Assembly (NCBI GenBank): GCA_026708015.1
Contig: JAPOVT010000056.1
Coordinates: 62,001 to 126,000 of the forward strand
Direction of reading: 5' to 3'
From: a bacterium
Lineage (GTDB): Bacteria > Actinomycetota > Acidimicrobiia > Acidimicrobiales > Bin134
Length of the DNA stretch: 64,000 nt
The position numbers and the translations under genes were made by a program. A model generated the notes under the pieces. The model had not been told where the DNA came from. It was given only the letters and a program-made list of their open reading frames with translations, and ran no database searches. This document shows positions 1 to 64,000 of the stretch, in pieces. The stretch's first letter is position 1; every line of letters begins with the position of its first letter.

Positions 1-344
1 ACTTGATTGGCCTGTCCAGTTGGGCCTCAGCACTCTTGTTCGAAGAAGCGGTCAACCGGGCGATGTTCACCAGCGGCGGGGGACTGACCCGGGAGCTGGT
101 GATTGAGGCGGCCCGCACCATAACCGAATGGGATGGCCGAGGCTTGCACGGGCCGACCAATCCTGCCGAGGGTATCCCGTCGCCATGCTTCCTGCTGATG
201 AGCCCCACCCCCAGTGGCTGGATCCGCCGCCACCCCGCCACCCCGGGCACCATGGACTGCGATCCCGACAACTTGGTGGAGCTGGTGGAATCGGCCACCC
301 TAGGGATCGACCCCAGCCGCCGCGATTCAGCCGGCTTGTCGTAG
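1..344 (+). CDS. C-terminal part of an ABC-type substrate-binding protein (5' end outside window)
   Basis: The reading frame is open from the left edge and ends with TAG at 342-344, so only the last ~113 residues are visible. The pattern (helix around VIEAARTI, then short strands ending in NLVELVE) resembles the C-terminal lobe of periplasmic leucine/branched-chain-type binding proteins, where a 'sxxxlxxAAR' helix follows the hinge. The complete gene that converges on it at 396-1823 is a binding protein of this kind with a comparable C-terminal segment (FLEAARGL), so the two may be related. No ligand can be inferred. An in-frame TTG at position 3 is probably an internal Leu codon and not the true start. 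Confidence 0.45.
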   Translation, partial: LIGLSSWASALLFEEAVNRAMFTSGGGLTRELVIEAARTITEWDGRGLHGPTNPAEGIPSPCFLLMSPTPSGWIRRHPATPGTMDCDPDNLVELVESATLGIDPSRRDSAGLS

Positions 345-395
345 GGGTTGCGGCGACGATTCCCGAACAAATGGAGGTCGTGTTGTTGACCGGGG

Positions 396-1823
396 TCAGT
401 TGCCGCTGACGAATTCGCTGTTCTCGGAGTCCCAGTAGAGCCGGACAAGCGGTGCGTTGTCAGCGCTGTACTTTCCTTCGCTGAGGGAGGCGGAGGTGGT
501 GCCGGTGAGATCAAATGATCCCAGGCCACGGGCGGCCTCGAGGAACGATTCTTGGGTGAGCACCGGACCTGCGGTGCTGGCGATGGCAACGAAGAGGTCA
601 ACACCACGACATGATCGGATAGTCGGGGGGAGGTTGTTGGGCCTCGGGTTGGGGACATTGACGTTGACCACATTGCCGCTGCGGGTTTCATAGTTCTCGA
701 CGCATTCTCGAACGCCGGCTTCGCCAGCGTTGTAATAGTCTTGGAGCGTCGGGAAGCCGTAGGCATACAAGTCGACCTGGCTTGGGTCGTAGCCGAGTTC
801 GACATACCCCGCCTTGCTGACCGAATCGGTGATGACCATCAGATCGCTTCCGGCCCGCTCCACGCCTCCAACCGCTCCGTAGCCAGCTGTATTGAAGGCC
901 AAGACGGCATCTACACCATCAGCTTCTGCTCGTTCGATCCAGACGTCGACTTCTGCTTCCCCTGCCGGGACATCACCGGGTGGCGCAGTTCCGGACACCG
1001 CTCGGGTCACGGTGCCGCCGGCAGCTTCAACCAGCTCCTGCACTGGCCCAAGGAGGAACTCGTCATCACTCGATGCATGGATCTGGATCTTCCGACCGTC
1101 GATCAGCCCATCAGCCTTGGCAGCATTGACGAGACTGGCGATCCTCTCAATGAGCCCCCCCTGAGTGGTAAAGAGCAGCCCGCCGCTTCGACCGATGACG
1201 TCGGGTGCCATCTCGGCCGTGTTCACGGCCAGCGCCCCGTACAGCTCGGTGTAGCAGAGCACTCCGTCCCAGAGGACGAAACCCACAAACGCGAAGACCT
1301 CTTCGTCTTCGATGAACTGCACGCATACTGCCTCGATGGCAGAATCGTCGACTGGCGAGTATTGCCCGAACACCGGTACCAGCAGTCGCCCATTGACGCC
1401 TCCCGCGTCGTTGGCCCGGTCGATTGCGGCCTGCCACTGGGCCTCGTGGTCGCCGTTGTCGATGCCGAATTCGGTGACGTCGACGAACCCTACGCCGATC
1501 TTGATCTCAGTCTCGGTGACTCCGCGGTACGACGCGGTGAGCACCACCGGCTCGGGCTCGGGCTCCTCGGGGGCCGCCTCTTCAGCCGCAGTCTCTTCGG
1601 GCTCGGCGTCTTCGGGCTCTCCCTCCTCGGGTTTTGGGGCCTGAGGCTCGGCCTCGGATTCGGCGTCTTCCGGTTCAGCAGCTTGGGGTGCAGGTGCCTC
1701 GGGTTCCGCTTCTTCGGCACTCACCGGTGGGGCATCGCCGCCCGCCTCGGTGTTGTCGCTGCCTCCGCAGGCTGCCGCCACAAGCGCCAATGCGAGAACC
1801 AGAGCCAGGATCCATCGCCGCAT
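396..1823 (-). CDS. Lipoprotein, ABC-type branched-chain amino acid-like substrate-binding protein
   Basis: 475 aa. An N-terminal signal peptide ends in the lipobox LVAAAC (Cys19), so the protein is probably anchored to the outer face of the membrane. Residues ~25-93 form a long Glu/Pro/Ala-rich linker, followed by a type I periplasmic binding fold starting near 'TEIKIGVGF' (Peripla_BP_6-like). Such proteins deliver small amino-acid-like or amide ligands to an ABC permease, but no permease or ATPase gene is adjacent, so it may work as an orphan receptor or with a distant transporter. The acidic linker is unusually long and is the most distinctive part. Ligand unknown. Confidence 0.8.
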   Translation of the reverse strand: MRRWILALVLALALVAAACGGSDNTEAGGDAPPVSAEEAEPEAPAPQAAEPEDAESEAEPQAPKPEEGEPEDAEPEETAAEEAAPEEPEPEPVVLTASYRGVTETEIKIGVGFVDVTEFGIDNGDHEAQWQAAIDRANDAGGVNGRLLVPVFGQYSPVDDSAIEAVCVQFIEDEEVFAFVGFVLWDGVLCYTELYGALAVNTAEMAPDVIGRSGGLLFTTQGGLIERIASLVNAAKADGLIDGRKIQIHASSDDEFLLGPVQELVEAAGGTVTRAVSGTAPPGDVPAGEAEVDVWIERAEADGVDAVLAFNTAGYGAVGGVERAGSDLMVITDSVSKAGYVELGYDPSQVDLYAYGFPTLQDYYNAGEAGVRECVENYETRSGNVVNVNVPNPRPNNLPPTIRSCRGVDLFVAIASTAGPVLTQESFLEAARGLGSFDLTGTTSASLSEGKYSADNAPLVRLYWDSENSEFVSGN

Positions 1824-1863
1824 CTTCCTGTCCCCCGAATCTTGCTGAGCAAAGGGTAGTCAA

Positions 1864-4215
1864 CTAGAGCCCGGCGGGGCGGGTGCCGATGACTCCCTTG
1901 GCCTCGAGTTCAGTCAGCTCTTCGTCTGACAGACCCAACTCGCCGCCCAGTACCTCGTGATTGTGCTGGCCGAGGGTGGGGGCCGGGGTTGTGGTCCAGG
2001 GACCGGGTGACGTCTCGAACCGGAAAGGCAGGCTGGCCGCGGAGACTTCGCCGCATACCGGGTGTTGGATCGGTTCGATGAATGAGCGGGTCCGAAGCTG
2101 GGGGTGGTCGCCGATCTCGGCGGGCAGCACCATTGCGCTGGCCGGAATCCCGGCGTCGAGGAGTTGCCCCACCGCGTCGGCGTCGGTTTGGGGGGCCACC
2201 CATTCGGCAATCCCAGTGTCGATGGCGTCGGCGGCGGCCCGGCGCTTGTCGGCGGTGTCGTAGTCAGCCCAATCGGGGCGGTGGAGCAGGTCGCAGAGAG
2301 CCTTCCATTGGCAGCCGTCGGCCACCGCCACGGCCACCCAGCGTTCGAAACCGGCGGCGAGGTACACCCCCTGGGGCGCGGCCCGCGGTCCCCGATTGCC
2401 CTCTCGGGGGAGTTGGCGGCCAAGGGCGGAGTACTCCACCAATTGCTCGGCGGCGGCGTTGAGAGCGGCGGCCACCATGGTCACTTCCACCAGCCGTCCT
2501 TGGCCGGTGCGGTCCCGCTCCTCGAGGGCGGTGAGGGTGGCGAACACCGCGTGCATGCCGGCCAGCGGGTCGCACGGCCCCCGGGGAATCTGGGGATCCT
2601 CGTCCGGGTATCCGGTGATGTTGGCCATCCCGGTGAGCTGTTCCATGGTCTGGGCGAAACCGGTGTTGTTGCGCCAAGCGCCGCTGAGGCCGAAGGCGGG
2701 CATCCGGGTCATGATCAGTTTGGGGTTGATTTCTAACAACCGCTCCCAGGTGAGGCCAAAGCCTTCCATCACCCGAGGAGTGAAGTTCTCGATCACCACG
2801 TCGGCATCGGCAATCAGCCGCTCGGCCACCGCCACCCCTTCGGGAGAGCGGAGGTCGAGGGTGATGTCCCGCTTGTTGGTGTTGGCCCCGTGGAAGACCA
2901 TGCCCCACTCCCACCACTGGTCCGCCGAGGGCGGGCGGGCGGAGGCGAAGCGCATTCCGTCGGCCCGCTGCACGGATTCGATTTTGATCACGTCGGCGCC
3001 GAGCAGGGCCAGGGAGTGGCTGGCGATGGGGCCGGCCCACCAGGCGGTGAAGTCGATCACTCGTAACCCGGCTAGAGGGAGCGCAGCGGGCTCCCCCCGG
3101 TTGGGTTGGGGGGTGTGGGCTTCGATCTGACCGGTGTGCTCTCCGGCGGCAGGGACCGGTCCGAATGGCCGGGTGGCGGCGCCGTGCAGTTTGTAGGGGA
3201 TGGCGGGCTGGGTGAATCCGCCTGAGGGGTTGGTGGTGAAGGCGTCTCGGCCGGAGAACGCCTCCAGGGTGGGCACGGTGGCCCCGTTGCCGATGGGAGC
3301 CACCGGTATTCGCCGAGCCGATGCCTCGGCGATCACCTCGGCGGTGGTGCGCTGGGTGGTCCAGGCGTGCATGGCGGCTCGGAACTCGTCTCGCCGCTTC
3401 CAGCGGCCGCCGTAGCCGCACATCTCCTCGTCTTCGAGCCAATCGGGGCGACCGATCATCACCAGGAAGTCCAGGAATTGCTGGCGGGCCACCGTGCAGA
3501 AACCCACATGACCGTCGGCGGTGGGCTCGATAGAGGGAAGCTCTACATTGCGGCCGGGACGCTCGGGGTTGGTGTCGCCGCTCAGCTCGGCGGCGATCCA
3601 CGCGTAGGTGTTCATGGTCATGACCATGGTCTCGAACATGGACACGTCTACGTGGTCGCCTTGACCGCTGCGCCCGGCCGCTCGGGCCGCGGCCAGCGCC
3701 CCCACCCCGGCGTATATGGCCGCGGTCCACTCGCCGATAACGCCACCGGCCTGCACCGGGGGTCGCTCGGGGTTGCCCCGCTTGCCGATGCCCCCGCATT
3801 CGGCCTGCAAGGTGAACTCGGTGGCCGGCCTATGGGCATAGGGGCCGGTGCGCCCCCACGGGGAAATTGACACCAGCACCAGAGCGGGGTTGGCCTGGCG
3901 GGCAGCGTCGATTATTGCCGGGGCAAGGCCCTGGTCAGTGGAGTCGATGAGGATGTCGGCGCTGGCCACCATGTCGGCTATGGCCGGGTCGCTGGGATCG
4001 CCGATCACCGAGCGCTTGGATGTGTTGAGGAACTGGAATAGCGGGCCGTCTTTGTCGCCTAGCTCCGCGCCTGACGCCGACCAACGCCGTAGGGGCTCGC
4101 CGCCGGGAGGCTCGACCTTGATGACGTCGGCCCCCGCGTCGGCCAGCAGCTTGCCCGCATAGGAGGCGGCGATACCCCCGCCCACCTCGATTGCCCGGAG
4201 GTGCTGGAGGATCAT
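1864..4215 (-). CDS. Tandem two-domain CaiB/BaiF (family III) CoA-transferase
   Basis: 783 aa from ATG 4215; the open frame extends upstream but has no family similarity there. Two complete CaiB/BaiF domains lie in tandem: residues ~1-390 (LLADAGADVIKVEPPGGEP) and ~400-783 (LALLGADVIKIE). Family III enzymes move CoA between carboxylic acids through an aspartyl-CoA intermediate. In domain 2 the catalytic Asp is present (CDPLAGMHA), while in domain 1 the equivalent position reads Glu (GEWTAAIYAG). Domain 1 may therefore be structural, or act as the second half of the interlocked dimer that single-domain members form. A 10-codon mini-ORF overlaps the start by ATGA. The substrate is unknown; acyl-CoA or bile/steroid acid catabolism is plausible from the crotonase and thiolase genes nearby. 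Confidence 0.85.
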   Translation of the reverse strand: MILQHLRAIEVGGGIAASYAGKLLADAGADVIKVEPPGGEPLRRWSASGAELGDKDGPLFQFLNTSKRSVIGDPSDPAIADMVASADILIDSTDQGLAPAIIDAARQANPALVLVSISPWGRTGPYAHRPATEFTLQAECGGIGKRGNPERPPVQAGGVIGEWTAAIYAGVGALAAARAAGRSGQGDHVDVSMFETMVMTMNTYAWIAAELSGDTNPERPGRNVELPSIEPTADGHVGFCTVARQQFLDFLVMIGRPDWLEDEEMCGYGGRWKRRDEFRAAMHAWTTQRTTAEVIAEASARRIPVAPIGNGATVPTLEAFSGRDAFTTNPSGGFTQPAIPYKLHGAATRPFGPVPAAGEHTGQIEAHTPQPNRGEPAALPLAGLRVIDFTAWWAGPIASHSLALLGADVIKIESVQRADGMRFASARPPSADQWWEWGMVFHGANTNKRDITLDLRSPEGVAVAERLIADADVVIENFTPRVMEGFGLTWERLLEINPKLIMTRMPAFGLSGAWRNNTGFAQTMEQLTGMANITGYPDEDPQIPRGPCDPLAGMHAVFATLTALEERDRTGQGRLVEVTMVAAALNAAAEQLVEYSALGRQLPREGNRGPRAAPQGVYLAAGFERWVAVAVADGCQWKALCDLLHRPDWADYDTADKRRAAADAIDTGIAEWVAPQTDADAVGQLLDAGIPASAMVLPAEIGDHPQLRTRSFIEPIQHPVCGEVSAASLPFRFETSPGPWTTTPAPTLGQHNHEVLGGELGLSDEELTELEAKGVIGTRPAGL

Positions 4216-4244
4216 CGACAGCTGGTGGGGTCGACAGAAGACAT
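4212..4244 (-). CDS. Possible 10-codon leader ORF coupled to the CoA-transferase
   Basis: ATG at 4244 lies 8 nt downstream of a TAATCT -10-like box (4253-4258, minus strand) and encodes MSSVDPTSCR. Its TGA stop overlaps the ATG of the CoA-transferase (ATGA, 4212-4215). The CoA-transferase has no obvious Shine-Dalgarno, so translation could begin on a leaderless transcript at this mini-ORF and restart at the overlap. This is inference from spacing only. Confidence 0.35.
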   Translation of the reverse strand: MSSVDPTSCR

Positions 4245-4366
4245 CGCCCGGCAGATTACTCAGCAGGGAAGTGGGGCAGCCATGCCAGCGGTTTGGGCAC
4301 CAGTGGGGTACGGGTGGCCTAATATTCGCGCTCGTCGAACAGGTCCAGTGGATGGAAGGAGTTGGC

Positions 4367-5296
4367 ATGGCCACGGTTGCGCTGCATGAGGAGATCGAGC
4401 CGCTCAAGGACATGGTGCCGCTCGGGGTGATCAATGCCGACGTCTTGCCCGAGTTGCGGGCGACGCCGCTGGGGGAGCCTCCCGTACTCAGCGATGCGGT
4501 GGAGCGCACCGACCACGTGGTGGATGAGGCCAATGGTGTGGTGGTGCGGGTTCACCGAGCGGTGGGACAGGAGGGTGCTGTGCCGTGCGTGTACTCGATC
4601 CACGGCGGCGGGTACATCCTGGGCAGCTACGAAATGGATGATGCCAAGTTCGACAAGTGGTGCCCGAAGTACGGCATCGTCGGGGTGTCGGTGGAGTATC
4701 GGCTGTCGCCGGAGACGCCCTATCCCGGGCCGCTGGAAGACTGCTACGCCGGCTTGAAGTGGACGTATGACAATGCCGATGAGATCGGCATTGACCGGAA
4801 CAAGATCGGCATCACCGGGGTCAGCGCCGGGGGAGGGCTGTGTGCCGCGCTGGCGCTGTTGGCCCGGGATCGGGGCGAGGTGCCGTTGCAGTTCCAGCTC
4901 CTGGACTGCCCAATGCTCGATGACCGCCAAATCACCCCGTCGAGCCGGCTCGACGATCTGCTGATCTGGAGGAGAGAGTCGAACGCGTTCGGCTGGCAGA
5001 GCTACCTAGGCGACCTCTACGGCTCTGATGATGTGCCCTACACCGCGGCGCCTGCTCGGGCTGAGGATCTGTCGGGCCTTCCTGATGCCTACGTCTGTAT
5101 TGGCGGGGCCGACGGCTTCCGCGACGAGGACATCACCTATGCCATGCGGCTCTACAGCGCCGGCGTGCCTACCGAATTGCACGTGTATCCGGGCGCACCT
5201 CACGGTGTCGCCCTTTTCGCCCACCTTGAGATCGCCCAGCGCTATTCCGCCGACCAAGAAGACTGGCTCCGCCGCCAGCTAGCGCGGCTCGGCTGA
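4367..5296 (+). CDS. Alpha/beta hydrolase, hormone-sensitive-lipase-type esterase (paralog 1)
   Basis: 309 aa. Start chosen at ATG 4367, preceded by GGAAGGAG (4354-4361) and matching the start of the paralog at 5991. Motifs of the HSL/acetyl-esterase family are present: oxyanion-hole HGGG (SIHGGGYILG), nucleophile GVSAGGG (normally GDSAGG), acid in IGGADGFRDED and base in GAPHGVALF. It probably hydrolyses short acyl esters in the cytoplasm. By eye it is roughly 80% identical to 5991-6932, and the toxin-antitoxin pair sits between the two copies. It is divergent from the CoA-transferase. Confidence 0.88.
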   Translation: MATVALHEEIEPLKDMVPLGVINADVLPELRATPLGEPPVLSDAVERTDHVVDEANGVVVRVHRAVGQEGAVPCVYSIHGGGYILGSYEMDDAKFDKWCPKYGIVGVSVEYRLSPETPYPGPLEDCYAGLKWTYDNADEIGIDRNKIGITGVSAGGGLCAALALLARDRGEVPLQFQLLDCPMLDDRQITPSSRLDDLLIWRRESNAFGWQSYLGDLYGSDDVPYTAAPARAEDLSGLPDAYVCIGGADGFRDEDITYAMRLYSAGVPTELHVYPGAPHGVALFAHLEIAQRYSADQEDWLRRQLARLG

Positions 5297-5327
5297 GCAC
5301 CTGCGGATTCGCGGGAATGCGCAACTG

Positions 5328-5345
5328 GTAATACCGGGTTATACT
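5328..5345 (+). promoter_or_regulatory. Promoter -10 box overlapped by an imperfect palindrome (probable TA autoregulatory operator)
   Basis: TATACT (5340-5345) is a good -10 box six nt before the GTG start at 5352, so the transcript is probably leaderless. The 17-nt sequence GTAATACC-G-GGTTATAC (5328-5344) is an imperfect inverted repeat covering it. Antitoxins with ribbon-helix-helix domains normally bind such sites to repress their own operon; that role here is inferred. Confidence 0.5.
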
Positions 5346-5351
5346 GGGGCT

Positions 5352-5585
5352 GTGAAAGTCGCAGTTTCCATTCCCGATGCGGTATTCGAAGCCGCTGAGG
5401 AGTTGGCCGCCCGTCGGAGGTGTTCTCGTTCGAATCTGTACGCCGAGGCATTGGAGCGGTTTTTGGCCGAAGCAGAGGGCGATAACGTCACCGCTCGTCT
5501 CGATGCCGTGTATGCCGAGGAGTCCTCGGGCCTTGATGAAACGCTGAAGCGAGCGCAGGCCGATGCGCTGTCAGATTCCTGGTGA
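5352..5585 (+). CDS. Ribbon-helix-helix antitoxin of a MazEF-type pair
   Basis: 77 aa, GTG start. The N-terminal ~45 residues fit a ribbon-helix-helix DNA-binding fold: a short strand (KVAVSIPDAVF) then helices AAEELAARRR and SRSNLYAEALERFL. The acidic C-terminal tail (SGLDETLKRAQADALSDSW) is the kind of segment that wraps around and blocks the toxin. The gene overlaps the toxin gene by four bases (GTGA), giving coupled translation with antitoxin first. It resembles MazE-like antitoxins of actinobacteria. Confidence 0.85.
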   Translation: MKVAVSIPDAVFEAAEELAARRRCSRSNLYAEALERFLAEAEGDNVTARLDAVYAEESSGLDETLKRAQADALSDSW

Positions 5586-5938
5586 TTCACCGGGGTGAGA
5601 TCTACTGGGTGGATCTACGAGAACCAACGGGATCAGAACCAGGCCGCCGTCGTCCAGTGCTTGTTGTGTCCAGCGACCGGTTCAACCAGAGCAGGATCGA
5701 CACTGTGCTGGCGGTGGCCATCACTTCAAATCTCCGCCTCGCTGCCGCTCCCGGCAACGTTGAATTGCCTTCAGATACCACCGGTCTAGACCGCGACTCA
5801 GTGGCCAACGTCTCGCAGATCGTGACGATCGACAAGGCCTTGTTGTCAGACTGGGTCGGCCGGGTCGACCCCGCCACAATGCGGTTGATTGAGGCAGGCA
5901 TGGGACTGGCCCTCGACCTGCCGATCTCCAGTCAATAG
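5582..5938 (+). CDS. mazF: MazF/PemK-family endoribonuclease toxin
   Basis: 118 aa, GTG start overlapping the antitoxin stop. Family hallmarks are the N-terminal RGEIYWVDL, the GSEPGRRRPVLVVSSD segment that shapes the active site (Arg and the later Ser/Thr), strand LAVAITSNL, and 'SVANVSQIVTIDK' near residue 80. MazF toxins cleave single-stranded mRNA or tRNA at short sequence motifs and arrest growth when the labile antitoxin is lost. Length is normal for the family. The cleavage motif cannot be predicted from sequence. Confidence 0.92.
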   Translation: MIHRGEIYWVDLREPTGSEPGRRRPVLVVSSDRFNQSRIDTVLAVAITSNLRLAAAPGNVELPSDTTGLDRDSVANVSQIVTIDKALLSDWVGRVDPATMRLIEAGMGLALDLPISSQ

Positions 5939-5990
5939 GGATTGCGATGTCGGGCTACCGTGACCAGTCAGCTTGCGAAATGGAGTTGAA

Positions 5991-6932
5991 GTGGCAGCGG
6001 TTTCGCTAGACGCCGAGATCGAGCGGCTCAAGCACACGGTGCCGACCCGTGATCTCAGCGTTGAGCTGCTGCCCGAGATTCGGGCCACATTGCCGGTTCA
6101 GTTCCCCGAGCTGAATGATGCGGTGGAGCGGTCGGACCATGTGGTGGATGGGGCCAACGGGGTGGTGGTGCGGGTGCACCGCCCGCGGGGGATTGAGGGC
6201 GCTTGGCCGTGCGTCTATTCGATCCACGGCGGGGGTTACATCCGAGGCACCTACGACATGGACGACGCCAAGTTCGACCGGTGGTGTCCGACCTATGGCA
6301 TTGTCGGGGTGTCGGTGGAGTACCGGCTGGCGCCGGAGACGCCCTATCCCGGGCCGCTGGAGGACTGCTACGCCGGGTTGAAGTGGACGTTTGACAATGC
6401 TGATGTGATCGGGATCGATCGGGACAAGATCGGCATCACCGGGGTCAGCGCCGGAGGCGGTTTGTGCGCCGCAGTGGCGCTGCTGGCCCGGGATCGGGGC
6501 GAGGTGCCGTTGCAGTTCCAGCTGCTGGATTGCCCGATGATCGACGACCGTCAGATCACCCTGTCGAGCCAAATCGACGACCTGGTGATTTGGAACAAGG
6601 CGAGTAACGCCTTCGGCTGGAAGAGCTATCTGGGTGACCTCTACGGCACTGATGATGTGCCCTACACTGCGGCTGCGGCCCGGGCCGAGGATCTCTCTGG
6701 CTTGCCGGAGGCCTATGTTTGCGTCGGTGGTGCTGATGGCTTCCGCGACGAGAACATCATCTACGCCATGCGCCTCTATGGCGCCGGCGTGCCCACCGAG
6801 CTCCACGTCTACCCCGGTGCCCCCCACGGCGTCGGCCTCTTCCCTAACACCAAGATTGCCCAGCGCTACGCCGCCGACCGAGAAGACTGGCTCCGCCGCC
6901 AACTAGCGCGGATGGGATGGTTGATGGTCTAG
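5991..6932 (+). CDS. Alpha/beta hydrolase, hormone-sensitive-lipase-type esterase (paralog 2)
   Basis: 313 aa. GTG 5991 is preferred over the upstream TTG at 5973: it aligns with the start of paralog 1 and has GGAG at 5982-5985. It carries the same motif set: HGGG (SIHGGGYIRG), GVSAGGG, VGGADGFRDEN and GAPHGVGLF. The core from the HGGG motif to the C-terminus is nearly identical to 4367-5296, while the first 60 residues have diverged. This points to an old tandem duplication with either TA insertion between copies or duplication around it. Cytoplasmic carboxylesterase is expected. Confidence 0.88.
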   Translation: MAAVSLDAEIERLKHTVPTRDLSVELLPEIRATLPVQFPELNDAVERSDHVVDGANGVVVRVHRPRGIEGAWPCVYSIHGGGYIRGTYDMDDAKFDRWCPTYGIVGVSVEYRLAPETPYPGPLEDCYAGLKWTFDNADVIGIDRDKIGITGVSAGGGLCAAVALLARDRGEVPLQFQLLDCPMIDDRQITLSSQIDDLVIWNKASNAFGWKSYLGDLYGTDDVPYTAAAARAEDLSGLPEAYVCVGGADGFRDENIIYAMRLYGAGVPTELHVYPGAPHGVGLFPNTKIAQRYAADREDWLRRQLARMGWLMV

Positions 6933-6938
6933 TCGAAT

Positions 6939-6961
6939 CTAGGCAGGGGATTCTGCTCTAG
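6939..6961 (+). terminator. Weak hairpin downstream of the esterase
   Basis: CTAG-GCAG (6939-6946), a 6-nt loop, CTGC (6953-6956), a bulged T and CTAG (6958-6961) form an 8-bp stem just after the esterase stop. There is no T-run after it, so it is at best a weak intrinsic terminator. Confidence 0.3.
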
Positions 6962-7047
6962 CCAGTGGCGGGCGTGGCTGTAGTTGTCATCGCACATCGC
7001 TAATGTATTGATATGAGATTTCACCGGTGTAGTTTGCGCCGTGCAGG

Positions 7048-8778
7048 ATGTGCGGGGTGAGCGGCGACCGGCAGTTGCCGCTCTTGGAATCTCAGAGGTC
7101 GATGTTCAGAGCCGACTCTCAAGGCGAGTACGGAGAAGTGTTCACTCGGCGGTGGGTCGTAGACCTGATGCTTAACCTTGTCGGCTATACGCCTGAGGCC
7201 GACTTGGGAGGAAAAGTGATCCTGGAGCCATCCTGCGGATGTGGGGCGTTTCTGCTTCCTATCGTCGAGAGGCTTGCCGAGTCATGTGCTACGTATGGGC
7301 GCTCGTTGTCCGAGCTTGAGGGGGCCATCGCCGGATTCGATCTGCTTGACCACAATGCTGAGATCGCTCGCAAGGGAGTGGTGGCCAAACTGGTCGATTT
7401 GGGTGAGACCCTTGAGGACGCAGAGCACCTTGCCTATCGATGGGTCACAACGAGTGATTTCCTGCTGAGCGAAGAGCCGGTACACCCTGCTGATTTTGTA
7501 GTAGGGAATCCGCCGTATGTCCGTCTTGAGGACGTCCCCGGGGAAGTTAGCGATGCTTATCGGTCAATGTGGCCAACCATGCGAGGTCGAGCAGATGTCT
7601 ACATCGGGTTCTTTGAGAAGGGGTTGTCATTGCTAGGTCCAGGGGGGCGGCTGGCCTACATCTGCGCTGATCGGTGGATGCGGAATCAGTATGGTGCGCA
7701 CCTCCGTAAATTGGTGTCGAGCCGATATGCCGTGGACTCGGTCCTGGTCATGCATGATGTTGACGCGTTTGAAGAAGAGGTGTCGGCATACCCGGCGATA
7801 ACCATGCTTCGAAATGGTGTCCAGGGTCCTGTGCAGGTGGTGGATGCCAACGATTCCTTCGATCAGGCCGAGGCTTCTCTGATGCTCGAATGGCTGCGCA
7901 ATCCACGGCAGGCCTTTTCAGCCTCACGGGGCTTTGAGGCGGGGGAGTTGACAAGCTGGTTCAAGGGTCCAGACTTGTGGCCGGCAGGATCTCCGCAGAC
8001 GCTTGAATTGCTAGCTAATCTCGAAAACCGGTTCGCCCCACTTGAAGACTCTCGGACGGGGACACGGGTTGGAATTGGTGTTGCTACGGGATGTGACGAG
8101 GTCTACATCCGGGCTGAGGCGGATGGGGTGGAGACCGATCGTTTACTTCCTCTCCTGACCGCAGGAGATATTGCAACAGGTCGTCCAGAATGGTCGGGGA
8201 AGTACCTGATCAACCCCTGGGGGGAGGATGGGCTTGTGGATCTGCATGACTACCCCGGACTGGCAAATCACTATGGGCGACACAGCAAGACGCTTCGTTC
8301 TCGCCACGTCGCCCGAAAGCGGCCGAGATCCTGGTATCGGACAATCGACCGGATTGACCCTGAGCTCATTGATCGGCCCAAGCTGTTGCTTCCAGACATC
8401 AAGGCGCTTTCCCACCCCGTCTTGGACACCGGTGGCTTCTACCCTCACCACAACCTCTACTACGTTGTTTCAGACGCATGGGACCTTGAGGTGCTGGGCG
8501 GACTCCTTCTGTCGGACATCGCCAACCTGTTTGTGGGTGCCTACTGCGTCAAGATGCGAGGCGGCACCTACCGATTCCAGGCACAGTACCTACGCAAGAT
8601 CCGAGTACCCGCCCCCGATTCCATCAGTCCAGGATTGAAAGAACGTCTGCGAAGCGCCTTCAGCGGGCGGGACCGTCGGGCCGCGACAGAAGCTGCGGCA
8701 GAGGCCTATGGCATGACCATTAGCCCCGATCAGCTTGGCCGGCTCTCTCATCGTGGCATTCAATTGAGCAGGAGTTGA
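7048..8778 (+). CDS. Eco57I/TaqI-like N6-adenine DNA methyltransferase of a restriction-modification system
   Basis: 576 aa. An AdoMet-binding motif I-like segment (KVILEPSCGCGAFLLPI, residues ~56-72) and catalytic motif IV NPPY (VVGNPPYVRLED, ~152) identify an N6-adenine methylase of the gamma class. The leading 'GEVFTRRWVVDLML' is typical of this group. Residues ~300-560 contain a TaqI-type C-terminal recognition region (LLPDIKALSHPVLD, GGTYRFQAQYLRKIRVP). It methylates adenine in a target site to protect host DNA; the partner gene begins 16 nt downstream. The start is uncertain (ATG 7048; ATG 7102 also possible). GC content is visibly lower than in most of the window, which suggests transfer. 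Confidence 0.88.
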   Translation: MCGVSGDRQLPLLESQRSMFRADSQGEYGEVFTRRWVVDLMLNLVGYTPEADLGGKVILEPSCGCGAFLLPIVERLAESCATYGRSLSELEGAIAGFDLLDHNAEIARKGVVAKLVDLGETLEDAEHLAYRWVTTSDFLLSEEPVHPADFVVGNPPYVRLEDVPGEVSDAYRSMWPTMRGRADVYIGFFEKGLSLLGPGGRLAYICADRWMRNQYGAHLRKLVSSRYAVDSVLVMHDVDAFEEEVSAYPAITMLRNGVQGPVQVVDANDSFDQAEASLMLEWLRNPRQAFSASRGFEAGELTSWFKGPDLWPAGSPQTLELLANLENRFAPLEDSRTGTRVGIGVATGCDEVYIRAEADGVETDRLLPLLTAGDIATGRPEWSGKYLINPWGEDGLVDLHDYPGLANHYGRHSKTLRSRHVARKRPRSWYRTIDRIDPELIDRPKLLLPDIKALSHPVLDTGGFYPHHNLYYVVSDAWDLEVLGGLLLSDIANLFVGAYCVKMRGGTYRFQAQYLRKIRVPAPDSISPGLKERLRSAFSGRDRRAATEAAAEAYGMTISPDQLGRLSHRGIQLSRS

Positions 8779-8794
8779 CAGGAAGAGTCAATAG

Positions 8795-9628
8795 ATGCCC
8801 ACTCCAACCAATGCTCGATGGGCTACAAGTCAGCGTTGTACACCGTTCATGAATGTGTATGACACTGCTGAGGCTGATGGGCACACAAGCTGGAACCAAG
8901 TAGAGCAGGCGTTCCTTCTAGCCATGTCTCAGTTCGACGCCTCCATCGCCGCATCCGTCGGCGCAGATATGACGGACGACGAGAAGTCTGAACTTGGTGC
9001 TGATCTCCAGAATGGCAAGGGCGACTTTTTCAACGATCTACTCGTTCTTCTCCTCAAGCAGTGCTCGGGTGTTCAACTCCTGACATCTCGTCGACCCGTG
9101 CCTGGGCTGATCGTGCCCGTACACAACCTCGACTGCGTCTATCCAGCAGAAGGGGATCTCCGGTTCATGCTCGAGGCGAAGATGATGGGGACACCCAAGC
9201 ACATCAACTCACCGAAGCAGAAGGAGAGCGGACGCCCCGGATCAGCCGATATCGATAAGCGGGTCAAAGAACTTGCTTTCAAGTGCATTGACCTGAAAGG
9301 CGAATTCAGCAGGCGCCAGGCCATGAGTGGCACAGCGCCACGTACCGGGGGACCGGGTGGAGGTGATCTGACCACCTGGCTCCGCTCAGTCGAGCCGAAG
9401 ATCTATTTCTTCGTTGCCGTTCGAGTCATCAGCGACAGCGACTTTGAGCGCACTCTCAGATGGGCATCGACGGCGCAACAGGTCCTAGATGCCGTCGGTC
9501 TCTACTGCTTCGAACCCACCGACGGCACGTTCACCGATTACCAACGACGCGAAGGCGTCCCACCAGATCTCCAGCTCGAACGAGTGCTTTACAAGGCGTG
9601 CGTTGATCTACAAGCAATGCACCAATAG
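8795..9628 (+). CDS. Probable PD-(D/E)xK restriction endonuclease partner
   Basis: 277 aa, ATG with AGGAAG just upstream, 16 nt after the methylase. I do not recognise a named family, but residues ~108-132 carry D...EAK (HNLDCVYP, then RFMLEAKMMGT), the layout of a PD-(D/E)xK nuclease core, preceded by a helix with acidic residues (GKGDFFNDLLVLLLKQ). With its position directly after an Eco57I-like methylase, the best inference is the cleaving subunit of a two-gene type II system. It shares the lower GC of the methylase. The alternative is a specificity or accessory protein. Confidence 0.68.
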   Translation: MPTPTNARWATSQRCTPFMNVYDTAEADGHTSWNQVEQAFLLAMSQFDASIAASVGADMTDDEKSELGADLQNGKGDFFNDLLVLLLKQCSGVQLLTSRRPVPGLIVPVHNLDCVYPAEGDLRFMLEAKMMGTPKHINSPKQKESGRPGSADIDKRVKELAFKCIDLKGEFSRRQAMSGTAPRTGGPGGGDLTTWLRSVEPKIYFFVAVRVISDSDFERTLRWASTAQQVLDAVGLYCFEPTDGTFTDYQRREGVPPDLQLERVLYKACVDLQAMHQ

Positions 9629-9790
9629 CAACGGCTGAGTCAGGCGGCAAGAAAACGTCAACCAGTCCGTAGCTTACAAAATGGACAAGGGGCCCTGACC
9701 GGACCCCGTTTTTTGGTCCACTTGATGTGTCCTCCTTTTTTCGGTCTCGGTTTGTGAGAGTGGTGGGGTTCCGAGCTGGGAGGTGCAGCG

Positions 9791-10150
9791 ATGCCGTTTT
9801 CGTATTCGTCGGAGTTCCGGGGGATGGTGCTGGACCAGATGCGGGCTGGCCGGCCGGTGGCCGTGCTGGCCCGGGAGTTGGAGATGTGCGAGTCGACGCT
9901 GTATCGCTGGAAGCGCCAAGACCGCGCCGATCAGGGTTTGGCGCCCAAAACACCACCCGATCCTGCCGCCACGCGACCGTCGGCCGCCCCGGCGACGGCA
10001 CCTGCCCCCGATACAGCTGAACCCCCCGCTGGCGCTCCCTCATCGTCGACACAACAAACACCTCCATCATCGAGGTGTTGCGACGACCGATTGAATCCGG
10101 CCAATACACGTCGTGGGCGTTCAGCCAAAAGCTCCGAAAAGAGAACCTGA
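9791..10150 (+). pseudogene. IS3-family OrfA fragment
   Basis: The first ~45 residues match the HTH of IS3-type OrfA proteins (YSSEFRGMVLDQMRAGRPVA, then ESTLYRWKRQDRADQG), which binds the IS ends. After about 9925 the usual leucine-zipper coding sequence is replaced by low-complexity Pro/Ala/Thr sequence, so the gene is truncated by the internal deletion or by frameshift decay. The product is predicted to be non-functional. Confidence 0.75.
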
Positions 10151-10389
10151 TCCAGTCACTGGGCACCACAGGCGACGCGTTCGACAATGCCGTGGTCGAA
10201 GCGTTCTGGGCGCGACTGCAAACCGAGCTGCTGGACACGAAGAAATGGAAGACCCGCACCGAGCTGGCCACTGCGGTCTTCGACTGGATCGAGATCTTCT
10301 ACAATCGGACCCGGCGCCACTCATCGCTCGGCAACATCTCACCCGCCGAGTACGAGAAACGCCACCAACAACAACCACACGCCGCCTAA
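10021..10389 (+). pseudogene. IS3-family OrfB C-terminal remnant (DDE integrase core end)
   Basis: The open frame after TGA 10018-10020 encodes the C-terminal third of an IS3 transposase: SGQYTSWAFSQKLR, TTGDAFDNAVVEAFWARLQ with the last acidic catalytic residue, and the tail FYNRTRRHSSLGNISPAEYE. The N-terminal HTH and the first two Asp residues of the DDE triad are missing, so the protein would be inactive. It is in a different frame from the OrfA fragment. Confidence 0.8.
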
Positions 10390-10638
10390 CTCCCGCAAAC
10401 CAGTCCAACAAACGGGGCACATCAGGTGGACGAACCTCAGGGGGTCACGCCACTGCCACCACAGCATTCACGATCATGATTGGCGAGTAGCCCAGGATCC
10501 CGACACCCGTCGCTGGATAACTAAGCCGCCACCTGATCCGTTCCCTGATGACGGAGTTGATTCGGCTCGATTGGATCAGCGCAACCCCGTGCTCAGACGA
10601 TGACAAGCAATCCTGAGTAGAGGAGGGAGATTCCCAGC

Positions 10639-11106
10639 TCAGGAGTCTTCGACCAGGCGGGCGGGGAAGCCGCCCTTGGAGATGGGGCCCCATTGGTCGA
10701 TGGTGAGGCGGATGAGGCACTTGGCTTGGCGGGCCATGGCCTCGCGGTACTCGTCCCAGTCGGGGTGCTCGCCGGAGATGACGCGGAAGTACTCGACCAG
10801 GCCGTCGAGAGCCTCGGGCATGTCGAGAACCTCGGCGGTTCCGTCGAGTTGCATCCACTCGCCGCCGAATTCGTCTGACATCACCACCATTGAGGCGGCG
10901 GGGTTGCGCTTGGCGTTTACCGACTTGGCCCGCTTGGGGTAGCTGGACACCACCACCCGGCCGCTGGTGTCGAGGCCCAGCGTCACCAGTGAGCTTTGGG
11001 GGCGCCCGTCGCGACGGGTAGTCAGTAGCACGCCTCGGTGCCGGGGGCGGACGAATTCCTCCATCTCAGCCCGGTCGACGTAGCGGTCGGTAGCGATTGA
11101 AGCCAT
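10639..11106 (-). CDS. Pyridoxamine 5'-phosphate oxidase-like flavin/F420-dependent oxidoreductase
   Basis: 155 aa. The split-barrel fold is indicated by RHRGVLLTTRRDGRPQSS, then VVVSSYPKRAKSVNAKR, AASMVVMSD and GEWMQLDGTAEVL, the usual pattern of PPOX-class, often F420-dependent, enzymes in actinobacteria. Members reduce or oxidise small substrates or bind F420/FMN/heme. No specific substrate can be assigned. ATG 11106 opens the frame; the neighbouring crotonase is on the same strand 58 bp upstream. Confidence 0.8.
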   Translation of the reverse strand: MASIATDRYVDRAEMEEFVRPRHRGVLLTTRRDGRPQSSLVTLGLDTSGRVVVSSYPKRAKSVNAKRNPAASMVVMSDEFGGEWMQLDGTAEVLDMPEALDGLVEYFRVISGEHPDWDEYREAMARQAKCLIRLTIDQWGPISKGGFPARLVEDS

Positions 11107-11164
11107 GTGTTGAACCTAGTTGGAACCCGGTGAGATGAGCCTGTCGCCAGAACTACTGGAGCCG

Positions 11165-12049
11165 CTACAAATTGCGTCGGACGGGCAGCAGATTCTGGAA
11201 GACCGGGTCGCGGCCTTCGGCCCTTGCCGCGAACACCTCGGCCATGTCGTCGGGGTGGAACATGCCGGACTGCCAGGTGGCGACGTAGTTGAGGCTGTCG
11301 GCCACGCTGTGGTCGCGGGTGTAGTTGAGCATCTCCTTTGATCCCCAAATGGCCAGCGGCGACCGGGCGGCGACCTCACGGGCGATTCCGAGCACGCCGT
11401 CCAGCATGGCGTCTTGGTCGGGATACACCTGGTTGACCAATCCCGCGGCCTGGGCATCATCAGCAGTGAGCCGGCGGCCGGTGTAGGCCAGCTCGCGGGC
11501 CAGCCCATCGGGAATGATCTGGGGCAGCCGTTGCAAAGTGCCGAGGTCAGCAGTCAAGCCGATGTTGATCTCCTGGATGCAGAAAAAAGCATCGGCAGTG
11601 CAGTATCGCATGTCAGCGGCACTGACCATGTCCACCCCTCCGCCTACGCAACCCCCCTGAACCGCGGCCAACACAGGCATTCGGGCCTTTTCCAGACAGC
11701 TGAATGACTCCTGAAGGGTCAGGGTCAAGTTGCGGATCTCCGCCCGGACCCGGCCGAACTCTGGCGTCTCTGCTGGTTCTGCATCAGCATCCGAACCACC
11801 CGAGACCTGCGACTCTGGTTGAGTGAACACCGACAGGTCCATGCCCGCAGTGAAGTGGCGTCCGGTGGAGGAGATCACCAGCGCCCGAGCCTCACCGGTG
11901 TCCGACAGTTCGTTCACTGCGGCGGGCAGTTCAGACCAGAACTCCGGGATCATAGTGTTCTTGACTTCGGGCCGCGAGAGCTGCAAATGGGCTATCCCGC
12001 CTTCGAGGGCGATCTCGAAGCAGGTGTACGTTGGAAATGAACCAGCCAT
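11165..12049 (-). CDS. Crotonase, dienoyl-CoA isomerase (ECH1)-like
   Basis: 294 aa. Start ATG 12049 is supported by GAGGAGG upstream; the longer frame would run into the divergent gene. Crotonase motifs are SSTGRHFTAGMDLS (CoA-binding/oxyanion) and GGCVGGGVDMVSAADMRY. 'CIQEINIGLTADLGTLQRLP' matches the signature of delta3,5-delta2,4-dienoyl-CoA isomerase, where the acidic residues in this stretch are catalytic. Likely role: moving double bonds during beta-oxidation of unsaturated acyl-CoAs. A general enoyl-CoA hydratase is the alternative. Confidence 0.82.
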   Translation of the reverse strand: MAGSFPTYTCFEIALEGGIAHLQLSRPEVKNTMIPEFWSELPAAVNELSDTGEARALVISSTGRHFTAGMDLSVFTQPESQVSGGSDADAEPAETPEFGRVRAEIRNLTLTLQESFSCLEKARMPVLAAVQGGCVGGGVDMVSAADMRYCTADAFFCIQEINIGLTADLGTLQRLPQIIPDGLARELAYTGRRLTADDAQAAGLVNQVYPDQDAMLDGVLGIAREVAARSPLAIWGSKEMLNYTRDHSVADSLNYVATWQSGMFHPDDMAEVFAARAEGRDPVFQNLLPVRRNL

Positions 12050-12130
12050 CTCTGGGCCTCCTCTCGTTCCCTCGACGGACCAATTGACTACAGGTCGGCG
12101 TCGGGGGGTGCTACCGAGCAAACTAATCCA

Positions 12131-12895
12131 GTGCTCGTGGTGGATACCCATACCCACGTGATTTCTGATGACTTGGAGCGATATCCGCTACAGGTGGCCG
12201 ACTATCCGGGGGTGGAGTGGGTGTACGAGGCACCGGTCACCGCCGAGGGGCTGTTGGCCGAGATGGCAGATGCCAATGTGGACCGGGCGGTATTGGTCCA
12301 GGCCCTCGGGGGCTACGGCACGGACAATTCCTATGTCGTAGATGCTCGAGCGGCCTATCCCGACTCGTTCAGCGCGGTGGCCATTGTGGACGATCCGGCT
12401 GAGCTTGACGCATTGGCGGTGGCCGGGGTTGGCGGTGTGCGGTTCTACGCCGTCGGCGGGGGAGGGCCGCTGCAAGATGCGGCCACATGGGACATCGCGA
12501 GACGGCTCGGCCTCCGGGTCAGCGCGGCCACCGTGCCCGAGTACCTGCCCGCGCTGGGCGAGGCGGTGGCTTCCCATCCAGATGTGATCTTGGCTCTGGA
12601 TCACTGTGGATTCGCTCCCGAGTCGATTGGCGACTACGCCCATCTGGAGAACTTGTACTTGAAGGTCACCCCCCATGTGCTGGATGCCGGCGAACCGGTG
12701 GCCATGCTGGAGCGACTGGCCGAGCAGTTCGGCCTCGACCGGCTTATGTGGGGATCGGACTATTCGCAGACCCACGATCGGCCCTACACCGAGCTGGCCG
12801 ATCAGGCGCGGGCGGCCTGCGCGGCGATGTCTTCAAGCGAGCAGGCTCAGTTCCTGGGCGGCACTGCGCTGGCCCTCTGGCCAGAGCTGGCTTGA
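12131..12895 (+). CDS. Amidohydrolase family 2 (ACMSD-like TIM-barrel) enzyme
   Basis: 254 aa, GTG start. The N-terminal metal-binding motif is VDTHTHV, with further metal or catalytic ligands probably in ALDHCGF (~155) and WGSDYS (~217). This is the 2-pyrone-4,6-dicarboxylate lactonase/ACMSD-type group, which hydrolyses or decarboxylates small carboxylic acids in catabolism. It is convergent with the next crotonase (1-bp gap) and divergent from the ECH1-like gene. Substrate unknown. Confidence 0.8.
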   Translation: MLVVDTHTHVISDDLERYPLQVADYPGVEWVYEAPVTAEGLLAEMADANVDRAVLVQALGGYGTDNSYVVDARAAYPDSFSAVAIVDDPAELDALAVAGVGGVRFYAVGGGGPLQDAATWDIARRLGLRVSAATVPEYLPALGEAVASHPDVILALDHCGFAPESIGDYAHLENLYLKVTPHVLDAGEPVAMLERLAEQFGLDRLMWGSDYSQTHDRPYTELADQARAACAAMSSSEQAQFLGGTALALWPELA

Positions 12896-12896
12896 G

Positions 12897-13760
12897 CTAG
12901 TCCAGTTCCAGCATCTGGTCGACAACCGCAGCCATAGCGGCAGGGTTGCGCTCAACCTCTCGGGTTTGGCCGCCGGCGTCGAGGAACCGCTGCATCAGAG
13001 GCACGTGCTGGCCGGTAGCGGAGCAGGCCATCATCGCCTGGGTTTCGGTCAAGAGTCCGGGCTCCACTGGTCCGAGGGCAGCATCCACGGCTTGCTTGGC
13101 CTTGGTAATCGACAACCGCGGCGATGCGGCGATGCGACGGGCCACCTGGGCGGTGTGGGCCCGAAGCTCATCGGAGGGCAGCACCCGGTTGACGTAGCCG
13201 ATGGCTGCGGCTTCCTCAGCGTTCACATCGTTGCCGGACAAGACAATCTCCAGTGCCCGGCTGCGGCCCACTAGTCGGGCCAGCCTTTGGGTTCCGCTGG
13301 CCCCGGGAATGATGCCCATGGCCACCTCAGGCTGGCCCAACATGGTGCGAGGTCCGGCGAAGCGCATGTCGAGCGACAGCAGAAACTCCGATCCGCCACC
13401 CCGGGCAACGCCGTCGATCATCCCGATGGTGGCCACCCCGATAGTTCGGCACCGGTCGAAGGTGACCGCGGCCATGTTGGGCTCGGCGGGCACATCAGCA
13501 GAGGCCTCCATGGCCAGGATCTGCTCTACGTCTCCGTGCATCAAGAAAAACTCCGGATCCGCGCTCTCAAACACCAGCACGCTGACATCGTCGCCTGCTT
13601 CATTGGCAGCCTCGACCGCGTTCAGCAAGCCGATCAACCCGCCGATCAAGACTCCGTCTACCAGCTGCTTGGGCGGATGGTCGATCACCACCCAGCCGAT
13701 GCCGTCGTCAACGCTTAGCGAAAACGGGCCAAATGTTTGCTCACTTGCTTGTTCATTCAT
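12897..13760 (-). CDS. Enoyl-CoA hydratase/isomerase family protein
   Basis: 287 aa from ATG 13760. It overlaps the upstream nitroreductase stop by 8 nt (ATGAATGA), so the two are co-translated. Crotonase fold: GIGWVVIDHPP at the start, CoA-pocket segment VLVFESADPEFFLMHGD, then GVARGGGSEFLLSLDMRFAG and PEVAMGIIPGASGTQRL. The usual catalytic Glu pair region is retained in part, so hydratase or isomerase activity is plausible but not certain. Confidence 0.8.
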   Translation of the reverse strand: MNEQASEQTFGPFSLSVDDGIGWVVIDHPPKQLVDGVLIGGLIGLLNAVEAANEAGDDVSVLVFESADPEFFLMHGDVEQILAMEASADVPAEPNMAAVTFDRCRTIGVATIGMIDGVARGGGSEFLLSLDMRFAGPRTMLGQPEVAMGIIPGASGTQRLARLVGRSRALEIVLSGNDVNAEEAAAIGYVNRVLPSDELRAHTAQVARRIAASPRLSITKAKQAVDAALGPVEPGLLTETQAMMACSATGQHVPLMQRFLDAGGQTREVERNPAAMAAVVDQMLELD

Positions 13761-14370
13761 GAGTGCCCTCCCATTCATTCCAGAAACAGACTTCAGACAA
13801 TGGCCGGCGCCGTACCGGGCCGAACGGTACCGCGGGCCACCCCATCGGGATGCCGCACACAATGTGAATGTCATCGGGAATCCCAAGCACCTCTCGCACC
13901 TCATCGGCTTGGAAGGTGTGCAGCGTGGTCAGAACCGTGCCCAATCCCAGGCTGCGAGCCGCCACCAGGAGATTCTGCACCGCGGGGTAGATCGAATGGC
14001 TCACTCCCCGCTGGGTGGAGCACACGATGATAAGTACCGGCACGTCGCCAATCTCGCGGGCGAACTTGGCAGCCTTCTCGACGATAGCGGTCTCTTGGTT
14101 TCGCAGCCATTGGGTGCCGGCCGCGGCTGGATTGTTGTAGGCCTCTTCCTGGGCGTCCAGGTACAGCTCGCCCAACCGGCGGCGCTTCTCAGGATCAGTA
14201 ACCACCACGAAGCGGGCGAACTGGCCGTTGATGGCGCTGGGGGCTCGGATGGCCGCGTCCAGCACCTGGGTGATCAACTCCTCGGGAACCGGGTCGGGTC
14301 GATAGCGCCGTACCGCCCGCTGGGTGTGCATGGCCTCGAACACGCCGACTTCGGCGGTTGCTTGGTTCAT
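13753..14370 (-). CDS. Nitroreductase-family FMN oxidoreductase
   Basis: 205 aa from ATG 14370. Hallmarks are AMHTQRAVRRYRPDPVP at the N-terminus (FMN phosphate-binding Arg residues), DAAIRAPSAINGQFARFVV, and PAVQNLLVAARSLGLGTVLTT with the C-terminal GIPMGWPAV. These dimeric enzymes use NAD(P)H to reduce nitro, quinone or enone groups. It is followed by the overlapping crotonase and lies head-to-head (66 bp) with the SelW-like selenoprotein gene, a possible redox link. Confidence 0.82.
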   Translation of the reverse strand: MNQATAEVGVFEAMHTQRAVRRYRPDPVPEELITQVLDAAIRAPSAINGQFARFVVVTDPEKRRRLGELYLDAQEEAYNNPAAAGTQWLRNQETAIVEKAAKFAREIGDVPVLIIVCSTQRGVSHSIYPAVQNLLVAARSLGLGTVLTTLHTFQADEVREVLGIPDDIHIVCGIPMGWPAVPFGPVRRRPLSEVCFWNEWEGTHE

Positions 14371-14424
14371 GGGCGCAGAGAGTAGTGGGCGATGAAATGA
14401 ATAGGCTGGCCACGCTCTCGGCGG

Positions 14425-14430
14425 TAGCCT
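14425..14430 (+). promoter_or_regulatory. -10 box of the SelW-like selenoprotein gene
   Basis: TAGCCT lies exactly six nt before ATG 14437. The same spacing is seen at several other genes in this window, implying leaderless transcription from ATG 14437. It supports a gene start upstream of both TGA codons and not at the GTG at 14500. Confidence 0.5.
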
Positions 14431-14436
14431 GCACCC

Positions 14437-14709
14437 ATGGCGCAAAAGCACCGCATCACCATCACCTATTGAGTTCCTTGAAACTATTCCGAGCACGCCG
14501 TGAGCGCTGCCAAGGACTTGCTTCAGAACTACCAGCACATCATTGAGGATCTGACCCTGGTGACTGGTGCATCGGGCATCTTCGACGTGGAAGTCGACGG
14601 TGAGATGCTCTATTCCAAATACGCCACCGACTGCCACGCCGACCCCGGCGAGGTGCTCAAGCTGTTTTCCGAGCAATACGCCCAAGGAGTGCTTGTCTAC
14701 GGCTCGTAA
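14437..14709 (+). CDS. SelW/Rdx-family selenoprotein with U-x-x-U motif (two in-frame TGA codons)
   Basis: 90 residues if TGA at 14470 and 14479 are read as selenocysteine (U12 and U15). The frame then gives HRITITY-U-VP-U-NYSEHA followed by DLLQNYQHIIEDLTLVTG, GIFDVEVDGEMLYSKY and a short C-terminal helix. This is the complete thioredoxin-like Rdx fold (SelW, SelT, SelH and bacterial Cys homologs), whose redox motif after the first strand is CxxC or CxxU. Both TGAs fall exactly on the two motif cysteines. A SECIS-like hairpin follows at 14493-14510 and a -10 box precedes ATG 14437. Likely role: thiol-disulfide or selenide redox chemistry in the cytoplasm. The alternative of a truncated pseudogene from GTG 14500 is less likely because both interruptions are TGA and only at motif positions. 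Confidence 0.85.
14493..14510 (+). promoter_or_regulatory. Candidate bacterial SECIS element for the U-x-x-U gene
   Basis: GCACGC (14493-14498) pairs with GCG-(C)-TGC (14504-14510, one bulged C), leaving the loop CGTGA (14499-14503). The loop begins 17 nt after the second TGA and 26 nt after the first. Both distances fall in the ~16-37 nt window known for bacterial SECIS, and a G is among the first two loop bases as required for SelB binding. Confidence 0.65.
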
Positions 14710-14753
14710 CCGCTGAGCCAATCTGAGCGGGCTTGATTGCCTACGCTACGGGC

Positions 14754-16016
14754 GTGGATGCCGAGCCAGCAGATGTCACTGTAGATATCGACCACCAAAC
14801 CCCGGAGTTTGTTGCCGGTCGCCACAGCCGCTACCACGAGCTACGGGAGCGCTGCCCGGTGGTGTTCAACGAGCACTACGGCGGGTTTTGGATGGTCACC
14901 GACTACGAGTCGGTAGCCCAAGTAGCCCGAGACAACGAGACTTTCGCCCACAAGTACGAGCCCGATGCCCCCGACGGCATCTCCTACCAAGGCATCTGCG
15001 GCGTTCCCCGACCCGGTTATATCCCCCGCCAGGGAGTATCCGAGATCGACGGGCCCGAACATGCCGACCTGCGGCGGGTGCTGAATCCCCTTATGACCAT
15101 CAACGCGGTCGAGAGCAATCGCCCCCGCATGGAAGCGGTGTCAGCCTGGTTTATCGACGAGATCATCGAGTCGGGTAAAGCCGACTTGGTGCTCGACTAC
15201 ACCACCCCTGTGCCCGCCGTGTTGACGCTCGAGATGATGGGCATGGTTTCGTCCAACTGGCAGCACTACGCCGATTTCTTCCATGCCACGTCGTCGTATG
15301 AGCCCACCGACGAGCGGTACCGGAGCGCGATCACCCACCAGCCGGAGATGTGGGCTGAGCTCAGGGACTTCGCCGGGTTCCGCCGGGAGAACCCGGCCGA
15401 CGATGTCACCACCGCACTGGTCTCCTCACCACTCGACGGCCGAATGCTGAGCGACGACGAGGTCACCGCCATCATGTGGAACCTGGTGGCCGGAGGCCTC
15501 GACACCACCACGGCTCTGGTGTCATGGGGCCTGCACCACCTGGGAACCCACCCCGAGGACCGCGCCCGGCTCATCGAAGATCCCAGCCTCATTCCCGTCG
15601 CGGTGGAGGAGTTCCTCCGCTTCTACAGTCCTAGCGAAACCCTCACCCGTACCGCCTCCCGCGACGTTGAGCTGGGCGGCCGCCAGATCCGCCAAGGCGA
15701 CATTGTGCTCATTTGCTGGGTGACAGCCAACCACGACCCGGCGGTGTTCGATGACCCCGGCAGCATTCGCATCGACCGCGCTGCCAACAAGCATTTGGCG
15801 TTCGGTCTGGGCGGCCACCGCTGCATCGGATCGTCGATCGCCCGCATCGAATCGGAGCTGATGCTGAGAGACATCCTTGCCCGCATGGGCGACTACGAGA
15901 TCGACCCCGACGGATTCATGCCCTATCCCGGCAACCTGCTCTTGACCGGCGTGGTGTCGATGCCGGCCACCTTCACGCCTGGGACACGCTCAGGGGCAGC
16001 CGATCCCTTCGCCTGA
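14754..16016 (+). CDS. Cytochrome P450
   Basis: 421 aa. GTG 14754 is chosen over TTG 14733 because TACGCT (14742-14747) sits six nt upstream. The I-helix oxygen-activation motif AGGLDTTTALVSW (~245), K-helix EEFLRFYSP and heme-ligand loop FGLGGHRCIGSSIAR (Cys ~355) are all present, so the enzyme should be active. It resembles actinobacterial CYP families that hydroxylate steroids, terpenes or fatty acids with ferredoxin or flavin partners; no ferredoxin gene is adjacent. Substrate unknown. Confidence 0.93.
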   Translation: MDAEPADVTVDIDHQTPEFVAGRHSRYHELRERCPVVFNEHYGGFWMVTDYESVAQVARDNETFAHKYEPDAPDGISYQGICGVPRPGYIPRQGVSEIDGPEHADLRRVLNPLMTINAVESNRPRMEAVSAWFIDEIIESGKADLVLDYTTPVPAVLTLEMMGMVSSNWQHYADFFHATSSYEPTDERYRSAITHQPEMWAELRDFAGFRRENPADDVTTALVSSPLDGRMLSDDEVTAIMWNLVAGGLDTTTALVSWGLHHLGTHPEDRARLIEDPSLIPVAVEEFLRFYSPSETLTRTASRDVELGGRQIRQGDIVLICWVTANHDPAVFDDPGSIRIDRAANKHLAFGLGGHRCIGSSIARIESELMLRDILARMGDYEIDPDGFMPYPGNLLLTGVVSMPATFTPGTRSGAADPFA

Positions 16017-16060
16017 CGGCTGCGTAAATCCCAGTTGACGGGCTAGATGAGTATCTGGGC

Positions 16061-17263
16061 TCAGCTCAGCCGCTCCACGATCATGGCCATACCCTGACCG
16101 CCGCCCACGCACATGCTCTCCACGCCAATGGTCTTGTCAGCATCCTCCAACCCGTTCAACAGCGTGCCCATGATGCGGGCCCCGGTCATGCCGAAGGGAT
16201 GGCCAAGGGCGATGGCCCCGCCGTTCACGTTGAGCTTGTCGTAGCCGATGCCCAGCTCGTCGGCGCTGGGGATGACCTGAGCGGCGAAGGCCTCGTTGAT
16301 CTCCACCAGGTCGACGTCGTCGATGGTCATGCCGGCCCGGTCCAGCACCTGGGTGATGGCCGGAATGGGGCCGAGACCCATGATTTCGGGATTCACTGCG
16401 GCCACCCCTGAGGCCACGATCCGGGCCAGCGGTTTGACGCCCAGCTCGGCGGCCTTGGTGTCGCTCATCACCACCACCGCGGCGGCCCCGTCGTTGAGGG
16501 GGCAGGCGTTGCCCGCGGTCACCGTGCCGTCAGGCCGGAACACCGGATTGAGCTGGGACACCTTCTCGATCACGGTGCCGGCCCGAACGCCGTCGTCTTT
16601 GCTCACCAGCGTGCCGTCGGCCAGGGGATAGGGGGTGATCTCCCGCTCGAAGAAGCCCCGTTCCTGGGCGGCCTCGGCCCGATTCTGGGACATGACGCCG
16701 AACTCGTCCTGGCGCTCACGGCTCACGTTCCAGGCCTGGGCCACGTTCTCAGCGGTCTGGCCCATGGCGATGTAGATGTCGGGAAGGCCCTCGGGGGGCG
16801 ACCATACCGGGGTGCCTTCCCCACTGCGCTCCACCGAACGGGCCTCGGCCTCGGCGAACTTGTCGTTCTTGCCGCCCCGATCGGAGGCGCCGGAGGCAAA
16901 GCGGCTCACGCACTCCACCCCGCCCGACACGAACATATCGCCCTCACCGGCTCGAACCGCGTGAGCGGCCATGCGGATGGTCTGAAGCGACGAGGAGCAG
17001 TAGCGATTGACGGTCACGCCAGGCACGTCCAGTCCAGCCAACAGCCCCGACAGCCGGGCGATGTTGTAGCCGGCCTCGCCCGCGGGCTGGGCGCAGCCCC
17101 ACATCACGTCCTCTACGTCGGCGCCGTCGATCTGGGGGACTTTGCTGAGCACGTCGTCGATGATGAACGCCGACATGTCGTCGGGGCGGACATCGACCAG
17201 CGATCCCTTGACCGCCCGCCCGATCGGGGTGCGGGAGGTGGCGACGATTACTGCTTCGGGCAT
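16061..17263 (-). CDS. Acetyl-CoA acetyltransferase (thiolase)
   Basis: 400 aa, full length. Catalytic residues are visible: nucleophilic Cys in NRYCSSSLQTIRMAA (~90), His in GGAIALGHPFGMTGARI (~355) and second Cys in ESMCVGGGQGMA (~386). It cleaves 3-ketoacyl-CoA with CoA or runs the reverse condensation; the lack of a paired synthase and the catabolic surroundings favour beta-oxidation. It lies downstream of the D-aminoacylase-like gene on the same strand with a 78-bp gap. Confidence 0.92.
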   Translation of the reverse strand: MPEAVIVATSRTPIGRAVKGSLVDVRPDDMSAFIIDDVLSKVPQIDGADVEDVMWGCAQPAGEAGYNIARLSGLLAGLDVPGVTVNRYCSSSLQTIRMAAHAVRAGEGDMFVSGGVECVSRFASGASDRGGKNDKFAEAEARSVERSGEGTPVWSPPEGLPDIYIAMGQTAENVAQAWNVSRERQDEFGVMSQNRAEAAQERGFFEREITPYPLADGTLVSKDDGVRAGTVIEKVSQLNPVFRPDGTVTAGNACPLNDGAAAVVVMSDTKAAELGVKPLARIVASGVAAVNPEIMGLGPIPAITQVLDRAGMTIDDVDLVEINEAFAAQVIPSADELGIGYDKLNVNGGAIALGHPFGMTGARIMGTLLNGLEDADKTIGVESMCVGGGQGMAMIVERLS

Positions 17264-17341
17264 GGTGGCTCCTGAATTGGTTGGGTCGAGTTTGGAATTG
17301 GTCGGGGTGGGTGGTGACTGATCGGCCTAGGACAGATCGAC

Positions 17342-19060
17342 CTAGGACAGATCAACCCTTTGAGTGTCAGTTCCGCTGCGAAGGTGCTTGCCGGGCCGGG
17401 CATCGGTGAACTGCCCGTTGCGAACGATCTCTTCGCCGTTGCAGAACACGTGGTCGATGCCGTCGGCTTCTCCATACAGGCGGGGAGCGCCGGCGGGCAG
17501 GTCGGCCACCACGGTGAGAGGCTTGGCCCCCACCCGGGACTCGTCGATAACCACCACGTCGCCGTGCCAGCCCTCTTGGAGCTGGCCCCGCTCCTTGAGC
17601 CCGTAGAGCTTGGCTTGGACGTCGGTCATCAGGTGGATGGCTTCTTCCATCGAGATGAGTCCCCGCTTCCGCATGCACTGGCCGAGCATCGAAGTGGCGT
17701 AGTTGGCCGTCATGAACAGATCCAAATGGGCGCCGGCATCAGAAGCGCCGATCACCGCCCGGCCGTCCCGCCAGATCTCCATGCGGGCCTTCCAGTCCTC
17801 ATCCGAGGACACTGGCGGCGGGGTGCCAAAAGAGGTCTTCAACTCGTCGGCCACCACGATGTCGCACAGGGCATCGAAGGGCTTCTTGCCCTCGTCCTCG
17901 GCAATTTGGCCCACGGTGCGATTCCGATACTGCTGGTTCTCGGGGGCGAAGGTGTCGAAGATTATCTTGGTGGACCAGTCGGCCAGACCCTTGAGGGGTC
18001 CGGGCTGCTGGGCCAGTTCATCAAGGCGGTCGCGCTCGGCCTGATTTGACAGCAGCGCCATCTTTTCGGCGGGCGGGGCCAGCATGGCGCCCTCCCAGTC
18101 GGGCAGGGCATCGAGCACGAATCCTCCGGCCATGCTCAGGCGAACCGAGAAGGCCATGGGAATAGTGAGGGCCGCCACCTTGCCGCCGTTGGCCTTGGCG
18201 TGGTCGCTGGCCTCCAGTTTGGCGTAGCACTCGTCGAGGTTGCCGACCATCACGGTCATGACGTTCCAGTTGAGCTGGGTCTGGGCGGCCACCGACATGT
18301 CGGTCATCAGATTGGTGGCGGCATCGTCGAACGGACCGACGCAGGGGATCAGCTCAAGAGAGGTGCCCTCGAACTCCGAGCACACCCGGGCCAGCTCCAC
18401 CAGCTCCTCGCGGCTGGCGTAGCGGCTGGGCACCATGTTGCCGAAGGGATCGTTGTGGGTGCGGGCGTAGGAGGAGGAGAATCCCAGGGCCCCGGCCTCC
18501 AAGCCGGCCCGGAGCAGATCCTGCATTTGGGCCAGCTCCTCGGGGGTGGCCTCCCGCTTCACGCATTCGGGTCCCATGACCACCCGGCGCAGTGCGGAAT
18601 GGCCCACCTTGAAGGCGGTGTTGATGGACAGGGTGCCGTCGAAGGCGTCGAAGTACTCGGCAGTGGAGCGCCAATTCCAGGGAACGCCGGCCTGGAGCGA
18701 CTCCAGAGGCATGCCCTCCACCCGGGCCAGCATGTGCATCAGGTACTCGCCGTCGGCGGGGTCGTCGGTCAGCGGCGCAATCGTGAAGCCGCAGTTGCCC
18801 CCGATGATGCTGGTCACGCCGTGCAGGGGCGAAGGGCTCAGGGTGGTGTCCCAGAACACCTGGGCGTCGAGGTGGGTGTGTACGTCGATGAAGCCCGGGC
18901 ACACCGCCTTGCCAGTGGCATCCACGGTGTTGGCCGCCTCGGCGGCGCTCAGATCACCGATGGCGGCGATCCGGCCTCCTTGCAGTCCCAGATCGGCCCG
19001 GTAGCGAGGGGTGCCGGTGCCGTCGACAATGTCTCCGCCGTTGATGATGGTGTCAAACAT
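17342..19060 (-). CDS. D-aminoacylase / N-acyl-D-amino-acid amidohydrolase-like enzyme
   Basis: 572 aa. The amidohydrolase superfamily layout is clear: an N-terminal beta-sandwich half (DTIINGGDIVDGTGTPRYRA), the metal motif FIDVHTHLDAQ (~59), GGNCGFTIAP, further His in VGHSALRRV, and the late Asp in GASDAGAHLDLF (~440). Members deacylate N-acyl-D-amino acids or related cyclic amides. Closely similar actinobacterial proteins are usually annotated only as amidohydrolase family, so the exact substrate is open. Confidence 0.85.
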   Translation of the reverse strand: MFDTIINGGDIVDGTGTPRYRADLGLQGGRIAAIGDLSAAEAANTVDATGKAVCPGFIDVHTHLDAQVFWDTTLSPSPLHGVTSIIGGNCGFTIAPLTDDPADGEYLMHMLARVEGMPLESLQAGVPWNWRSTAEYFDAFDGTLSINTAFKVGHSALRRVVMGPECVKREATPEELAQMQDLLRAGLEAGALGFSSSYARTHNDPFGNMVPSRYASREELVELARVCSEFEGTSLELIPCVGPFDDAATNLMTDMSVAAQTQLNWNVMTVMVGNLDECYAKLEASDHAKANGGKVAALTIPMAFSVRLSMAGGFVLDALPDWEGAMLAPPAEKMALLSNQAERDRLDELAQQPGPLKGLADWSTKIIFDTFAPENQQYRNRTVGQIAEDEGKKPFDALCDIVVADELKTSFGTPPPVSSDEDWKARMEIWRDGRAVIGASDAGAHLDLFMTANYATSMLGQCMRKRGLISMEEAIHLMTDVQAKLYGLKERGQLQEGWHGDVVVIDESRVGAKPLTVVADLPAGAPRLYGEADGIDHVFCNGEEIVRNGQFTDARPGKHLRSGTDTQRVDLS

Positions 19061-19187
19061 GGTTCGCCCCTTGTGCGCGCCCCTTCGGCATGCTTTGTGA
19101 ACAATCTAGGTCATGCCAGGGCTCATTGGCGAAGAACAGGGCGTTGGGTAAATGGCCCGTCCCAGAGCCCCGATAAGCTCTCTGCCC

Positions 19188-20408
19188 ATGGCAGAGATCC
19201 CCCGCATCATCTCCGTGGACGACCACGTGGTCGAGCCCCCCGACCTGTGGACCGAGCGGTTGCCCCGCAAGTACCACGATCGCTGCCCTCGGGTTGAGCG
19301 CGACAAAGCCAAGTTCCACTTCGAAGGCGGGGTGTTCAGCTACGAGAAGGGGGTGCCCGACGGGACGTGGGGCGACTGGTGGCTCTACGACGACCTGATC
19401 TACCCGTTCCCCAAGCTCTCGGCCGCCATCGGGTTCGAGCCGCTCACCAACACCCCGGTGACGTTCGACGAGATCCTGCCCGGGTGCTGGAAGCAGAAAG
19501 AGCGACTCCAAGACATGGACGCCAACCATGTGGAGGCGTCGATCTGCTTCCCCAATGTGCTGCCTAGGTTCTGCGGCCAGGCCTTCTACGAGCGGGAGGA
19601 CAAGGACCTGGCCCTGCTGTGCGTCAAGGCATACAACGATTGGATGATCGACGAGTGGTGCGCGGGCGACGGGGCAGGGCGCCTCATTCCGCTGACCATC
19701 ATCCCGCTGTGGGATGCCCATCTGGCCGCTGAGGAGGTCCATCGTTGTGCCGACAAGGGCAGCTTCTCGGTGGCCTTCTCGGAGAACCCCTACCACCTGG
19801 GATTGCCGTCCATCCACGACCCCAGCGGGTTCTGGGAGCCGTTCTTCGCCGCCTGCGAGGAGACCGGGACGGTGGTGAACATGCACATCGGCTCGTCGTC
19901 GAAGATGCCGACCACTTCGCCCGACGCGCCGTTCGCAGTCAGCTCCACCATCACCTTCAGCAATGCCATGGGGTCGATGTGCGACTACATCCTGTCGGGC
20001 GTGTTCGTGCGGTATCCCGGTCTCCGGGTGGCCTATAGCGAGGGCCAGGTGGGATGGATGCCCTACGTGATCGAGCGCATGGACAAGCTGTGGGAGGAGC
20101 GGATCAACGACGACAACGGCGATTTCGGCGTGAATCTGCCCAACCCGCCGTCGTCCTACATTGCCGGCCATGTGTGGGGCTGCATGTTCGACGACGAGGT
20201 GGGACTGCGGAACCGCGACCTCATCGGCATGGACCAGATCACCTTCGAGGTGGACTACCCCCACGCCGACTCCACGTTCCCCCACACCAAGGAAGTGGCC
20301 ACCAGGATCGTGACCCAGGCCCAGCTCAACGAGGAGGAGGCCTACAAGCTGCTCCGGGGCAACGCCATCGAGCTGTACGGGCTGGAGAGGTACGGCATCG
20401 CCGCCTAG
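19188..20408 (+). CDS. Amidohydrolase family 2 metal-dependent hydrolase
   Basis: 406 aa. ATG 19188 is chosen because TAAGCT (19174-19179) lies 8 nt upstream and the extra 12 codons have no similarity. It begins IPRIISVDDHVVEPPDLW, where the family's usual H-x-H is reduced to D-x-H, and has VEASICFPNVLPRFCGQ, VVNMHIGSSSK and the late FEVDYPHADSTFPHTKE motif. The paralog at 47989-49245 shares these motifs. Members include decarboxylases and lactonases of the ACMSD group. It is 50 bp upstream of an aldehyde dehydrogenase on the same strand, suggesting a catabolic unit. Confidence 0.83.
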   Translation: MAEIPRIISVDDHVVEPPDLWTERLPRKYHDRCPRVERDKAKFHFEGGVFSYEKGVPDGTWGDWWLYDDLIYPFPKLSAAIGFEPLTNTPVTFDEILPGCWKQKERLQDMDANHVEASICFPNVLPRFCGQAFYEREDKDLALLCVKAYNDWMIDEWCAGDGAGRLIPLTIIPLWDAHLAAEEVHRCADKGSFSVAFSENPYHLGLPSIHDPSGFWEPFFAACEETGTVVNMHIGSSSKMPTTSPDAPFAVSSTITFSNAMGSMCDYILSGVFVRYPGLRVAYSEGQVGWMPYVIERMDKLWEERINDDNGDFGVNLPNPPSSYIAGHVWGCMFDDEVGLRNRDLIGMDQITFEVDYPHADSTFPHTKEVATRIVTQAQLNEEEAYKLLRGNAIELYGLERYGIAA

Positions 20409-20458
20409 CTCGGACGGCCGTTTGGGGTAGCGAGCATTTTGGCAAAGGGGGAATCGCC

Positions 20459-21940
20459 ATGACACTGGCCGAATTGGAGCCGGTGAACGTCGACGAGCAG
20501 TATCGCCTGCTCATCGGAGGCGATTGGGTCGCTGCCGAGTCGGGCACCTATGAGATCGTCAACCCGAACACCACCCAGGTGATCGGCCACGCACCTGAGG
20601 CGTCGATTACCCAGGTGAACGACGCTGCTGCCGCGGCCAAGGCGGCCTTGCCCGGCTGGCGAGACACCCCGATGGCCGAGCGGTGCGCCATGATCGGCCG
20701 GGCCGCCGATTTGCTGGAACAGAATCTCGGCGGCCTGGTGGGCCTGGTCCAAGGGGAGACTGGGGCCACCATCAATGTGTCCGAGTCGATCCAGATCCCC
20801 TCTTGTGCCGACCGGTTCCGCCACTACGAGATCTCGGTGAACGTGGACGAACCCATCGAACCATACCCGGTGGCGGAAAACGCATTGGGGCCTGGTGGGC
20901 TGTCGTGCGCCCACGTAATCCGCCAGCCGGTGGGCGTGGTGGCTTGCATCACCTCCTACAACTTCCCGCTGGTCAACATGTCGGGCAAGATCGCCCCCGC
21001 GCTGGCCATGGGCAACACCTTGGTGATCAAACCGGCGCCCCAAGACCCGCTGGCGGTTATCAAGATGGGCGAGATCATTGAAGAGGCCGGATTCCCGCCG
21101 GGAGTAATCAACATCATCACCGGATCGGGTGCCGTGGCCGGGGCTGCGCTGGTGGAGTCCCGAGACGTGGACATGATCAGTTTCACCGGCTCCTCCGCGG
21201 TGGGGGCCAAGATCATGCAGGCGGGCGGATCAACCATGAAACGCCTGCTCATGGAGCTCGGGGGCAAGGGCGCGTGTGTGTTGACTGACGACTGCAACGT
21301 GGACGGCGCGGTCGGGGCCATCGCCTCGGTGTGGGGGTTCCACAGCGGCCAGATCTGCACCGCGCCCACTCGGGTGATCGTGCACCACTCCCGCTACGAC
21401 GAGCTGGTAGACAAGCTGACCGCGGTGGCCGGAATGCTCAAGGTGGGCGATCCCCTCGACCGGGAGACGATTGTCGGCCCGGTTATCACCGAGCTTCATC
21501 GCGACAGGGTGGAGCATTTCATCGCCAGCGGCGTGGCCGACGGCGCCACCCTGCTGTGCGGCGGGAAGCGTCCCGACCTGCCCGGCTATTTCGTGGAACC
21601 CACCTTGCTGGCCGACTGCACTTCAGATATGCGCGTCGTGCAGCGGGAGATCTTCGGCCCGGTCGTCGTGGTGCTGGCCCATGACGACGACGACCACGCG
21701 GTGGAGCTGGCCAACGACAGCGACTACGGGCTGTTCAGCTATGTGTTCGCGGGCACCACCGCCCGAGCCTTCGAGATCGGCAAGCGCATCGAATCGGGCA
21801 ATGTCGGTCTCAACTCGATGGCGCCCCACGTACACGCCCCGTTTGGCGGATTCAAGATGAGCGGCGTGGGCCGCGACCGCGGTATCTACGGCCTCCACGC
21901 CTACAGCGAGATCCAAGCCCTCAGCTGGATGTCCAGCTAG
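20459..21940 (+). CDS. NAD(P)-dependent aldehyde dehydrogenase
   Basis: 493 aa from ATG 20459, with a GGGGG-rich ribosome site upstream; the open frame extends further but only as a shadow of the previous gene. ALDH motifs are SYNFPLVNMSGKIAPALAMG (cofactor and substrate tunnel), FTGSSAVG (NAD-binding), catalytic Glu in MELGGKGACV and catalytic Cys in FHSGQICTAPTR. The C-terminal FGGFKMSGVGRDRG is typical. It oxidises aldehydes to acids, probably in the same pathway as the preceding amidohydrolase. Confidence 0.92.
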   Translation: MTLAELEPVNVDEQYRLLIGGDWVAAESGTYEIVNPNTTQVIGHAPEASITQVNDAAAAAKAALPGWRDTPMAERCAMIGRAADLLEQNLGGLVGLVQGETGATINVSESIQIPSCADRFRHYEISVNVDEPIEPYPVAENALGPGGLSCAHVIRQPVGVVACITSYNFPLVNMSGKIAPALAMGNTLVIKPAPQDPLAVIKMGEIIEEAGFPPGVINIITGSGAVAGAALVESRDVDMISFTGSSAVGAKIMQAGGSTMKRLLMELGGKGACVLTDDCNVDGAVGAIASVWGFHSGQICTAPTRVIVHHSRYDELVDKLTAVAGMLKVGDPLDRETIVGPVITELHRDRVEHFIASGVADGATLLCGGKRPDLPGYFVEPTLLADCTSDMRVVQREIFGPVVVVLAHDDDDHAVELANDSDYGLFSYVFAGTTARAFEIGKRIESGNVGLNSMAPHVHAPFGGFKMSGVGRDRGIYGLHAYSEIQALSWMSS

Positions 21941-22027
21941 CCGCGCCTTGGGCGGCTTCCACCCAATAGGAGCAGGCGGTGGTCTCGAGGGTCATGAGGG
22001 TCATTGGGGTGTGGCACGCTGGTTGGT

Positions 22028-22816
22028 GTGGTTGAGGAGCCTCTTGGCGGGGGGATAGCCAATGCAGGGCAGGTGGTCCGAGTCGGTTCGCATGTGCTTC
22101 GCCCATCCAGTCCGCACTCGGATTCGATTCATGCCCTTCTTCGGGCGGTGAGACAGGCCGGATTCGAGGGCGCCCCTGAACCGGTCGGCATCGATGGCGA
22201 CGGCCGCGAGCGCCTTGTGTTCATCGAAGGCGAGGTTCCAATACCGCCCTATCCGGAGTGGGGCCAGTCCGATGTCGCCTTGGCTTCTACGGCCGAACTG
22301 TTGCGCGGCCTGCATGACGCCGCCAACGGGTTCGACCCTCGAGGTCTCGCGTGGAACGACGGTCTGGCTGACCCTGCGGGCGGGGCAGTGGTTTGCCACA
22401 ACGACGTGTGCCTGGAGAACGTTGTCTTCCGTGATGGCGTTGCCGTTGCGCTGCTCGATTTCGAATTCGCGGCACCGGGACGACCAATCTACGACCTGGC
22501 CTGCCTGGCCCGCTTGTGCGTGCCGATCGACAACGACTTCGACCAAGCCCGCCTCGGGTGGCGCCTTGCTGACGGGCCGGCGCGGCTGCGGGTGGTAGCC
22601 GACGCCTACGGCCTAGACCGGGACGGCCGGACGGAGCTGCTAGCAGCAATGGAGGACGCCCTCACCCGCGCCGAAGAGTTCATCTGGCTCAGAGTGGAAT
22701 CGGGCGACCCCAACTTCGTCGAGATGTGGAACCGCACTGATGGTGCTGAGCGCTATCACCGCCGACGCCGCTGGTGGGACAACAACCACCATCACTTTGC
22801 TGCCGCCCTGCGATAG
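22028..22816 (+). CDS. Aminoglycoside phosphotransferase/choline kinase-fold protein
   Basis: 262 aa. GTG 22028 is the likely start (TTG 22004 is also open). The kinase-like fold is shown by CHNDVCLENVVF (catalytic loop HxDxxxxN) and VALLDFEFAAPGRPIYDLA (metal-binding Asp). The N-lobe is short (about 90 residues before the catalytic loop region begins), which fits small APH-type proteins. Substrate could be an antibiotic, a sugar, an aminoalcohol or a macrolide, and resistance should not be assumed. Confidence 0.78.
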   Translation: MVEEPLGGGIANAGQVVRVGSHVLRPSSPHSDSIHALLRAVRQAGFEGAPEPVGIDGDGRERLVFIEGEVPIPPYPEWGQSDVALASTAELLRGLHDAANGFDPRGLAWNDGLADPAGGAVVCHNDVCLENVVFRDGVAVALLDFEFAAPGRPIYDLACLARLCVPIDNDFDQARLGWRLADGPARLRVVADAYGLDRDGRTELLAAMEDALTRAEEFIWLRVESGDPNFVEMWNRTDGAERYHRRRRWWDNNHHHFAAALR

Positions 22817-22864
22817 GGATCCGGTAAGCGGGCTATCCGCCTAGTGCCTTCTACCTCCAGGGCC

Positions 22865-23143
22865 CTAGCCCGATGCGGTGGATGTAGGTCCTATGGCCCC
22901 ATCCTTTGCATGGGAGAGGAGTTCACTGATCAGTTGCTCCTTGGTCAGTAAGGACTTCTCGACCAAGGTGAAATCGATCTCAGTGATCAGCTCTGAGCTT
23001 TTGCCCCATGTTCGGCCTATATGCCACTTTTCGAACTGATCCACGGACAATTGGCCATTTTCAAGCAGCTTCAGCTTCTCTATGATCTCGGCATCGATTG
23101 CTTCCACGAGAGCAATCCTACGCGGCCGTGTGTCATAGACCAC
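22865..23143 (-). CDS. Hypothetical protein
   Basis: About 92 aa from GTG 23143 (the frame is open to 23254, overlapping the plus-strand gene). Not recognised. The sequence has a protein-like, amphipathic helical pattern (RIALVEAIDAEIIEKLKLLE, ELITEIDFTLVEKSLLTKEQ), many charged residues and lower GC than neighbours. It is divergent from the gene at 23160. It could be a small regulator or antitoxin-like protein, but nothing specific supports that. Confidence 0.4.
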   Translation of the reverse strand: MVYDTRPRRIALVEAIDAEIIEKLKLLENGQLSVDQFEKWHIGRTWGKSSELITEIDFTLVEKSLLTKEQLISELLSHAKDGAIGPTSTASG

Positions 23144-23159
23144 CGGGAAATAGTCGAAA

Positions 23160-23474
23160 TTGGGTGGAAAGCAGGAGGACGCGCCTGTACGACGTGTCGA
23201 GCCCAGTGAGATCAGGGAGCGATTCAACAAGTTGGATTTGCTCGAGCGAATCATTCGCGGCGAATTGAAATCAATTCTTCTGGTTGACCGTCCGGTCCAG
23301 CCTGAAGTGGGATTACCCGAGGGGACGAGGAGCCAGATGGTCTGGTATCTCGGTCCTGACGGCCAAGAGCTTGCTCTCGTTCACCAATACTTGCTGCCCG
23401 ACGGCACGATAGGAGGATCAGGGCGACCCGACCCCAAGCGCCTGATCTTGGACGACGAGATCATCTATTGCTGA
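23160..23474 (+). CDS. Conserved hypothetical small protein (DPKRL-type)
   Basis: 104 aa from TTG 23160; a later start near 23230 is possible. The C-terminal half, with VWYLGPDGQELALVHQYLLP and DGTIGGSGRPDPKRLILDD, resembles a small uncharacterised bacterial family that ends in 'pDGtiGgSGrPDPKrl'. Function unknown. The gene has lower GC than the flanking catabolic genes, and its divergent pairing with 22865-23143 suggests a small acquired module. Confidence 0.5.
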   Translation: MGGKQEDAPVRRVEPSEIRERFNKLDLLERIIRGELKSILLVDRPVQPEVGLPEGTRSQMVWYLGPDGQELALVHQYLLPDGTIGGSGRPDPKRLILDDEIIYC

Positions 23475-23674
23475 TGGTCGAGATCAGAATGGAAGATGCG
23501 CTGGGCTGCCCCTAGGCCGGGCGGTGGCCGCCGGGGCAGGGTGGGGTGGGCATCCAGGGTGCGGGCGGTGATGGCCACGTTGGCCCCCTCGGCCGCCAGC
23601 CGTTGGGCGATACCTCTGCCTATGCCTCGGCTGGCTCCGGTGACGATGGCGTTCTTGCCCTCGAATCGCTTCAT
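23465..23674 (-). pseudogene. N-terminal fragment of a short-chain dehydrogenase/reductase
   Basis: From ATG 23674 the frame encodes the SDR cofactor-binding start (KNAIVTGASRGIGRGIAQRL, then EGANVAITAR) but stops with TAG after 69 residues. The last ~25 residues are not SDR-like, and the Ser-Tyr-Lys catalytic region is missing. It is a truncated relic and overlaps the end of the plus-strand small gene by 10 bp. Confidence 0.7.
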
Positions 23675-23766
23675 GGCCAGCATCCTAAGTTCACAGGGTT
23701 TCCCCTCTCCCAGCCAGGGCCCTACAACTGCTCCCTTCAATGGCGTCGGAGCTAGGATCGCCACTC

Positions 23767-24237
23767 ATGTTGAGCGAAGGTACGAAGGCTCCGGAGTTCA
23801 CTGCCCCTGATCAGGACGGCAATGACCTGTCGCTAGCTGATCTGCGGGGCAATTGGGTGGCGTTTTGGTGGTACCCGAAAGCGTCCACCAAGGGTTGAAC
23901 CATCCAGGGAAGGGGATTCCGTGATCGAATCTCCGAGTTTGAGGCTCTCGGAGCCGTAGTGGTGGGAGCGTCGTTCGACTCAGTTGAGGATCAGAAGGGC
24001 TTTGTGGACGGCGAGAGCTTTCCGTTTGCGCTGATTTCCGATCCCGACCGAGCTGTGGGTCAGGCCTACGACGCCGAGCGAGCTGAGGGCGAGCCCTATT
24101 ACGAGCACGGTTTGCCCCGCCGGATCAGCTATCTGATCTCACCGGACGGCGCGGTGGCCAAGGCCTACGACCTGGAGGGCCAGGATCTGGACCAGCACGC
24201 CGCCGAGATCATCGCGGATATCAAGGCGTTGAGCTAG
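23767..24237 (+). CDS. Peroxiredoxin-like selenoprotein (in-frame TGA at the peroxidatic position)
   Basis: 156 residues if TGA 23896-23898 is read as selenocysteine (U44). The frame runs through APEFTAPDQDGNDLSL, FWWYPKASTKG-U-TIQGRGFRD and VVVGASFDS to the C-terminal RISYLISPDGAVAKAY. In BCP/AhpC-type peroxiredoxins the same place reads YPKxxTpGCTxExxxFRD, so the TGA sits exactly on the peroxidatic Cys. TAGGAT (23753-23758) lies 8 nt before ATG 23767 and a SECIS-like hairpin follows. It should reduce peroxides using selenol chemistry in the cytoplasm. There is no resolving Cys at the usual +5 position (Gly-Arg there), so a 1-Cys/Sec mechanism is likely. Confidence 0.88.
23912..23934 (+). 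promoter_or_regulatory. Candidate bacterial SECIS element of the peroxiredoxin gene
   Basis: GGGGATTC (23912-23919) pairs with GAATCTCC (23927-23934; one G-T pair), enclosing the loop CGTGATC (23920-23926). The loop starts 21 nt after the TGA and has G at its second position. The loop begins CGTGA, identical to the loop in the U-x-x-U gene. Confidence 0.7.
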
Positions 24238-24267
24238 AGTTGCCTCTCTGAGGTTCCCTAGTGGCAG

Positions 24268-25209
24268 CTAGAACTCGATGACCCAGCGGCCTCGGGTGCC
24301 TCCGGCTTCCAGGCGGGCGTGGGCTTCGGAGGCGTTCTCCATGGGTACGGTGCCAGCCACCCGCAGAGAGACTTGCTCGTCTTCGGCTTGCTGGCGCAAG
24401 CGGTCGAGCTTGGCTTGCTCCTTGGCGTAGTCGAACACCCAGGTCACGTGGAACTGGATGCCCCGTTCGCCGTTGCCCGGCCATCCCCGCACCGAGGCGA
24501 AGCCTCCGCCGTCGCGCACTGCGGCCACCAACGGATCCATCTGCACCGATCCATCGGCCAGGCCGTCCACGCCGTCGGGAGCGTGCTCCCGTATGCGGTC
24601 GGCCACGTCGTCGCCCCGGCGAATGATCACGTCGGCGCCGAACGAGGCCACTAGCTCCTCGTCGGCCTCGGAGGAATCGGCGATCACCCGCAGGCCGTCG
24701 GCTTTGGCCAGCTCCACCATGTAGCCGCCGTAGCACCCAGCCGCCCCGGTCACTGCCAGGGTCTGGCCGGGTTGCAGGGCGAGCTGGTCGAGGCTGAGCC
24801 GGGCGGTGAGGCCGTTCATGGGCAGGGTGCAGGCCTCGGCAAACGACGATCCCGCTGGCATCCGGGCCACCGACTCCGCCGGCAATGCCACATACTCCGA
24901 ATAGGCCCCATGCGACCCGCGGGGCAACACCATGGCCATCACCTGGTCGCCCACTTGAAGGTCGGTGTCGGCGCCCTCTCCGATCTGGTCAAGCACCCCG
25001 GCCACGTCCATGCCCGGCACATAGGGCGGCGGCCCGGTCTTGGCCTGCTGCTCGGCCCGGGTGCCAGCCCGCACATGGGTGTCGGTGGGGCTGACCGCGG
25101 TGGCCCGCACCCGGATCCGCACTTGGCCGGGGCCGGCCTCAGGGGTGGATAACTCCACCACCTCCAGAGCCTCCGGCCCGCCGTACTCAATGACTCCAAC
25201 TGCTCGCAT
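24268..25209 (-). CDS. Zinc-independent MDR/quinone oxidoreductase-family alcohol dehydrogenase
   Basis: 313 aa. The medium-chain dehydrogenase fold is shown by IEYGGPEALEVVELSTPEAG, VPGMDVAGVLDQIG, and the nucleotide-binding TLAVTGAAGCYGGYMVELAK. The zinc ligands of alcohol dehydrogenases are absent, which fits NADPH:quinone reductase/zeta-crystallin or enoyl reductase relatives. It probably reduces quinones or enones with NADPH. It converges on the peroxiredoxin gene across a 30-bp gap. Confidence 0.85.
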   Translation of the reverse strand: MRAVGVIEYGGPEALEVVELSTPEAGPGQVRIRVRATAVSPTDTHVRAGTRAEQQAKTGPPPYVPGMDVAGVLDQIGEGADTDLQVGDQVMAMVLPRGSHGAYSEYVALPAESVARMPAGSSFAEACTLPMNGLTARLSLDQLALQPGQTLAVTGAAGCYGGYMVELAKADGLRVIADSSEADEELVASFGADVIIRRGDDVADRIREHAPDGVDGLADGSVQMDPLVAAVRDGGGFASVRGWPGNGERGIQFHVTWVFDYAKEQAKLDRLRQQAEDEQVSLRVAGTVPMENASEAHARLEAGGTRGRWVIEF

Positions 25210-25248
25210 GGGCCGAGAGACTATCTACTGATCATCAGGCCGCGTGAC

Positions 25249-26115
25249 TCAGTCCCAGCACCGGACTTTGTTGTCATCGCGCAGTCCACACGCATGATTG
25301 AGTCCGGCCGAAAGAGCGATGAAGCGGTCACCGGGAGGATCGACAACTCCACCACGGCCCCAGCACCGAACGGTCTGGTCGTCGCGGATGCCGCAAGTGA
25401 AGCCGGCTCCGGCCGCAATGGCGGTGTAGATGCTGAGCGGGGGATCGGCCTGCCCATCGCTGTTGTCGCCCCAGCATTGGGCGATGCCGTCGTTGCCCAG
25501 GCCGCATGCGTGGGTCGAGCCGACCGTGATTGCACTGAAAGAGCCCTCAGGAGGAGTCTCCCAGCCGTCCCCACCCCAGCACGCAGCAGTGCCGTCGCCT
25601 CGCAGCCCGCAAGAGGCCGGACCCCAGCCCACGGAGATGGCGGCAAAGCGCCCTTCAGGCGGTTCTGCGGGGTCGGGGCCTCCCACGATGTTGCTCCAGC
25701 ACTGAAGGGTGCCGCTGTTGTCTATGCCGCACGACCGGCTTGCGCCCACGGAGATGGCGGTGAAGCCAACCTCAGGCGGATCCGCACCCGCTTGGTAGTT
25801 GTCTTCCCAGCATTCGGCAGCACCGGTATCGCGAATCCCACACGAGTAGCCGCTTCCCGCGGAGACTGCCGTGAAGTTGCCGCTGAGGTAGACGGCCCAG
25901 CCAGGGTTGTTCGCGCTGCCCTGCCAGCATTGAGCGGTGCCGTCTTCTCGAATGCCGCACGAATGATCTTCACCGGCGGCCACGGCGGTGAAGCGTCCCC
26001 CAGAGGCGTCGGGTTCCTCGATAGAGCAGGCTGCTAACAGGACCGCGATCACTGCAAGGGTCAGCGCCAGGCGGCCAGTTGTGACTCCTCGGAGTAGCGC
26101 CTGCCTCTGTGACAC
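25249..26115 (-). CDS. Lipoprotein with seven RCC1-like repeats
   Basis: 288 aa from GTG 26115, four nt after the SDR stop; a longer frame to 26148 would overlap the SDR gene. A signal peptide ends LAVIAVLLAAC (lipobox Cys30). The rest is seven ~35-residue repeats of the form 'FTAVSAG..(S/A)CGI..DG.A.CW', each with two Cys that could form a disulfide. RCC1-type repeats make a seven-bladed propeller, so this is one full propeller on the cell surface. Role unknown; adhesion or scaffolding is possible. Confidence 0.82.
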   Translation of the reverse strand: MSQRQALLRGVTTGRLALTLAVIAVLLAACSIEEPDASGGRFTAVAAGEDHSCGIREDGTAQCWQGSANNPGWAVYLSGNFTAVSAGSGYSCGIRDTGAAECWEDNYQAGADPPEVGFTAISVGASRSCGIDNSGTLQCWSNIVGGPDPAEPPEGRFAAISVGWGPASCGLRGDGTAACWGGDGWETPPEGSFSAITVGSTHACGLGNDGIAQCWGDNSDGQADPPLSIYTAIAAGAGFTCGIRDDQTVRCWGRGGVVDPPGDRFIALSAGLNHACGLRDDNKVRCWD

Positions 26116-26119
26116 ACCA

Positions 26120-26947
26120 CTAGGAGGCCGAGCGGGCGGCCACCACATCCGCGAAATCGACGAATGAGCGAAGCGTGTGGCCGCCGTCCACGGTGATGAA
26201 CTGGCCGGTGGTGAAGCTCGACTCCGGCCCGGCTAGATAACGGATGGCCCAGGCAACATCGTCAGGCCGGCCGATGCGTTGGAGGGGCTGCTGGTCGAGG
26301 TACTGGGCCACCACCGAGTCATTGTTCACCAAGCCTTGGGTGGTGTCGGTTGCGGTCAACCCCGGGCGCACCGCATTGACCCGGACGCCGAGGCCCCCCA
26401 ACTCGTCGGCGGCCACCCTGACCAGGGCATCCACCCCGGCTTTGCCCGCGCAGTAGGGGGCCAAGAAACGACATGACTGGATGGCCGAGGTGGATGACAC
26501 CGCCACGATTGAGCCGCCTCCAGCCTCAGCCATGTGGCGCCCGGCGTGCTTGATCATGATGAACGGGACAACCACGTTGAAGCTGACCGTCTCGGCGACT
26601 TGCTCGGGTTCGTAGTTGAGGATGGCGGCCATTGCGCCACCGCCGGGCACCGAGACCGCCATGTCGAGACATCCGGTGGGCTCGGCGGCTAGCCCCACCG
26701 CGGCCTGGACCTGGTCGCTGTCGGTGGCATCGCAGGCAGTCCAGCGGATGGAGCCGCCGGTGTCCGCGGCAAGCGGCCCGAGATCGTCGGCAACCTCTTG
26801 CAGATGGCCCGCGCTGCGGCTGGCGATCACCACGTGGGCCCCGTCAGCCACCAGCAGCCGGGCCGTGGATCGGCCGATCCCGCCCGCACCCCCGGTCACC
26901 AGGGCAGCCATACCAGCTAGCGGCCTACTCTCAGACAAGTCGCTCAT
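26120..26947 (-). CDS. Short-chain dehydrogenase/reductase
   Basis: 275 aa from ATG 26947, overlapping the upstream LLM gene stop by ATGA. NAD(P) motif ALVTGGAGGIGRSTARLL, structural N-x-x (VSFNVVVPF), catalytic Ser in AVSSTSAIQS, and Tyr/Lys in APYCAGKAGVD: the usual YxxxK reads Y-C-A-G-K and is intact. C-terminal GQFITVDGGHTL is typical. It oxidises or reduces a hydroxyl/keto group and is co-transcribed with the LLM oxidoreductase and the RCC1 lipoprotein. Confidence 0.88.
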   Translation of the reverse strand: MSDLSESRPLAGMAALVTGGAGGIGRSTARLLVADGAHVVIASRSAGHLQEVADDLGPLAADTGGSIRWTACDATDSDQVQAAVGLAAEPTGCLDMAVSVPGGGAMAAILNYEPEQVAETVSFNVVVPFIMIKHAGRHMAEAGGGSIVAVSSTSAIQSCRFLAPYCAGKAGVDALVRVAADELGGLGVRVNAVRPGLTATDTTQGLVNNDSVVAQYLDQQPLQRIGRPDDVAWAIRYLAGPESSFTTGQFITVDGGHTLRSFVDFADVVAARSAS

Positions 26948-27915
26948 ATCTCGGCCACTCCTTCGCGAACGACGGTACACAGCAGTTCGGCATGGCGATG
27001 GGCCAAGTCGTCGGGCATGCCTGCGATGCTGGCCCAGCAGTATGCCTCCACCATGGGGATGCCCTCAGACAGGCGGCGCAAGTGCTCGATGGCCTCGTCG
27101 GGGGTCAGCACTTCCATCGGGGAGATGACCCCCATGGTGCTGCGCCGCTCCCGCAGCTTCTCCACCGTGAGCAGGCTAGGGGTCTTGCCGGTGCCCGATG
27201 CCCCCGCGGCGCGGTAAGTGTTCAGCTGCCAGGCCAGATGGGGGAGGATGCGCTCGTAGGCCTCCTCGGGGTCGTCAGCCACCACCATGCTCACCACCCC
27301 AGCCATATTGGCGATGCCCGGGTCGTGGCCAGCCTCGGCCAGTCCCTCGGTATAGGGCTCCAGCGACGCCTGGTTGATGGACAAAAGCCCGCAGCCCAGC
27401 CGACCAGCCCGGCGGGCACCCTGGGGGCCGTTGTAGCCCAGCCAGATGGGGAAGGGATTCTGCACCGCGGGCGGGGTGACGATGCCCCCGTCCAGTAGCT
27501 CCCGCACCTCCCGCACCCGCTGGTCAGTGGTGGTATAGCGCTTGGACAGGTCGGCGCTGTAGGCCGCGAACTCGTCGTACACGTAGCCCGCGCCCAGCCC
27601 CAGGTCGATGCGTCCGTTGCTGATCTGGTCGGCCACCGCGGCCTCTTCGGCGATCTGGGGAGCTAGGCGTAGCGGCGCCAGCAGAACCGCAGTGCCGATC
27701 CTGATGCGCTGGGTTCGTGCTGCTACTGCGGCGGCGAAAGTGAGGGGCTGGGGCAGATAGCCGTCCTCGAAGAAGTGGTGCTCGCTGAGCCACACCGAGT
27801 CGGCCCCCCACTCCTCGGCTTGGACGGCCAGCTCCAGCGACTGCCGGTAGAAGTCGGGCCAGGGCTTTTGCCACTCCGGCGGGTTCCGCAAGTCCATATA
27901 GATGCCGATGCGCAT
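26944..27915 (-). CDS. LLM-class (luciferase-like) flavin/F420-dependent oxidoreductase
   Basis: 323 aa from ATG 27915, with TAGGGT (27922-27927, minus strand) six nt upstream, so probably leaderless. Luciferase-like TIM barrel: EEWGADSVWLSEHHFFEDGY, RIRIGTAVLLAPLR, AEEAAVADQISNGRIDLGLG and IWLGYNGPQGARRAGRLG. Actinobacterial members commonly use F420 or FMN for monooxygenation or hydride transfer on catabolic intermediates. First gene of the LLM-SDR-lipoprotein run. Confidence 0.87.
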   Translation of the reverse strand: MRIGIYMDLRNPPEWQKPWPDFYRQSLELAVQAEEWGADSVWLSEHHFFEDGYLPQPLTFAAAVAARTQRIRIGTAVLLAPLRLAPQIAEEAAVADQISNGRIDLGLGAGYVYDEFAAYSADLSKRYTTTDQRVREVRELLDGGIVTPPAVQNPFPIWLGYNGPQGARRAGRLGCGLLSINQASLEPYTEGLAEAGHDPGIANMAGVVSMVVADDPEEAYERILPHLAWQLNTYRAAGASGTGKTPSLLTVEKLRERRSTMGVISPMEVLTPDEAIEHLRRLSEGIPMVEAYCWASIAGMPDDLAHRHAELLCTVVREGVAEI

Positions 27916-27943
27916 TGTCTGACCCTACTGATATTCGATGTTG

Positions 27944-28801
27944 CTATTCGTCCTGGGTGGCCGGGGGCATCCAGTCGGGCCAGTGGTCGGCCAGGGCGAG
28001 CGACCATTCCGGGGATCGCTTCTCCAGGAAGGCCATGACCCCCTCGGTGGCGTCGGGCTGGCCCATGACGTGGAGGTGAATGCGGCGCTCCAGGTCGTTG
28101 ATGATGCCTTGATCGCCGGGTGAGGTGGTCCACAGCAGGCGCTTGCTGAGCGCCACCGACACCGGAGCGACGTTCAGGGCGATGTCTCTGGCTGTCTCCA
28201 TGGCGGCAGGCAGAACTTCGTCAGCGGGCAGGGCGGCAGTGGCCAAACCCATCTCTGCGGCCTCCTGGCCGGTGTACATCTTGCCGGTGAGGAGGATCTC
28301 GATTGCCTTGGCGTGGCCCACGGTGCGGGGCAGTGTCCAGTGGGATCGCAGGTCGGGAAGCACGCCCCGGCGGTTCTGCACAATGCCCCAACGGGCATCG
28401 GCGGCGATATAGCGGATGTCGCATTGAAGGGCCATGGTCATGCCCAGGCCCACGGCGTGGCCGTTGATGGCGGCAATGACCGGCTTGCGAACGTCCCAGG
28501 GGTGGAACTCGAGGGGGTCGGACCGGAAGCTGTCGGTCTTGGGCGTGCCGAACACGCCGGGACCGCCGGAGAAGTCGGCCCCCGCGCAAAAGGCTCGTCC
28601 TTCGCCGGTGATAACCACCGCCCGCACGTCCTCATCGGCATCGCTGCGGCACAGGGCATCCGACATCTCTGTGCCCATCAGGGTGCTGAAGGCGTTGAGC
28701 TTCTCGGGCCGGTTCAACGTGATCACTGCCACCCGGTTCTCCACTGAGTAGGCGATGTCCTGGTAGCTGTTGGGAGCGTGGCCACCTGGGTTCTCAATCA
28801 C
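27944..28801 (-). CDS. Enoyl-CoA hydratase family protein
   Basis: 285 aa. GTG 28801 is chosen because it overlaps the stop of the upstream ATPase (GTGA, 28798-28801). Crotonase motifs: NRVAVITLNRPEKLNAFS, TGEGRAFCAGADFSGG, INGHAVGLGMTMALQCDIRY and VQNRRGVLPDLRSHWTLPR. The segment 'RRGVLPDLRSHWTLPR' is shared with crotonases annotated for short-branched or unusual acyl-CoAs. Likely beta-oxidation role. Coupling to a P-type ATPase gene is odd and may be incidental. Confidence 0.85.
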   Translation of the reverse strand: MIENPGGHAPNSYQDIAYSVENRVAVITLNRPEKLNAFSTLMGTEMSDALCRSDADEDVRAVVITGEGRAFCAGADFSGGPGVFGTPKTDSFRSDPLEFHPWDVRKPVIAAINGHAVGLGMTMALQCDIRYIAADARWGIVQNRRGVLPDLRSHWTLPRTVGHAKAIEILLTGKMYTGQEAAEMGLATAALPADEVLPAAMETARDIALNVAPVSVALSKRLLWTTSPGDQGIINDLERRIHLHVMGQPDATEGVMAFLEKRSPEWSLALADHWPDWMPPATQDE

Positions 28802-31173
28802 TGGCCTTGGTATCTCCTCAAGGCTCGGGGGATGGTCAGCACGCCCGCGCCGGCGATGGCCACGGCGGCGATGGTGGGAATCCACATCCAGCCTGGGGGG
28901 ACGTCCAGTTCGAAGAAGTTTCGGGTCCACGGCCACACCATCACGATCAGGTACGATCCACCCATAGCCGCGGCCAGGCCGATCTTCCACGGCCGCAGCG
29001 GACGGCTGATTGCCACCAAGATCACCAGCCCGACGCCCAGCAGGGTGAACGTGGCCACGGTGCGGGCCTCGGGCAGGGTGACCTCTTCGTGGCGTCGGGC
29101 GATCTCGTAGACGAAGAAGGACGCCACCGCGGCCAGCACCCCGGCGGGGACCGAGAATCGCAGCACTCGGGACAGAAAGCCGGGTCGGATCAGCTCGGTG
29201 CTGGGGGCCAGAGCTAGGAAAATGCCGGGCACGCCGATAGAGAAGGTGCCCACCAGGGTGAGATGGCGGGGCAAGAACGGGTATTCCACGGTGAAGATCC
29301 CCACCAGCACGGTGAGCAGCACGGCGTAGGCCGCCTTGGTCACGAACAGATTGGCCACCCGCTCCACGTTGTTGATCACCTTGCGCCCCTGGGCCAGCAC
29401 CTCGGGCAGGGTGGCAAATGAGTTGTCCAGCAGCACCAACTGGGCCACGGCCCGGGTGGAGGCCGACCCGCTGCCCATGGCTATCCCCATGTCGGCGTTT
29501 TTGAGGGCCAGCACATCGTTCACACCATCGCCGGTCATGGCCACGGTGTGGCCCCTGGACTGGAGGGCATCCACCATGGTCCGCTTCTGCTGGGGGGTCA
29601 CCCGCCCGAATACTGCGTTCTCAGCCAGCGCAGCAGCCATCTCGTCGGTGTCGTCGGGCAACTCCCGGGCATCCATGTGTTTGTCGGCATTGGGGATGCC
29701 GGCCCGCTGGGCCACCGCGGCCACCGTGGCGGTATGGTCGCCGGAGATCACCTTGAGGTTCACCCCCTGCTCCCGGAAGAAGGCCAGGATCTCGGGGGCG
29801 TCGGGGCGAATGGTGTCCTCTAGTAGGATCAAGGCCAACGGGGTCCGGCTCTCAGGCAACGTCTCGTCGGCCAGCGGCTCAGGACTACGGGCCAACAGCA
29901 GGGTGCGCCGGCCCTCTTCAGCGTGCCCGGCCACTCGGTTCATCACGTCGGGCAGGTCTCCGGCGATCACGTCGGGCGCCCCGAAGTAGAAGGCGCCGTG
30001 GTTGCGGAACTCCATTGCCGACCATTTACGGGCGCTGGAGAACGGCGTGACCCCTACCGGGCCCCAACCTCCGCCGTCATCGCCTGCGGGGGCCGGATAG
30101 GCATCGCGCACCGCCAGCATGGTGGCGTTGGGGGCCTCGTCAGCATGGGCCATAGCGCCCAGGGTGGTGGCGACTAGTGCGGGATCGACGCCGGGCAGGC
30201 TCTCCACATCGCCGAAGCTGATGTGGCCGGTGGTGATGGTGCCGGTCTTGTCCAAGCACAGCACGTCGGTGCGGGCCAGCAGCTCTACCGTAGCCAGCTC
30301 CTTGGCCAGCGCCCGCCGGCGGGCCAAGGCGATCACCCCGGCTACGAAAGAGAGGCTGGTGAGCAGCACCAGACCGTCGGGGACCATCGCCACCGCGGCG
30401 GCCACCGTACCCTGCAAGGCGTTCTGCCAGCGGTCCTCGGTGTCGAGCAGCACCAAGATGAGCAGGGCAGAAGCCGGAGGGATCATCACTATGAGCCAGC
30501 GCAGCACGGTGTCGATGCCGCGGCGCAGCTCGCTGTTGACCAGGGTAAATCGGCGGGCCTCCTCCGAAAGGGAGCTGGCGTAGGACTCGGCGCCGATGCG
30601 GGTGGCCTGGTAGCGGCCGCTGCCCGCCGCCACAAAACTGCCCGACAGCAGCTCGTCGCCGGGGTTCTTCTCGATGGGATCGGCTTCGCCGGTGAGCAGC
30701 GACTCGTCGGCCTCCAGGCCGGATGAGGTGAGCACTGCTCCATCCACCACTACTTGGTCGCCGGGGGCCAGCTCCAGCACCTCGTCGGCCACCACTTCGC
30801 TGACGCCGACTTCGGACAACTCGCCATCGCGGACCACTCGGGCCTTGGGCGCGCTGAGCACTGCCAGCCTGTCCAGTTCTCTCTTCGCCCTGATCTCTTG
30901 GGCCACGCCGATGACTGCGTTGGAGACCACCACTCCGACGAACAGGCCGTCGCGGGGGAATCCGGCCACCAGAATGGCGGCGAACAGCGCCAGCATGATC
31001 CCGTTGACAGGGGAGAACACATTGGCCCGCAATATCTGGGGCAGCGTGCGCACGGGTGCGTCCGGCACCCGGTTGGTGCGCCCGGAAGCTACCCGTTCGG
31101 CTACCTGTGCGGCAGTGAGCCCCCGCGCCGCTTCAACATCGGCGACTTGGTTCGGCGCGGAGTCAGAATCCAT
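28798..31173 (-). CDS. ctpE: CtpE-like cation-transporting P-type ATPase
   Basis: 791 aa. P-type hallmarks: actuator-domain LLTGEADPIEKNPGD, phosphorylation site CLDKTGTITTG, hinge MTGDGVNDVLALKNADMGIA, and M4 motif MVPDGLVLL. N-terminal cation_ATPase_N-like region, about ten predicted membrane segments, no metal-binding CxxC. This arrangement resembles mycobacterial CtpE, a P-type ATPase linked to Ca2+ uptake, rather than copper or potassium pumps. It moves cations across the membrane at the cost of ATP. The symbol is given by resemblance and the ion specificity is unproven. Confidence 0.85.
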   Translation of the reverse strand: MDSDSAPNQVADVEAARGLTAAQVAERVASGRTNRVPDAPVRTLPQILRANVFSPVNGIMLALFAAILVAGFPRDGLFVGVVVSNAVIGVAQEIRAKRELDRLAVLSAPKARVVRDGELSEVGVSEVVADEVLELAPGDQVVVDGAVLTSSGLEADESLLTGEADPIEKNPGDELLSGSFVAAGSGRYQATRIGAESYASSLSEEARRFTLVNSELRRGIDTVLRWLIVMIPPASALLILVLLDTEDRWQNALQGTVAAAVAMVPDGLVLLTSLSFVAGVIALARRRALAKELATVELLARTDVLCLDKTGTITTGHISFGDVESLPGVDPALVATTLGAMAHADEAPNATMLAVRDAYPAPAGDDGGGWGPVGVTPFSSARKWSAMEFRNHGAFYFGAPDVIAGDLPDVMNRVAGHAEEGRRTLLLARSPEPLADETLPESRTPLALILLEDTIRPDAPEILAFFREQGVNLKVISGDHTATVAAVAQRAGIPNADKHMDARELPDDTDEMAAALAENAVFGRVTPQQKRTMVDALQSRGHTVAMTGDGVNDVLALKNADMGIAMGSGSASTRAVAQLVLLDNSFATLPEVLAQGRKVINNVERVANLFVTKAAYAVLLTVLVGIFTVEYPFLPRHLTLVGTFSIGVPGIFLALAPSTELIRPGFLSRVLRFSVPAGVLAAVASFFVYEIARRHEEVTLPEARTVATFTLLGVGLVILVAISRPLRPWKIGLAAAMGGSYLIVMVWPWTRNFFELDVPPGWMWIPTIAAVAIAGAGVLTIPRALRRYQGQ

Positions 31174-31222
31174 CAGGCATTGAAGTTACCGGCTCGACAT
31201 GAACACGGGAGGAGTCATTTGC

Positions 31223-31298
31223 GGACTGGCAACTCGTCGTCGCACTGATGACTCGTCGTCGCACTGATGACTCGCCGTCAGACTGGTAACTCACCATC
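31223..31298. repeat. Four tandem 19-bp repeats
   Basis: Four copies of a 19-nt unit (consensus GCACTGATGACTCGTCGTC) run back to back between the ATPase start and the FG-GAP lipoprotein stop. Units 2 and 3 differ at one base; units 1 and 4 are more diverged. They could be a regulatory binding array for the ATPase promoter region or a simple expansion. Confidence 0.85.
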
Positions 31299-31301
31299 TC
31301 G

Positions 31302-32669
31302 TCACTGCCAGATGCGCAGCGAGCCCTCGAGCGTGGCGACGGCCACCGACATGGTGCCATCAGGTCGGGTCAGCAGCGCGATGTTTGAGGCCAGCGTGCC
31401 CCCGAGCGGACGGCTCCACATATCCACCGCTCCGTCGGGGCCATGGCGCACGCCGGCGATGTGCTGGCGGTCCAGCGTTGGGACGACCAGTTCGACATAG
31501 TTGTCCCGGTCGATGTCGGCGGCCACGGCCTGTTCGAGGTTACGGGCGCCGAACTCGTGGGACCGGTATCCCGTCCGTGTCGCCACAACCCCCAACTTGC
31601 CACTGCTCAAGCTCAAGAACCTGACCGAACCCTGAGCGTCGGGGTACAGCACTTCAACGATCTCAGTTTGCCCGGTGGGACCGAGCGGCCCAACCGCTAC
31701 CAAGTGGCGCCAACCCAGCAATCGGTCCACCGGATCGCTGATCGCCACCACACCGCCCCCGGTACTGGACGCCACCACCAACCAGATTTGGCTGTCATTG
31801 CTGACGGTGAGCACCACATCGTCGACTCCGTCGCCGTCGGCATCGGCCAATAGGGGGGCGATGGACTCGATCACGTCGTCCCCTGACCGGTAGATCGTCT
31901 CCACCTCGTTGACTCCGACGGTGACCACCACTACCGCCGTGGCCTCCAGGTTGTCGCCCAAGGCCGAATGGGGGAAGCGATCGGTGGGCTCAGCCAGAAC
32001 CAGCACCTTCTCGGGGCTGACCTGAACGACCCGGGTGTCGGGAAGCACCTTGAGATCGGGTCGCCACAGCGTGCCGTCGGGCTCCAGCACGGTGAGCCGC
32101 TGGAGATTGTCCACGTAGGCGGCTCGATTGCCGGTCAGATACACCGGCACGCTGTTGGGCGAGGCGTTGGCCGGGGTGGTGGCCAGACGCACCGAGTTGC
32201 CCTGCACGGCGAGCACTGGCGGCTGGCCCGGTGCCAGCCATCCACCGGGTATCTCGAAAGGAAGCGGCTGGCCTCCAATGGGGATCTGGTAGCCGTACAC
32301 CGTTCCGTCGGCCAGAGCCACCGCCCAGACATCCCCATTGGGAGTGCTGGTACCGGTGACCCAAGTGGGGACGTCGCCCAGATTGATGTCCTTGGTGGTG
32401 ATTTGCTGAATGAACCCGGTGCCCAGCCCCGAGCCGATGGCCAATCGGTTGCCATTGGGCTGAAAGACGGGATCCACGTAGGTCACCGGACCTCGGTCGG
32501 GGGGTGGAGTGGCGGTGGCCGGTGGCTGAGTGACCGCTGGGGTGGCGGTGGGGGTGGTCCGGGTAGCCGAACCCGAACCGCAGGCGCCGATAGCAACCAC
32601 GATGAGCGCCGCCATCACAGCCAGAGCCCTATGTGATGCCGCCATTCGGCGGGAGGCGCTGCGGGTCAT
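31302..32669 (-). CDS. Lipoprotein with FG-GAP/VCBS-type propeller repeats
   Basis: 455 aa from ATG 32669, overlapping the Nudix gene stop by ATGA. A signal peptide ends in VVAIGAC (Cys30), then a Thr/Pro-rich spacer (~33-58). Acidic, calcium-binding FG-GAP loops are visible: LLADADGDGVDDVVLTVSND and AADIDRDNYVELVVPTL. Such beta-propellers sit on the cell surface in adhesion, sensing or enzyme scaffolds. No catalytic motif seen. It lies in the SDR-fragment/Nudix/lipoprotein run. Confidence 0.8.
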   Translation of the reverse strand: MTRSASRRMAASHRALAVMAALIVVAIGACGSGSATRTTPTATPAVTQPPATATPPPDRGPVTYVDPVFQPNGNRLAIGSGLGTGFIQQITTKDINLGDVPTWVTGTSTPNGDVWAVALADGTVYGYQIPIGGQPLPFEIPGGWLAPGQPPVLAVQGNSVRLATTPANASPNSVPVYLTGNRAAYVDNLQRLTVLEPDGTLWRPDLKVLPDTRVVQVSPEKVLVLAEPTDRFPHSALGDNLEATAVVVVTVGVNEVETIYRSGDDVIESIAPLLADADGDGVDDVVLTVSNDSQIWLVVASSTGGGVVAISDPVDRLLGWRHLVAVGPLGPTGQTEIVEVLYPDAQGSVRFLSLSSGKLGVVATRTGYRSHEFGARNLEQAVAADIDRDNYVELVVPTLDRQHIAGVRHGPDGAVDMWSRPLGGTLASNIALLTRPDGTMSVAVATLEGSLRIWQ

Positions 32670-33403
32670 GTCCGCTCGAACCGCCAGCCGCCCTCCTTCA
32701 GGGTGAGGCGGTGCCGGGGGCCGGGCGCGCTGGCGTCATGGGCGTCGTACCCGGCATCGCCGTGCCACAGCGACACCGGGACCTTGCCGTCGAGGGCGAT
32801 ATGGGTCTCATAGTGGGGGATGTCGTCGGACCGGCCTCGGGCTGCGGCCAGGGCGTCGTCGACAGATGGGTGCTCGCCCAGCTCCATCAGCGTGATGAAG
32901 GTGGGTGGGACCATGTCGATCTCACCGGCGGCATGTCGGGCCAGGGTTTCGGCCGGGCGCCACCAGGCGTGCTCTTTGATCTCGCCGCCGTCCACAGTGA
33001 CCCTGCCGGCGGGGGCGGGGGCGAGGAAAAACCAAGTGGCGAAGCGCTTGTTGATGGTGGTGGGGGGCACCCAGTGGGAGTAGGGCACCAGGTCATCGAT
33101 TGCGATGGCCAGGTCGGCCTCCTCCTCGGCTTCCCGCACCGCCGCTACCCGGCTGGCGGCGAATATGTCGTCGGGCTGGCCGGCGGGGTAGTCGTCATCG
33201 TCCACTCGGCCGCCGGGGAACACCCACTTGCCGCCGACGAAGCTGAGCTTGGAGCTACGCCGCATCATCAGGGTTTCCAGCCCTCCGGGGGCGTCTCGCA
33301 AGAGCACCACGGTGGCCGCGGCCACGAGTTCCGGCGCTTCTTCGTCCTCCCCAGCCCAATCAGCGAACCGGTGGCGCTTGTCGTCGCTCGGGGATTCGCT
33401 CAT
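32666..33403 (-). CDS. NUDIX hydrolase (NUDT19/RNUDT-like)
   Basis: 245 aa, overlapping the upstream SDR-fragment stop by ATGA. The Nudix box is split by an insertion: [16 protein letters not shown], then [18 protein letters not shown]. This fits the long-box NUDT7/8/19-like class acting on CoA or acyl-CoA derivatives; the REAEEEAD core keeps the metal-binding Glu residues. It probably hydrolyses a nucleoside diphosphate-linked compound. Downstream of it is the FG-GAP lipoprotein. Confidence 0.85.
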
Positions 33404-33696
33404 GGTGATTCGGTCCCGAGCATTCGGGCACGAACCTCAGGTCTGGTTACAAATACCGGGGCGTTGTCGTCGCCCAGTATGGCCAGCTTCACTGACATGC
33501 CGCCGTCCACGGCCAGCACCTGTCCAGTGATGTAGCTGGCCTGGGGGCTGAGCAGGAACACCGCGGCGGCGGCGATCTCCGTAGCATGGCCTCGGCGGCC
33601 CAGGGGAATAGCCCTCCTGGCCGCTTTGGGAGACTCTTCGTCGCCGACCCGGGGCGTGGTGATGGTGCCGGTGAGATCGGCAACTAGCTGAGCCAT
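33400..33696 (-). pseudogene. C-terminal fragment of a short-chain dehydrogenase, possibly still expressed
   Basis: 98 aa from ATG 33696. Only the last third of an SDR is present ([44 protein letters not shown]); the Rossmann motif and YxxxK are absent. TAGGGT (33703-33708, minus) lies six nt before the ATG, and the stop overlaps the Nudix start by ATGA, so a promoter and operon position survive. It may only serve as a translational leader for the Nudix gene. Confidence 0.7.
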
Positions 33697-33808
33697 CCTC
33701 TCACCCTACGGCCTGCTATCCGGTGGGCTGGGTCACGCAGAAATCATTGACTGCGAAATATCCCTGGCAAGATGAGGCGTCGGTTAGTCGGACAGAGGAG
33801 TTCGGGCG

Positions 33809-34642
33809 ATGAAGGAGCTCAACGGCAGGGTTGCGGTGGTGACCGGGGCGGCTAGCGGGATCGGGTTCGCCTTGAGCAAGCGGTTTGCCGCCGAGGGGAT
33901 GCAGGTGGTGATGGCCGACGTGGAGGAAGAAGCGCTGGCCCGGTCGGCCACCCAGCTTGGGGCCGATAGCGCCGATGTGCTGGGTGTGCTGTGCGATGTG
34001 AGCGATGCCGCTGCGGTGAGGGATTTGGCCGAGCAGACGCTGTCGGCCTATGGCGGGGTTCATGTGGTGTGCAACAACGCCGGGGTGGGACCCGCCGGGC
34101 TGATGCTGGAGACCACGCCCGAGGAATGGGATTGGATCGTGGGGGTGAACGTGATGGGCGTGGCCCATGGTGTGATCACGTTTGCGCCTCTCATGGTGGA
34201 ATCCGGTGAGGGCCATATTGTCAACACCGCGTCAGAGGCTGGACTGGTCACCAACAGCGTGCTGGGCATGTACTGCGCCACCAAGCACGCGGTGGTGGGG
34301 TTGACCGAGTCGCTGTGGCGAGAGGTGCATCCCCAGGGTGTGGGGGTGTCGTGTTTGTGCCCCAATCTGGTGAACACCCAGATTTTCAACTCCGAGCGCA
34401 ATCGCCCCTACGGCGCCGAGCTGACTGCTACTCAGAATGCCATCATGACCCCGCTGCGGGAGACGCTCAGCGCCCAGGGAATAGCGCCTTCAGTGGTAGC
34501 CGACAACGTGGTGAACGCCATTGTGGAGGACCGGTTTTGGGTGTTCACCCATGACATCACCCCCGAGGCGGCCGCCATCCGCTTCACTGATATCGAGGCT
34601 CGCCGCAACCCAACCGACCCCTACGCGGGGATGGAGTTATAG
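33809..34642 (+). CDS. Short-chain dehydrogenase/reductase
   Basis: 277 aa; GAGGAG lies 8 nt before ATG. Rossmann motif VVTGAASGIGFALSKRFA, NNAG (VVCNNAGVGPAGL), catalytic Ser in VNTASEAGLVTNS and YxxxK (MYCATKHAVVGL). The C-terminus lacks the classical 'VDGG' ending and resembles SDRs with a longer tail (RRNPTDPYAGMEL). Substrate unknown; an alcohol or ketone of the local catabolic pathways is likely. Confidence 0.9.
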   Translation: MKELNGRVAVVTGAASGIGFALSKRFAAEGMQVVMADVEEEALARSATQLGADSADVLGVLCDVSDAAAVRDLAEQTLSAYGGVHVVCNNAGVGPAGLMLETTPEEWDWIVGVNVMGVAHGVITFAPLMVESGEGHIVNTASEAGLVTNSVLGMYCATKHAVVGLTESLWREVHPQGVGVSCLCPNLVNTQIFNSERNRPYGAELTATQNAIMTPLRETLSAQGIAPSVVADNVVNAIVEDRFWVFTHDITPEAAAIRFTDIEARRNPTDPYAGMEL

Positions 34643-34699
34643 AGCGGTCTCTGCCTGCCGCTTCGGAGTTTCTCGGCAGCAGTGGGCTAAATTCTCGCC

Positions 34700-35908
34700 A
34701 TGGCTGTAGTGGACCATGCTCCCCGTCTTCCCATGTTCGACACCCTGGACTTCGACGATTTCCATGCTGAGGAACTGCCCCGGCGGCTGGCGACGGGCAA
34801 TGGGGCTCTGGCTGCTGACATCGCGGCCGGCACCCTGATCAAGAGCTTCGCCTGGCGGCTGACCGACGGCCGGTCGGTGACCTACGTAGTTGGCGATAAC
34901 GGCATCGAGATCCGGCCGGGCGGCGACGCCGAGTTGGTGGTGGAGGTCAGCGAGCAGGACTGGTTCAACTACGTGGCCGAGCTGTGGACCTGGGTCGGCT
35001 TGATGTATGCCGAGGCCGCCGAGATGGTTCGGGGCGACTTCGGGCTGTTCGAGGACTTCGAGCCGGTGCTGTTGGCCATGTATCACGGCCGACCCTTGTA
35101 CGAGGGGTGGGAGCCCACGGTGGATCTGTCCCGCAGCTTCACCCTCGACGACGACCACGAGGAGATGAGCCGGTTCCTCGATGAGGCTGGGTTCCTCCAC
35201 ATCCAAGGCGTGTTCAGCGACGGGGAGATCGAGGCTCTGCGGACCGAGGTGGAGCGCCAGCGCGGTGAGGCCACTCCCGATGACCACCGCTCGTGGTGGG
35301 CCACCAACGCCGACGGCGAGGAGGTCTGCTGCCGGGTGACCCACATGGACGACCGCAGCGAGCTGATGCTCGGATTGATCGGTGATCGCCGACTGGACGC
35401 CATCGGCGCGCTGGGCGGGGACGACTTCGCCGCCTATCCAGAGCGGGGAGACGGCGTCTCGGTGGTCATCAAGCTGCCCAGCATCGTTGAGGGTCTGGCC
35501 GATCTTCCCTGGCACCGGGACTGCGGCACTGGCGGCCACTCCATCACCTGTCCCACGGTGAGCATCGGCATCCAGCTCGACGAGTGCACCGAGGCCAACG
35601 GTCAGCTTCATTACCTGGCCGGTTCGAACAAGTCGTCCAACCGGGCACGCGAGGTGCGCGACGACTGGCCCACGGTGGCAATCAGCGCCTCGCCCGGCGA
35701 CGTCACCGTCCACTACGGCCACACCATGCACGGCGCTCCGCCCCCCACCGATGCTCCCGAGTCCGGTGGCCGGCGCACCATCTATGTGGGCTACCACAAG
35801 CCCATCTGGGCCGAGTTCATTCCCCCGGGTCAGGGCTACAACGACATCTTGTTCAAAGACGGCGGCCGCATCCTCAGCCCCGAGGAATTCCAAGAGCAGG
35901 GCAGTTAA
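34700..35908 (+). CDS. Phytanoyl-CoA dioxygenase (PhyH)-family protein
   Basis: 402 aa; TAAATT (34688-34693) sits six nt before ATG, indicating a leaderless start. Residues ~155-385 contain the Fe(II)/2-oxoglutarate dioxygenase fold: FLDEAGFLHIQGVFSDGEIE, metal-binding H-x-D in LPWHRDCGTGG, the distal His in HYGHTMHGAPP and Arg in GGRRTIYVGYHKP. The extra N-terminal ~150 residues have no clear homology. It hydroxylates an unknown substrate, possibly a lipid-derived acid. Convergent with the UGSC operon (24-bp gap). Confidence 0.85.
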   Translation: MAVVDHAPRLPMFDTLDFDDFHAEELPRRLATGNGALAADIAAGTLIKSFAWRLTDGRSVTYVVGDNGIEIRPGGDAELVVEVSEQDWFNYVAELWTWVGLMYAEAAEMVRGDFGLFEDFEPVLLAMYHGRPLYEGWEPTVDLSRSFTLDDDHEEMSRFLDEAGFLHIQGVFSDGEIEALRTEVERQRGEATPDDHRSWWATNADGEEVCCRVTHMDDRSELMLGLIGDRRLDAIGALGGDDFAAYPERGDGVSVVIKLPSIVEGLADLPWHRDCGTGGHSITCPTVSIGIQLDECTEANGQLHYLAGSNKSSNRAREVRDDWPTVAISASPGDVTVHYGHTMHGAPPPTDAPESGGRRTIYVGYHKPIWAEFIPPGQGYNDILFKDGGRILSPEEFQEQGS

Positions 35909-35932
35909 CTGGCGGGCTGGACGCCAGCTCGC

Positions 35933-36481
35933 TCAGCGAACCAATAACCGGTCGAGAATCTCGTCGAAAAGGGGTTCGAGCTTCTTGGCGATGGTGTCGG
36001 TGTCTTCGCTGAGATAGTCGTGGGGTATCACCACTCGGGGGACGTCGGGCATGCCCAGGGAGCGGGCCACGGTGTCGGCGGCCACGGTGAAGGGCTCGGT
36101 GACCACGGTGACGGTGGGGATGCCCAGCCTCTCCAGATTCACGGCGTCGAGCACACTGCCCGACGTGCATGAGCCTCATTTGGCCAGGCCGTTGACCACC
36201 CCGGCACAGGCCCGGAAGGAGGCCAGCATGTCATCACCGGCCGGGCGGCTGAGCACCGGCTTGTGCTGGCGGACCACCGCGGTCACATCCAGGCGGTGGT
36301 TGAACTCCTGCTCCAGCACCTCGGTGTAGCGGGTGAAATCGGGGCCGGAGGAGGGGTTGTACTCGTTGACCAGGAAGCCGATGGTCAGCTGCCCCTGGGT
36401 GTGGCCCCGCCGGGGAGCCAGCGCCTCATCGCTGACCACCACCTCGCCCCGGGGATCAACCAGTTCGCCAATCAGATTCAC
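35933..36481 (-). CDS. UGSC-family selenoprotein (in-frame TGA)
   Basis: 182 residues if TGA 36178-36176 is read as Sec (U102). GTG 36481 with GGGGA upstream starts the N-terminal part (EVVVSDEALAPRRGHTQGQ, ACAGVVNGLAK). The frame then reads U-G-S-C-T-S-G-S-VLDAVNLERLGIPTV and ends in the DEILDRLLVR helix. This is the U-G-S-C motif of the UGSC (seleno)protein family known from marine bacteria, in which the first position is Sec or Cys. It is the last gene of the operon, 18 nt after its 346-aa partner. A SECIS-like hairpin follows. Thiol/selenol redox chemistry is expected but the reaction is unknown. Confidence 0.92.
36145..36165 (-). promoter_or_regulatory. Candidate bacterial SECIS element of the UGSC gene
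   Basis: On the minus strand CGTCGGGC pairs with GCTCGACG (8 bp, one G-T), enclosing the loop AGTGT. The loop starts 18 nt after the TGA and has G at position two. This is the most stable of the three hairpins and meets the usual bacterial SECIS geometry. Confidence 0.75.
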
Positions 36482-36499
36482 TCCCCAATCCTGCCAGTT

Positions 36500-37540
36500 C
36501 TAGCCGTCTAACGCCCGGCTCACTGCGTAGCCGCCCAGGTTGCCCCAGCCGGCGCACACCGCCATCCAGGGAATGGACTCGGCGCCGGTGACCATCACAT
36601 GGATGTCGGTGGGTCGCTCGGTCACCGGCACCAGCTCATCGGGGTTCTCAGCGTCCACCCAGTCGGGCCACCAGGCATAAGGGGGAACGCCGGGGGACAG
36701 GAGGTCGCCGATCCTCCGCCGGGCCTGCTGCCAGAGTTGTTCTTGCACCGACGCCCGGTCATAGCCGTTCTCGGCCATGTGCCGGGCCTCGTTCGGGGTT
36801 AGAACCACCAGGGTCTCGCCCATGGTGTGGGTGTTGTTGCACCCCTTGATGGCCATGGCGTCGGCCAACTGCGCCAGGCGATTCACCGGAGTGTCGTCGG
36901 CCCCCCACATGGCCACGCTGGTGGGGGATTCGCAGGCGAACACCGTGATCCCGCTGTCGGCCTCGATGCCCCGGGCCTGGTGCAGCGGGGGCCAGGGGCT
37001 GGCCGGCGACTCGGCCACGCAGAAGGCGTAGCGGCCAGGATGGCCGAACACCTCTTTGACCGGCTCGCCGGGCGTGGCCCCGCCCGCGTTCCACAGCAGC
37101 AGTTTGATGGCCCGGCCAATGGCAGCGTTGGCGTGGGCCCCGCCGCCGCTGAACACCGACTCGGTGTGGGCCATGTCGAGCCGTTCGACCACCGGCCCCG
37201 ACACGATGACCAGGGGCCAGCACGGATGGGTGGTGGTGACCACCCCCCGCAGGTTGAAGCGGTCCTCCAACATGGCCTCCACGGCCACCAGCACCACCTC
37301 GAAGTGCTCCGGCCGACAGCCGGCCATTGCCGCGTTGGCGGCCACCACCTCGACGGTGGCTGCACCGCCCCTCGGCGGAATGGCCCCCAGCAGCAGGCCG
37401 GGGTCGCGGCCCGACGCCTCCACCAGGGCGTCCACCGCGGCTCGGGTGGGGGGATACACCGGCAACCCGTCGGTCAGCCCCTCGGCGTGGGCCAGCTCCA
37501 CCCATTCTTCAATAGTGCTGGCGGTGGTGATGGCGCTCAT
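36500..37540 (-). CDS. UGSC-associated conserved protein of unknown function
   Basis: 346 aa from ATG 37540. It starts 4 nt after the stop of a 25-codon leader ORF and ends 18 nt before the UGSC selenoprotein, so the three form an operon. No enzyme family is recognised. Notable are conserved-looking Cys and His sites: MAGCRPEHFEVVLVAVEAML, VVTTTHPCWPLVIVSGP, and AIKGCNNTHTMGETLVVL. I recall similar proteins next to UGSC genes in other bacteria but cannot verify this. A joint role with the selenoprotein in one reaction is the simplest inference. Confidence 0.7.
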   Translation of the reverse strand: MSAITTASTIEEWVELAHAEGLTDGLPVYPPTRAAVDALVEASGRDPGLLLGAIPPRGGAATVEVVAANAAMAGCRPEHFEVVLVAVEAMLEDRFNLRGVVTTTHPCWPLVIVSGPVVERLDMAHTESVFSGGGAHANAAIGRAIKLLLWNAGGATPGEPVKEVFGHPGRYAFCVAESPASPWPPLHQARGIEADSGITVFACESPTSVAMWGADDTPVNRLAQLADAMAIKGCNNTHTMGETLVVLTPNEARHMAENGYDRASVQEQLWQQARRRIGDLLSPGVPPYAWWPDWVDAENPDELVPVTERPTDIHVMVTGAESIPWMAVCAGWGNLGGYAVSRALDG

Positions 37541-37544
37541 GGGC

Positions 37545-37622
37545 TCAATCCCATCCGAAGAGTCGCTTGGCGTTGGGCTCGAACACATGGCCGTCCACGT
37601 CGATCACCTGATGCTCCGGCAT
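37545..37622 (-). CDS. 25-residue leader ORF, possibly an amidohydrolase N-terminal remnant
   Basis: ATG 37622 lies six nt after TAGCTT (37629-37634, minus), so the transcript should begin here without a leader. The peptide contains VIDVDGHVFEP, which resembles the N-terminus of amidohydrolase-2 proteins such as 19188 and 49245 (VDDHVVEP), and ends at TGA 4 nt before the next ATG. It may be what remains after a deletion removed an amidohydrolase body, now acting as a translational lead-in. Confidence 0.5.
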   Translation of the reverse strand: MPEHQVIDVDGHVFEPNAKRLFGWD

Positions 37623-37689
37623 GCCATGAAGCTAACCCGTCGGTCAGACAGTGACCCGTGCCGGGCGGCCAGTGCGTAATGTTCAGCCC
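37623..37689. promoter_or_regulatory. Divergent promoter region of the UGSC operon and the LLM oxidoreductase
   Basis: 67 bp with TAGCTT (37629-37634) reading left toward the leader ORF and TAATGT (37677-37682) reading right toward ATG 37690 (7-nt spacer). Both starts look leaderless. Shared regulation of the two units is possible. Confidence 0.45.
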
Positions 37690-38592
37690 ATGGTTAGCCT
37701 TGGAGTCCTTCCTCACATGCACGAGTCGGTGATCACCGATCCCCGCTGGGTCACCCAATTCGCCCAGGCGATGGACGAAGAGGGAGTGGAGTCGATCTGG
37801 ACGGTGGAGCACGTGGTGGTGGCCAACAACTACGAGCCCCGCTATTCCTATTCGGAGTCGGGACGCATGCCCGGCGCTCCGGGCGTGGTGATGCCCGATC
37901 CTCTGGAGATGCTGGCCTTTATGGCGTCAGTGACCGAGCGGGTGCGGCTGGGAACCGGGGTGGTGGTGCTGCCCCTGCACCCGCCGGCGGTAATGGCCAA
38001 GCGGGTGGCCACCCTCGATGCTCTCAGCGGCGGGCGGGTGATCCTCGGAGTGGGCAGTGGCTGGCAGGTCGAGGAGTACGCCGCCTGCGGGGTGCCTTAT
38101 GAGGGTCGGGGCGAACGGTTGGATGAGTGCATCGGCGCTCTGCGGGAGCTGTGGGCGCCGGGCTACCGCACCTACGAGAGCAACGCGGCCAGCTTCTTCG
38201 AGTGCGAGAGCTTGCCCAACCCGGCCCAGCCCGGCGGGCCTCCCATCGTTATCGGCGGCAGCACCGGACGGGCCGCTCGGCGGGCCGGGCGGTTGGGCGA
38301 TGGGTTCTACCCCTATGTGATCTCGCCCGAGGACTACGCCGACCGGGTGGCCGTCATCCGGGCCACCGCCGTTGAGCACGGCCGGGATCCCGACGCCATC
38401 GAGCTGACGGTGTGGCCGGGCAGCTACCAGCGGGGCGGCTCGTTCGACTTGGGACTCATCGAGAAGTACGCCGAGACGGGCCTTGACCGGCTCATCGTCT
38501 CGGCCGCCGAGTCGGGCAGCGCCGACATCGACGACATCCGCCGTTTCGTCGGGCGCTACCAGACCGAAGTCTTGGACAAGATGGGAGGATAG
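37690..38592 (+). CDS. LLM-class flavin/F420-dependent oxidoreductase
   Basis: 300 aa from ATG 37690; the longer frame to 37651 lacks similarity. Luciferase-like fold: AMDEEGVESIWTVEHVVV, ERVRLGTGVVVLPLHPPAVM, ATLDALSGGRVILGVGSGW and PPIVIGGSTGRAARRAGRLG. F420-dependent relatives are common in this organism type. Two nt separate it from the MBL-fold gene downstream, so the pair is one transcription unit. Substrate unknown. Confidence 0.88.
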   Translation: MVSLGVLPHMHESVITDPRWVTQFAQAMDEEGVESIWTVEHVVVANNYEPRYSYSESGRMPGAPGVVMPDPLEMLAFMASVTERVRLGTGVVVLPLHPPAVMAKRVATLDALSGGRVILGVGSGWQVEEYAACGVPYEGRGERLDECIGALRELWAPGYRTYESNAASFFECESLPNPAQPGGPPIVIGGSTGRAARRAGRLGDGFYPYVISPEDYADRVAVIRATAVEHGRDPDAIELTVWPGSYQRGGSFDLGLIEKYAETGLDRLIVSAAESGSADIDDIRRFVGRYQTEVLDKMGG

Positions 38593-38594
38593 CC

Positions 38595-39452
38595 ATGGCA
38601 CTGACTACCTATATCGGCAACGTAAAGGTCATGCTGGTTCGGGAGATCCTGCAACCAGTTTCGCCCGAGGGCATGTATGCGGAGCCCGACATGGCGGTGT
38701 TCGAGGCCAACGCCGACTGGCTGGTGCCCCACTTCTTGGATGACTCTGGCGATCTGGCCCTGTCCATCCACGCCCTGGTGCTGGAGTCACAGGGCCAGAC
38801 CATCATGGTGGACACCTGCATCGGCAACCGGCCCATCGAGATGATTCCGGAGATGGGCCACCTGGGCAACGGGTTCCTCGACGAGCTGGCCGCGGCGGGC
38901 TACGAGCCTGAAGACATCGACATCGTGCTGTGTACCCACCTGCACTTCGACCATGTGGGCTGGAACACCATCCTGGTGGACGGGGAGTGGGTGCCCACCT
39001 TCCCCAACGCTCGCTACCTGTTCGGCCGCACCGAGTACGAATACTGGGACTCCGGGGCTGAGGGAGCGGCCATCACCTTCGGCGACGCGGTGCGCCCTGT
39101 GCTCGAGGCGGGTTTGGCCGATCTGGTGGACAGCGAACACGCCGTCACCGGTGAAATCCGCCTAGAGCCCTCACCCGGCCACACCCCCGGCCACGTCAGC
39201 GTGAGAATCTCCTCTGCGGGCCAAGAGGCGGTGATCACCGGCGACCTGGTCCACCATCCCGTGCAGTTCACCGCCCCCGAATGGGTGATGACCGCCGACG
39301 ACGACCCGCCCCGGGCCTCGGCCACTCGGGTGGAGTTCCGCGACCGCTACGCCGACTCCGGCATCCTCATTTTCGGCACCCACTTCGCCGGCCCCAGCTG
39401 CGGCCACCTCTCCCACACCGACGGCCGCTGGATCTTCACCGCTAAGTCGTAG
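38595..39452 (+). CDS. Metallo-beta-lactamase-fold hydrolase
   Basis: 285 aa, ATG with GGAGG just upstream. The metal motif is THLHFDHVGWN, the second metal His is in PSPGHTPGHVSV and the bridging Asp in VITGDLVHHP; a later His is in FGTHFAGP. This is the MBL-fold group with AttM/lactonase-like members, which hydrolyse lactones, esters or thioesters. Co-transcribed with the LLM oxidoreductase; a two-step catabolic sequence is plausible. Confidence 0.86.
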   Translation: MALTTYIGNVKVMLVREILQPVSPEGMYAEPDMAVFEANADWLVPHFLDDSGDLALSIHALVLESQGQTIMVDTCIGNRPIEMIPEMGHLGNGFLDELAAAGYEPEDIDIVLCTHLHFDHVGWNTILVDGEWVPTFPNARYLFGRTEYEYWDSGAEGAAITFGDAVRPVLEAGLADLVDSEHAVTGEIRLEPSPGHTPGHVSVRISSAGQEAVITGDLVHHPVQFTAPEWVMTADDDPPRASATRVEFRDRYADSGILIFGTHFAGPSCGHLSHTDGRWIFTAKS

Positions 39453-39493
39453 CCGGCCGATGGCACTTTCTGCTGGAGTGCTTCCTGCAAGAG

Positions 39494-39925
39494 CTACGAG
39501 CTGGGCTGCACCTCCGTCGTTCGGAATGCCCCATGGAGCACGAGTCGAGGACACTCGGACGCGGAATTCGCGGCCTTTGGGGCCCTAAGCACTGCTGGTT
39601 TCCCGCCGTATTGGGAAATTTCGCCACACCCATCCATGTCGATCCCCCCAGCTGCCCCCACCTCCGCGATTGTCGAGATGGCGTCCGCTGTCACCTCCTT
39701 GGTGTTGCCAAACCTGGGCAAGCAGAACGCGAGCTCGATCTGACCGTTTGATGCTTGGCTCCACAAACTCGGATCCACCAGGCCATCGATCTCATGGAGC
39801 TTCTCAGCCATCTGCTCGAACGCGATAGAGAACTCTTCGCTGGTCAGCTTCCGCTCGGCGTCGCCATCGACGGCCACGAGAACACCCTCGTACGTCACCT
39901 CCACATGGATTGTCTCCACCGTCAT
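39494..39925 (-). CDS. Hypothetical protein
   Basis: 143 aa, not recognised. The N-terminal half looks like a compact alpha/beta domain (TIHVEVTYEGVLVAVDGD, FSIAFEQMAEKLHEIDGL). The C-terminal third is Cys/Ser/Pro-rich and less ordered. Composition is less GC-rich than the catabolic genes on its left. No homology-based role can be proposed. 25 bp separate it from the CMD gene on the same strand. Confidence 0.5.
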   Translation of the reverse strand: MTVETIHVEVTYEGVLVAVDGDAERKLTSEEFSIAFEQMAEKLHEIDGLVDPSLWSQASNGQIELAFCLPRFGNTKEVTADAISTIAEVGAAGGIDMDGCGEISQYGGKPAVLRAPKAANSASECPRLVLHGAFRTTEVQPSS

Positions 39926-39950
39926 CCCTCCTTCAGCCGGATGCCCATCT

Positions 39951-40295
39951 TCAGCTGGCAGCGTCGCGGTCGGCGAAGATGTCGGTGGCGATGCCGAAGG
40001 CCTTCATAGCGGCAGGGAAGCCCGCGTAGATGGCGGCCTGGATCATGACCTCGCATATCTCCTCCCGGTTCAAGCCGAAGGAGTCCAAGCCCATGATGAC
40101 GTGCTCGCGGATGGCGAACTCGTTGCCTAGCGCAGTCATCATGGCGATGGTGGCCAGACTGCGCTCTCGACGGCTCAGCACGGGCCGACCCCACACCGCC
40201 GAGGGGCCGACTCTCAACATCTCCATCACGTCGTCGCGGACTTCCTCAGGTATCGGCAGGCGGCTGAGCACATCGGGCTGACGAGGTTCGGCCAT
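39951..40295 (-). CDS. Carboxymuconolactone decarboxylase-family protein
   Basis: 114 aa from ATG 40295. The CMD fold is shown by SRRERSLATIAMMTALG and the REHVIMGLDSFGLNREEICEVMIQAAIYAGFPAAM helical pair. The CxxC of AhpD is absent, so it is closer to gamma-carboxymuconolactone decarboxylase than to peroxidase-type AhpD. Likely step: decarboxylating a lactone in aromatic (protocatechuate) breakdown, though many members have other or unknown roles. Confidence 0.82.
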   Translation of the reverse strand: MAEPRQPDVLSRLPIPEEVRDDVMEMLRVGPSAVWGRPVLSRRERSLATIAMMTALGNEFAIREHVIMGLDSFGLNREEICEVMIQAAIYAGFPAAMKAFGIATDIFADRDAAS

Positions 40296-40433
40296 AGCCC
40301 GACCGTACTTCAGCAATGGCAAGTGGTCGTACGCGATGCGCAAGTTGATCGAATGCAGTGGGGTAGTGGTCGTCGAGTCCGGTAGTTTGGACGGGCAGGT
40401 AAAGCCGATTGCAAGTGCTGAGGATTTGAGCAC

Positions 40434-40685
40434 ATGGAACACACAGACAAATTGAACCGCCCTATTGAAGTGTCACCCCGAGAGGGATACCGAGTCTGGC
40501 TTCGATACGCCGACGGGGTAGCCGGTGAGGTTGACCTCTCTGATCTGGCTGGACGAGGCGTGTTCAAGGCATGGCAGAGTCGAGCTTGCTTTGAGGCAGT
40601 GCGAGTTGCTGCCGATGGAGGGATCACCTGGGGAGAAGAGATCGAGCTTTGTCCGGATGCTCTCTACTTAAGGCTCACCGGCTAG
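40434..40685 (+). CDS. DUF2442-domain protein
   Basis: 83 aa. 'VSPREGYRVWLRYADGVAGEVDLSDL' followed by FKAWQSRACFEAVRVAADG and a final TWGEEIELCPDALYLRL is the DUF2442 pattern. DUF2442 genes often pair with DUF4160 as a putative toxin-antitoxin-like module. No intact DUF4160 gene is visible in the 138 bp upstream, so this one may be an orphan. Start ATG 40434. Confidence 0.75.
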   Translation: MEHTDKLNRPIEVSPREGYRVWLRYADGVAGEVDLSDLAGRGVFKAWQSRACFEAVRVAADGGITWGEEIELCPDALYLRLTG

Positions 40686-40739
40686 GCGATTGGAGCCCTT
40701 GGGCAAGATCGACCCCCTGCAGTAGACCAAGGAGGGTTC

Positions 40740-41321
40740 ATGGCCAGTGGGTTGGAGCGGTTTCGGGCCGCGGCGGAGGAGTTGGGGGTGCAGGTGGAGC
40801 CGGTGCGGTATCCGGCGGGCACTCGGACCGCGGCTGATGCTGCTGCCGCTGTGGGGTGTGATGTGGGGCAGATCATAAAATCTCTGGTTTTCGCCACTCC
40901 CACCAAGCTGGTACTGGCGCTGACCTCAGGGGCCAATCAGGTAGACACTGATCGCCTGGGTGAGATGGCCGGTGATGAGATCAGCTTGGCCGATCCGGAT
41001 ACGGTGCGAGCAGCCACCGGCTTTGCCATTGGGGGAACCCCGCCGTTTGGCCATCACACTCCACTGCCTACATGGATCGACGAGGACTTGCTGGCCTACG
41101 ACACCGTGTGGGCCGCGGCTGGAACCCCTGATTCCTGTTTCCCCATCGCTCCGGCACGACTTGTCGCCGCGACGGGGGCCACTCCAGCAGCCTTTGTCCA
41201 GCGGCAGGAACGCGAGCACATGGGCCGATGGCTTGTCGATAACATGCCGCGCGGTCTCAATCTCGAACTGCCCGACAGGAGCGAACCCGATCGAGAGGTT
41301 CCCTTCCTGGGCGAGAATTAG
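40740..41321 (+). CDS. YbaK/EbsC-family aminoacyl-tRNA deacylase-like protein
   Basis: 193 aa; GGAGG precedes ATG 40740. The YbaK fold is indicated by GTRTAADAAAAVGCDVGQII, KSLVFATPTKLVLALTSG and TGFAIGGTPPFGH. Relatives remove mischarged Cys or Ala from tRNA(Pro) or Ser from other tRNAs. The last ~35 residues are extra compared with the usual ~160-aa family. The 3' end overlaps the convergent BrkB gene by 4 nt. Confidence 0.83.
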   Translation: MASGLERFRAAAEELGVQVEPVRYPAGTRTAADAAAAVGCDVGQIIKSLVFATPTKLVLALTSGANQVDTDRLGEMAGDEISLADPDTVRAATGFAIGGTPPFGHHTPLPTWIDEDLLAYDTVWAAAGTPDSCFPIAPARLVAATGATPAAFVQRQEREHMGRWLVDNMPRGLNLELPDRSEPDREVPFLGEN

Positions 41322-42127
41322 GCGTTGCGCTGGTCGAGGGCGCCGGCGACGGCGGCACCGGCAGTGACGCCGCAGGCCGCGGCCCATAGCCAACTCAGGG
41401 CGGCCAGGGTACCGGCGGTGGCTACGGTAATGGCGGTGCCGCCCACGGTCCAGTTCACCGCTACTGCGGCCGCGGCGGAGACCACGGAGAACCAGACGGC
41501 CGATACCAGCCCGCCGATCAGGTCGTGGCGGAGGGGACGGCGAGGGCAGGACATCTTCTGCACCAGGGAGAACACGGCCACCGCCGACACAAAGCCGACC
41601 ACCGGGGCCAGCCGAGGTTCCACCCACACCGCAATGGCGGTGGGTCCGGCGACGAGGGGAAGAGCTCCGACCAGGAGCCAAAACCCAGTGAATCGCTCCA
41701 GCCACCACGACCGGCGGGGGGCGCCCCGCACCCGACGGACGGCCCGACAGGCCGCGGCGGCGGCCCTCATGGTGCCCCACACCGCCACTACCGCGGCGAT
41801 GGAGGTGGCCGCCGGGGGTGCCGAGACGACATCGGCGAACTCCTCGCCGATGTTGCTGTTCACATCGCTGAGCGCGGTTTGCCCGGCATCGGCCAACCAC
41901 TCGTTGAACCGGTCGGCGATCCGGTCCGACACCGCCCGAATGGTGGAGGCGATGGCGGCGGCGGCCACCGCGGCCGGAAACAGCGACACCGCCGACCAGA
42001 AGGCGATTTCTGCCGCCCCGGTGCCGCCCTCTCCTTCCCGCCAGCACGAAATGGACTGCTTGGTCAGGGTTACAGACCTGGCGAACCAGCTATTCCTGTC
42101 AGCGGGCGGACCATCGTCTGTGCCCAT
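41318..42127 (-). CDS. YihY/virulence factor BrkB-family membrane protein
   Basis: 269 aa from ATG 42127. Several predicted membrane segments occur: GAAEIAFWSAVSLFPAAVAA, AATSIAAVVAVWGTMRAAA, TGFWLLVGALPLVAGPTAIA, GGLVSAVWFSVVSAAAAVAV and the C-terminal AALSWLWAAACGVTAGAA. The BrkB family has about six TM helices and an unclear role. Its gene follows the EtfBA fusion by 11 nt on the same strand, so they may be co-transcribed. Confidence 0.75.
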   Translation of the reverse strand: MGTDDGPPADRNSWFARSVTLTKQSISCWREGEGGTGAAEIAFWSAVSLFPAAVAAAAIASTIRAVSDRIADRFNEWLADAGQTALSDVNSNIGEEFADVVSAPPAATSIAAVVAVWGTMRAAAAACRAVRRVRGAPRRSWWLERFTGFWLLVGALPLVAGPTAIAVWVEPRLAPVVGFVSAVAVFSLVQKMSCPRRPLRHDLIGGLVSAVWFSVVSAAAAVAVNWTVGGTAITVATAGTLAALSWLWAAACGVTAGAAVAGALDQRNA

Positions 42128-42138
42128 TGGTGGATAAA

Positions 42139-43977
42139 TCAGCCCGCTTGGGCTTCGGCCAGGCGGGGGATCAGGGCGTCGAAGACCTCGGCCCAATCGC
42201 CCACAAAGCCGATGTCCACGATCTCCCACAAGGGAGCTTCGGGGTCGGGGTTGATGCCCACCACCGTCTCGGCGTTGCGGACGCCCACAGTGTGGTTGAA
42301 TTTCCCGCTCATGCCGATGGCGAAATAGAGCCGCGGGCTGATGCTGTGGCCGGTGATGCCCACCTGGCGAGCCCTGGGCATCCACCCGTAGTCGGTCACC
42401 TTGCGGGTGGCGCACAGGGCGGCACCGATGGCGGCCTGGTGCTTTTCCAGCTTGGGATAGTCGGCTGGTTCCACCCCCTGGCCCACGCCGATTACCACCG
42501 AGGCGTTGGCCAGCTCATCGCTGTCGTCGTCCCGATAGCGCCGGATGACTTCGAGGCGGCTGCGGCTGGGAGAGTCCAGTGACAGTCGGCGGGCCGGCGG
42601 CCGGTCGGCATTGGGCCGGGGGAAGGGCAGCACTCCGGGGCGCACCGTGGCCATCTGGATCGGAGACGAGCAGAGGATCTCGGCCACCAGCCATCCCCCG
42701 AAAGCCGGTTTCATGGCGATGAGCTTCCCGTGGTCGTCCACCTTCAGCCCCACGGCGTCGCCAGTAAGGCCTGCGCCCAGCGTCGCTGCCATCCGGGAGG
42801 CCACCTCTCGACCCCAAGCGGTGCCCGGTGCCAGCACGGCCCACGGCTGGGTCTTGCTGGCCCAGGCCGACATGGCCGACGCCAGGTCTTCCTCGACCGG
42901 CGACGTGCCGCCGTCATTGCCGGCGATGTCGATCTGCTCATCGGCCCCCCACGGGCCCAATTCTTCGTCGGGATAGTCGAGGCCGGGACCGAGGGCGACT
43001 ACCTGACCGCCGATCTCCGCGGCCAGCTCGGCGGCTGCTCCCAGGAGCTCCCGGGTCACTCGCTCTCGGCCGGGTTCTACCAGCACGGCGATGATGGAGG
43101 CGCCTGACCCAGCCCCAGAGCGCCCGGCAACCACGTCCGGCTCGGGCATCGAGCCGGTGGCCAGCGCCCCCTTCTCGGCCAATATCACCACGGCCTGTTC
43201 GACCTGCTCGTCGAGCGGGCCGGTCATCATTTGGCGGCGACGCTCAACGTCGATCATCTGAACCGGACCGACCGAGGTAGGGCTGGCCTCTTGGCCCCAC
43301 GGACCAGGACCCAGATCGGCGGCGGACACCTTCTGGATCAGCGAGCCGTCTGCGGTGGCCCAGGCCTCGGGGTCTTTGATCTTGCACGGGTCGCACAAGC
43401 GCTCGGCACACGACACCACCGCGGGAAGCCCCAGTGCCACATCCACCCACTCGTCGTCGTGCTCCAACCGCAGCTCGAGGCGGTCGCCGTGGAGGGAGAA
43501 ATGACGAACCCCGGTGGCGAACGGCAAACCCAGCAGTTCGGCCAGCTGCGGGGGCACTTGGCCGGTGTCGGAGTCAACCGAGTTGCGCCCCATCATCACC
43601 AGGTCGAACGGCCCCAGCTTCTCCAGGGCGGCGGCCAGCGCCTTGGCGGTGGCCCAAGTGTCCGACCCGGCAAACTCCGGGTCGCAGATGTGAACTCCGG
43701 CGTCGACCCCGAACAAAAGGGCCTCGCGGCACACGTTCTCGGCCGACTGGGGACCGAGGGTGAACACGGTGACTGTGCCTCCGCTGGCCCGAGCTACCTC
43801 GGTGCCCTTGGCCACGGCGCGGCGGCAGTAGTCGTTCATGTGCATGTCGATGCCGTCTCGCACCATGCGACCGTCGGGTCCCAGCACCATGTCTTCAAAC
43901 ACCGGAATCTGTTTGACCAAGACGGCCACTCGCAGGGGGCGATCCGGCGCGATCACGTCGGCAGGGGGGTCGAACAT
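42139..43977 (-). CDS. Fused electron transfer flavoprotein, EtfB-EtfA
   Basis: 612 aa. Residues ~1-260 are the beta subunit (VAVLVKQIPVFEDMVLGPDG, VFTLGPQSAENVCREALLFG, MMGRNSVDSDTGQVPPQLAE). Residues ~265-612 are the alpha subunit, ending in the FAD signature SPRLYFAIGMSGKFNHTVG and NAETVVGINPDPEAPLWEI. ETF takes electrons from acyl-CoA and other dehydrogenases and passes them to the quinone pool through ETF-QO. In most bacteria these are two adjacent genes, so a single-chain form is unusual. No acyl-CoA dehydrogenase is adjacent. Divergent from the cupin operon. Confidence 0.92.
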   Translation of the reverse strand: MFDPPADVIAPDRPLRVAVLVKQIPVFEDMVLGPDGRMVRDGIDMHMNDYCRRAVAKGTEVARASGGTVTVFTLGPQSAENVCREALLFGVDAGVHICDPEFAGSDTWATAKALAAALEKLGPFDLVMMGRNSVDSDTGQVPPQLAELLGLPFATGVRHFSLHGDRLELRLEHDDEWVDVALGLPAVVSCAERLCDPCKIKDPEAWATADGSLIQKVSAADLGPGPWGQEASPTSVGPVQMIDVERRRQMMTGPLDEQVEQAVVILAEKGALATGSMPEPDVVAGRSGAGSGASIIAVLVEPGRERVTRELLGAAAELAAEIGGQVVALGPGLDYPDEELGPWGADEQIDIAGNDGGTSPVEEDLASAMSAWASKTQPWAVLAPGTAWGREVASRMAATLGAGLTGDAVGLKVDDHGKLIAMKPAFGGWLVAEILCSSPIQMATVRPGVLPFPRPNADRPPARRLSLDSPSRSRLEVIRRYRDDDSDELANASVVIGVGQGVEPADYPKLEKHQAAIGAALCATRKVTDYGWMPRARQVGITGHSISPRLYFAIGMSGKFNHTVGVRNAETVVGINPDPEAPLWEIVDIGFVGDWAEVFDALIPRLAEAQAG

Positions 43978-44062
43978 CTGCTTCGAGGCTACCTAGTGGG
44001 GCGGAAACTCTTCGGGTTGGGCAACGTGCGCTGGGGCTGTAGTGGGCCGCTACGGTTGCCGG

Positions 44063-45016
44063 ATGGCATTCACGAAGCGGCGAATCGTAACCGGGCACGA
44101 CGAAACTGGGGCACCAGTGATCATCTCCGACGGGCCGGCGGAGCCGAGTTTCCTGGGAAGGACCACGGCCAGCCTGTGGTATGTCGGCCAGCCACCCGTC
44201 ACCGTGGACGACGGAGGCGACGAACCGGCCGACCGCAAGGATTTCGTTCCTCCGCCCGGAGGGATCTCGTGGCGGATCTTTACCCTGAAGCCCTCGGGCG
44301 GCAAGGCGATCGGCCCCACTGACGATCCCCGATTCGACCAGGAGCGCGTGGGATTCCACGCCACTCCCACCATCGACTTCATCGAGGTCATCTCAGGCCG
44401 TATTCGCCTAGAGCTGAACGACCACTCAGTAGAGCTCGATGCCGGATCCTGTGTCATCCAGCGGGGCACATGGCACCGGTGGATCGTTCTGGGCGACGAG
44501 CCTTGCACGTTCAGCGCCACCATGCTGGGAGTGGGCGACGGCGATGACCCCGGGTTCGCCGGTGCGTCAACCGGCGCTTTGGGGCCTCGCCGGGTGGTGA
44601 CCGACGGCGACGGGGTGTGCGCCGACGGCCCACCGGCCACCGCATCGCAGTCCGATGGAGGGGTGGTGACCGCCGAGCTGTGGCACACCTTTGCCCCGGT
44701 GGCCAGCGAGCTCCAGGGCGGCGATGGCGCGGCGTCGGATATGCAGCTCAACCCCCCGGGCGGGGGAGTGACCTGGAAGCAGGTGACCATCCCAGCCTCG
44801 ATGGCCGACCAGGCCGCGTTGATGCACCGAACCCCCACCATCGACTTCGTGCGAATCGCCCAGGGCACGGTGGACCTGGAGCTGCCCGGCCAGCCGCCGA
44901 CACACCTTGTCGCCGGCGACTGTGTGATCCAGCGGGGCACCGAGCACGCCTGGCGCAACACCGGCGATGGCCCGTTCACCCTCTCGGCGGTGATGATCGG
45001 GGTTGGGGATGGCTGA
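44063..45016 (+). CDS. Double-cupin protein
   Basis: 317 aa from ATG 44063, with TACGGT (44051-44056) six nt upstream (leaderless). Two cupin domains are visible as an internal repeat: TPTIDFIEVISGRIRLELND with CVIQRGTWHRW, and TPTIDFVRIAQGTVDLELPG with CVIQRGTEHAW. The His residues in the RGTxHxW segments could bind metal. Relatives are gentisate/quercetin-type dioxygenases and regulators, so the role cannot be fixed. The stop overlaps the NTF2-like gene by 8 nt. Confidence 0.85.
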   Translation: MAFTKRRIVTGHDETGAPVIISDGPAEPSFLGRTTASLWYVGQPPVTVDDGGDEPADRKDFVPPPGGISWRIFTLKPSGGKAIGPTDDPRFDQERVGFHATPTIDFIEVISGRIRLELNDHSVELDAGSCVIQRGTWHRWIVLGDEPCTFSATMLGVGDGDDPGFAGASTGALGPRRVVTDGDGVCADGPPATASQSDGGVVTAELWHTFAPVASELQGGDGAASDMQLNPPGGGVTWKQVTIPASMADQAALMHRTPTIDFVRIAQGTVDLELPGQPPTHLVAGDCVIQRGTEHAWRNTGDGPFTLSAVMIGVGDG

Positions 45017-45545
45017 TCTCGACCCTCGGCTCCAAGCGCTGCTCGACAAGGACGAGATCACCGACACCATTCACCGGGTGGCCCGGGGCACTGATCGGCT
45101 CGACAAGGAGCTGATCGTCTCCGGCTATCACCCCGACGGCTTCGATGACCACAACAATTTCCGTGGCAGCCCGGTGGAGTTCGCCGACTGGGTGCTGGAG
45201 GTGCTGGCCCACTTCGACTACACCCAGCACCTGCTGGGCCAGTCCCGCATCGAACTCGAGGGTGATGTGGCGTTTGTGGAGACCTACTGCAATGCCCACC
45301 ACGTGGTGCATCCCACCCAGGAAGGGTCGGGGTCCGACATGCGCATGGGTCTGCGCTACGTGGACCGGTTCGAGCGCCGCGACGGCGGGCCCTGGCTGAT
45401 CGCCACCCGGATATGCGCCTTTGAGTGGCGCTACACCCTCACGCTGAATTACTCGTTCCCCTACGACGACGACTTCACCATCGGTTATCGGGACCGCTCC
45501 GACATCACCTACACACGGAAGGGCCTGATGGGTGGCCCTCGATAA
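45009..45545 (+). CDS. SnoaL/NTF2-like protein
   Basis: 178 aa from ATG 45009, overlapping the cupin stop. An alpha+beta barrel of the NTF2 superfamily is indicated by DKDEITDTIHRVARGTDRLD, SGYHPDGFDDHNNF, THHLL-like QHLLGQSRIELEGDVAFVET and RYVDRFERRDGGPWLIATR. Bile acid 7-alpha-dehydratase and linalool/scytalone dehydratase-type enzymes share this pattern (the D-H pair in YHPDGFDDH). Likely hydratase, dehydratase or isomerase in the same pathway as the cupin. Confidence 0.85.
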   Translation: MADLDPRLQALLDKDEITDTIHRVARGTDRLDKELIVSGYHPDGFDDHNNFRGSPVEFADWVLEVLAHFDYTQHLLGQSRIELEGDVAFVETYCNAHHVVHPTQEGSGSDMRMGLRYVDRFERRDGGPWLIATRICAFEWRYTLTLNYSFPYDDDFTIGYRDRSDITYTRKGLMGGPR

Positions 45546-46014
45546 GCGGCACGTCCGGTTTGAGCGGTTGGACCTGGAGGAAGTGCTCCACGAGATGCTG
45601 ACCTTGGCTGCTCGGGGCGACGGCAAGGGGTGGATGAACGTGCAGCCGCTGGTGGCTGATGAGAACCGGCCCCCTGAGTCACCCATCTTCAAGCTGTTCA
45701 CCGCCAAGGGGCCGCCCATCCCGCTGGGCACTTGGGTGCCGGGCCACCACCATCGGGACAAGTGGCAGCCCGCTTCGGTGGGGTTGCAGCACGCCGGAGG
45801 CCGATACGCCGCAAAGCTGCTGGAGGAGCGGGGGGTTACCGAGCCCGACGGGTGGAACCGGCGCCAAGACCACATCAAGCGGGGCTTGGTCTACGAGCTG
45901 CCCGAGGGCCAAGACCCAAGAGTGGCCGTGGAGTTCCTGCTGGACGCCATGGCTCAGCTCGCTGCGTTGCCCCTCAGCGGGCGCTGGCTGGCGATCGTCT
46001 TGACTCAGCGCTAG
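45532..46014 (+). CDS. Hypothetical protein of the cupin/NTF2 operon
   Basis: 160 aa from GTG 45532, overlapping the NTF2-like stop by 14 nt, so the three genes are clearly one operon. No family recognised. Notable segments: FERLDLEEVLHEMLTLAARG, GTWVPGHHHRDKWQPASVG (a His-rich patch that could bind metal) and ALPLSGRWLAIVLTQR. It converges on the acyl-CoA synthetase gene with a 4-nt overlap. A role next to the cupin and NTF2-like enzyme is inferred only from position. Confidence 0.65.
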   Translation: MALDKRHVRFERLDLEEVLHEMLTLAARGDGKGWMNVQPLVADENRPPESPIFKLFTAKGPPIPLGTWVPGHHHRDKWQPASVGLQHAGGRYAAKLLEERGVTEPDGWNRRQDHIKRGLVYELPEGQDPRVAVEFLLDAMAQLAALPLSGRWLAIVLTQR

Positions 46015-47654
46015 CTCGGTATTGTCCCGATCCGGTCGGCGGCGTCCTTTTTGAGCTGCCCCTTGGCCACCTTGCCCCCCGAAGACCGGGGCAGGGCATC
46101 GACCACGAAGAGGTGCTCGGGCCACCACTCCCGGGACACGCCTCGCTCGCCCAGATGCTCCCGGAGTCCGTCCAAGTCCAGGCTGGTGCCGGGAACCAGC
46201 TCCACGTAGGCGGCCACTCGCTCGCCGAACACCGGATCGGGGGCAGCCACTGCGGCCACCATGGCCACCGCCGGGTGGGTCATCACTTCGTCTTCCACCG
46301 CGGGGGCGCTGATGTTCTTACCCCCTCGGATGATGAAGTCCGACGTGCGGCCCACCACCCGCAAGTAGCCGTCGTCGTCGATCTCCACGATGTCGCCCAT
46401 CAGCATCCGGCCGTCGTCGGTCATCAGCTCGGTGTTGGCCATGCCGTTGTCGTAGTAGCCCAAGGCGGTGGCCGGTCCTCGGCAGGCGGGCTGGCCCCGG
46501 CCCCGCAGCTCCGGCAACCGCTGCCCGTCGTCGGGGTCATAGAGCGCGCAGTCCATCTCGGGCTCGCACTTGCCCCCAGTGCGCAGCCGGGCCGACCGGG
46601 GGTCGCTCAAGCGGGTCCCGCTCAGCATCCCGGTCTCGTTGGAGCCGTAGAAGTTCAACACCGTGCAGCCAGTGCGGTCCTCAAACTCGGCGGCCCGCTG
46701 ATAGGGGATGGCCTCGCCCCCGGTGAACATCAGTCGCAGCGACGACAGGTCGCGGCCGTCGAAGGCGGGGGAGTTAAGCATCATGATGAACTGGGTGGTG
46801 ACAGCGCACAGCACGGTCACCCGCTCGGCCTCGATGAGGCGCAGCAGCGCCGCGGCGTCGAAGTCGGCCATCACCACGGTGGGCACGCCCAAAATGGTGG
46901 GGGTGTAGTGGGCAGTCCACAGCCCGAAGCCGAACGGCGCGGGCACCGGCACGCAAAACACCTCGTCGGCCCCCAGACCGCTGTACTCCACCGCCTTCTG
47001 GTGGAAGTAGAACCAGCGGTTGTGGGTCTGCATCACGCACTTGGGCAGGCCGGTTGTTCCCGAGGTGGAGTTCAACAGGCACAGTTCCGAGGCCCCCAGA
47101 CGGCGGGCTTCCACGGCTTCACCAAACTCGGGCACCGTTTCTGGCCCAGGGGCGGGCTCGCCATCCAGGAACAGGGCGGCATCCTGGCCGAGGCCGTCGA
47201 TGGTGATGTGGTGGGCGAGGGCGGGCAGGCTTTGCCGCAGCTCGGCCACTGTTTCAGCGGCCGGGCGCCCTCGGAGGGCGGTCTCGGTGATGACAGCCCG
47301 GGCCCCGGATTTCTCAACCAGATGGGCGATTTCGGCCGGCCCGGCCCGGTGTCCGATCCCCATGACCACCACTCCGGCCTTGTCGGCCCCGGTGAACGCA
47401 GCGTGGACCGCGGCGCTGTCGGGCAAGATCACCGCCGCCTTGTCGCCCCGATCCAGCCCCGCCGCCAACAGCGCCGCCGCCACCCGATCCGACAACCGGT
47501 CATAGCCCGCCCAGGTGGTCCTATCGATGCTGCCCAAGGAGCCATCCCCAGACTCTCGGCTCCAAGTGATGTAGGCGGCATCGTCGGGCCGCTCGGCCGC
47601 GTTGCGCCGAATCAGATCGGTGGGCGTGTCGTGCCCCCACCATCCCGCAGCCAC
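46011..47654 (-). CDS. Acyl-CoA synthetase (AMP-dependent ligase)
   Basis: 547 aa from GTG 47654. ANL-superfamily motifs: the P-loop-like LLNSTSGTTGLPKCV, motif YGSNETGML, GDIVEIDDDGYLRVVGR and the C-terminal Lys motif SGGKVAKGQLKK. It activates a carboxylic acid to its acyl-CoA via an acyl-AMP, feeding the nearby crotonases and CoA-transferases. Coding-like sequence (about 18 residues, DLNDLAADPEVTAAY) continues upstream of 47654 without an ATG/GTG/TTG, so the true start may be unconventional or slightly mutated. Confidence 0.9.
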   Translation of the reverse strand: MAAGWWGHDTPTDLIRRNAAERPDDAAYITWSRESGDGSLGSIDRTTWAGYDRLSDRVAAALLAAGLDRGDKAAVILPDSAAVHAAFTGADKAGVVVMGIGHRAGPAEIAHLVEKSGARAVITETALRGRPAAETVAELRQSLPALAHHITIDGLGQDAALFLDGEPAPGPETVPEFGEAVEARRLGASELCLLNSTSGTTGLPKCVMQTHNRWFYFHQKAVEYSGLGADEVFCVPVPAPFGFGLWTAHYTPTILGVPTVVMADFDAAALLRLIEAERVTVLCAVTTQFIMMLNSPAFDGRDLSSLRLMFTGGEAIPYQRAAEFEDRTGCTVLNFYGSNETGMLSGTRLSDPRSARLRTGGKCEPEMDCALYDPDDGQRLPELRGRGQPACRGPATALGYYDNGMANTELMTDDGRMLMGDIVEIDDDGYLRVVGRTSDFIIRGGKNISAPAVEDEVMTHPAVAMVAAVAAPDPVFGERVAAYVELVPGTSLDLDGLREHLGERGVSREWWPEHLFVVDALPRSSGGKVAKGQLKKDAADRIGTIPS

Positions 47655-47773
47655 ATAAGCAGCAGTTACCTCTGGATCAGCGGCTAAATCGTTCAGGTCG
47701 AAGCTCCATATCAGTATATTTCAATAAATAAGAATGAGTGTTGAGTAATACGGTGTCAGTCCGTACAATACTA

Positions 47774-47814
47774 AGGGCCGCACCGGGTCTCGTGCACAGA
47801 CCCGGTGCGGCCCT
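47774..47814. repeat. Perfect 17-bp inverted repeat (strong hairpin)
   Basis: AGGGCCGCACCGGGTCT (47774-47790), a 7-nt loop (CGTGCAC), then its exact complement (47798-47814). A T-run typical of intrinsic terminators is missing on both sides. It precedes the acyl-CoA synthetase start by ~120 bp and sits just left of the tRNA-like element. It could be a terminator or a mobile-element end. Confidence 0.75.
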
Positions 47815-47818
47815 AGGA

Positions 47819-47924
47819 GAGAGCATCGCCCTTTCCCAATGGGGCTACCCGGTTGGTCGGGGCGGTGCCAGATTTGACACCTCACCGCGGGGGTTCGACT
47901 CCCCCTAGCTCCACCGAGAGCATC
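47819..47924. repeat. 9-bp direct repeats flanking the tRNA-like element
   Basis: GAGAGCATC occurs at 47819-47827 and again at 47916-47924, bracketing the tRNA-Ala-like element. The repeats could reflect integration or excision near a tRNA 3' end or be chance; no integrase gene is adjacent. Confidence 0.45.
47841..47913 (+). ncRNA. tRNA-Ala-like element without a normal anticodon arm
   Basis: 73 nt. Acceptor stem GGGGCTA/TAGCTCC (7 bp, discriminator A) carries the G3-U70 pair that identifies tRNA-Ala and tmRNA to alanyl-tRNA synthetase. The T arm is perfect (GGGGG-TTCGACT-CCCCC). A D-arm-like hairpin (CCCG-GTTGGT-CGGG) follows the acceptor. In place of an anticodon stem-loop there is a 6-bp stem GCGGTG/CACCGC closing a 15-nt loop. 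The next three bases are CCG, so CCA would have to be added. It may be a decayed tRNA-Ala, a stripped tmRNA tRNA-like domain or a functional alanylatable RNA. Confidence 0.55.
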
Positions 47925-47988
47925 CTACCCAGCCCACTTGCCCACGACAACAACAATCCAGGAGCAACCGGCACCGGCTAGACGGGTC

Positions 47989-49245
47989 TCAAAAGCTGTC
48001 GGGGTTGTTGACAACCGAGTCGGGGACGGGGTGGCGGAAGAGGTCGCTGGCGTTGGCCCAGCAGATGCGGGCCACCTCGTCGGCGGGGATGCCACTGAGC
48101 TGCTGGCGGAGCAGTTCCTGGGTGTTGGGCCAGGTGGAGTCGGCGTGGGGGTAGTCGGACTCCACCATTAGGTTCTCCAGGCCCATGTAGTGGCGTAGGT
48201 CGAAGGCCGAGGGGTCGTCGATGGCGCAGAACCAGAAGTTGCGGCGCAGGGTGTCGGCAGGGGAGAGCTCCACATCGTTCCAGGTGCCGTACATGGAGTC
48301 GTACTTGCGGACGTGCTCCAGGCGGTCCAACAGCCCGGCCACCCAGCCGAGCCCCCCCTCGCTGAGGGCGATCTTGATGTTGGGGAAACGCACCGGGATC
48401 TTGGAGTACAGCCAATCCACTGCGGCGAACATGGCGTAACCGAAGAACAGCACCCCCACGGTGTCGGAGGGGGCGTCGGGCGAGGTGGCCGGCGAGGTGC
48501 CCGAGGAGCCGACATGCAGGCACACCACCGTCTCAGTCTCCTCGCAGGCGGCCATGATCGGGTCCCAATGGCCGGAGTGCAGCGAGGGGAACCCCAAGGA
48601 GTGGGGGGCTTCGGAGAAGCTGATGGCCCGATAGCCCCGCTCGGCGTTGCGGTACACCTCGGCCGCGCCCACCTCGGGGTCGAGGAAGTAGGCGATCTGG
48701 CACGGGATCATGCGATCGGGATAGGCCCCGGACCACTCCTCGATGTTCCACCCATTCCAAGCCCGCACCGCGGCCAGAGCCAGGTCGGGGTCGGCGGTGA
48801 GCTGCTGGAACCGCTGGCCGCAGAAGCCGGGCAGAAACGACGGGAAGCACAGCGAGGCGTAGACCCCGTTGAGGTCCATGTCGGAAATCCGAGCATCGAT
48901 GTCCCATGAGCCCCGGCGCATGTCCTCGAAACGGGTGGGTTCGAAGCTGTACTCGCTAACTGGCCGACCCACCACGGCATTGAACCCCACGTTGGGCAGC
49001 GAGTGCCCGGCATACAGCCAGGTCTCCGATCCGTCATCGAGAGTGGCCACCCTGGGGGCGTCTTCGGCGTACTTTGCCGGGAACCGGTCGGCGAAGGCCC
49101 CGGGGGGCTCCACGATGTGGTCGTCCACCGAGATCATCGGCATCCATCGGTCGGCCCGCTCGGGCTCGGGCAAGAACGTGACTTGGCCCTTGACGTGCTG
49201 GGTGAAGGAGGTATCGGCGGTGAGGTCGTCCAGCGATATGGCCAT
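47989..49245 (-). CDS. Amidohydrolase family 2 metal-dependent hydrolase
   Basis: 418 aa from ATG 49245 (TTG 49251 also open). It shares the signature motifs of the 19188-20408 paralog: WMPMISVDDHIVEPP, CFPSFLPGFCGQRF, ETVVCLHVGSSG and VESDYPHADSTWPNTQELL. The final DYPHADSxxP is the metal/catalytic end of the barrel. ACMSD-group hydrolases or decarboxylases acting on ring-cleavage products are the nearest characterised relatives. Downstream of two hypothetical genes on the same strand. Confidence 0.84.
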   Translation of the reverse strand: MAISLDDLTADTSFTQHVKGQVTFLPEPERADRWMPMISVDDHIVEPPGAFADRFPAKYAEDAPRVATLDDGSETWLYAGHSLPNVGFNAVVGRPVSEYSFEPTRFEDMRRGSWDIDARISDMDLNGVYASLCFPSFLPGFCGQRFQQLTADPDLALAAVRAWNGWNIEEWSGAYPDRMIPCQIAYFLDPEVGAAEVYRNAERGYRAISFSEAPHSLGFPSLHSGHWDPIMAACEETETVVCLHVGSSGTSPATSPDAPSDTVGVLFFGYAMFAAVDWLYSKIPVRFPNIKIALSEGGLGWVAGLLDRLEHVRKYDSMYGTWNDVELSPADTLRRNFWFCAIDDPSAFDLRHYMGLENLMVESDYPHADSTWPNTQELLRQQLSGIPADEVARICWANASDLFRHPVPDSVVNNPDSF

Positions 49246-49263
49246 GCTCAAGCTTGCCCCGAA

Positions 49264-49722
49264 TCAGCCCGGCTGGGCCACCGAAAGGCGTATTTGAAGG
49301 TCGGTGAAGTCGGGAGGACCGAGGCCGTCGCTGCAATGCAGGGTCAGGTAGCGCTCTGCTTGCTCCACGACCATCCCGGCGTTGCCCAGCCAAGCCGTCT
49401 CCAGGCCGCCCAGATCCCAGGCATTCCACACCTCCAATCGCCGGGCGTTGGTGCCGATCACGGTCAGCTCCACCTCAGCCGGACTGGTGTCGGACCAGAG
49501 TGAGATGACCTCGGAGGTGGCCCCGTTCACCTCGAGGAGCCCGTTCACCGCGCCTAGTTTGAGGGCTTGACGGCGATCAGGCCGGGCGACGATGCGCACC
49601 ACCCGCACCTTCGTGCCCTCCGACACTGCTAAGCGAAGGATCGGCCGGACATTTTGCCCGCGGTGCTCAACTGTCTCAGCTCCGTCGGCAAACAGGTCGC
49701 TGAAGGTGGGGGCAGCCGTCAT
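49264..49722 (-). CDS. Hypothetical protein
   Basis: 152 aa, not recognised. It is rich in beta-strand-like stretches (RVVRIVARPDRRQALKLGAV, EVELTVIGTNARRLEVWNAW, RYLTLHCSDGLGPPDFTDLQ), suggesting a small beta-sandwich or jelly-roll domain. No catalytic motif. It lies 18 bp upstream of the amidohydrolase and 10 bp downstream of the TM protein on the same strand, so it is probably co-transcribed with both. Confidence 0.6.
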   Translation of the reverse strand: MTAAPTFSDLFADGAETVEHRGQNVRPILRLAVSEGTKVRVVRIVARPDRRQALKLGAVNGLLEVNGATSEVISLWSDTSPAEVELTVIGTNARRLEVWNAWDLGGLETAWLGNAGMVVEQAERYLTLHCSDGLGPPDFTDLQIRLSVAQPG

Positions 49723-49732
49723 AGTCCCTCGA

Positions 49733-50368
49733 TCATGGCCGGGCGAATGGGTCGAGGCCCTGGTCGTCCCAAGTAGGGGAGGGCTTGCTCTTGGTGGCCC
49801 AGCAGTAGCGCAGCATGGACTCGGGCAGGCTCAACTCCTCGATGGCACCAGTCCGGGGGTTGAAGCGCTGGGGTGCTTGTCCCACGGCCATAAGCGTCCG
49901 GTTGTCCTCGCCAAACACCGCGGAGGAGGGGCGCTCGGACAGGTTCTTCCAATAGCGGCGGCGCACGGCGGTGATCGACGGAGGAGTTCCCCGGGGGGTG
50001 ATCTTGAAGATGGAGTCGCCCGCCTGCCAAGGCCCCGACGGGGTTGGCTGCTTTGGTTGGGGAGCGGGGTTGAGGTCGGGGAACTCGGCGGGCTGTTCGA
50101 CGGGAAGTTCTGAGTCGGCCTCCATCTGTTCGATGGCTGCCGATTCGGCGGGCAGTTCCAGCAAGTCGCGGCCCGCACTCGGCGCCGAGGTGATTTCGGG
50201 GCTCTCCGGCGGCGCAGGGGAGTCGACAATCAGCCATGCGGGGGTGCCGGTAGTGCGGGGGCGGAATGTGCGACGGATCGGCTTGCCCATCCAGTCCAAG
50301 ATGATGGCCAGGGTGGCCAGCGCCAGCATGATCAACAGAAAAACGAAGAAGACGGCAACCGAGGACAT
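49733..50368 (-). CDS. Membrane-anchored protein with an inactive-looking HNH/Endo VII-type C-terminal domain
   Basis: 211 aa. One N-terminal membrane helix (VAVFFVFLLIMLALATLAII), a Pro/Glu-rich spacer (~50-115), then a C-terminal domain starting VRRRYWKN with LMAVGQAPQRFNPRTG. That pattern resembles HNH/Endo VII-type nuclease domains of bacterial polymorphic toxins ('RYWK..N...MA.G.APQR.NP.TG..E.(L/H)HH'). Where toxins carry the HH pair this protein reads ELSLPESM, so catalysis is probably lost. Cautious call; function unknown. Confidence 0.55.
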   Translation of the reverse strand: MSSVAVFFVFLLIMLALATLAIILDWMGKPIRRTFRPRTTGTPAWLIVDSPAPPESPEITSAPSAGRDLLELPAESAAIEQMEADSELPVEQPAEFPDLNPAPQPKQPTPSGPWQAGDSIFKITPRGTPPSITAVRRRYWKNLSERPSSAVFGEDNRTLMAVGQAPQRFNPRTGAIEELSLPESMLRYCWATKSKPSPTWDDQGLDPFARP

Positions 50369-50394
50369 AGCTCTAGAGGTTGGATTTTATGTCC

Positions 50395-50558
50395 AGTGGT
50401 CCGTCTGTGAATTGGTCAGGGCGTCCAGCTAGGCATCGACGCCCCTCGCGGCGTTGCTCCTCCTTGCCGTACGCTCCGGGTATGGCTGCGTCGGTGCGCC
50501 TTGCGAGGAGCGCCGCTGCCGTCGCAATCCATCCCTGCCAATTCACAGACGGACCACT
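50395..50558. repeat. 164-bp element with 21-bp perfect terminal inverted repeats (MITE-like)
   Basis: The 21-nt arm at 50395-50415 is exactly complementary to 50538-50558, with 122 bp between them. The interior also contains shorter pairing stretches, so the RNA could fold into a long structured hairpin. The right arm ends inside the stop codon of the crotonase gene. No ORF is supported inside. It looks like a small non-autonomous mobile element or a structured intergenic repeat. Confidence 0.75.
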
Positions 50559-51354
50559 AGCGCCCCTGAAAGCGGGGTTCGCGGTGCTCGGAAAAGGCAG
50601 CCCGGCCCTCGGCAAAATCCTCGCTGGCCCAGCAGTCGGCGATGGCGTCCAGGGCTGCCTGTCGATCCCCCCGGCCCGCGGCAGAGGCGATGGAGAGCTT
50701 GACGGCCCGCAGTGTGAGAGGGGCATTGGCCACCAGGCGGGAGCAGAGCTTGTGTACCTCGCCCTCGAGCTCGTCGACGGGCACTACCGCATGGGCCAAA
50801 CCCATGGCCGCGGCCTCCTCGGCATCAAACCGGTCTCCGGTCATCAAGATTAGCGCCGCATTGGCGTGGCCCACCCGGCCCACCAGCTGCTCGACGCCCT
50901 CGATGGGATAGCCCACCCCCAAGCGGGCGGCGGGGATGCCGAACTGCGAGCGGTCGGTGGCCACCAGCAGGTCGGCGTGCAGGGCCACCAGCAGCCCGCC
51001 GCCCAGGCAATACCCGTCCACCGCGGCGATCAGCGGCGTTGTGAGGCGGCCCAGGGCGGCCGGTCCTCGGCTGGTGCGGGCATCATCGGGGGAGGGGTTG
51101 CGACTCGGGCCCCGAGCGGAGTCCAGGTTGCCGATGTCGGCGCCGGAGGCGAACGCCCGACCCCCGGCGCCGGAAATGACCACCACCCGGATTTTCGCGT
51201 CTTGCTCGTAGGCGTCGACAACGGCGGCCAGCGCCGCGAACATGTCGGTGGTGATGGCGTTGTGCCGCTCGGGATTGTTGAACACGATGCGGCCCACCGC
51301 GCCCTCGACCTCGGCGATCAGCTTGTCGGTGCCGGTTTCCACTGTCTGGGCCAT
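50557..51354 (-). CDS. Enoyl-CoA hydratase/isomerase family protein
   Basis: 265 aa. Crotonase motifs: GRIVFNNPERHNAITTDMFA, ISGAGGRAFASGADIGNLDS (oxyanion) and VDGYCLGGGLLVALHADLLV, then GIPAARLGVGYPIEGVEQL. The C-terminal CWASEDFAEGRAAFSEHREP is the usual ending. It adds water to or isomerises enoyl-CoAs in beta-oxidation. Head-to-head with the CaiB-type gene (17 bp apart), so they may share a control region. Confidence 0.87.
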   Translation of the reverse strand: MAQTVETGTDKLIAEVEGAVGRIVFNNPERHNAITTDMFAALAAVVDAYEQDAKIRVVVISGAGGRAFASGADIGNLDSARGPSRNPSPDDARTSRGPAALGRLTTPLIAAVDGYCLGGGLLVALHADLLVATDRSQFGIPAARLGVGYPIEGVEQLVGRVGHANAALILMTGDRFDAEEAAAMGLAHAVVPVDELEGEVHKLCSRLVANAPLTLRAVKLSIASAAGRGDRQAALDAIADCWASEDFAEGRAAFSEHREPRFQGR

Positions 51355-51371
51355 CGGTTAGTAGTAGCACG

Positions 51372-52544
51372 ATGTCGATGTACGACCGCGCCGATCCGGG
51401 GAACGGGCCGCTGGCCGGCCTGCGGGTGATCGATCTCACTCGGGCTCGGGCTGGCCCGACCTGTACCCGGCAACTGGCCGATATGGGCGCCGACGTGATC
51501 TGCGTGGTCGATCCCCAGCGCCAGCTGCTGACCGGATCCGACCATCAAAACCTCCAGCGCAACAAGCGGTCGATGCAGCTCGATATGACCGATGACCGAG
51601 CACGGGAGGTCTTCTACCGGCTGGCTGAGCGGGCCGATGTGGTGGTGGAGAACTTTCGGCCCGCCGTTAAGGATCGCATCGGCATCGGCTACGACGTGCT
51701 GTCGGCCCGCAACCCTCAGCTGGTGTACGCCAGCATTTCGGGCTTCGGCCAGGAGGGGCCCTACGCCAATCGCCCAGGGGTGGATCAGATCGCCCAGGGG
51801 TTGAGCGGGCTGATGAGCGTGACGGGACCGCCGGGGAGCGGACCGTGGCGGGTAGGGGTCGCCATCTCCGACACCGCGGCGGGAACGTTTCTCACCCAAG
51901 GGGTGCTGGCCGCGCTGGTGGCCAGGGAGCGCACCGGACGGGGCCAGTGGGTCCACACCTCGCTGCTGGAGGCGGCCATCAACTTCATGGACTTCCAGGC
52001 GGTGCGCTGGCTGACCGATGGGGAAGTTCCGCCCCAGGAGGGCAACAACCATCCCACCATCGTTCCGATGGGCATGTTCGCCACCGCCGACGGGCACGTC
52101 AACGTGGCGCCGATGTCGCGGTGGGAGACCTTTGCCGAAGCCCTGGGCGTCCCCGAGCTGGCTAACGATCCCCGTTTCGCCGATCGCCACACCCGCACAG
52201 CCCACCGCAGAGAACTGGACGAGATCATCGAACAGCGCATGGCCACCGCCACCACCGCCGAATGGGTGGAGCGGCTAAACGCGTCCGGATGCCCGTGCGG
52301 GCCGGTATTGGCGGTGGACGAGACGTTCGCCGATCCCCAGGTGGAGCACCTCAACATCTACTCGACGGTTCCCGACCCTGACGGCGGCGAGATCGCCGTG
52401 CTGCGGCTGCCCCTCACATTCTCCGACACCCCCGCCGCGGTGGGAACCGGCCCCGTCCACCCCAACCACCACACCCGCGAGATTCTGGCCGAGTTGGGCT
52501 ACGACGACGCCGAGATCGAAGCGCTGGCAGCCAGCGCCGACTGA
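51372..52544 (+). CDS. CaiB/BaiF family III CoA-transferase
   Basis: 390 aa, single domain. GLRVIDLTRARAGPTCTRQL (CoA-binding start), ADVVVENFRPAVKDRIGIGY, ISGFGQEGPYANRPGVDQIA and the catalytic Asp in VGVAISDTAAGTFLTQG are all present. It transfers CoA between acids, presumably to activate a substrate for the adjacent crotonase. Unlike the tandem enzyme at 1864-4215, the Asp is intact. ATG at 51378 is an alternative start. Confidence 0.92.
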   Translation: MSMYDRADPGNGPLAGLRVIDLTRARAGPTCTRQLADMGADVICVVDPQRQLLTGSDHQNLQRNKRSMQLDMTDDRAREVFYRLAERADVVVENFRPAVKDRIGIGYDVLSARNPQLVYASISGFGQEGPYANRPGVDQIAQGLSGLMSVTGPPGSGPWRVGVAISDTAAGTFLTQGVLAALVARERTGRGQWVHTSLLEAAINFMDFQAVRWLTDGEVPPQEGNNHPTIVPMGMFATADGHVNVAPMSRWETFAEALGVPELANDPRFADRHTRTAHRRELDEIIEQRMATATTAEWVERLNASGCPCGPVLAVDETFADPQVEHLNIYSTVPDPDGGEIAVLRLPLTFSDTPAAVGTGPVHPNHHTREILAELGYDDAEIEALAASAD

Positions 52545-52551
52545 CTCTGGA

Positions 52552-53508
52552 TCAGGGCAGGCGGGCCAGCAGGTTCAACAGCAGCTCGTAGAAGCCATCG
52601 GAGTCCACCTCGGTGATGTACTGGCAGTTGGCCGGCCGGTCGGTGACGTCCCACCAGTCCACCACGGTCATGCCTGTGGTGAGGGGGGATTCGGTCTCCA
52701 CCTCCACATTGCAGTGGCGACCGCTATAGAGGTCGGAGCGCAGCAGATAGGCGATCACGTTGGGATCGTGGAGGGGGCCGCCGAAGGTGCCGTACTTGTC
52801 CACGTCGAAGCGCTCGTAGAAGTCCAGCATCCCGGCGGCGGCTGCCCCGGTGCGGGTGCCCAAGGCCCGAACCTGGTTGATCCAGGCGTCGGTCATGAGC
52901 GCCTTGTGGGTCACGTCGAGGGGGAGCATGGTGACCGGGGCACCGCAATGAAGCACAAGCTGGGCCGCTTCAGGATCCACGAACACGTTGAACTCCGCGG
53001 TAGGGGTGGTATTGCCCCCGTCGAAGAACCCTCCCCCCATGCAGACGATCTCCCGGATATTGCGGGCCGCCTCCGGGGCGGCCTCCAACACGGTGGCCAC
53101 ATTGGTCATCGGCCCCACCGGGCAGATGGTGATCTCCCGCTCGCTGGCAGCCAAGAGCGTCTCGGCCATCCAATCCACTGCGGATTGGGGTTGCAGTTCT
53201 GTAGTCGGGTCGGGCAGGTCGGCGCCGTCGATACCGGTCTTGCCGTGAACGTGCTCGGCGGTGACCAGGTCCCGGCGCAGCGGACGGTCGCAGCCCGCGA
53301 ACACGGGGACATCGGTGCGGCCGGCCAGCTCAACGAGGATGAGGGCGTTGCGGGCGGTCAGCTCCAGGGGCACGTTGCCGGCCACCGCAGTGATGCCGAG
53401 CACCTCCAATTCGTCCGACGCCAATGCGGCCAGAATGGCGATGGCGTCGTCTTGGCCGGGGTCGGTGTCGATGATGATCGGCCGGGGGCCAATGGTGTTT
53501 TCGGTCAT
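52552..53508 (-). CDS. Inosine-uridine preferring nucleoside hydrolase family protein
   Basis: 318 aa from ATG 53508, which overlaps the gatD stop by ATGA. Family Ca2+-binding motif IIIDTDPGQDDAIAI at the start, GNVPLELTARNALIL, CPVGPMTNVATVLEAAPEAA and the later HDPNVIAYLLRSDLY are all present. It splits the N-glycosidic bond of nucleosides to free base and ribose. Coupling to gatD is unusual but probably incidental. Confidence 0.9.
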   Translation of the reverse strand: MTENTIGPRPIIIDTDPGQDDAIAILAALASDELEVLGITAVAGNVPLELTARNALILVELAGRTDVPVFAGCDRPLRRDLVTAEHVHGKTGIDGADLPDPTTELQPQSAVDWMAETLLAASEREITICPVGPMTNVATVLEAAPEAARNIREIVCMGGGFFDGGNTTPTAEFNVFVDPEAAQLVLHCGAPVTMLPLDVTHKALMTDAWINQVRALGTRTGAAAAGMLDFYERFDVDKYGTFGGPLHDPNVIAYLLRSDLYSGRHCNVEVETESPLTTGMTVVDWWDVTDRPANCQYITEVDSDGFYELLLNLLARLP

Positions 53509-54251
53509 CTGCGCTTTCTTGCTCTGGTGGCGGCAACGGCGTGGGCGGATTTCTCGAGGTCGTCTTCCAGCGGTTCCAATTCCACGGGGCGCCCGGCGTG
53601 GTCCAGGGCCCAGCCCAGGAGAATATCGGCCAGCCAGGGGTTTTTGGGCAGAAGCGGTCCGTGCAGGTACGTGCCCACCTGACGACCGGCCACCGCCCCC
53701 TCGCAGCCGTCGTCTCCGTTGTTGCCGTGGCCTCGGCGCAGGCGGCCCAGTGGAGTACACCCCCCGCCCAGATGGGTGCGCCCGGCGTGGTTCTCATAGC
53801 CGACCACCGTGCGGGTGAGGCCGTTGAGGGTCACCTCCAGCACCACATCGCCGATGAGTCGGCTGGCTCCTGCGGCGGTCTCCACATCCAGTAGCCCGAT
53901 CCCGGGCATCGGTCGGCCGTCGGCCGCCATGTAGCTGTGGCCCAGGAGCTGGTAGCCGCCGCACACCCCCAGCACCACCGCGCCGTCGCCGGCGGCATCA
54001 AGCAGTGGATCGGCCTTTTGGGCCAAGTCCTCAGCCACCAGTATCTGGTCGCGGTCTTGGCCGCCGCCCAGGTAGTAGAGGTGGCAGTCGGCGGGAATGG
54101 GATCGCCAAGCCCGACTTCCACCACATCCAGAGACAGCCCCCGCCACTCCAGGCGGCGCCGGAACACTGCGATGTTGCCCCGGTCGGCGTAAATGTTCAT
54201 GAGATCCGGATACAGATGACACAGCTTGAGTGAGGGGTTGGCGGCGCTCAT
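53505..54251 (-). CDS. gatD: Lipid II isoglutaminyl synthase, glutaminase subunit GatD
   Basis: 248 aa. Class I glutamine amidotransferase-like: nucleophile Cys in VVLGVCGGYQLLGHSY (~95), plus the later His in GTYLHGPLLPKNPWLADILL. N-terminal LKLCHLYPDLMNIYADRGNI matches GatD. With MurT it amidates the glutamate of lipid II, required for cross-linking in Gram-positives. The stop/start overlap with murT is ATGA, giving the usual tight murT-gatD pair. Confidence 0.93.
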   Translation of the reverse strand: MSAANPSLKLCHLYPDLMNIYADRGNIAVFRRRLEWRGLSLDVVEVGLGDPIPADCHLYYLGGGQDRDQILVAEDLAQKADPLLDAAGDGAVVLGVCGGYQLLGHSYMAADGRPMPGIGLLDVETAAGASRLIGDVVLEVTLNGLTRTVVGYENHAGRTHLGGGCTPLGRLRRGHGNNGDDGCEGAVAGRQVGTYLHGPLLPKNPWLADILLGWALDHAGRPVELEPLEDDLEKSAHAVAATRARKRR

Positions 54252-55633
54252 CGGTCCTCCCAGAAGGCAGGCACCAGGCCTCGTTCGGCCAGCACCGCCT
54301 GGAACTCCAGCAGCGCGGTGTAGGAGGGCAGCACATAAAGATCGCCATCGGCTCCGCTGGCCCCCAGCGCGGCGTCAAGCGCAGCCGACATCGAAGGGAC
54401 AACCGAGAGCTGATCGGGGTTGAACCCGGCGTAGCGGAACCGCAGAGCCATGTCGTAGCCCCGGTCGCCGCCCACCGTGAGCGACGCCAGTCGACCGCTG
54501 TCCAACAGCAGCTCGTAGTCCACGTCCCAGATCCAAGACACGTCTTGGCCGTCGGCGGTGCGGTCGTTGAGCAGCACCAACAGGTGCAGGGGGTGGTCCT
54601 CCAGCAGCATGGTGCGGATGTTCTCGTTGGCCCCGGCCGGGTTTTTGGCCAGCAGCGTGGTCACCCTGACCGGGCCGATCTGGGTGCGCTCGGACCGCCC
54701 GAACGCTGCCTCCCGTTTGGCGAGCGCCGGGCCGATGGCCTCCGGGCCGAGGTCGAGGGCCCCGGAGGTGGCGGTGGCGGCCAGGGCGTTGTAGGAGTTG
54801 TGCATGCCCGGCAGCCGCAGTGACAGCTCGATCGGGCCCCGGGGGGTGTCGATGGCCAGCCGCTGGCCATCCAGGCCGTGCAGCTCCACCCGGGTGGCCC
54901 CTACGTCGGGCTGGGTTCGGGCCAGACCGCACTCCCAACACGACCACCGGCCCAGGTGGGCGATGGTGACCATCTCGTAGTGCAGCGAAGCGCCGCAGTG
55001 GCGGCACTCGGTGGCGTCGGCCGCGTGGGGTAGGCGGTCGCGGCCCACGCGGGGGTCTTCGATGCCGTAGGACAAGGTATTGGGGTGCCGGGCGACAATC
55101 TCGGCCACCGCGGGATCGTCGGCGTTGTAGATCACGGTCGTGGCCGAGTCGAGTTCGGCCACCGCTTCCCGCCATCGGTCCGCCAGGTGTTCCAACTCCC
55201 CGTAGCGGTCGAGCTGATCCCGGAAGAGGTTCATCAGGGTGACCGCCCGCGGCTTGGTTTGGGCCATCAGCCCCGGCAGGGCCGCTTCGTCCACCTCGAA
55301 CAGGGCTACCTCGGCCCCATCGGCGTTGAGCAGCGCGGTGGCCACCCCTCGCTCCAGATTAGAGCCAGCGGTGTTGGCCACCACGCGGGCGCCGCTGGCG
55401 TCGAGTGCGGCCCGAACCAGCCGGGCGGTGGTGGTCTTGCCGTTGGTCCCCGAAAGCATGATCACGCCGTTGGGAACCGAGCGGGCCATCTCTGCGGTGG
55501 CCTCAGGACGCAGCCGGGTGAGCACCAGGCCGGGCAACGTTGTACCCCCGCCCCGCCCCAGCCGCTGCGACAGCCGCCCCGCCCCCCGAGCCGCGTTGGC
55601 GGCCAATCCCTGAGGCAGCGACGGCAGCTTCAT
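54248..55633 (-). CDS. murT: Lipid II isoglutaminyl synthase, MurT ligase subunit
   Basis: 461 aa from ATG 55633. P-loop LSGTNGKTTTARLVRAALD, Mur-ligase middle domain, and the Zn-ribbon ECRHCGAS...SCWECGL insertion characteristic of MurT. It activates lipid II with ATP and receives ammonia from GatD. In Acidimicrobiia-type genomes the murT-gatD pair is typical. Upstream of it is the epoxide hydrolase gene in the same orientation (16 bp). Confidence 0.93.
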   Translation of the reverse strand: MKLPSLPQGLAANAARGAGRLSQRLGRGGGTTLPGLVLTRLRPEATAEMARSVPNGVIMLSGTNGKTTTARLVRAALDASGARVVANTAGSNLERGVATALLNADGAEVALFEVDEAALPGLMAQTKPRAVTLMNLFRDQLDRYGELEHLADRWREAVAELDSATTVIYNADDPAVAEIVARHPNTLSYGIEDPRVGRDRLPHAADATECRHCGASLHYEMVTIAHLGRWSCWECGLARTQPDVGATRVELHGLDGQRLAIDTPRGPIELSLRLPGMHNSYNALAATATSGALDLGPEAIGPALAKREAAFGRSERTQIGPVRVTTLLAKNPAGANENIRTMLLEDHPLHLLVLLNDRTADGQDVSWIWDVDYELLLDSGRLASLTVGGDRGYDMALRFRYAGFNPDQLSVVPSMSAALDAALGASGADGDLYVLPSYTALLEFQAVLAERGLVPAFWEDR

Positions 55634-55649
55634 ACTGACGTATTGCTTA

Positions 55650-56780
55650 CTACCGGAAGCGGCGGAAGAACTCGCGGATGTCGATGGCCAGGGCCTCGGG
55701 CTCCTCCATGGCCGCGAAGTGACCTCCCTCATCCATGTCCGACCAGTGGACGATGTTGTAGTTGTCGTCCAGCCAGTGCCGGGGGGCCTGCATGATCTCC
55801 ATGGGAAAGCTGGCCATCCCCAGAGGGGTTTCGAGAGGGTCGCCCAACCCGGCCCCGCCGGGCCGCAGCGTCTCGTAGTACATCCGGGCCGACGAGCCTG
55901 CGGTGGCGGTGAACCAGTACAGCGAAATGTTGGTGAGCAGGCGGTCGCGGCTCACCGCCGATTCGATGGTGCCGTCGTTGTCGGTCCAGGCCAGGAACTT
56001 CTCGGCGATCCACGCCAGCTGGCCCACGGCAGAGTCGGTCAGGCCGTAGGCCAGGGTCTGGGGCTTGGTGCTCTGGATCTGCATGTAGCCCGCGCCCTCG
56101 GTGAAGTAGAGGTTGGCCCGGGCCAGACCGGCCTGCTCGGCCTCGGTGAGCTCGCCGGGCTCGCCCTCGGGGGCGGTGGCGAACAGGAAGTTCACGTGTA
56201 CCGCCTCGCAGTGGTCGGGGTCGTGGCGTCCGATGTTCTGGGAGATCATCGAGCCCCAGTCGCCCCCCTGGGCTCCGTAGCGCCCGTATCCCAGCCGCGC
56301 CATCAGCTCGGCGAAGGCCTTGGCGGTGCGGACGGTGTCCCATCCCCGGTCGGCGGTCGGCCCCGAGAAGCCGTATCCGGGCAGCGAGGGAGCCACCACA
56401 TGGAAGGCGTCGGCCGGGTCGTCGGGGTGGGTGAGCGGCCCGATCATGTCGAGGAACTCCACCACCGATCCCGGCCATCCGTGGCTGATGACCAGGGGAT
56501 AGGCGTCGGGTTGGGGGGAGCGCTGGTGGATGAAGTGGAAATTCTGGCCGTCGATGGTGGTGGTGAAGTGGTCGAGCTCGTTCAGTTCGGCCTCTGCCGC
56601 CCGCCAGTCGTACTCGTCGGCCCAGTACCGGGCCAGCTCTTGGATGTAGCCCATATCCGCGCCGTAGTCCCAGCCGACGCCGGGAATCTGGTCGGGCCAG
56701 CGGGCCTCTCTCAGGCGGCGCCGGAGGTCCTCCAGCGCGGCATCGGGGATTTCGACGGTGAACGGGGTGATCTCGGACAC
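55650..56780 (-). CDS. Epoxide hydrolase (EHN-domain type)
   Basis: 376 aa. N-terminal EHN domain (FTVEIPDAALEDLRRRLREA, then WPDQIPGVGWDYG), oxyanion-hole HGWPGSVVEF, nucleophile Asp in GAQGGDWGSMIS, the catalytic Tyr region NLYFTEGAGYMQIQ and His in MDEGGHFAAMEEP. It hydrolyses epoxides to diols; the EHN domain places it near juvenile-hormone/microsomal-type enzymes. It could handle epoxides made by the P450 or be for detoxification. Confidence 0.9.
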   Translation of the reverse strand: MSEITPFTVEIPDAALEDLRRRLREARWPDQIPGVGWDYGADMGYIQELARYWADEYDWRAAEAELNELDHFTTTIDGQNFHFIHQRSPQPDAYPLVISHGWPGSVVEFLDMIGPLTHPDDPADAFHVVAPSLPGYGFSGPTADRGWDTVRTAKAFAELMARLGYGRYGAQGGDWGSMISQNIGRHDPDHCEAVHVNFLFATAPEGEPGELTEAEQAGLARANLYFTEGAGYMQIQSTKPQTLAYGLTDSAVGQLAWIAEKFLAWTDNDGTIESAVSRDRLLTNISLYWFTATAGSSARMYYETLRPGGAGLGDPLETPLGMASFPMEIMQAPRHWLDDNYNIVHWSDMDEGGHFAAMEEPEALAIDIREFFRRFR

Positions 56781-56806
56781 GGGTCTCCTCAGGGGGATGC
56801 TTGTCG

Positions 56807-57793
56807 TTACGCGGGGGAGCGGGGGATGAGACCTGCGTTGTCGCGGGCTCTATTCAGGGTGGCCGCCGCCACCGTCCGGGCCTTGTCGGCCCCAGCGGCC
56901 AGCACCCGGGCGATCTCTCCGGGGTCCGACGACAGCTCGGCGTATCGCTCCCGAATGGGCGATAGCAGCTCGTTCACCGCTTCGGCGGTGTCGGCCTTCA
57001 GCGGTCCGTACTGGGCGTAGTCGTCGGCCACTGCTTCTGGGGTCCGCCCGGTGGCCGATGCCAGGATGCCCAGCAGGTTCGACACCCCCGGCTTGGTGCC
57101 GGGGTCGTAGTGGACCTCGTTGTCGCTGTCGGTCACCGCCCGCTTGAACTTGCGGGTCACGCTGTCGGGCTCCTCCAGCACGGCGACAGTGCCAGCGGAC
57201 TCCAGCGACTTGGACATCTTGTCGCCCGGATTCTGGAGGTCCATCACCCGGGCCCCCGCCTCGGGGATCACGTGGGCGGGTACCACGAAGGTCTCTCCGT
57301 AGCGCCGGTTGAAGCGCTCGGCGATGTCTCGGCACAGCTCGATGTGCTGGCGCTGGTCGTCGCCCACCGGCACCAGGTCGGTGTCGTACAGCAGGATGTC
57401 CGACGCCTGAAGGGCGGGGTAGGTGAACAGCCCGGCCGATACGAATTCAGTCCGGTCGGACTTGTCCTTGAACTGGGTCATGCGGCGCAGCTCCCCGAAG
57501 CCCACGGTGCACTCCATCATCCAGGCCAGTTCGGTGTGCTCGCTCACCGAGCTTTGCACGAACAGGGTGGACCGATCGGGGTCGATGCCCACCGACAGGA
57601 GCATGGCTGCCGCAGCCAGGGTGTTGTCCCGCAGTTCGGCCGGGTCGGGGGCGGTGGTCAGTGCGTGGAGATCAACCACGCAGTACACCGCGTCGTGCTC
57701 GTGCTGGTAGGCCACCCAGTTGCACAGCGCGCCCAGCAGATTGCCCAGGTGCATGCCGCCGGACGGCTGGATGCCAGAGAACACTCGAGCCAC
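56807..57793 (-). CDS. trpS: Tryptophanyl-tRNA synthetase
   Basis: 328 aa. GTG 57793 is chosen because TAGTTT (57801-57806, minus) sits 7 nt upstream and the class I start ARVFSGIQPSGGMHLGN begins there. The HIGH-like motif is PSGGMHLGN, KMSKS is GDKMSKSLE. Charges tRNA-Trp. Next to gatD/murT and divergent from scpA, in a housekeeping block. Confidence 0.95.
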   Translation of the reverse strand: MARVFSGIQPSGGMHLGNLLGALCNWVAYQHEHDAVYCVVDLHALTTAPDPAELRDNTLAAAAMLLSVGIDPDRSTLFVQSSVSEHTELAWMMECTVGFGELRRMTQFKDKSDRTEFVSAGLFTYPALQASDILLYDTDLVPVGDDQRQHIELCRDIAERFNRRYGETFVVPAHVIPEAGARVMDLQNPGDKMSKSLESAGTVAVLEEPDSVTRKFKRAVTDSDNEVHYDPGTKPGVSNLLGILASATGRTPEAVADDYAQYGPLKADTAEAVNELLSPIRERYAELSSDPGEIARVLAAGADKARTVAAATLNRARDNAGLIPRSPA

Positions 57794-57861
57794 GCCGGTC
57801 AAACTACCCGCCCCGATCTGAAAACCCCGAAGCGGTAAAGGGCGAGTTCTACACTTGACGG
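57794..57861. promoter_or_regulatory. Divergent promoters of trpS and the scpA-plsC cluster
   Basis: TAGTTT (57801-57806, minus) faces trpS and TACACT (57850-57855) faces scpA, each 6-7 nt from its GTG start, so both transcripts appear leaderless. Confidence 0.5.
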
Positions 57862-58671
57862 GTGGTCGCGCAGGTGAGAACGGAGGTGTCCGAAGGGCCG
57901 TTCGAAGTGCGAACCGAGGTCTTTGAGGGCCCATTTGACCTGCTGCTGCACCTCATCTTGCGCGACGAGGTCGATCTCTACGAAGTGAAGGTGGGCGACA
58001 TCGTGGACGCCTACCTGGCCGAGCTGAACCGCATGGAGCAGCTCAACCTGGGCGTGGCCACCGAGTTCCTCCTGATCGCGGCCACGCTGGTCCAGCTCAA
58101 GAGCAGCCGCCTGCTGCCCGACGGCGATTCGCTCGACCTCGACGAGGAGCTGGCCCTGTGGTCGGAGCGCGACCTGCTGCTGGCCCGCCTGCTGGAGTGC
58201 CAGACCTTCAAGGGGGTGTCCCAAGCCCTCGAGCAGTTGGCCACAGTGGCCGGGCGCGCCCTGCCCCGCACGGCGGGACCCGACGAGCGCTACGTAGATT
58301 TGGTGCCCGACTTCTTGGAGGGGATCGGCCCCGACGATCTGAGAGCCGCATTCCTGCGGGCCACCGTGGCCCGGCCCACCCCCCGGGTGAACGTGCAGCA
58401 CATCACCGACATCCCCATCAGCGTGGACGAAGTGGCCGCCGATCTCATGGAGCGGCTGCCCGAGATCGGGACGGTGGGATTCCGAGAGCTGACCGAGGAT
58501 CTGGAGACCGGCATCGAGGTGGTGGTGTACTTCCTGGCCGTGCTGGAGCTCTACAAGCGGGGCTTGGTGGACGTGTTGCAGGCCTCGACGTTCGGCCGCA
58601 TCGCCATCACCTGGACCGGCCAGGGCGAATTCGACGAGCCGCTGGTCGGGGTGGACTCCTATGACCGATGA
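57862..58671 (+). CDS. scpA: Segregation and condensation protein A
   Basis: 269 aa, GTG start. The kleisin N-terminus EGPFDLLLHLILRDEVDLYE and the C-terminal winged-helix segment YFLAVLELYKRGLVDVLQAS are typical. It bridges SMC heads with ScpB for chromosome compaction. The first 22 residues contain a duplicated 11-mer (VRTEVSEGPFE/VRTEVFEGPFD), a small recent-looking duplication. First gene of a seven-gene run. Confidence 0.93.
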   Translation: MVAQVRTEVSEGPFEVRTEVFEGPFDLLLHLILRDEVDLYEVKVGDIVDAYLAELNRMEQLNLGVATEFLLIAATLVQLKSSRLLPDGDSLDLDEELALWSERDLLLARLLECQTFKGVSQALEQLATVAGRALPRTAGPDERYVDLVPDFLEGIGPDDLRAAFLRATVARPTPRVNVQHITDIPISVDEVAADLMERLPEIGTVGFRELTEDLETGIEVVVYFLAVLELYKRGLVDVLQASTFGRIAITWTGQGEFDEPLVGVDSYDR

Positions 58672-58701
58672 GCACCGAGCCGAGCGGGGAAGCAGAAGCC
58701 C

Positions 58702-59322
58702 ATGACCGATGACAGCCTTGAAGCCCGCCGGGCAGTGGAGGCCATTGTGATGGTTGCCGAGGAGCCGGTCCCGCCGGGGCTGATGGCCCAGCTAATCGAA
58801 ATCCCCACCGGTCAGGTGGAGGCCATCTGCGACCAATTGGCCGAGGAGTACCGGGCCGAGGGCCGGGGATTCGAACTGGTTCGGGTGGCCGGCGGCTATC
58901 GGTTCCGCAGCCACCCCGATGCCGAGTCGTACGTGAAGCGGTTCGTGGTCAGCGGCCAGAGCTCCCGCCTGTCGTCGGCCGCCCTGGAGACCCTGGCCAT
59001 TGTGGCCTACAAGCAGCCCCTGTCGCGGGCCCAAGTGTCGGCCATCCGGGGGGTGAATGCCGAAGGGGCCATGCGCACCCTCCAGCACCGGGGGCTGGTG
59101 CAGGAAGTGGGCCGGGACCCCGGCCCGGGCCAGGCCCGCCTTTTCGCCACCACCCCGGCCTTTTTGGAGCGGCTGGGGCTCGACTCCCTCGACGAGCTGC
59201 CCCCGCTGGTCGACTTCGTGCCCGGTGCCGAGGTGATCGAGGCTCTGGAGACCAGTCTGATGGCCGACAGCCGCCCGGCGCCGTTGCCCGAGAGCGGCAA
59301 CAGCGATGCGCTGGAAGTGTGA
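58702..59322 (+). CDS. scpB: Segregation and condensation protein B
   Basis: 206 aa. Two winged-helix domains: EAIVMVAEEPVPPGLMAQLI, GGYRFRSHPDAESYVKRFV, and the characteristic SSAALETLAIVAYKQPLSRA with RGVNAEGAMRTLQHRGLVQE. With ScpA it regulates SMC. Its stop overlaps the RluB start by GTGA. Confidence 0.95.
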   Translation: MTDDSLEARRAVEAIVMVAEEPVPPGLMAQLIEIPTGQVEAICDQLAEEYRAEGRGFELVRVAGGYRFRSHPDAESYVKRFVVSGQSSRLSSAALETLAIVAYKQPLSRAQVSAIRGVNAEGAMRTLQHRGLVQEVGRDPGPGQARLFATTPAFLERLGLDSLDELPPLVDFVPGAEVIEALETSLMADSRPAPLPESGNSDALEV

Positions 59323-60041
59323 GCGAGCCTGAGCGGATCCAGAAGGTCCTGGCCGCCGCCGGGGTGGCCAGTCGCCGGGCGGTGGAGGAGATGGTGGCTG
59401 AGGGCCGCATCACGGTCAACGGACAGCCCGCCCGGCTCGGCCAGCGGATCGACCCCGACCACGACGCCGTGGAGGTCGACGGCATCCCCGTGGGGCTGCG
59501 GACCGACCTGGTGTACTACCTGCTGAACAAGCCGCCCGGCGTGGTAACCACCGCGTCCGACCCCCAGGGCCGCCCCACCGTGGTGGACATGGTGCCCGAA
59601 GAGCCCCGGGTGTTCCCGGTGGGCCGCCTGGACGCCGACAGCGAGGGGCTGCTGTTGCTCACCAACGACGGGGGACTGACCCACCGGCTGACCCATCCCT
59701 CTTTCGGGGTGCCCAAGGAGTACCTGGCCCATGTGGAGGGCCGACCCAGCCGGGGGGCACTGAGAAGGCTGCGCGAGGGAGTAGAGCTGGAAGACGGCGC
59801 CGCTCAGGCGATGGCGGTGTCGCTACCCGAGCCGTCGGTGATCCGCATCGTGGTCCACGAGGGCCGCAACCGCCTGGTGCGGCGGATGTGCGAGGCAGTC
59901 GGCCATCCTGTGATCCGACTGGTCCGCATCCGCATCGGCCCGCTGGCCGATCGAAAGCTCCCGCCCGGCCAGTGGCGAGTGCTCAGACCCGGTGAAGTTC
60001 GGGAACTCGAGCGCCAGGGGACCGAACTCACCGGCAACTGA
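59319..60041 (+). CDS. rluB: rRNA pseudouridine synthase RluB family
   Basis: 240 aa. N-terminal S4 RNA-binding domain (RIQKVLAAAGVASRRAVEEM, then EGRITVNGQPARLGQRID), catalytic Asp in VGRLDADSEGLLLLTND, and HEGRNRLVRRMCEAVGHPV. It makes a pseudouridine in 23S rRNA (RluB) or 16S rRNA (RsuA); the family cannot always be separated by sequence, but linkage to scpB favours RluB. Confidence 0.92.
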   Translation: MSEPERIQKVLAAAGVASRRAVEEMVAEGRITVNGQPARLGQRIDPDHDAVEVDGIPVGLRTDLVYYLLNKPPGVVTTASDPQGRPTVVDMVPEEPRVFPVGRLDADSEGLLLLTNDGGLTHRLTHPSFGVPKEYLAHVEGRPSRGALRRLREGVELEDGAAQAMAVSLPEPSVIRIVVHEGRNRLVRRMCEAVGHPVIRLVRIRIGPLADRKLPPGQWRVLRPGEVRELERQGTELTGN

Positions 60042-60079
60042 GTTCAGGGCCGCATCCAGGGGTCGGTACAATTTTGGCC

Positions 60080-60448
60080 GTGAGCAGCGCAGTGCGCGCC
60101 CTGCGGGGCGCCACCACCATCGACGTCGACACCGCCGAGCATATGGAGGAGCGGATCGTCGCGCTGCTGTCCGAGATGTTCGAACGAAACGACATCCACC
60201 ACAGCGACCTGATCAGCGTCGTCTTCACCGCCACCTCCGACATCAACTCGGCCTTCCCCGCGGCCGCGGCCCGGAAATTCGGCCTCGGCGACGTGCCGCT
60301 GCTCTGCGCCCAGGAGCTGGACATCGAAGACGGAACCCCGTTGTGCCTGCGGGTGCTGATCCACCTGACCACGGAGCGGGGGCGCGACGAGTTGCACCAC
60401 ATCTACCTGGAAGGCGCACGAGGGCTGCGCGACGACCTTCCCGAGTGA
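60080..60448 (+). CDS. aroH: AroH-class chorismate mutase
   Basis: 122 aa from GTG 60080; TACAAT (60067-60072) lies seven nt upstream. AroH motif set: VRALRGATTIDVDT (Arg), LLCAQELDIEDGTPLCLRVL (Glu and Arg) and HHIYLEGARGLRDDL (Tyr). It converts chorismate to prephenate. TyrA follows with a one-base overlap (TGATG), so the Phe/Tyr branch is encoded in order. Confidence 0.92.
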   Translation: MSSAVRALRGATTIDVDTAEHMEERIVALLSEMFERNDIHHSDLISVVFTATSDINSAFPAAAARKFGLGDVPLLCAQELDIEDGTPLCLRVLIHLTTERGRDELHHIYLEGARGLRDDLPE

Positions 60449-61509
60449 TGGCAGCACAGCGGGCCGCCATCATCGGCACCGGGCTGATCGGCGGCTCCAT
60501 TGGATTGGCCCTGCGAGAGCGGGGCTGGTGGGTCACCGGAACCGATCAAGACGAGGCGGTGGCCGCCGAGGCGCGGCGCCGGGGCGCCCTCGATGAGGTA
60601 GGGCTGTCCACCGACGCCGATATCACCTTTGTGGCCACCCCGGTGGGATCGACCGCCCCCGAGGCCCGCAAGGCCCTGGCCGCAGGTCGCGGTCCGGTCA
60701 CCGACGTGGGCAGCGTGAAGGCCCCGATAGTGTCGGCGGTGGACAGCCCCCGCTTTGTGGGCGGCCACCCCATGGCCGGCAGCGAGCAGGAGGGGGTGGC
60801 CGGGGCCCGGGCCGACCTGTTCCGGAACGCGGTGTGGGTGCTCACCCCCACCAACGAAACCGACGACGATTCCCTGGTTCGGATCCGCTCGGTGGTGGCC
60901 TCCCTCGGGGCCGACGTCGTATCGCTGGTTCCCGAGCGCCACGACGCTTTGGTGGCGGTGGTGTCGCACGTTCCCCATCTCACCGCCGCCACGCTCATGG
61001 CGTTGGCCGACGAGCGCTCTGAGGAGCACCAGGTGATGCTGCGGCTGGCCGCCGGCGGATTCCGAGACATGACCCGAATCGCCTCGGGGCATCCCGGCAT
61101 CTGGCCCGACATCTGCGATGAGAACTCCGAGGCCATCTGCTCAGCGCTCGACCGGTTCATCGAGGCCCTGGCCGACGTTCGCTCGCTGGTGGCCGACGGC
61201 AACCGGGGCGGGTTGTTGGAACTGCTGGAACAGGCCCGCAGCGCCCGATCCCACCTGCCCTATGGCCTGGACCGAGACGTATCGCTGTCGGAGGTGAGGG
61301 TGCCGGTGTTCGACCGTCCCGGCGAGCTGGCCCGCATCACCAGCCTTACCACCGACATCGGGGTGAACATCTTCGATTTGGAGATCGCCCACTCGGTGGA
61401 GGGCGGCCAAGGCGTGGCCATCCTGGTGGTCAACACCGAGGCGTCCGACGCTCTGTTGGGGGCACTCAGAGAGCAGGGCTACGCCCCATCGTCGCGAGTT
61501 CTGTCGTGA
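60448..61509 (+). CDS. tyrA: Prephenate dehydrogenase with ACT domain
   Basis: 353 aa from ATG 60448. NAD-binding AAIIGTGLIGGSIGLALRER, catalytic His region GGHPMAGSEQEGVAGARADL, VVSHVPHLTAATLMAL, and a C-terminal ACT domain (PVFDRPGELARITSLTTDIG). Oxidises and decarboxylates prephenate to 4-hydroxyphenylpyruvate; the ACT domain likely mediates tyrosine feedback. Overlaps aroA by GTGA. Confidence 0.94.
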   Translation: MAAQRAAIIGTGLIGGSIGLALRERGWWVTGTDQDEAVAAEARRRGALDEVGLSTDADITFVATPVGSTAPEARKALAAGRGPVTDVGSVKAPIVSAVDSPRFVGGHPMAGSEQEGVAGARADLFRNAVWVLTPTNETDDDSLVRIRSVVASLGADVVSLVPERHDALVAVVSHVPHLTAATLMALADERSEEHQVMLRLAAGGFRDMTRIASGHPGIWPDICDENSEAICSALDRFIEALADVRSLVADGNRGGLLELLEQARSARSHLPYGLDRDVSLSEVRVPVFDRPGELARITSLTTDIGVNIFDLEIAHSVEGGQGVAILVVNTEASDALLGALREQGYAPSSRVLS

Positions 61510-62780
61510 CCGCCATCTCCGTGGAGGGGAAGCGCCAGTTCACCGGGGGCCTGCGGGTGCCGGGCGACAAGTCGATCTCCCACCGGGCGCTGATGATCGC
61601 TGCTTTGGGCGAACGGCCGTGCACCATAAGGGGCCTCTCCGACGGCGACGACGTGGTCCGTACTCGCCTCGCCGTTGAGGCGCTGGGCGCACGAGTAGAG
61701 GTGGCCGAATCTGGTGAGGTGACCGTTACCGGGGGAGTGGGCGGCGCCCGCGGTCCCATCGACCTGGGGAACTCGGGCACCGGCATCCGGCTGATGGCCG
61801 GGCTGGTGGCCGGCTTCGATTTCACCACCACCCTGGACGGAGACGCATCCATCCGCCAGCGGCCCATGGACCGGATCATCGCCCCGCTAACCGAGATGGG
61901 AGCGTCAATACAGGGCAGCGGCGACAGCGGCTCGTTGGCGCCCCTGACCATCGAGGGCCGTCCGCTGCGGGGCATCGGATACACCCTGCCGGTGGCCTCG
62001 GCCCAGGTGAAGAGCGCGGTGCTGCTGGCCGCGCTGAGGGCCGAGGGGCCGACCACGGTTCACGAGACGGTTCCCACCCGGGCCCACACCGAAGAGATGC
62101 TGGCCGCGGCCGGAGTGAGGATGGAGCGCGGGGACTGCTCGGTGACGGTATGGCCTGGTGAGGTGGAACCCCCCGACGTCGACGTGCCCGGCGATCCCTC
62201 GCAGGCTGCCTTCTGGGTGGTGGGCGCCTGCACGGCCCCCGACAGCGACCTGACGGTGCAAAACGTCTACCTCGGCCCAGCCCGGGGAGGATTCGTCGAC
62301 ATATTGCAGCGCATGGGCGCCGACATCTCGATCGACTCGAAAACGGGAGATATCCGGGCTCGAACCAGCGAGTTCAAAGCCACCCGGGTGACGGCCCAAG
62401 AGATGCCGGGCTGCATAGACGAGGTTCCCATTTTGGCCGTGGCCGCCGCGGCCGCCGAAGGCACAACCGTGTTCGAGGACGTCGGTGAGCTGCGGATAAA
62501 AGAGACCGACCGGGCGGCGGCCGTCGCCGAACTGCTCGAAGTCTTAGGCGCAGGATGCCAGATCGACGGCGACACCCTGGCCATCACTGGAGTCGGTCGC
62601 GCCGAGGCATTGGGCAGCGGTACTGTGGATTCCCGTGGAGACCACCGGATGGCCATGGCCGCGGCCATCGCCGGAGCAGTGGGCAATGGCTTGATGACGG
62701 TCGAGGGCTTCGAGGCCACCCACACCAGCTATCCGAGCTTTGCCCGCGATCTGGACGCCCGCACGGGAAGGACGCCGTGA
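61506..62780 (+). CDS. aroA: 3-phosphoshikimate 1-carboxyvinyltransferase (EPSP synthase)
   Basis: 424 aa, GTG start. Signature LRVPGDKSISHRALMIAALG, GNSGTGIRLMAGLVAG, and the C-terminal DSRGDHRMAMAAAIAGAVGN are all typical of AroA. Transfers the enolpyruvyl group of PEP to shikimate-3-phosphate. Overlaps tyrA and cmk by GTGA at each end. Confidence 0.96.
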   Translation: MTAISVEGKRQFTGGLRVPGDKSISHRALMIAALGERPCTIRGLSDGDDVVRTRLAVEALGARVEVAESGEVTVTGGVGGARGPIDLGNSGTGIRLMAGLVAGFDFTTTLDGDASIRQRPMDRIIAPLTEMGASIQGSGDSGSLAPLTIEGRPLRGIGYTLPVASAQVKSAVLLAALRAEGPTTVHETVPTRAHTEEMLAAAGVRMERGDCSVTVWPGEVEPPDVDVPGDPSQAAFWVVGACTAPDSDLTVQNVYLGPARGGFVDILQRMGADISIDSKTGDIRARTSEFKATRVTAQEMPGCIDEVPILAVAAAAAEGTTVFEDVGELRIKETDRAAAVAELLEVLGAGCQIDGDTLAITGVGRAEALGSGTVDSRGDHRMAMAAAIAGAVGNGLMTVEGFEATHTSYPSFARDLDARTGRTP

Positions 62781-63442
62781 GCGATCCCGCCGAGGCGATG
62801 GGCGAGGGCGTGCGGGTGATCGCCATCGACGGTCCGGCCGGATCGGGAAAGTCCACTGTGGCCCGGAGGCTGGCCGAGCGGATGGGACTGGAGTATCTGG
62901 ACACCGGGGCGATGTACCGCTCGGTGGCCTTCGCGGCAATGGCCCGGGAAGTCGACTTGGCCGATGCCGAAGCCATCGTTGAGCTGGCCCGAACCAGCGA
63001 CATCCGAATCAACGACACCACGGTGGTCGTCGACGGGGTGGACGCCACCACCCAGATCAGAGGCCCGGAAGTGACCCGGTCGGTGAGCACGGTGGCGGCC
63101 ATCTCCGGGGTGCGAGAGGTGCTGCGGGTGCGCCAGCGGGCCTGGGCGGTGGAACGAGGCGGAGGGGTCTTGGAGGGCCGTGACATCGGCACGGTGGTGT
63201 TTCCCGACGCCGAGCTCAAGGTGTATCTGAGTGCGTCGGTCGCAGTGCGGGCCGAGCGACGGGCTGGCGAAGTGAGCGCTCTCGACTATGAGACGGTGGC
63301 CGCCGACCTGGCTGCCCGGGATGCAGCCGACTCCAGCCGCCAGCACGACCCGCTGACCCAGGCCCCCGATGCCGTACACATCGACACCACCGACCTCACC
63401 GTCGACCAGGTAGTGGACGAGCTGATCGCCCGATTGGGATGA
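62777..63442 (+). CDS. cmk: Cytidylate kinase
   Basis: 221 aa from GTG 62777. P-loop IDGPAGSGKSTVARRLAERM, substrate-binding LDTGAMYRSVAFAAM, GRDIGTVVFPDAELKVYLSA and the LID RAERRAGEVSALDYE. Phosphorylates CMP and dCMP. Overlaps aroA and the plsC-like gene by four nt each. Confidence 0.95.
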   Translation: MSDPAEAMGEGVRVIAIDGPAGSGKSTVARRLAERMGLEYLDTGAMYRSVAFAAMAREVDLADAEAIVELARTSDIRINDTTVVVDGVDATTQIRGPEVTRSVSTVAAISGVREVLRVRQRAWAVERGGGVLEGRDIGTVVFPDAELKVYLSASVAVRAERRAGEVSALDYETVAADLAARDAADSSRQHDPLTQAPDAVHIDTTDLTVDQVVDELIARLG

Positions 63443-64000
63443 ACCAGGTCGAGCTCCACCCCGAGGAACTGGAGGCCAGGGGGCGACTAGCCGGGGTGAT
63501 TTTCCACTTCTTCGTGCAGCGGTTGGCCCGAGCGGTGTTCGGGGCGTATTTCCGCTGCTACACCCGAGGTCGGCGCAGCATGCCCCGGGAGGGCGGCGTG
63601 GTCATCGCCCCCACCCACCGATCCAATCTGGACACCCCGATGATCGGGGCATCAGCAGGGCGCCCGCTGCGCTACTTCGCCAAGAGCGGCTTGTTCAAGG
63701 GTCCGATAACCACATGGATGCTGGTGACCATGGGTGCCTTCCCTGTAAGGCGCGACACCATCGACCGCAGCGCCCTCAAAGCCGCCTTGGTGGTGCTGGA
63801 GGCCGGGCAGCCGCTGGTGGTGTTCCCCGAGGGGGAGCGCAAGTCGGGCGCCCGCATCCACCCGCTGCTGGACGGGGTGGCCTGGCTGGCGGCCAAAGCC
63901 CAGGTGCCGGTGCTGCCGGTGGCCATCGGGGGCACCGAGCGGGCCATGGGCATCGGCGTTCGGATGCCCCGGCCTCGAACCGTACGGTTCGTGTGGGGCG
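63439..64000 (+). CDS. plsC: 1-acyl-sn-glycerol-3-phosphate acyltransferase (PlsC-like), 3' end outside window
   Basis: 187 residues visible from ATG 63439, continuing past the right edge. Acyltransferase motifs: THRSNLD (HX4D, ~78), VFPEGERKSG (~147) and VPVLPVAIGGTERAM. Acylates lysophosphatidic acid in membrane lipid synthesis. In the common actinobacterial order cmk-plsC-der, an EngA/Der GTPase would be expected next; that cannot be checked here. Confidence 0.9.
   Translation, partial: MNQVELHPEELEARGRLAGVIFHFFVQRLARAVFGAYFRCYTRGRRSMPREGGVVIAPTHRSNLDTPMIGASAGRPLRYFAKSGLFKGPITTWMLVTMGAFPVRRDTIDRSALKAALVVLEAGQPLVVFPEGERKSGARIHPLLDGVAWLAAKAQVPVLPVAIGGTERAMGIGVRMPRPRTVRFVWG

Follow-up and report, generated by a model that had tools for sequence, protein, structure and literature searches.

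A SelW-like gene with in-frame UGA codons at both positions of its redox motif in a genus of Acidimicrobiales

A short reading frame in a genome of the order Acidimicrobiales is broken twice by TGA, each time at a position of the redox motif of SelW-like (Rdx family) proteins, which raises the question of whether the gene encodes an enzyme with selenocysteine (Sec) at both positions of its active site. The frame runs from 14437 to 14709 on the forward strand of the window, the 64,000-nucleotide stretch of DNA analysed here. Its translation comprises 90 residues, begins MAQKHRITITYUVPUNYSEHAV... and ends at TAA (14707–14709); the two TGAs, at codons 12 (14470–14472) and 15 (14479–14481), are the only in-frame stops inside it. 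The frame, its coordinates and the placing of TGAs at residues 12 and 15 on the Rdx motif positions had been proposed in a sequence-only reading of this DNA and were confirmed. Standard annotation under translation table 11 yields just a 69-aa fragment starting at GTG 14500, from which the active site is missing.

The encoded protein belongs to the SelW-like/Rdx family. With TGA read as Cys, the frame matches PF10262 (Rdx) with E 2.2e-16 (60.2 bits against a cut-off of 22.6) and the SelT/SelW/SelH subfamily model TIGR02174 with 43.2 bits (cut-off 34.2), thus passing the curated cut-offs for Rdx membership. An AlphaFold2 model of the 90-aa protein, with a mean pLDDT of 91.7, displays the thioredoxin-like Rdx topology of strand, helix, three strands and helix (strands at 5–11, 36–43, 49–53 and 56–60; helices at 18–35 and 72–81), with the redox motif placed after strand 1. 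Its best PDB matches in a Foldseek search are the SelW-related structures 3dex and 2fa8 (TM 0.80–0.83). No Pfam domain other than Rdx was found at E 0.001, and the protein therefore does not contain the peroxiredoxin-like domain by which SelL is recognized.

The redox motif of this protein is U-V-P-U. Both UGAs align with a Cys or Sec of homologues, and the protein is conserved on either side of them. Codon 15, the position of the second and ancestral Sec of the CxxU motif, is TGA in all order homologues read. Codon 12 is TGA in 16 of 16 members of one clade within the genus, as read in the DNA of independent assemblies that include two single-contig chromosomes (OX638344 and OX638350). The remaining homologues read, four in the genus and others across the order, have TGC or TGT at codon 12 and TGA at codon 15. 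With TGA at codon 12 in every one of the 16 genomes, the gene lacks the Cys that a CxxU-type SelW with a single Sec carries at the first motif position, and within the Rdx family it is classed as a UxxU variant rather than a CxxU member.

TGA codons were counted in samples at genus and family, order, class and phylum level, all inside one phylum. Among the 22 genomes of the genus and family set, 16 have two TGAs, four have one and two gave no match. The order sample of 397 genomes contains Rdx in 111, every match with one or two TGAs, and those with two are confined to the window's genus. At phylum level (396 genomes, Rdx in 56), two TGAs occur only in the window's own genome, and in the class sample one TGA is present in all but one among the matches listed, which stop short of the weaker ones. 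A Cys-only Rdx is found in none of the 111 Rdx-positive order genomes, whereas such forms do occur elsewhere in the phylum. The sequence-only reading would have been undermined by truncated forms in closely related strains, or by homologues without protein similarity across 14437–14500. Instead, the close relatives carry the same two UGAs without truncation, and the N-terminal part is strongly conserved among homologues.

The restriction of UGA12 to one clade, with Cys12 and UGA15 in the other homologues, indicates that Cys changed to UGA at position 12 once, and one substitution at the third base is all that separates TGY from TGA. When residues 12 and 15 are masked, the SelW phylogeny places all UxxU sequences together (90/82; 88% of bootstrap trees), with a CxxU pair from the same genus, G016 and G004, as their sister. 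The SelA tree is too poorly resolved to bear on the monophyly of the UxxU genomes, for which it required three changes; one of its outgroup rows, G048, stands on an implausibly long branch and is probably a misreading. The adjoining nitroreductase gene has diverged among the UxxU genomes by a median of 31% and a maximum of 43% at fourfold-degenerate sites, so too little time does not explain why all 16 genomes have kept TGA12. Kept throughout the clade beside so diverged a neighbour, the double TGA is more than chance. One further genome, G021, groups among the UxxU genomes by SelA, yet is without SelW and without a close nitroreductase copy, which we attribute to segment loss or an assembly gap.

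The genome also carries the genes for Sec decoding. Its assembly (3.5 Mb, about 96% complete) contains selA, selB, tRNA-Sec (selC) and selD, the set whose presence the earlier reading had asked to be checked. The tRNA-Sec has the anticodon tca, scores 67.5 bits and is also called by ARAGORN, and selA and selB are adjacent and overlapping in one cluster (TIGR00474, 399 bits; TIGR00475, 297 bits). The selD gene itself has one in-frame TGA, located within the canonical HGAGU motif (HGAGUAGK; L064 1500–1560), and this second selenoprotein thus supports active Sec decoding. Across 60 relatives, selA is present in 26 of 27 SelW-positive genomes and in 18 of 33 SelW-negative ones (Fisher p 3e-4); it was not found in one UxxU genome, G013 (93% complete). 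Reassignment of TGA in the genetic code is rejected, since TGA ends 23 of the 44 long ORFs of the window as well as the nitroreductase gene next door.

Downstream of both UGAs, a bacterial SECIS-type hairpin occupies 14493–14510 (+), with the apical loop CGUGA at 14499–14503 and one bulged C. The loop lies 26 nt from UGA12 and 17 nt from UGA15. These distances and the loop sequence had been given correctly in the sequence-only reading, but as distances to the beginning of the hairpin; they run to the apical loop, and the stem starts at 14493. In the published bacterial SECIS model, a loop of 3–9 nt with a G in its first two positions lies 16–37 nt from the UGA and tops a stem of 4–16 bp with an energy of -7.5 or lower (PMC13188914). 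The hairpin found here fits this model, with a loop of 5 nt, 6 bp plus one bulge and -11.6 kcal/mol. Both distances fall within 16–37 nt, in keeping with the earlier proposal that one element could serve both UGAs.

Conservation and covariation provide the evidence for this hairpin. Within the clade, no other stretch of the gene's DNA stays invariant for as long as 14487–14511, which spans the hairpin, and codons without synonymous change make up 8 of the 8 scorable there compared with 20 of 50 elsewhere (p 0.0016). Among 26 distinct sequences of the order, both partners have changed in four of the five stem pairs, the loop GU is kept in all 26, and the covariation score is equalled by none of 500 shuffles, with slid registers failing. 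The folding energy of the single sequence does not differ significantly from that of synonymous shuffles (-11.6 versus a mean of -9.4 kcal/mol, p 0.20), which is why the case is built on the comparative data, and an Rfam scan of the region gave no match at E 1. The UxxU clade has a bulged version of the stem that also occurs in the two CxxU relatives nearest to it; the change in the hairpin is therefore older than the second Sec.

The surroundings of the gene are shared across the clade. A divergent nitroreductase-family gene (13753–14370, -; PF00881, E 3.4e-28), already recognized as the head-to-head neighbour in the earlier reading, and a downstream cytochrome P450 gene (14733–16016, +; PF00067, E 6.6e-30) stand beside every UxxU locus, at 84–95% and 88–94% identity, respectively. 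Neither was found near CxxU loci within the flanks examined. The -10 box that had been reported six nt ahead of ATG 14437 is indeed there, as the TANNNT element TAGCCT at 14425–14430 (+), and is kept in 15 of the 16 UxxU loci, with TAGTCT in the other. The interval 14371–14436 is a divergent promoter region, in which the nitroreductase gene has TACTCT at 14379–14384 on the minus strand, 8 nt before its ATG. Judged from the DNA, the SelW and nitroreductase mRNAs are both probably leaderless. Elsewhere in the window, IS3-type transposase remnants were recognized by eye at 9791–10389, in frames with AFDNAVVEAFWARLQTELLD and YNRTRRHSSLGNISPAEYE. A plasmid blastn search gave no match.

We consider the gene to encode a SelW-like thioredoxin-fold oxidoreductase with Sec at both motif positions, its two UGAs read via one hairpin and its UxxU form of single origin in the genus, with a probability of roughly 90%. 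In so short a gene, two stops near the 5' end could also be the mark of a pseudogene or of a sequencing error that broke the frame. The relatives refute this, with the same stops in 16 genomes, both single-contig chromosomes among them, a protein conserved on both sides and no homologue in the order sample that lacks a TGA, leaving such an origin with a negligible probability. A 69-aa protein without the motif, started at GTG 14500 with the upstream codons untranslated, has the advantage of being the ORF given by table 11, but is rejected as exceedingly improbable on four counts. Codons 1–21, which cover the first strand and the CxxU motif, show protein-level conservation throughout the order; in L040, ATG is swapped for GTG at the proposed start; the -10 element six nt before ATG 14437 is conserved; and GTG 14500 sits inside the hairpin loop.

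An unlikely explanation, to which we nevertheless give some weight, keeps Sec at UGA15 and lets UGA12 be mostly misread, as Cys or another amino acid, or act as a terminator. UGA12 would then not supply a second catalytic Sec but exact a selenium-dependent toll on expression. Sec decoding is generally leaky, and the hairpin is common to the CxxU relatives, with no new element specific to UGA12. Two successive UGA decodings on one hairpin would, moreover, lower the yield if termination competes, a point against the double-Sec protein. However, UGA12 falls exactly on the redox Cys column and is kept in all 16 genomes, and a codon one base from Cys could easily drift back if Sec were not favoured. 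The distance of 26 nt from UGA12 to the loop is well within the model range, and the loop Cys that arose in this clade suggests an altered redox chemistry.

For the double-Sec protein, the features of the locus suggest a route of synthesis and evolution. SelB and tRNA-Sec would read UGA12 and then UGA15, the one SECIS hairpin, with its loop 26 and 17 nt downstream, being used for both, and Sec would be inserted at each. Position 12 would have become Sec once in the genus, through a change of a TGY Cys codon to TGA upstream of the pre-existing hairpin, and would have been retained since. The resulting Sec-Sec pair may cycle between diselenol and diselenide, or may follow a selenenylsulfide cycle.

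The loop cysteine mentioned above, which the sequence-only reading had not noticed, sets the UxxU proteins apart. Cys66 (codon at 14632–14634, +) is the only cysteine left in the protein, and a Cys at 64–66 occurs in 16 of 16 UxxU proteins and in none of the 23 distinct CxxU sequences read. In all 23 of the latter, Cys12 is the sole cysteine; one sequence shows another C ahead of the Met proposed as its start. The two UxxU subclades place their loop cysteine differently, at residue 66 in five genomes (YATDCHA) and at residue 64, with or without 65, in eleven (DDC[CM]RH), with no cysteine outside 64–66 in any of the 16 proteins. Judging from the strand order of the fold, the loop after strand 4 may lie at the sheet edge that also carries the motif following strand 1. 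The Cys at 64–66 may have a redox role, and could act as a resolving or metal-binding residue. More tentatively, and with rather more doubt than belief on our part, the clade may have evolved a three-chalcogen centre, in which a Sec-Sec diselenide would be opened or resolved by the new loop Cys (C66, or C64 with or without C65), by way of a single-base Cys-to-Sec change that borrowed the existing SECIS.

Bacterial SelW-like proteins of the CxxU type (PF10262) share family, fold, gene size, the position of the second Sec and the downstream position of the SECIS with the protein described here, and direct CxxU relatives occur in the window's own genus. They differ in having Cys first and one Sec, whereas here Sec is predicted at both positions and a loop Cys is present at 64–66. 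Reports of UxxU SELENOW exist for amphioxus and for Ostreococcus lucimarinus (PMC7539508, PMC3473315, PMC2375036). These proteins have the same family and double-Sec motif but are eukaryotic and were reported as isolated cases, in contrast to a motif fixed across a bacterial clade with its SECIS within the coding frame. Eukaryotic SECIS elements sit in the 3' UTR.

Among proteins outside the Rdx family, SelL is described, in the part of PMC2397514 that cites Shchedrina et al. 2007, as a Prx-like UxxU protein with a diselenide bond from aquatic organisms including marine bacteria. So described, it sets a precedent for diselenide formation at a UxxU motif; it shares the motif and a thioredoxin-type fold with the protein studied here but belongs to the peroxiredoxin-like family. 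Other bacterial UxxU families with two Sec that are likewise not Rdx are Prx-like 2 in GOS, the metal-binding protein NF041115 and an FmdB-type regulator (PMC2398784, PMC13188914). Reviews of prokaryotic selenoproteins from 2022 and 2026 give only CxxU for SelW-like proteins (with one Sec in the 2026 table) and UxxU for other families, and the Sargasso and GOS surveys give SelW as CxxU. The sequence-only reading had cautioned that a double-Sec form might already be known; amphioxus and Ostreococcus lucimarinus bear this out in part, but for bacteria no UxxU SelW was found in the open-licence literature searched, and an earlier report elsewhere is possible. The same literature yielded no study of Acidimicrobiia selenoproteins. 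We therefore regard the UxxU SelW as new in bacteria, within a known family.

Second Sec residues are rare. In this genus, the ancestral CxxU and the derived UxxU forms coexist one codon change apart and with the same SECIS, so that the benefit of a second Sec is testable by single-residue swaps. The decoding of two UGAs 9 nt apart by one bacterial SECIS and the role of the compensating cysteine are open to tests in the same way. The clade is thus a natural setting in which to ask how cells come to build an active site with two selenium atoms, and why they do so.
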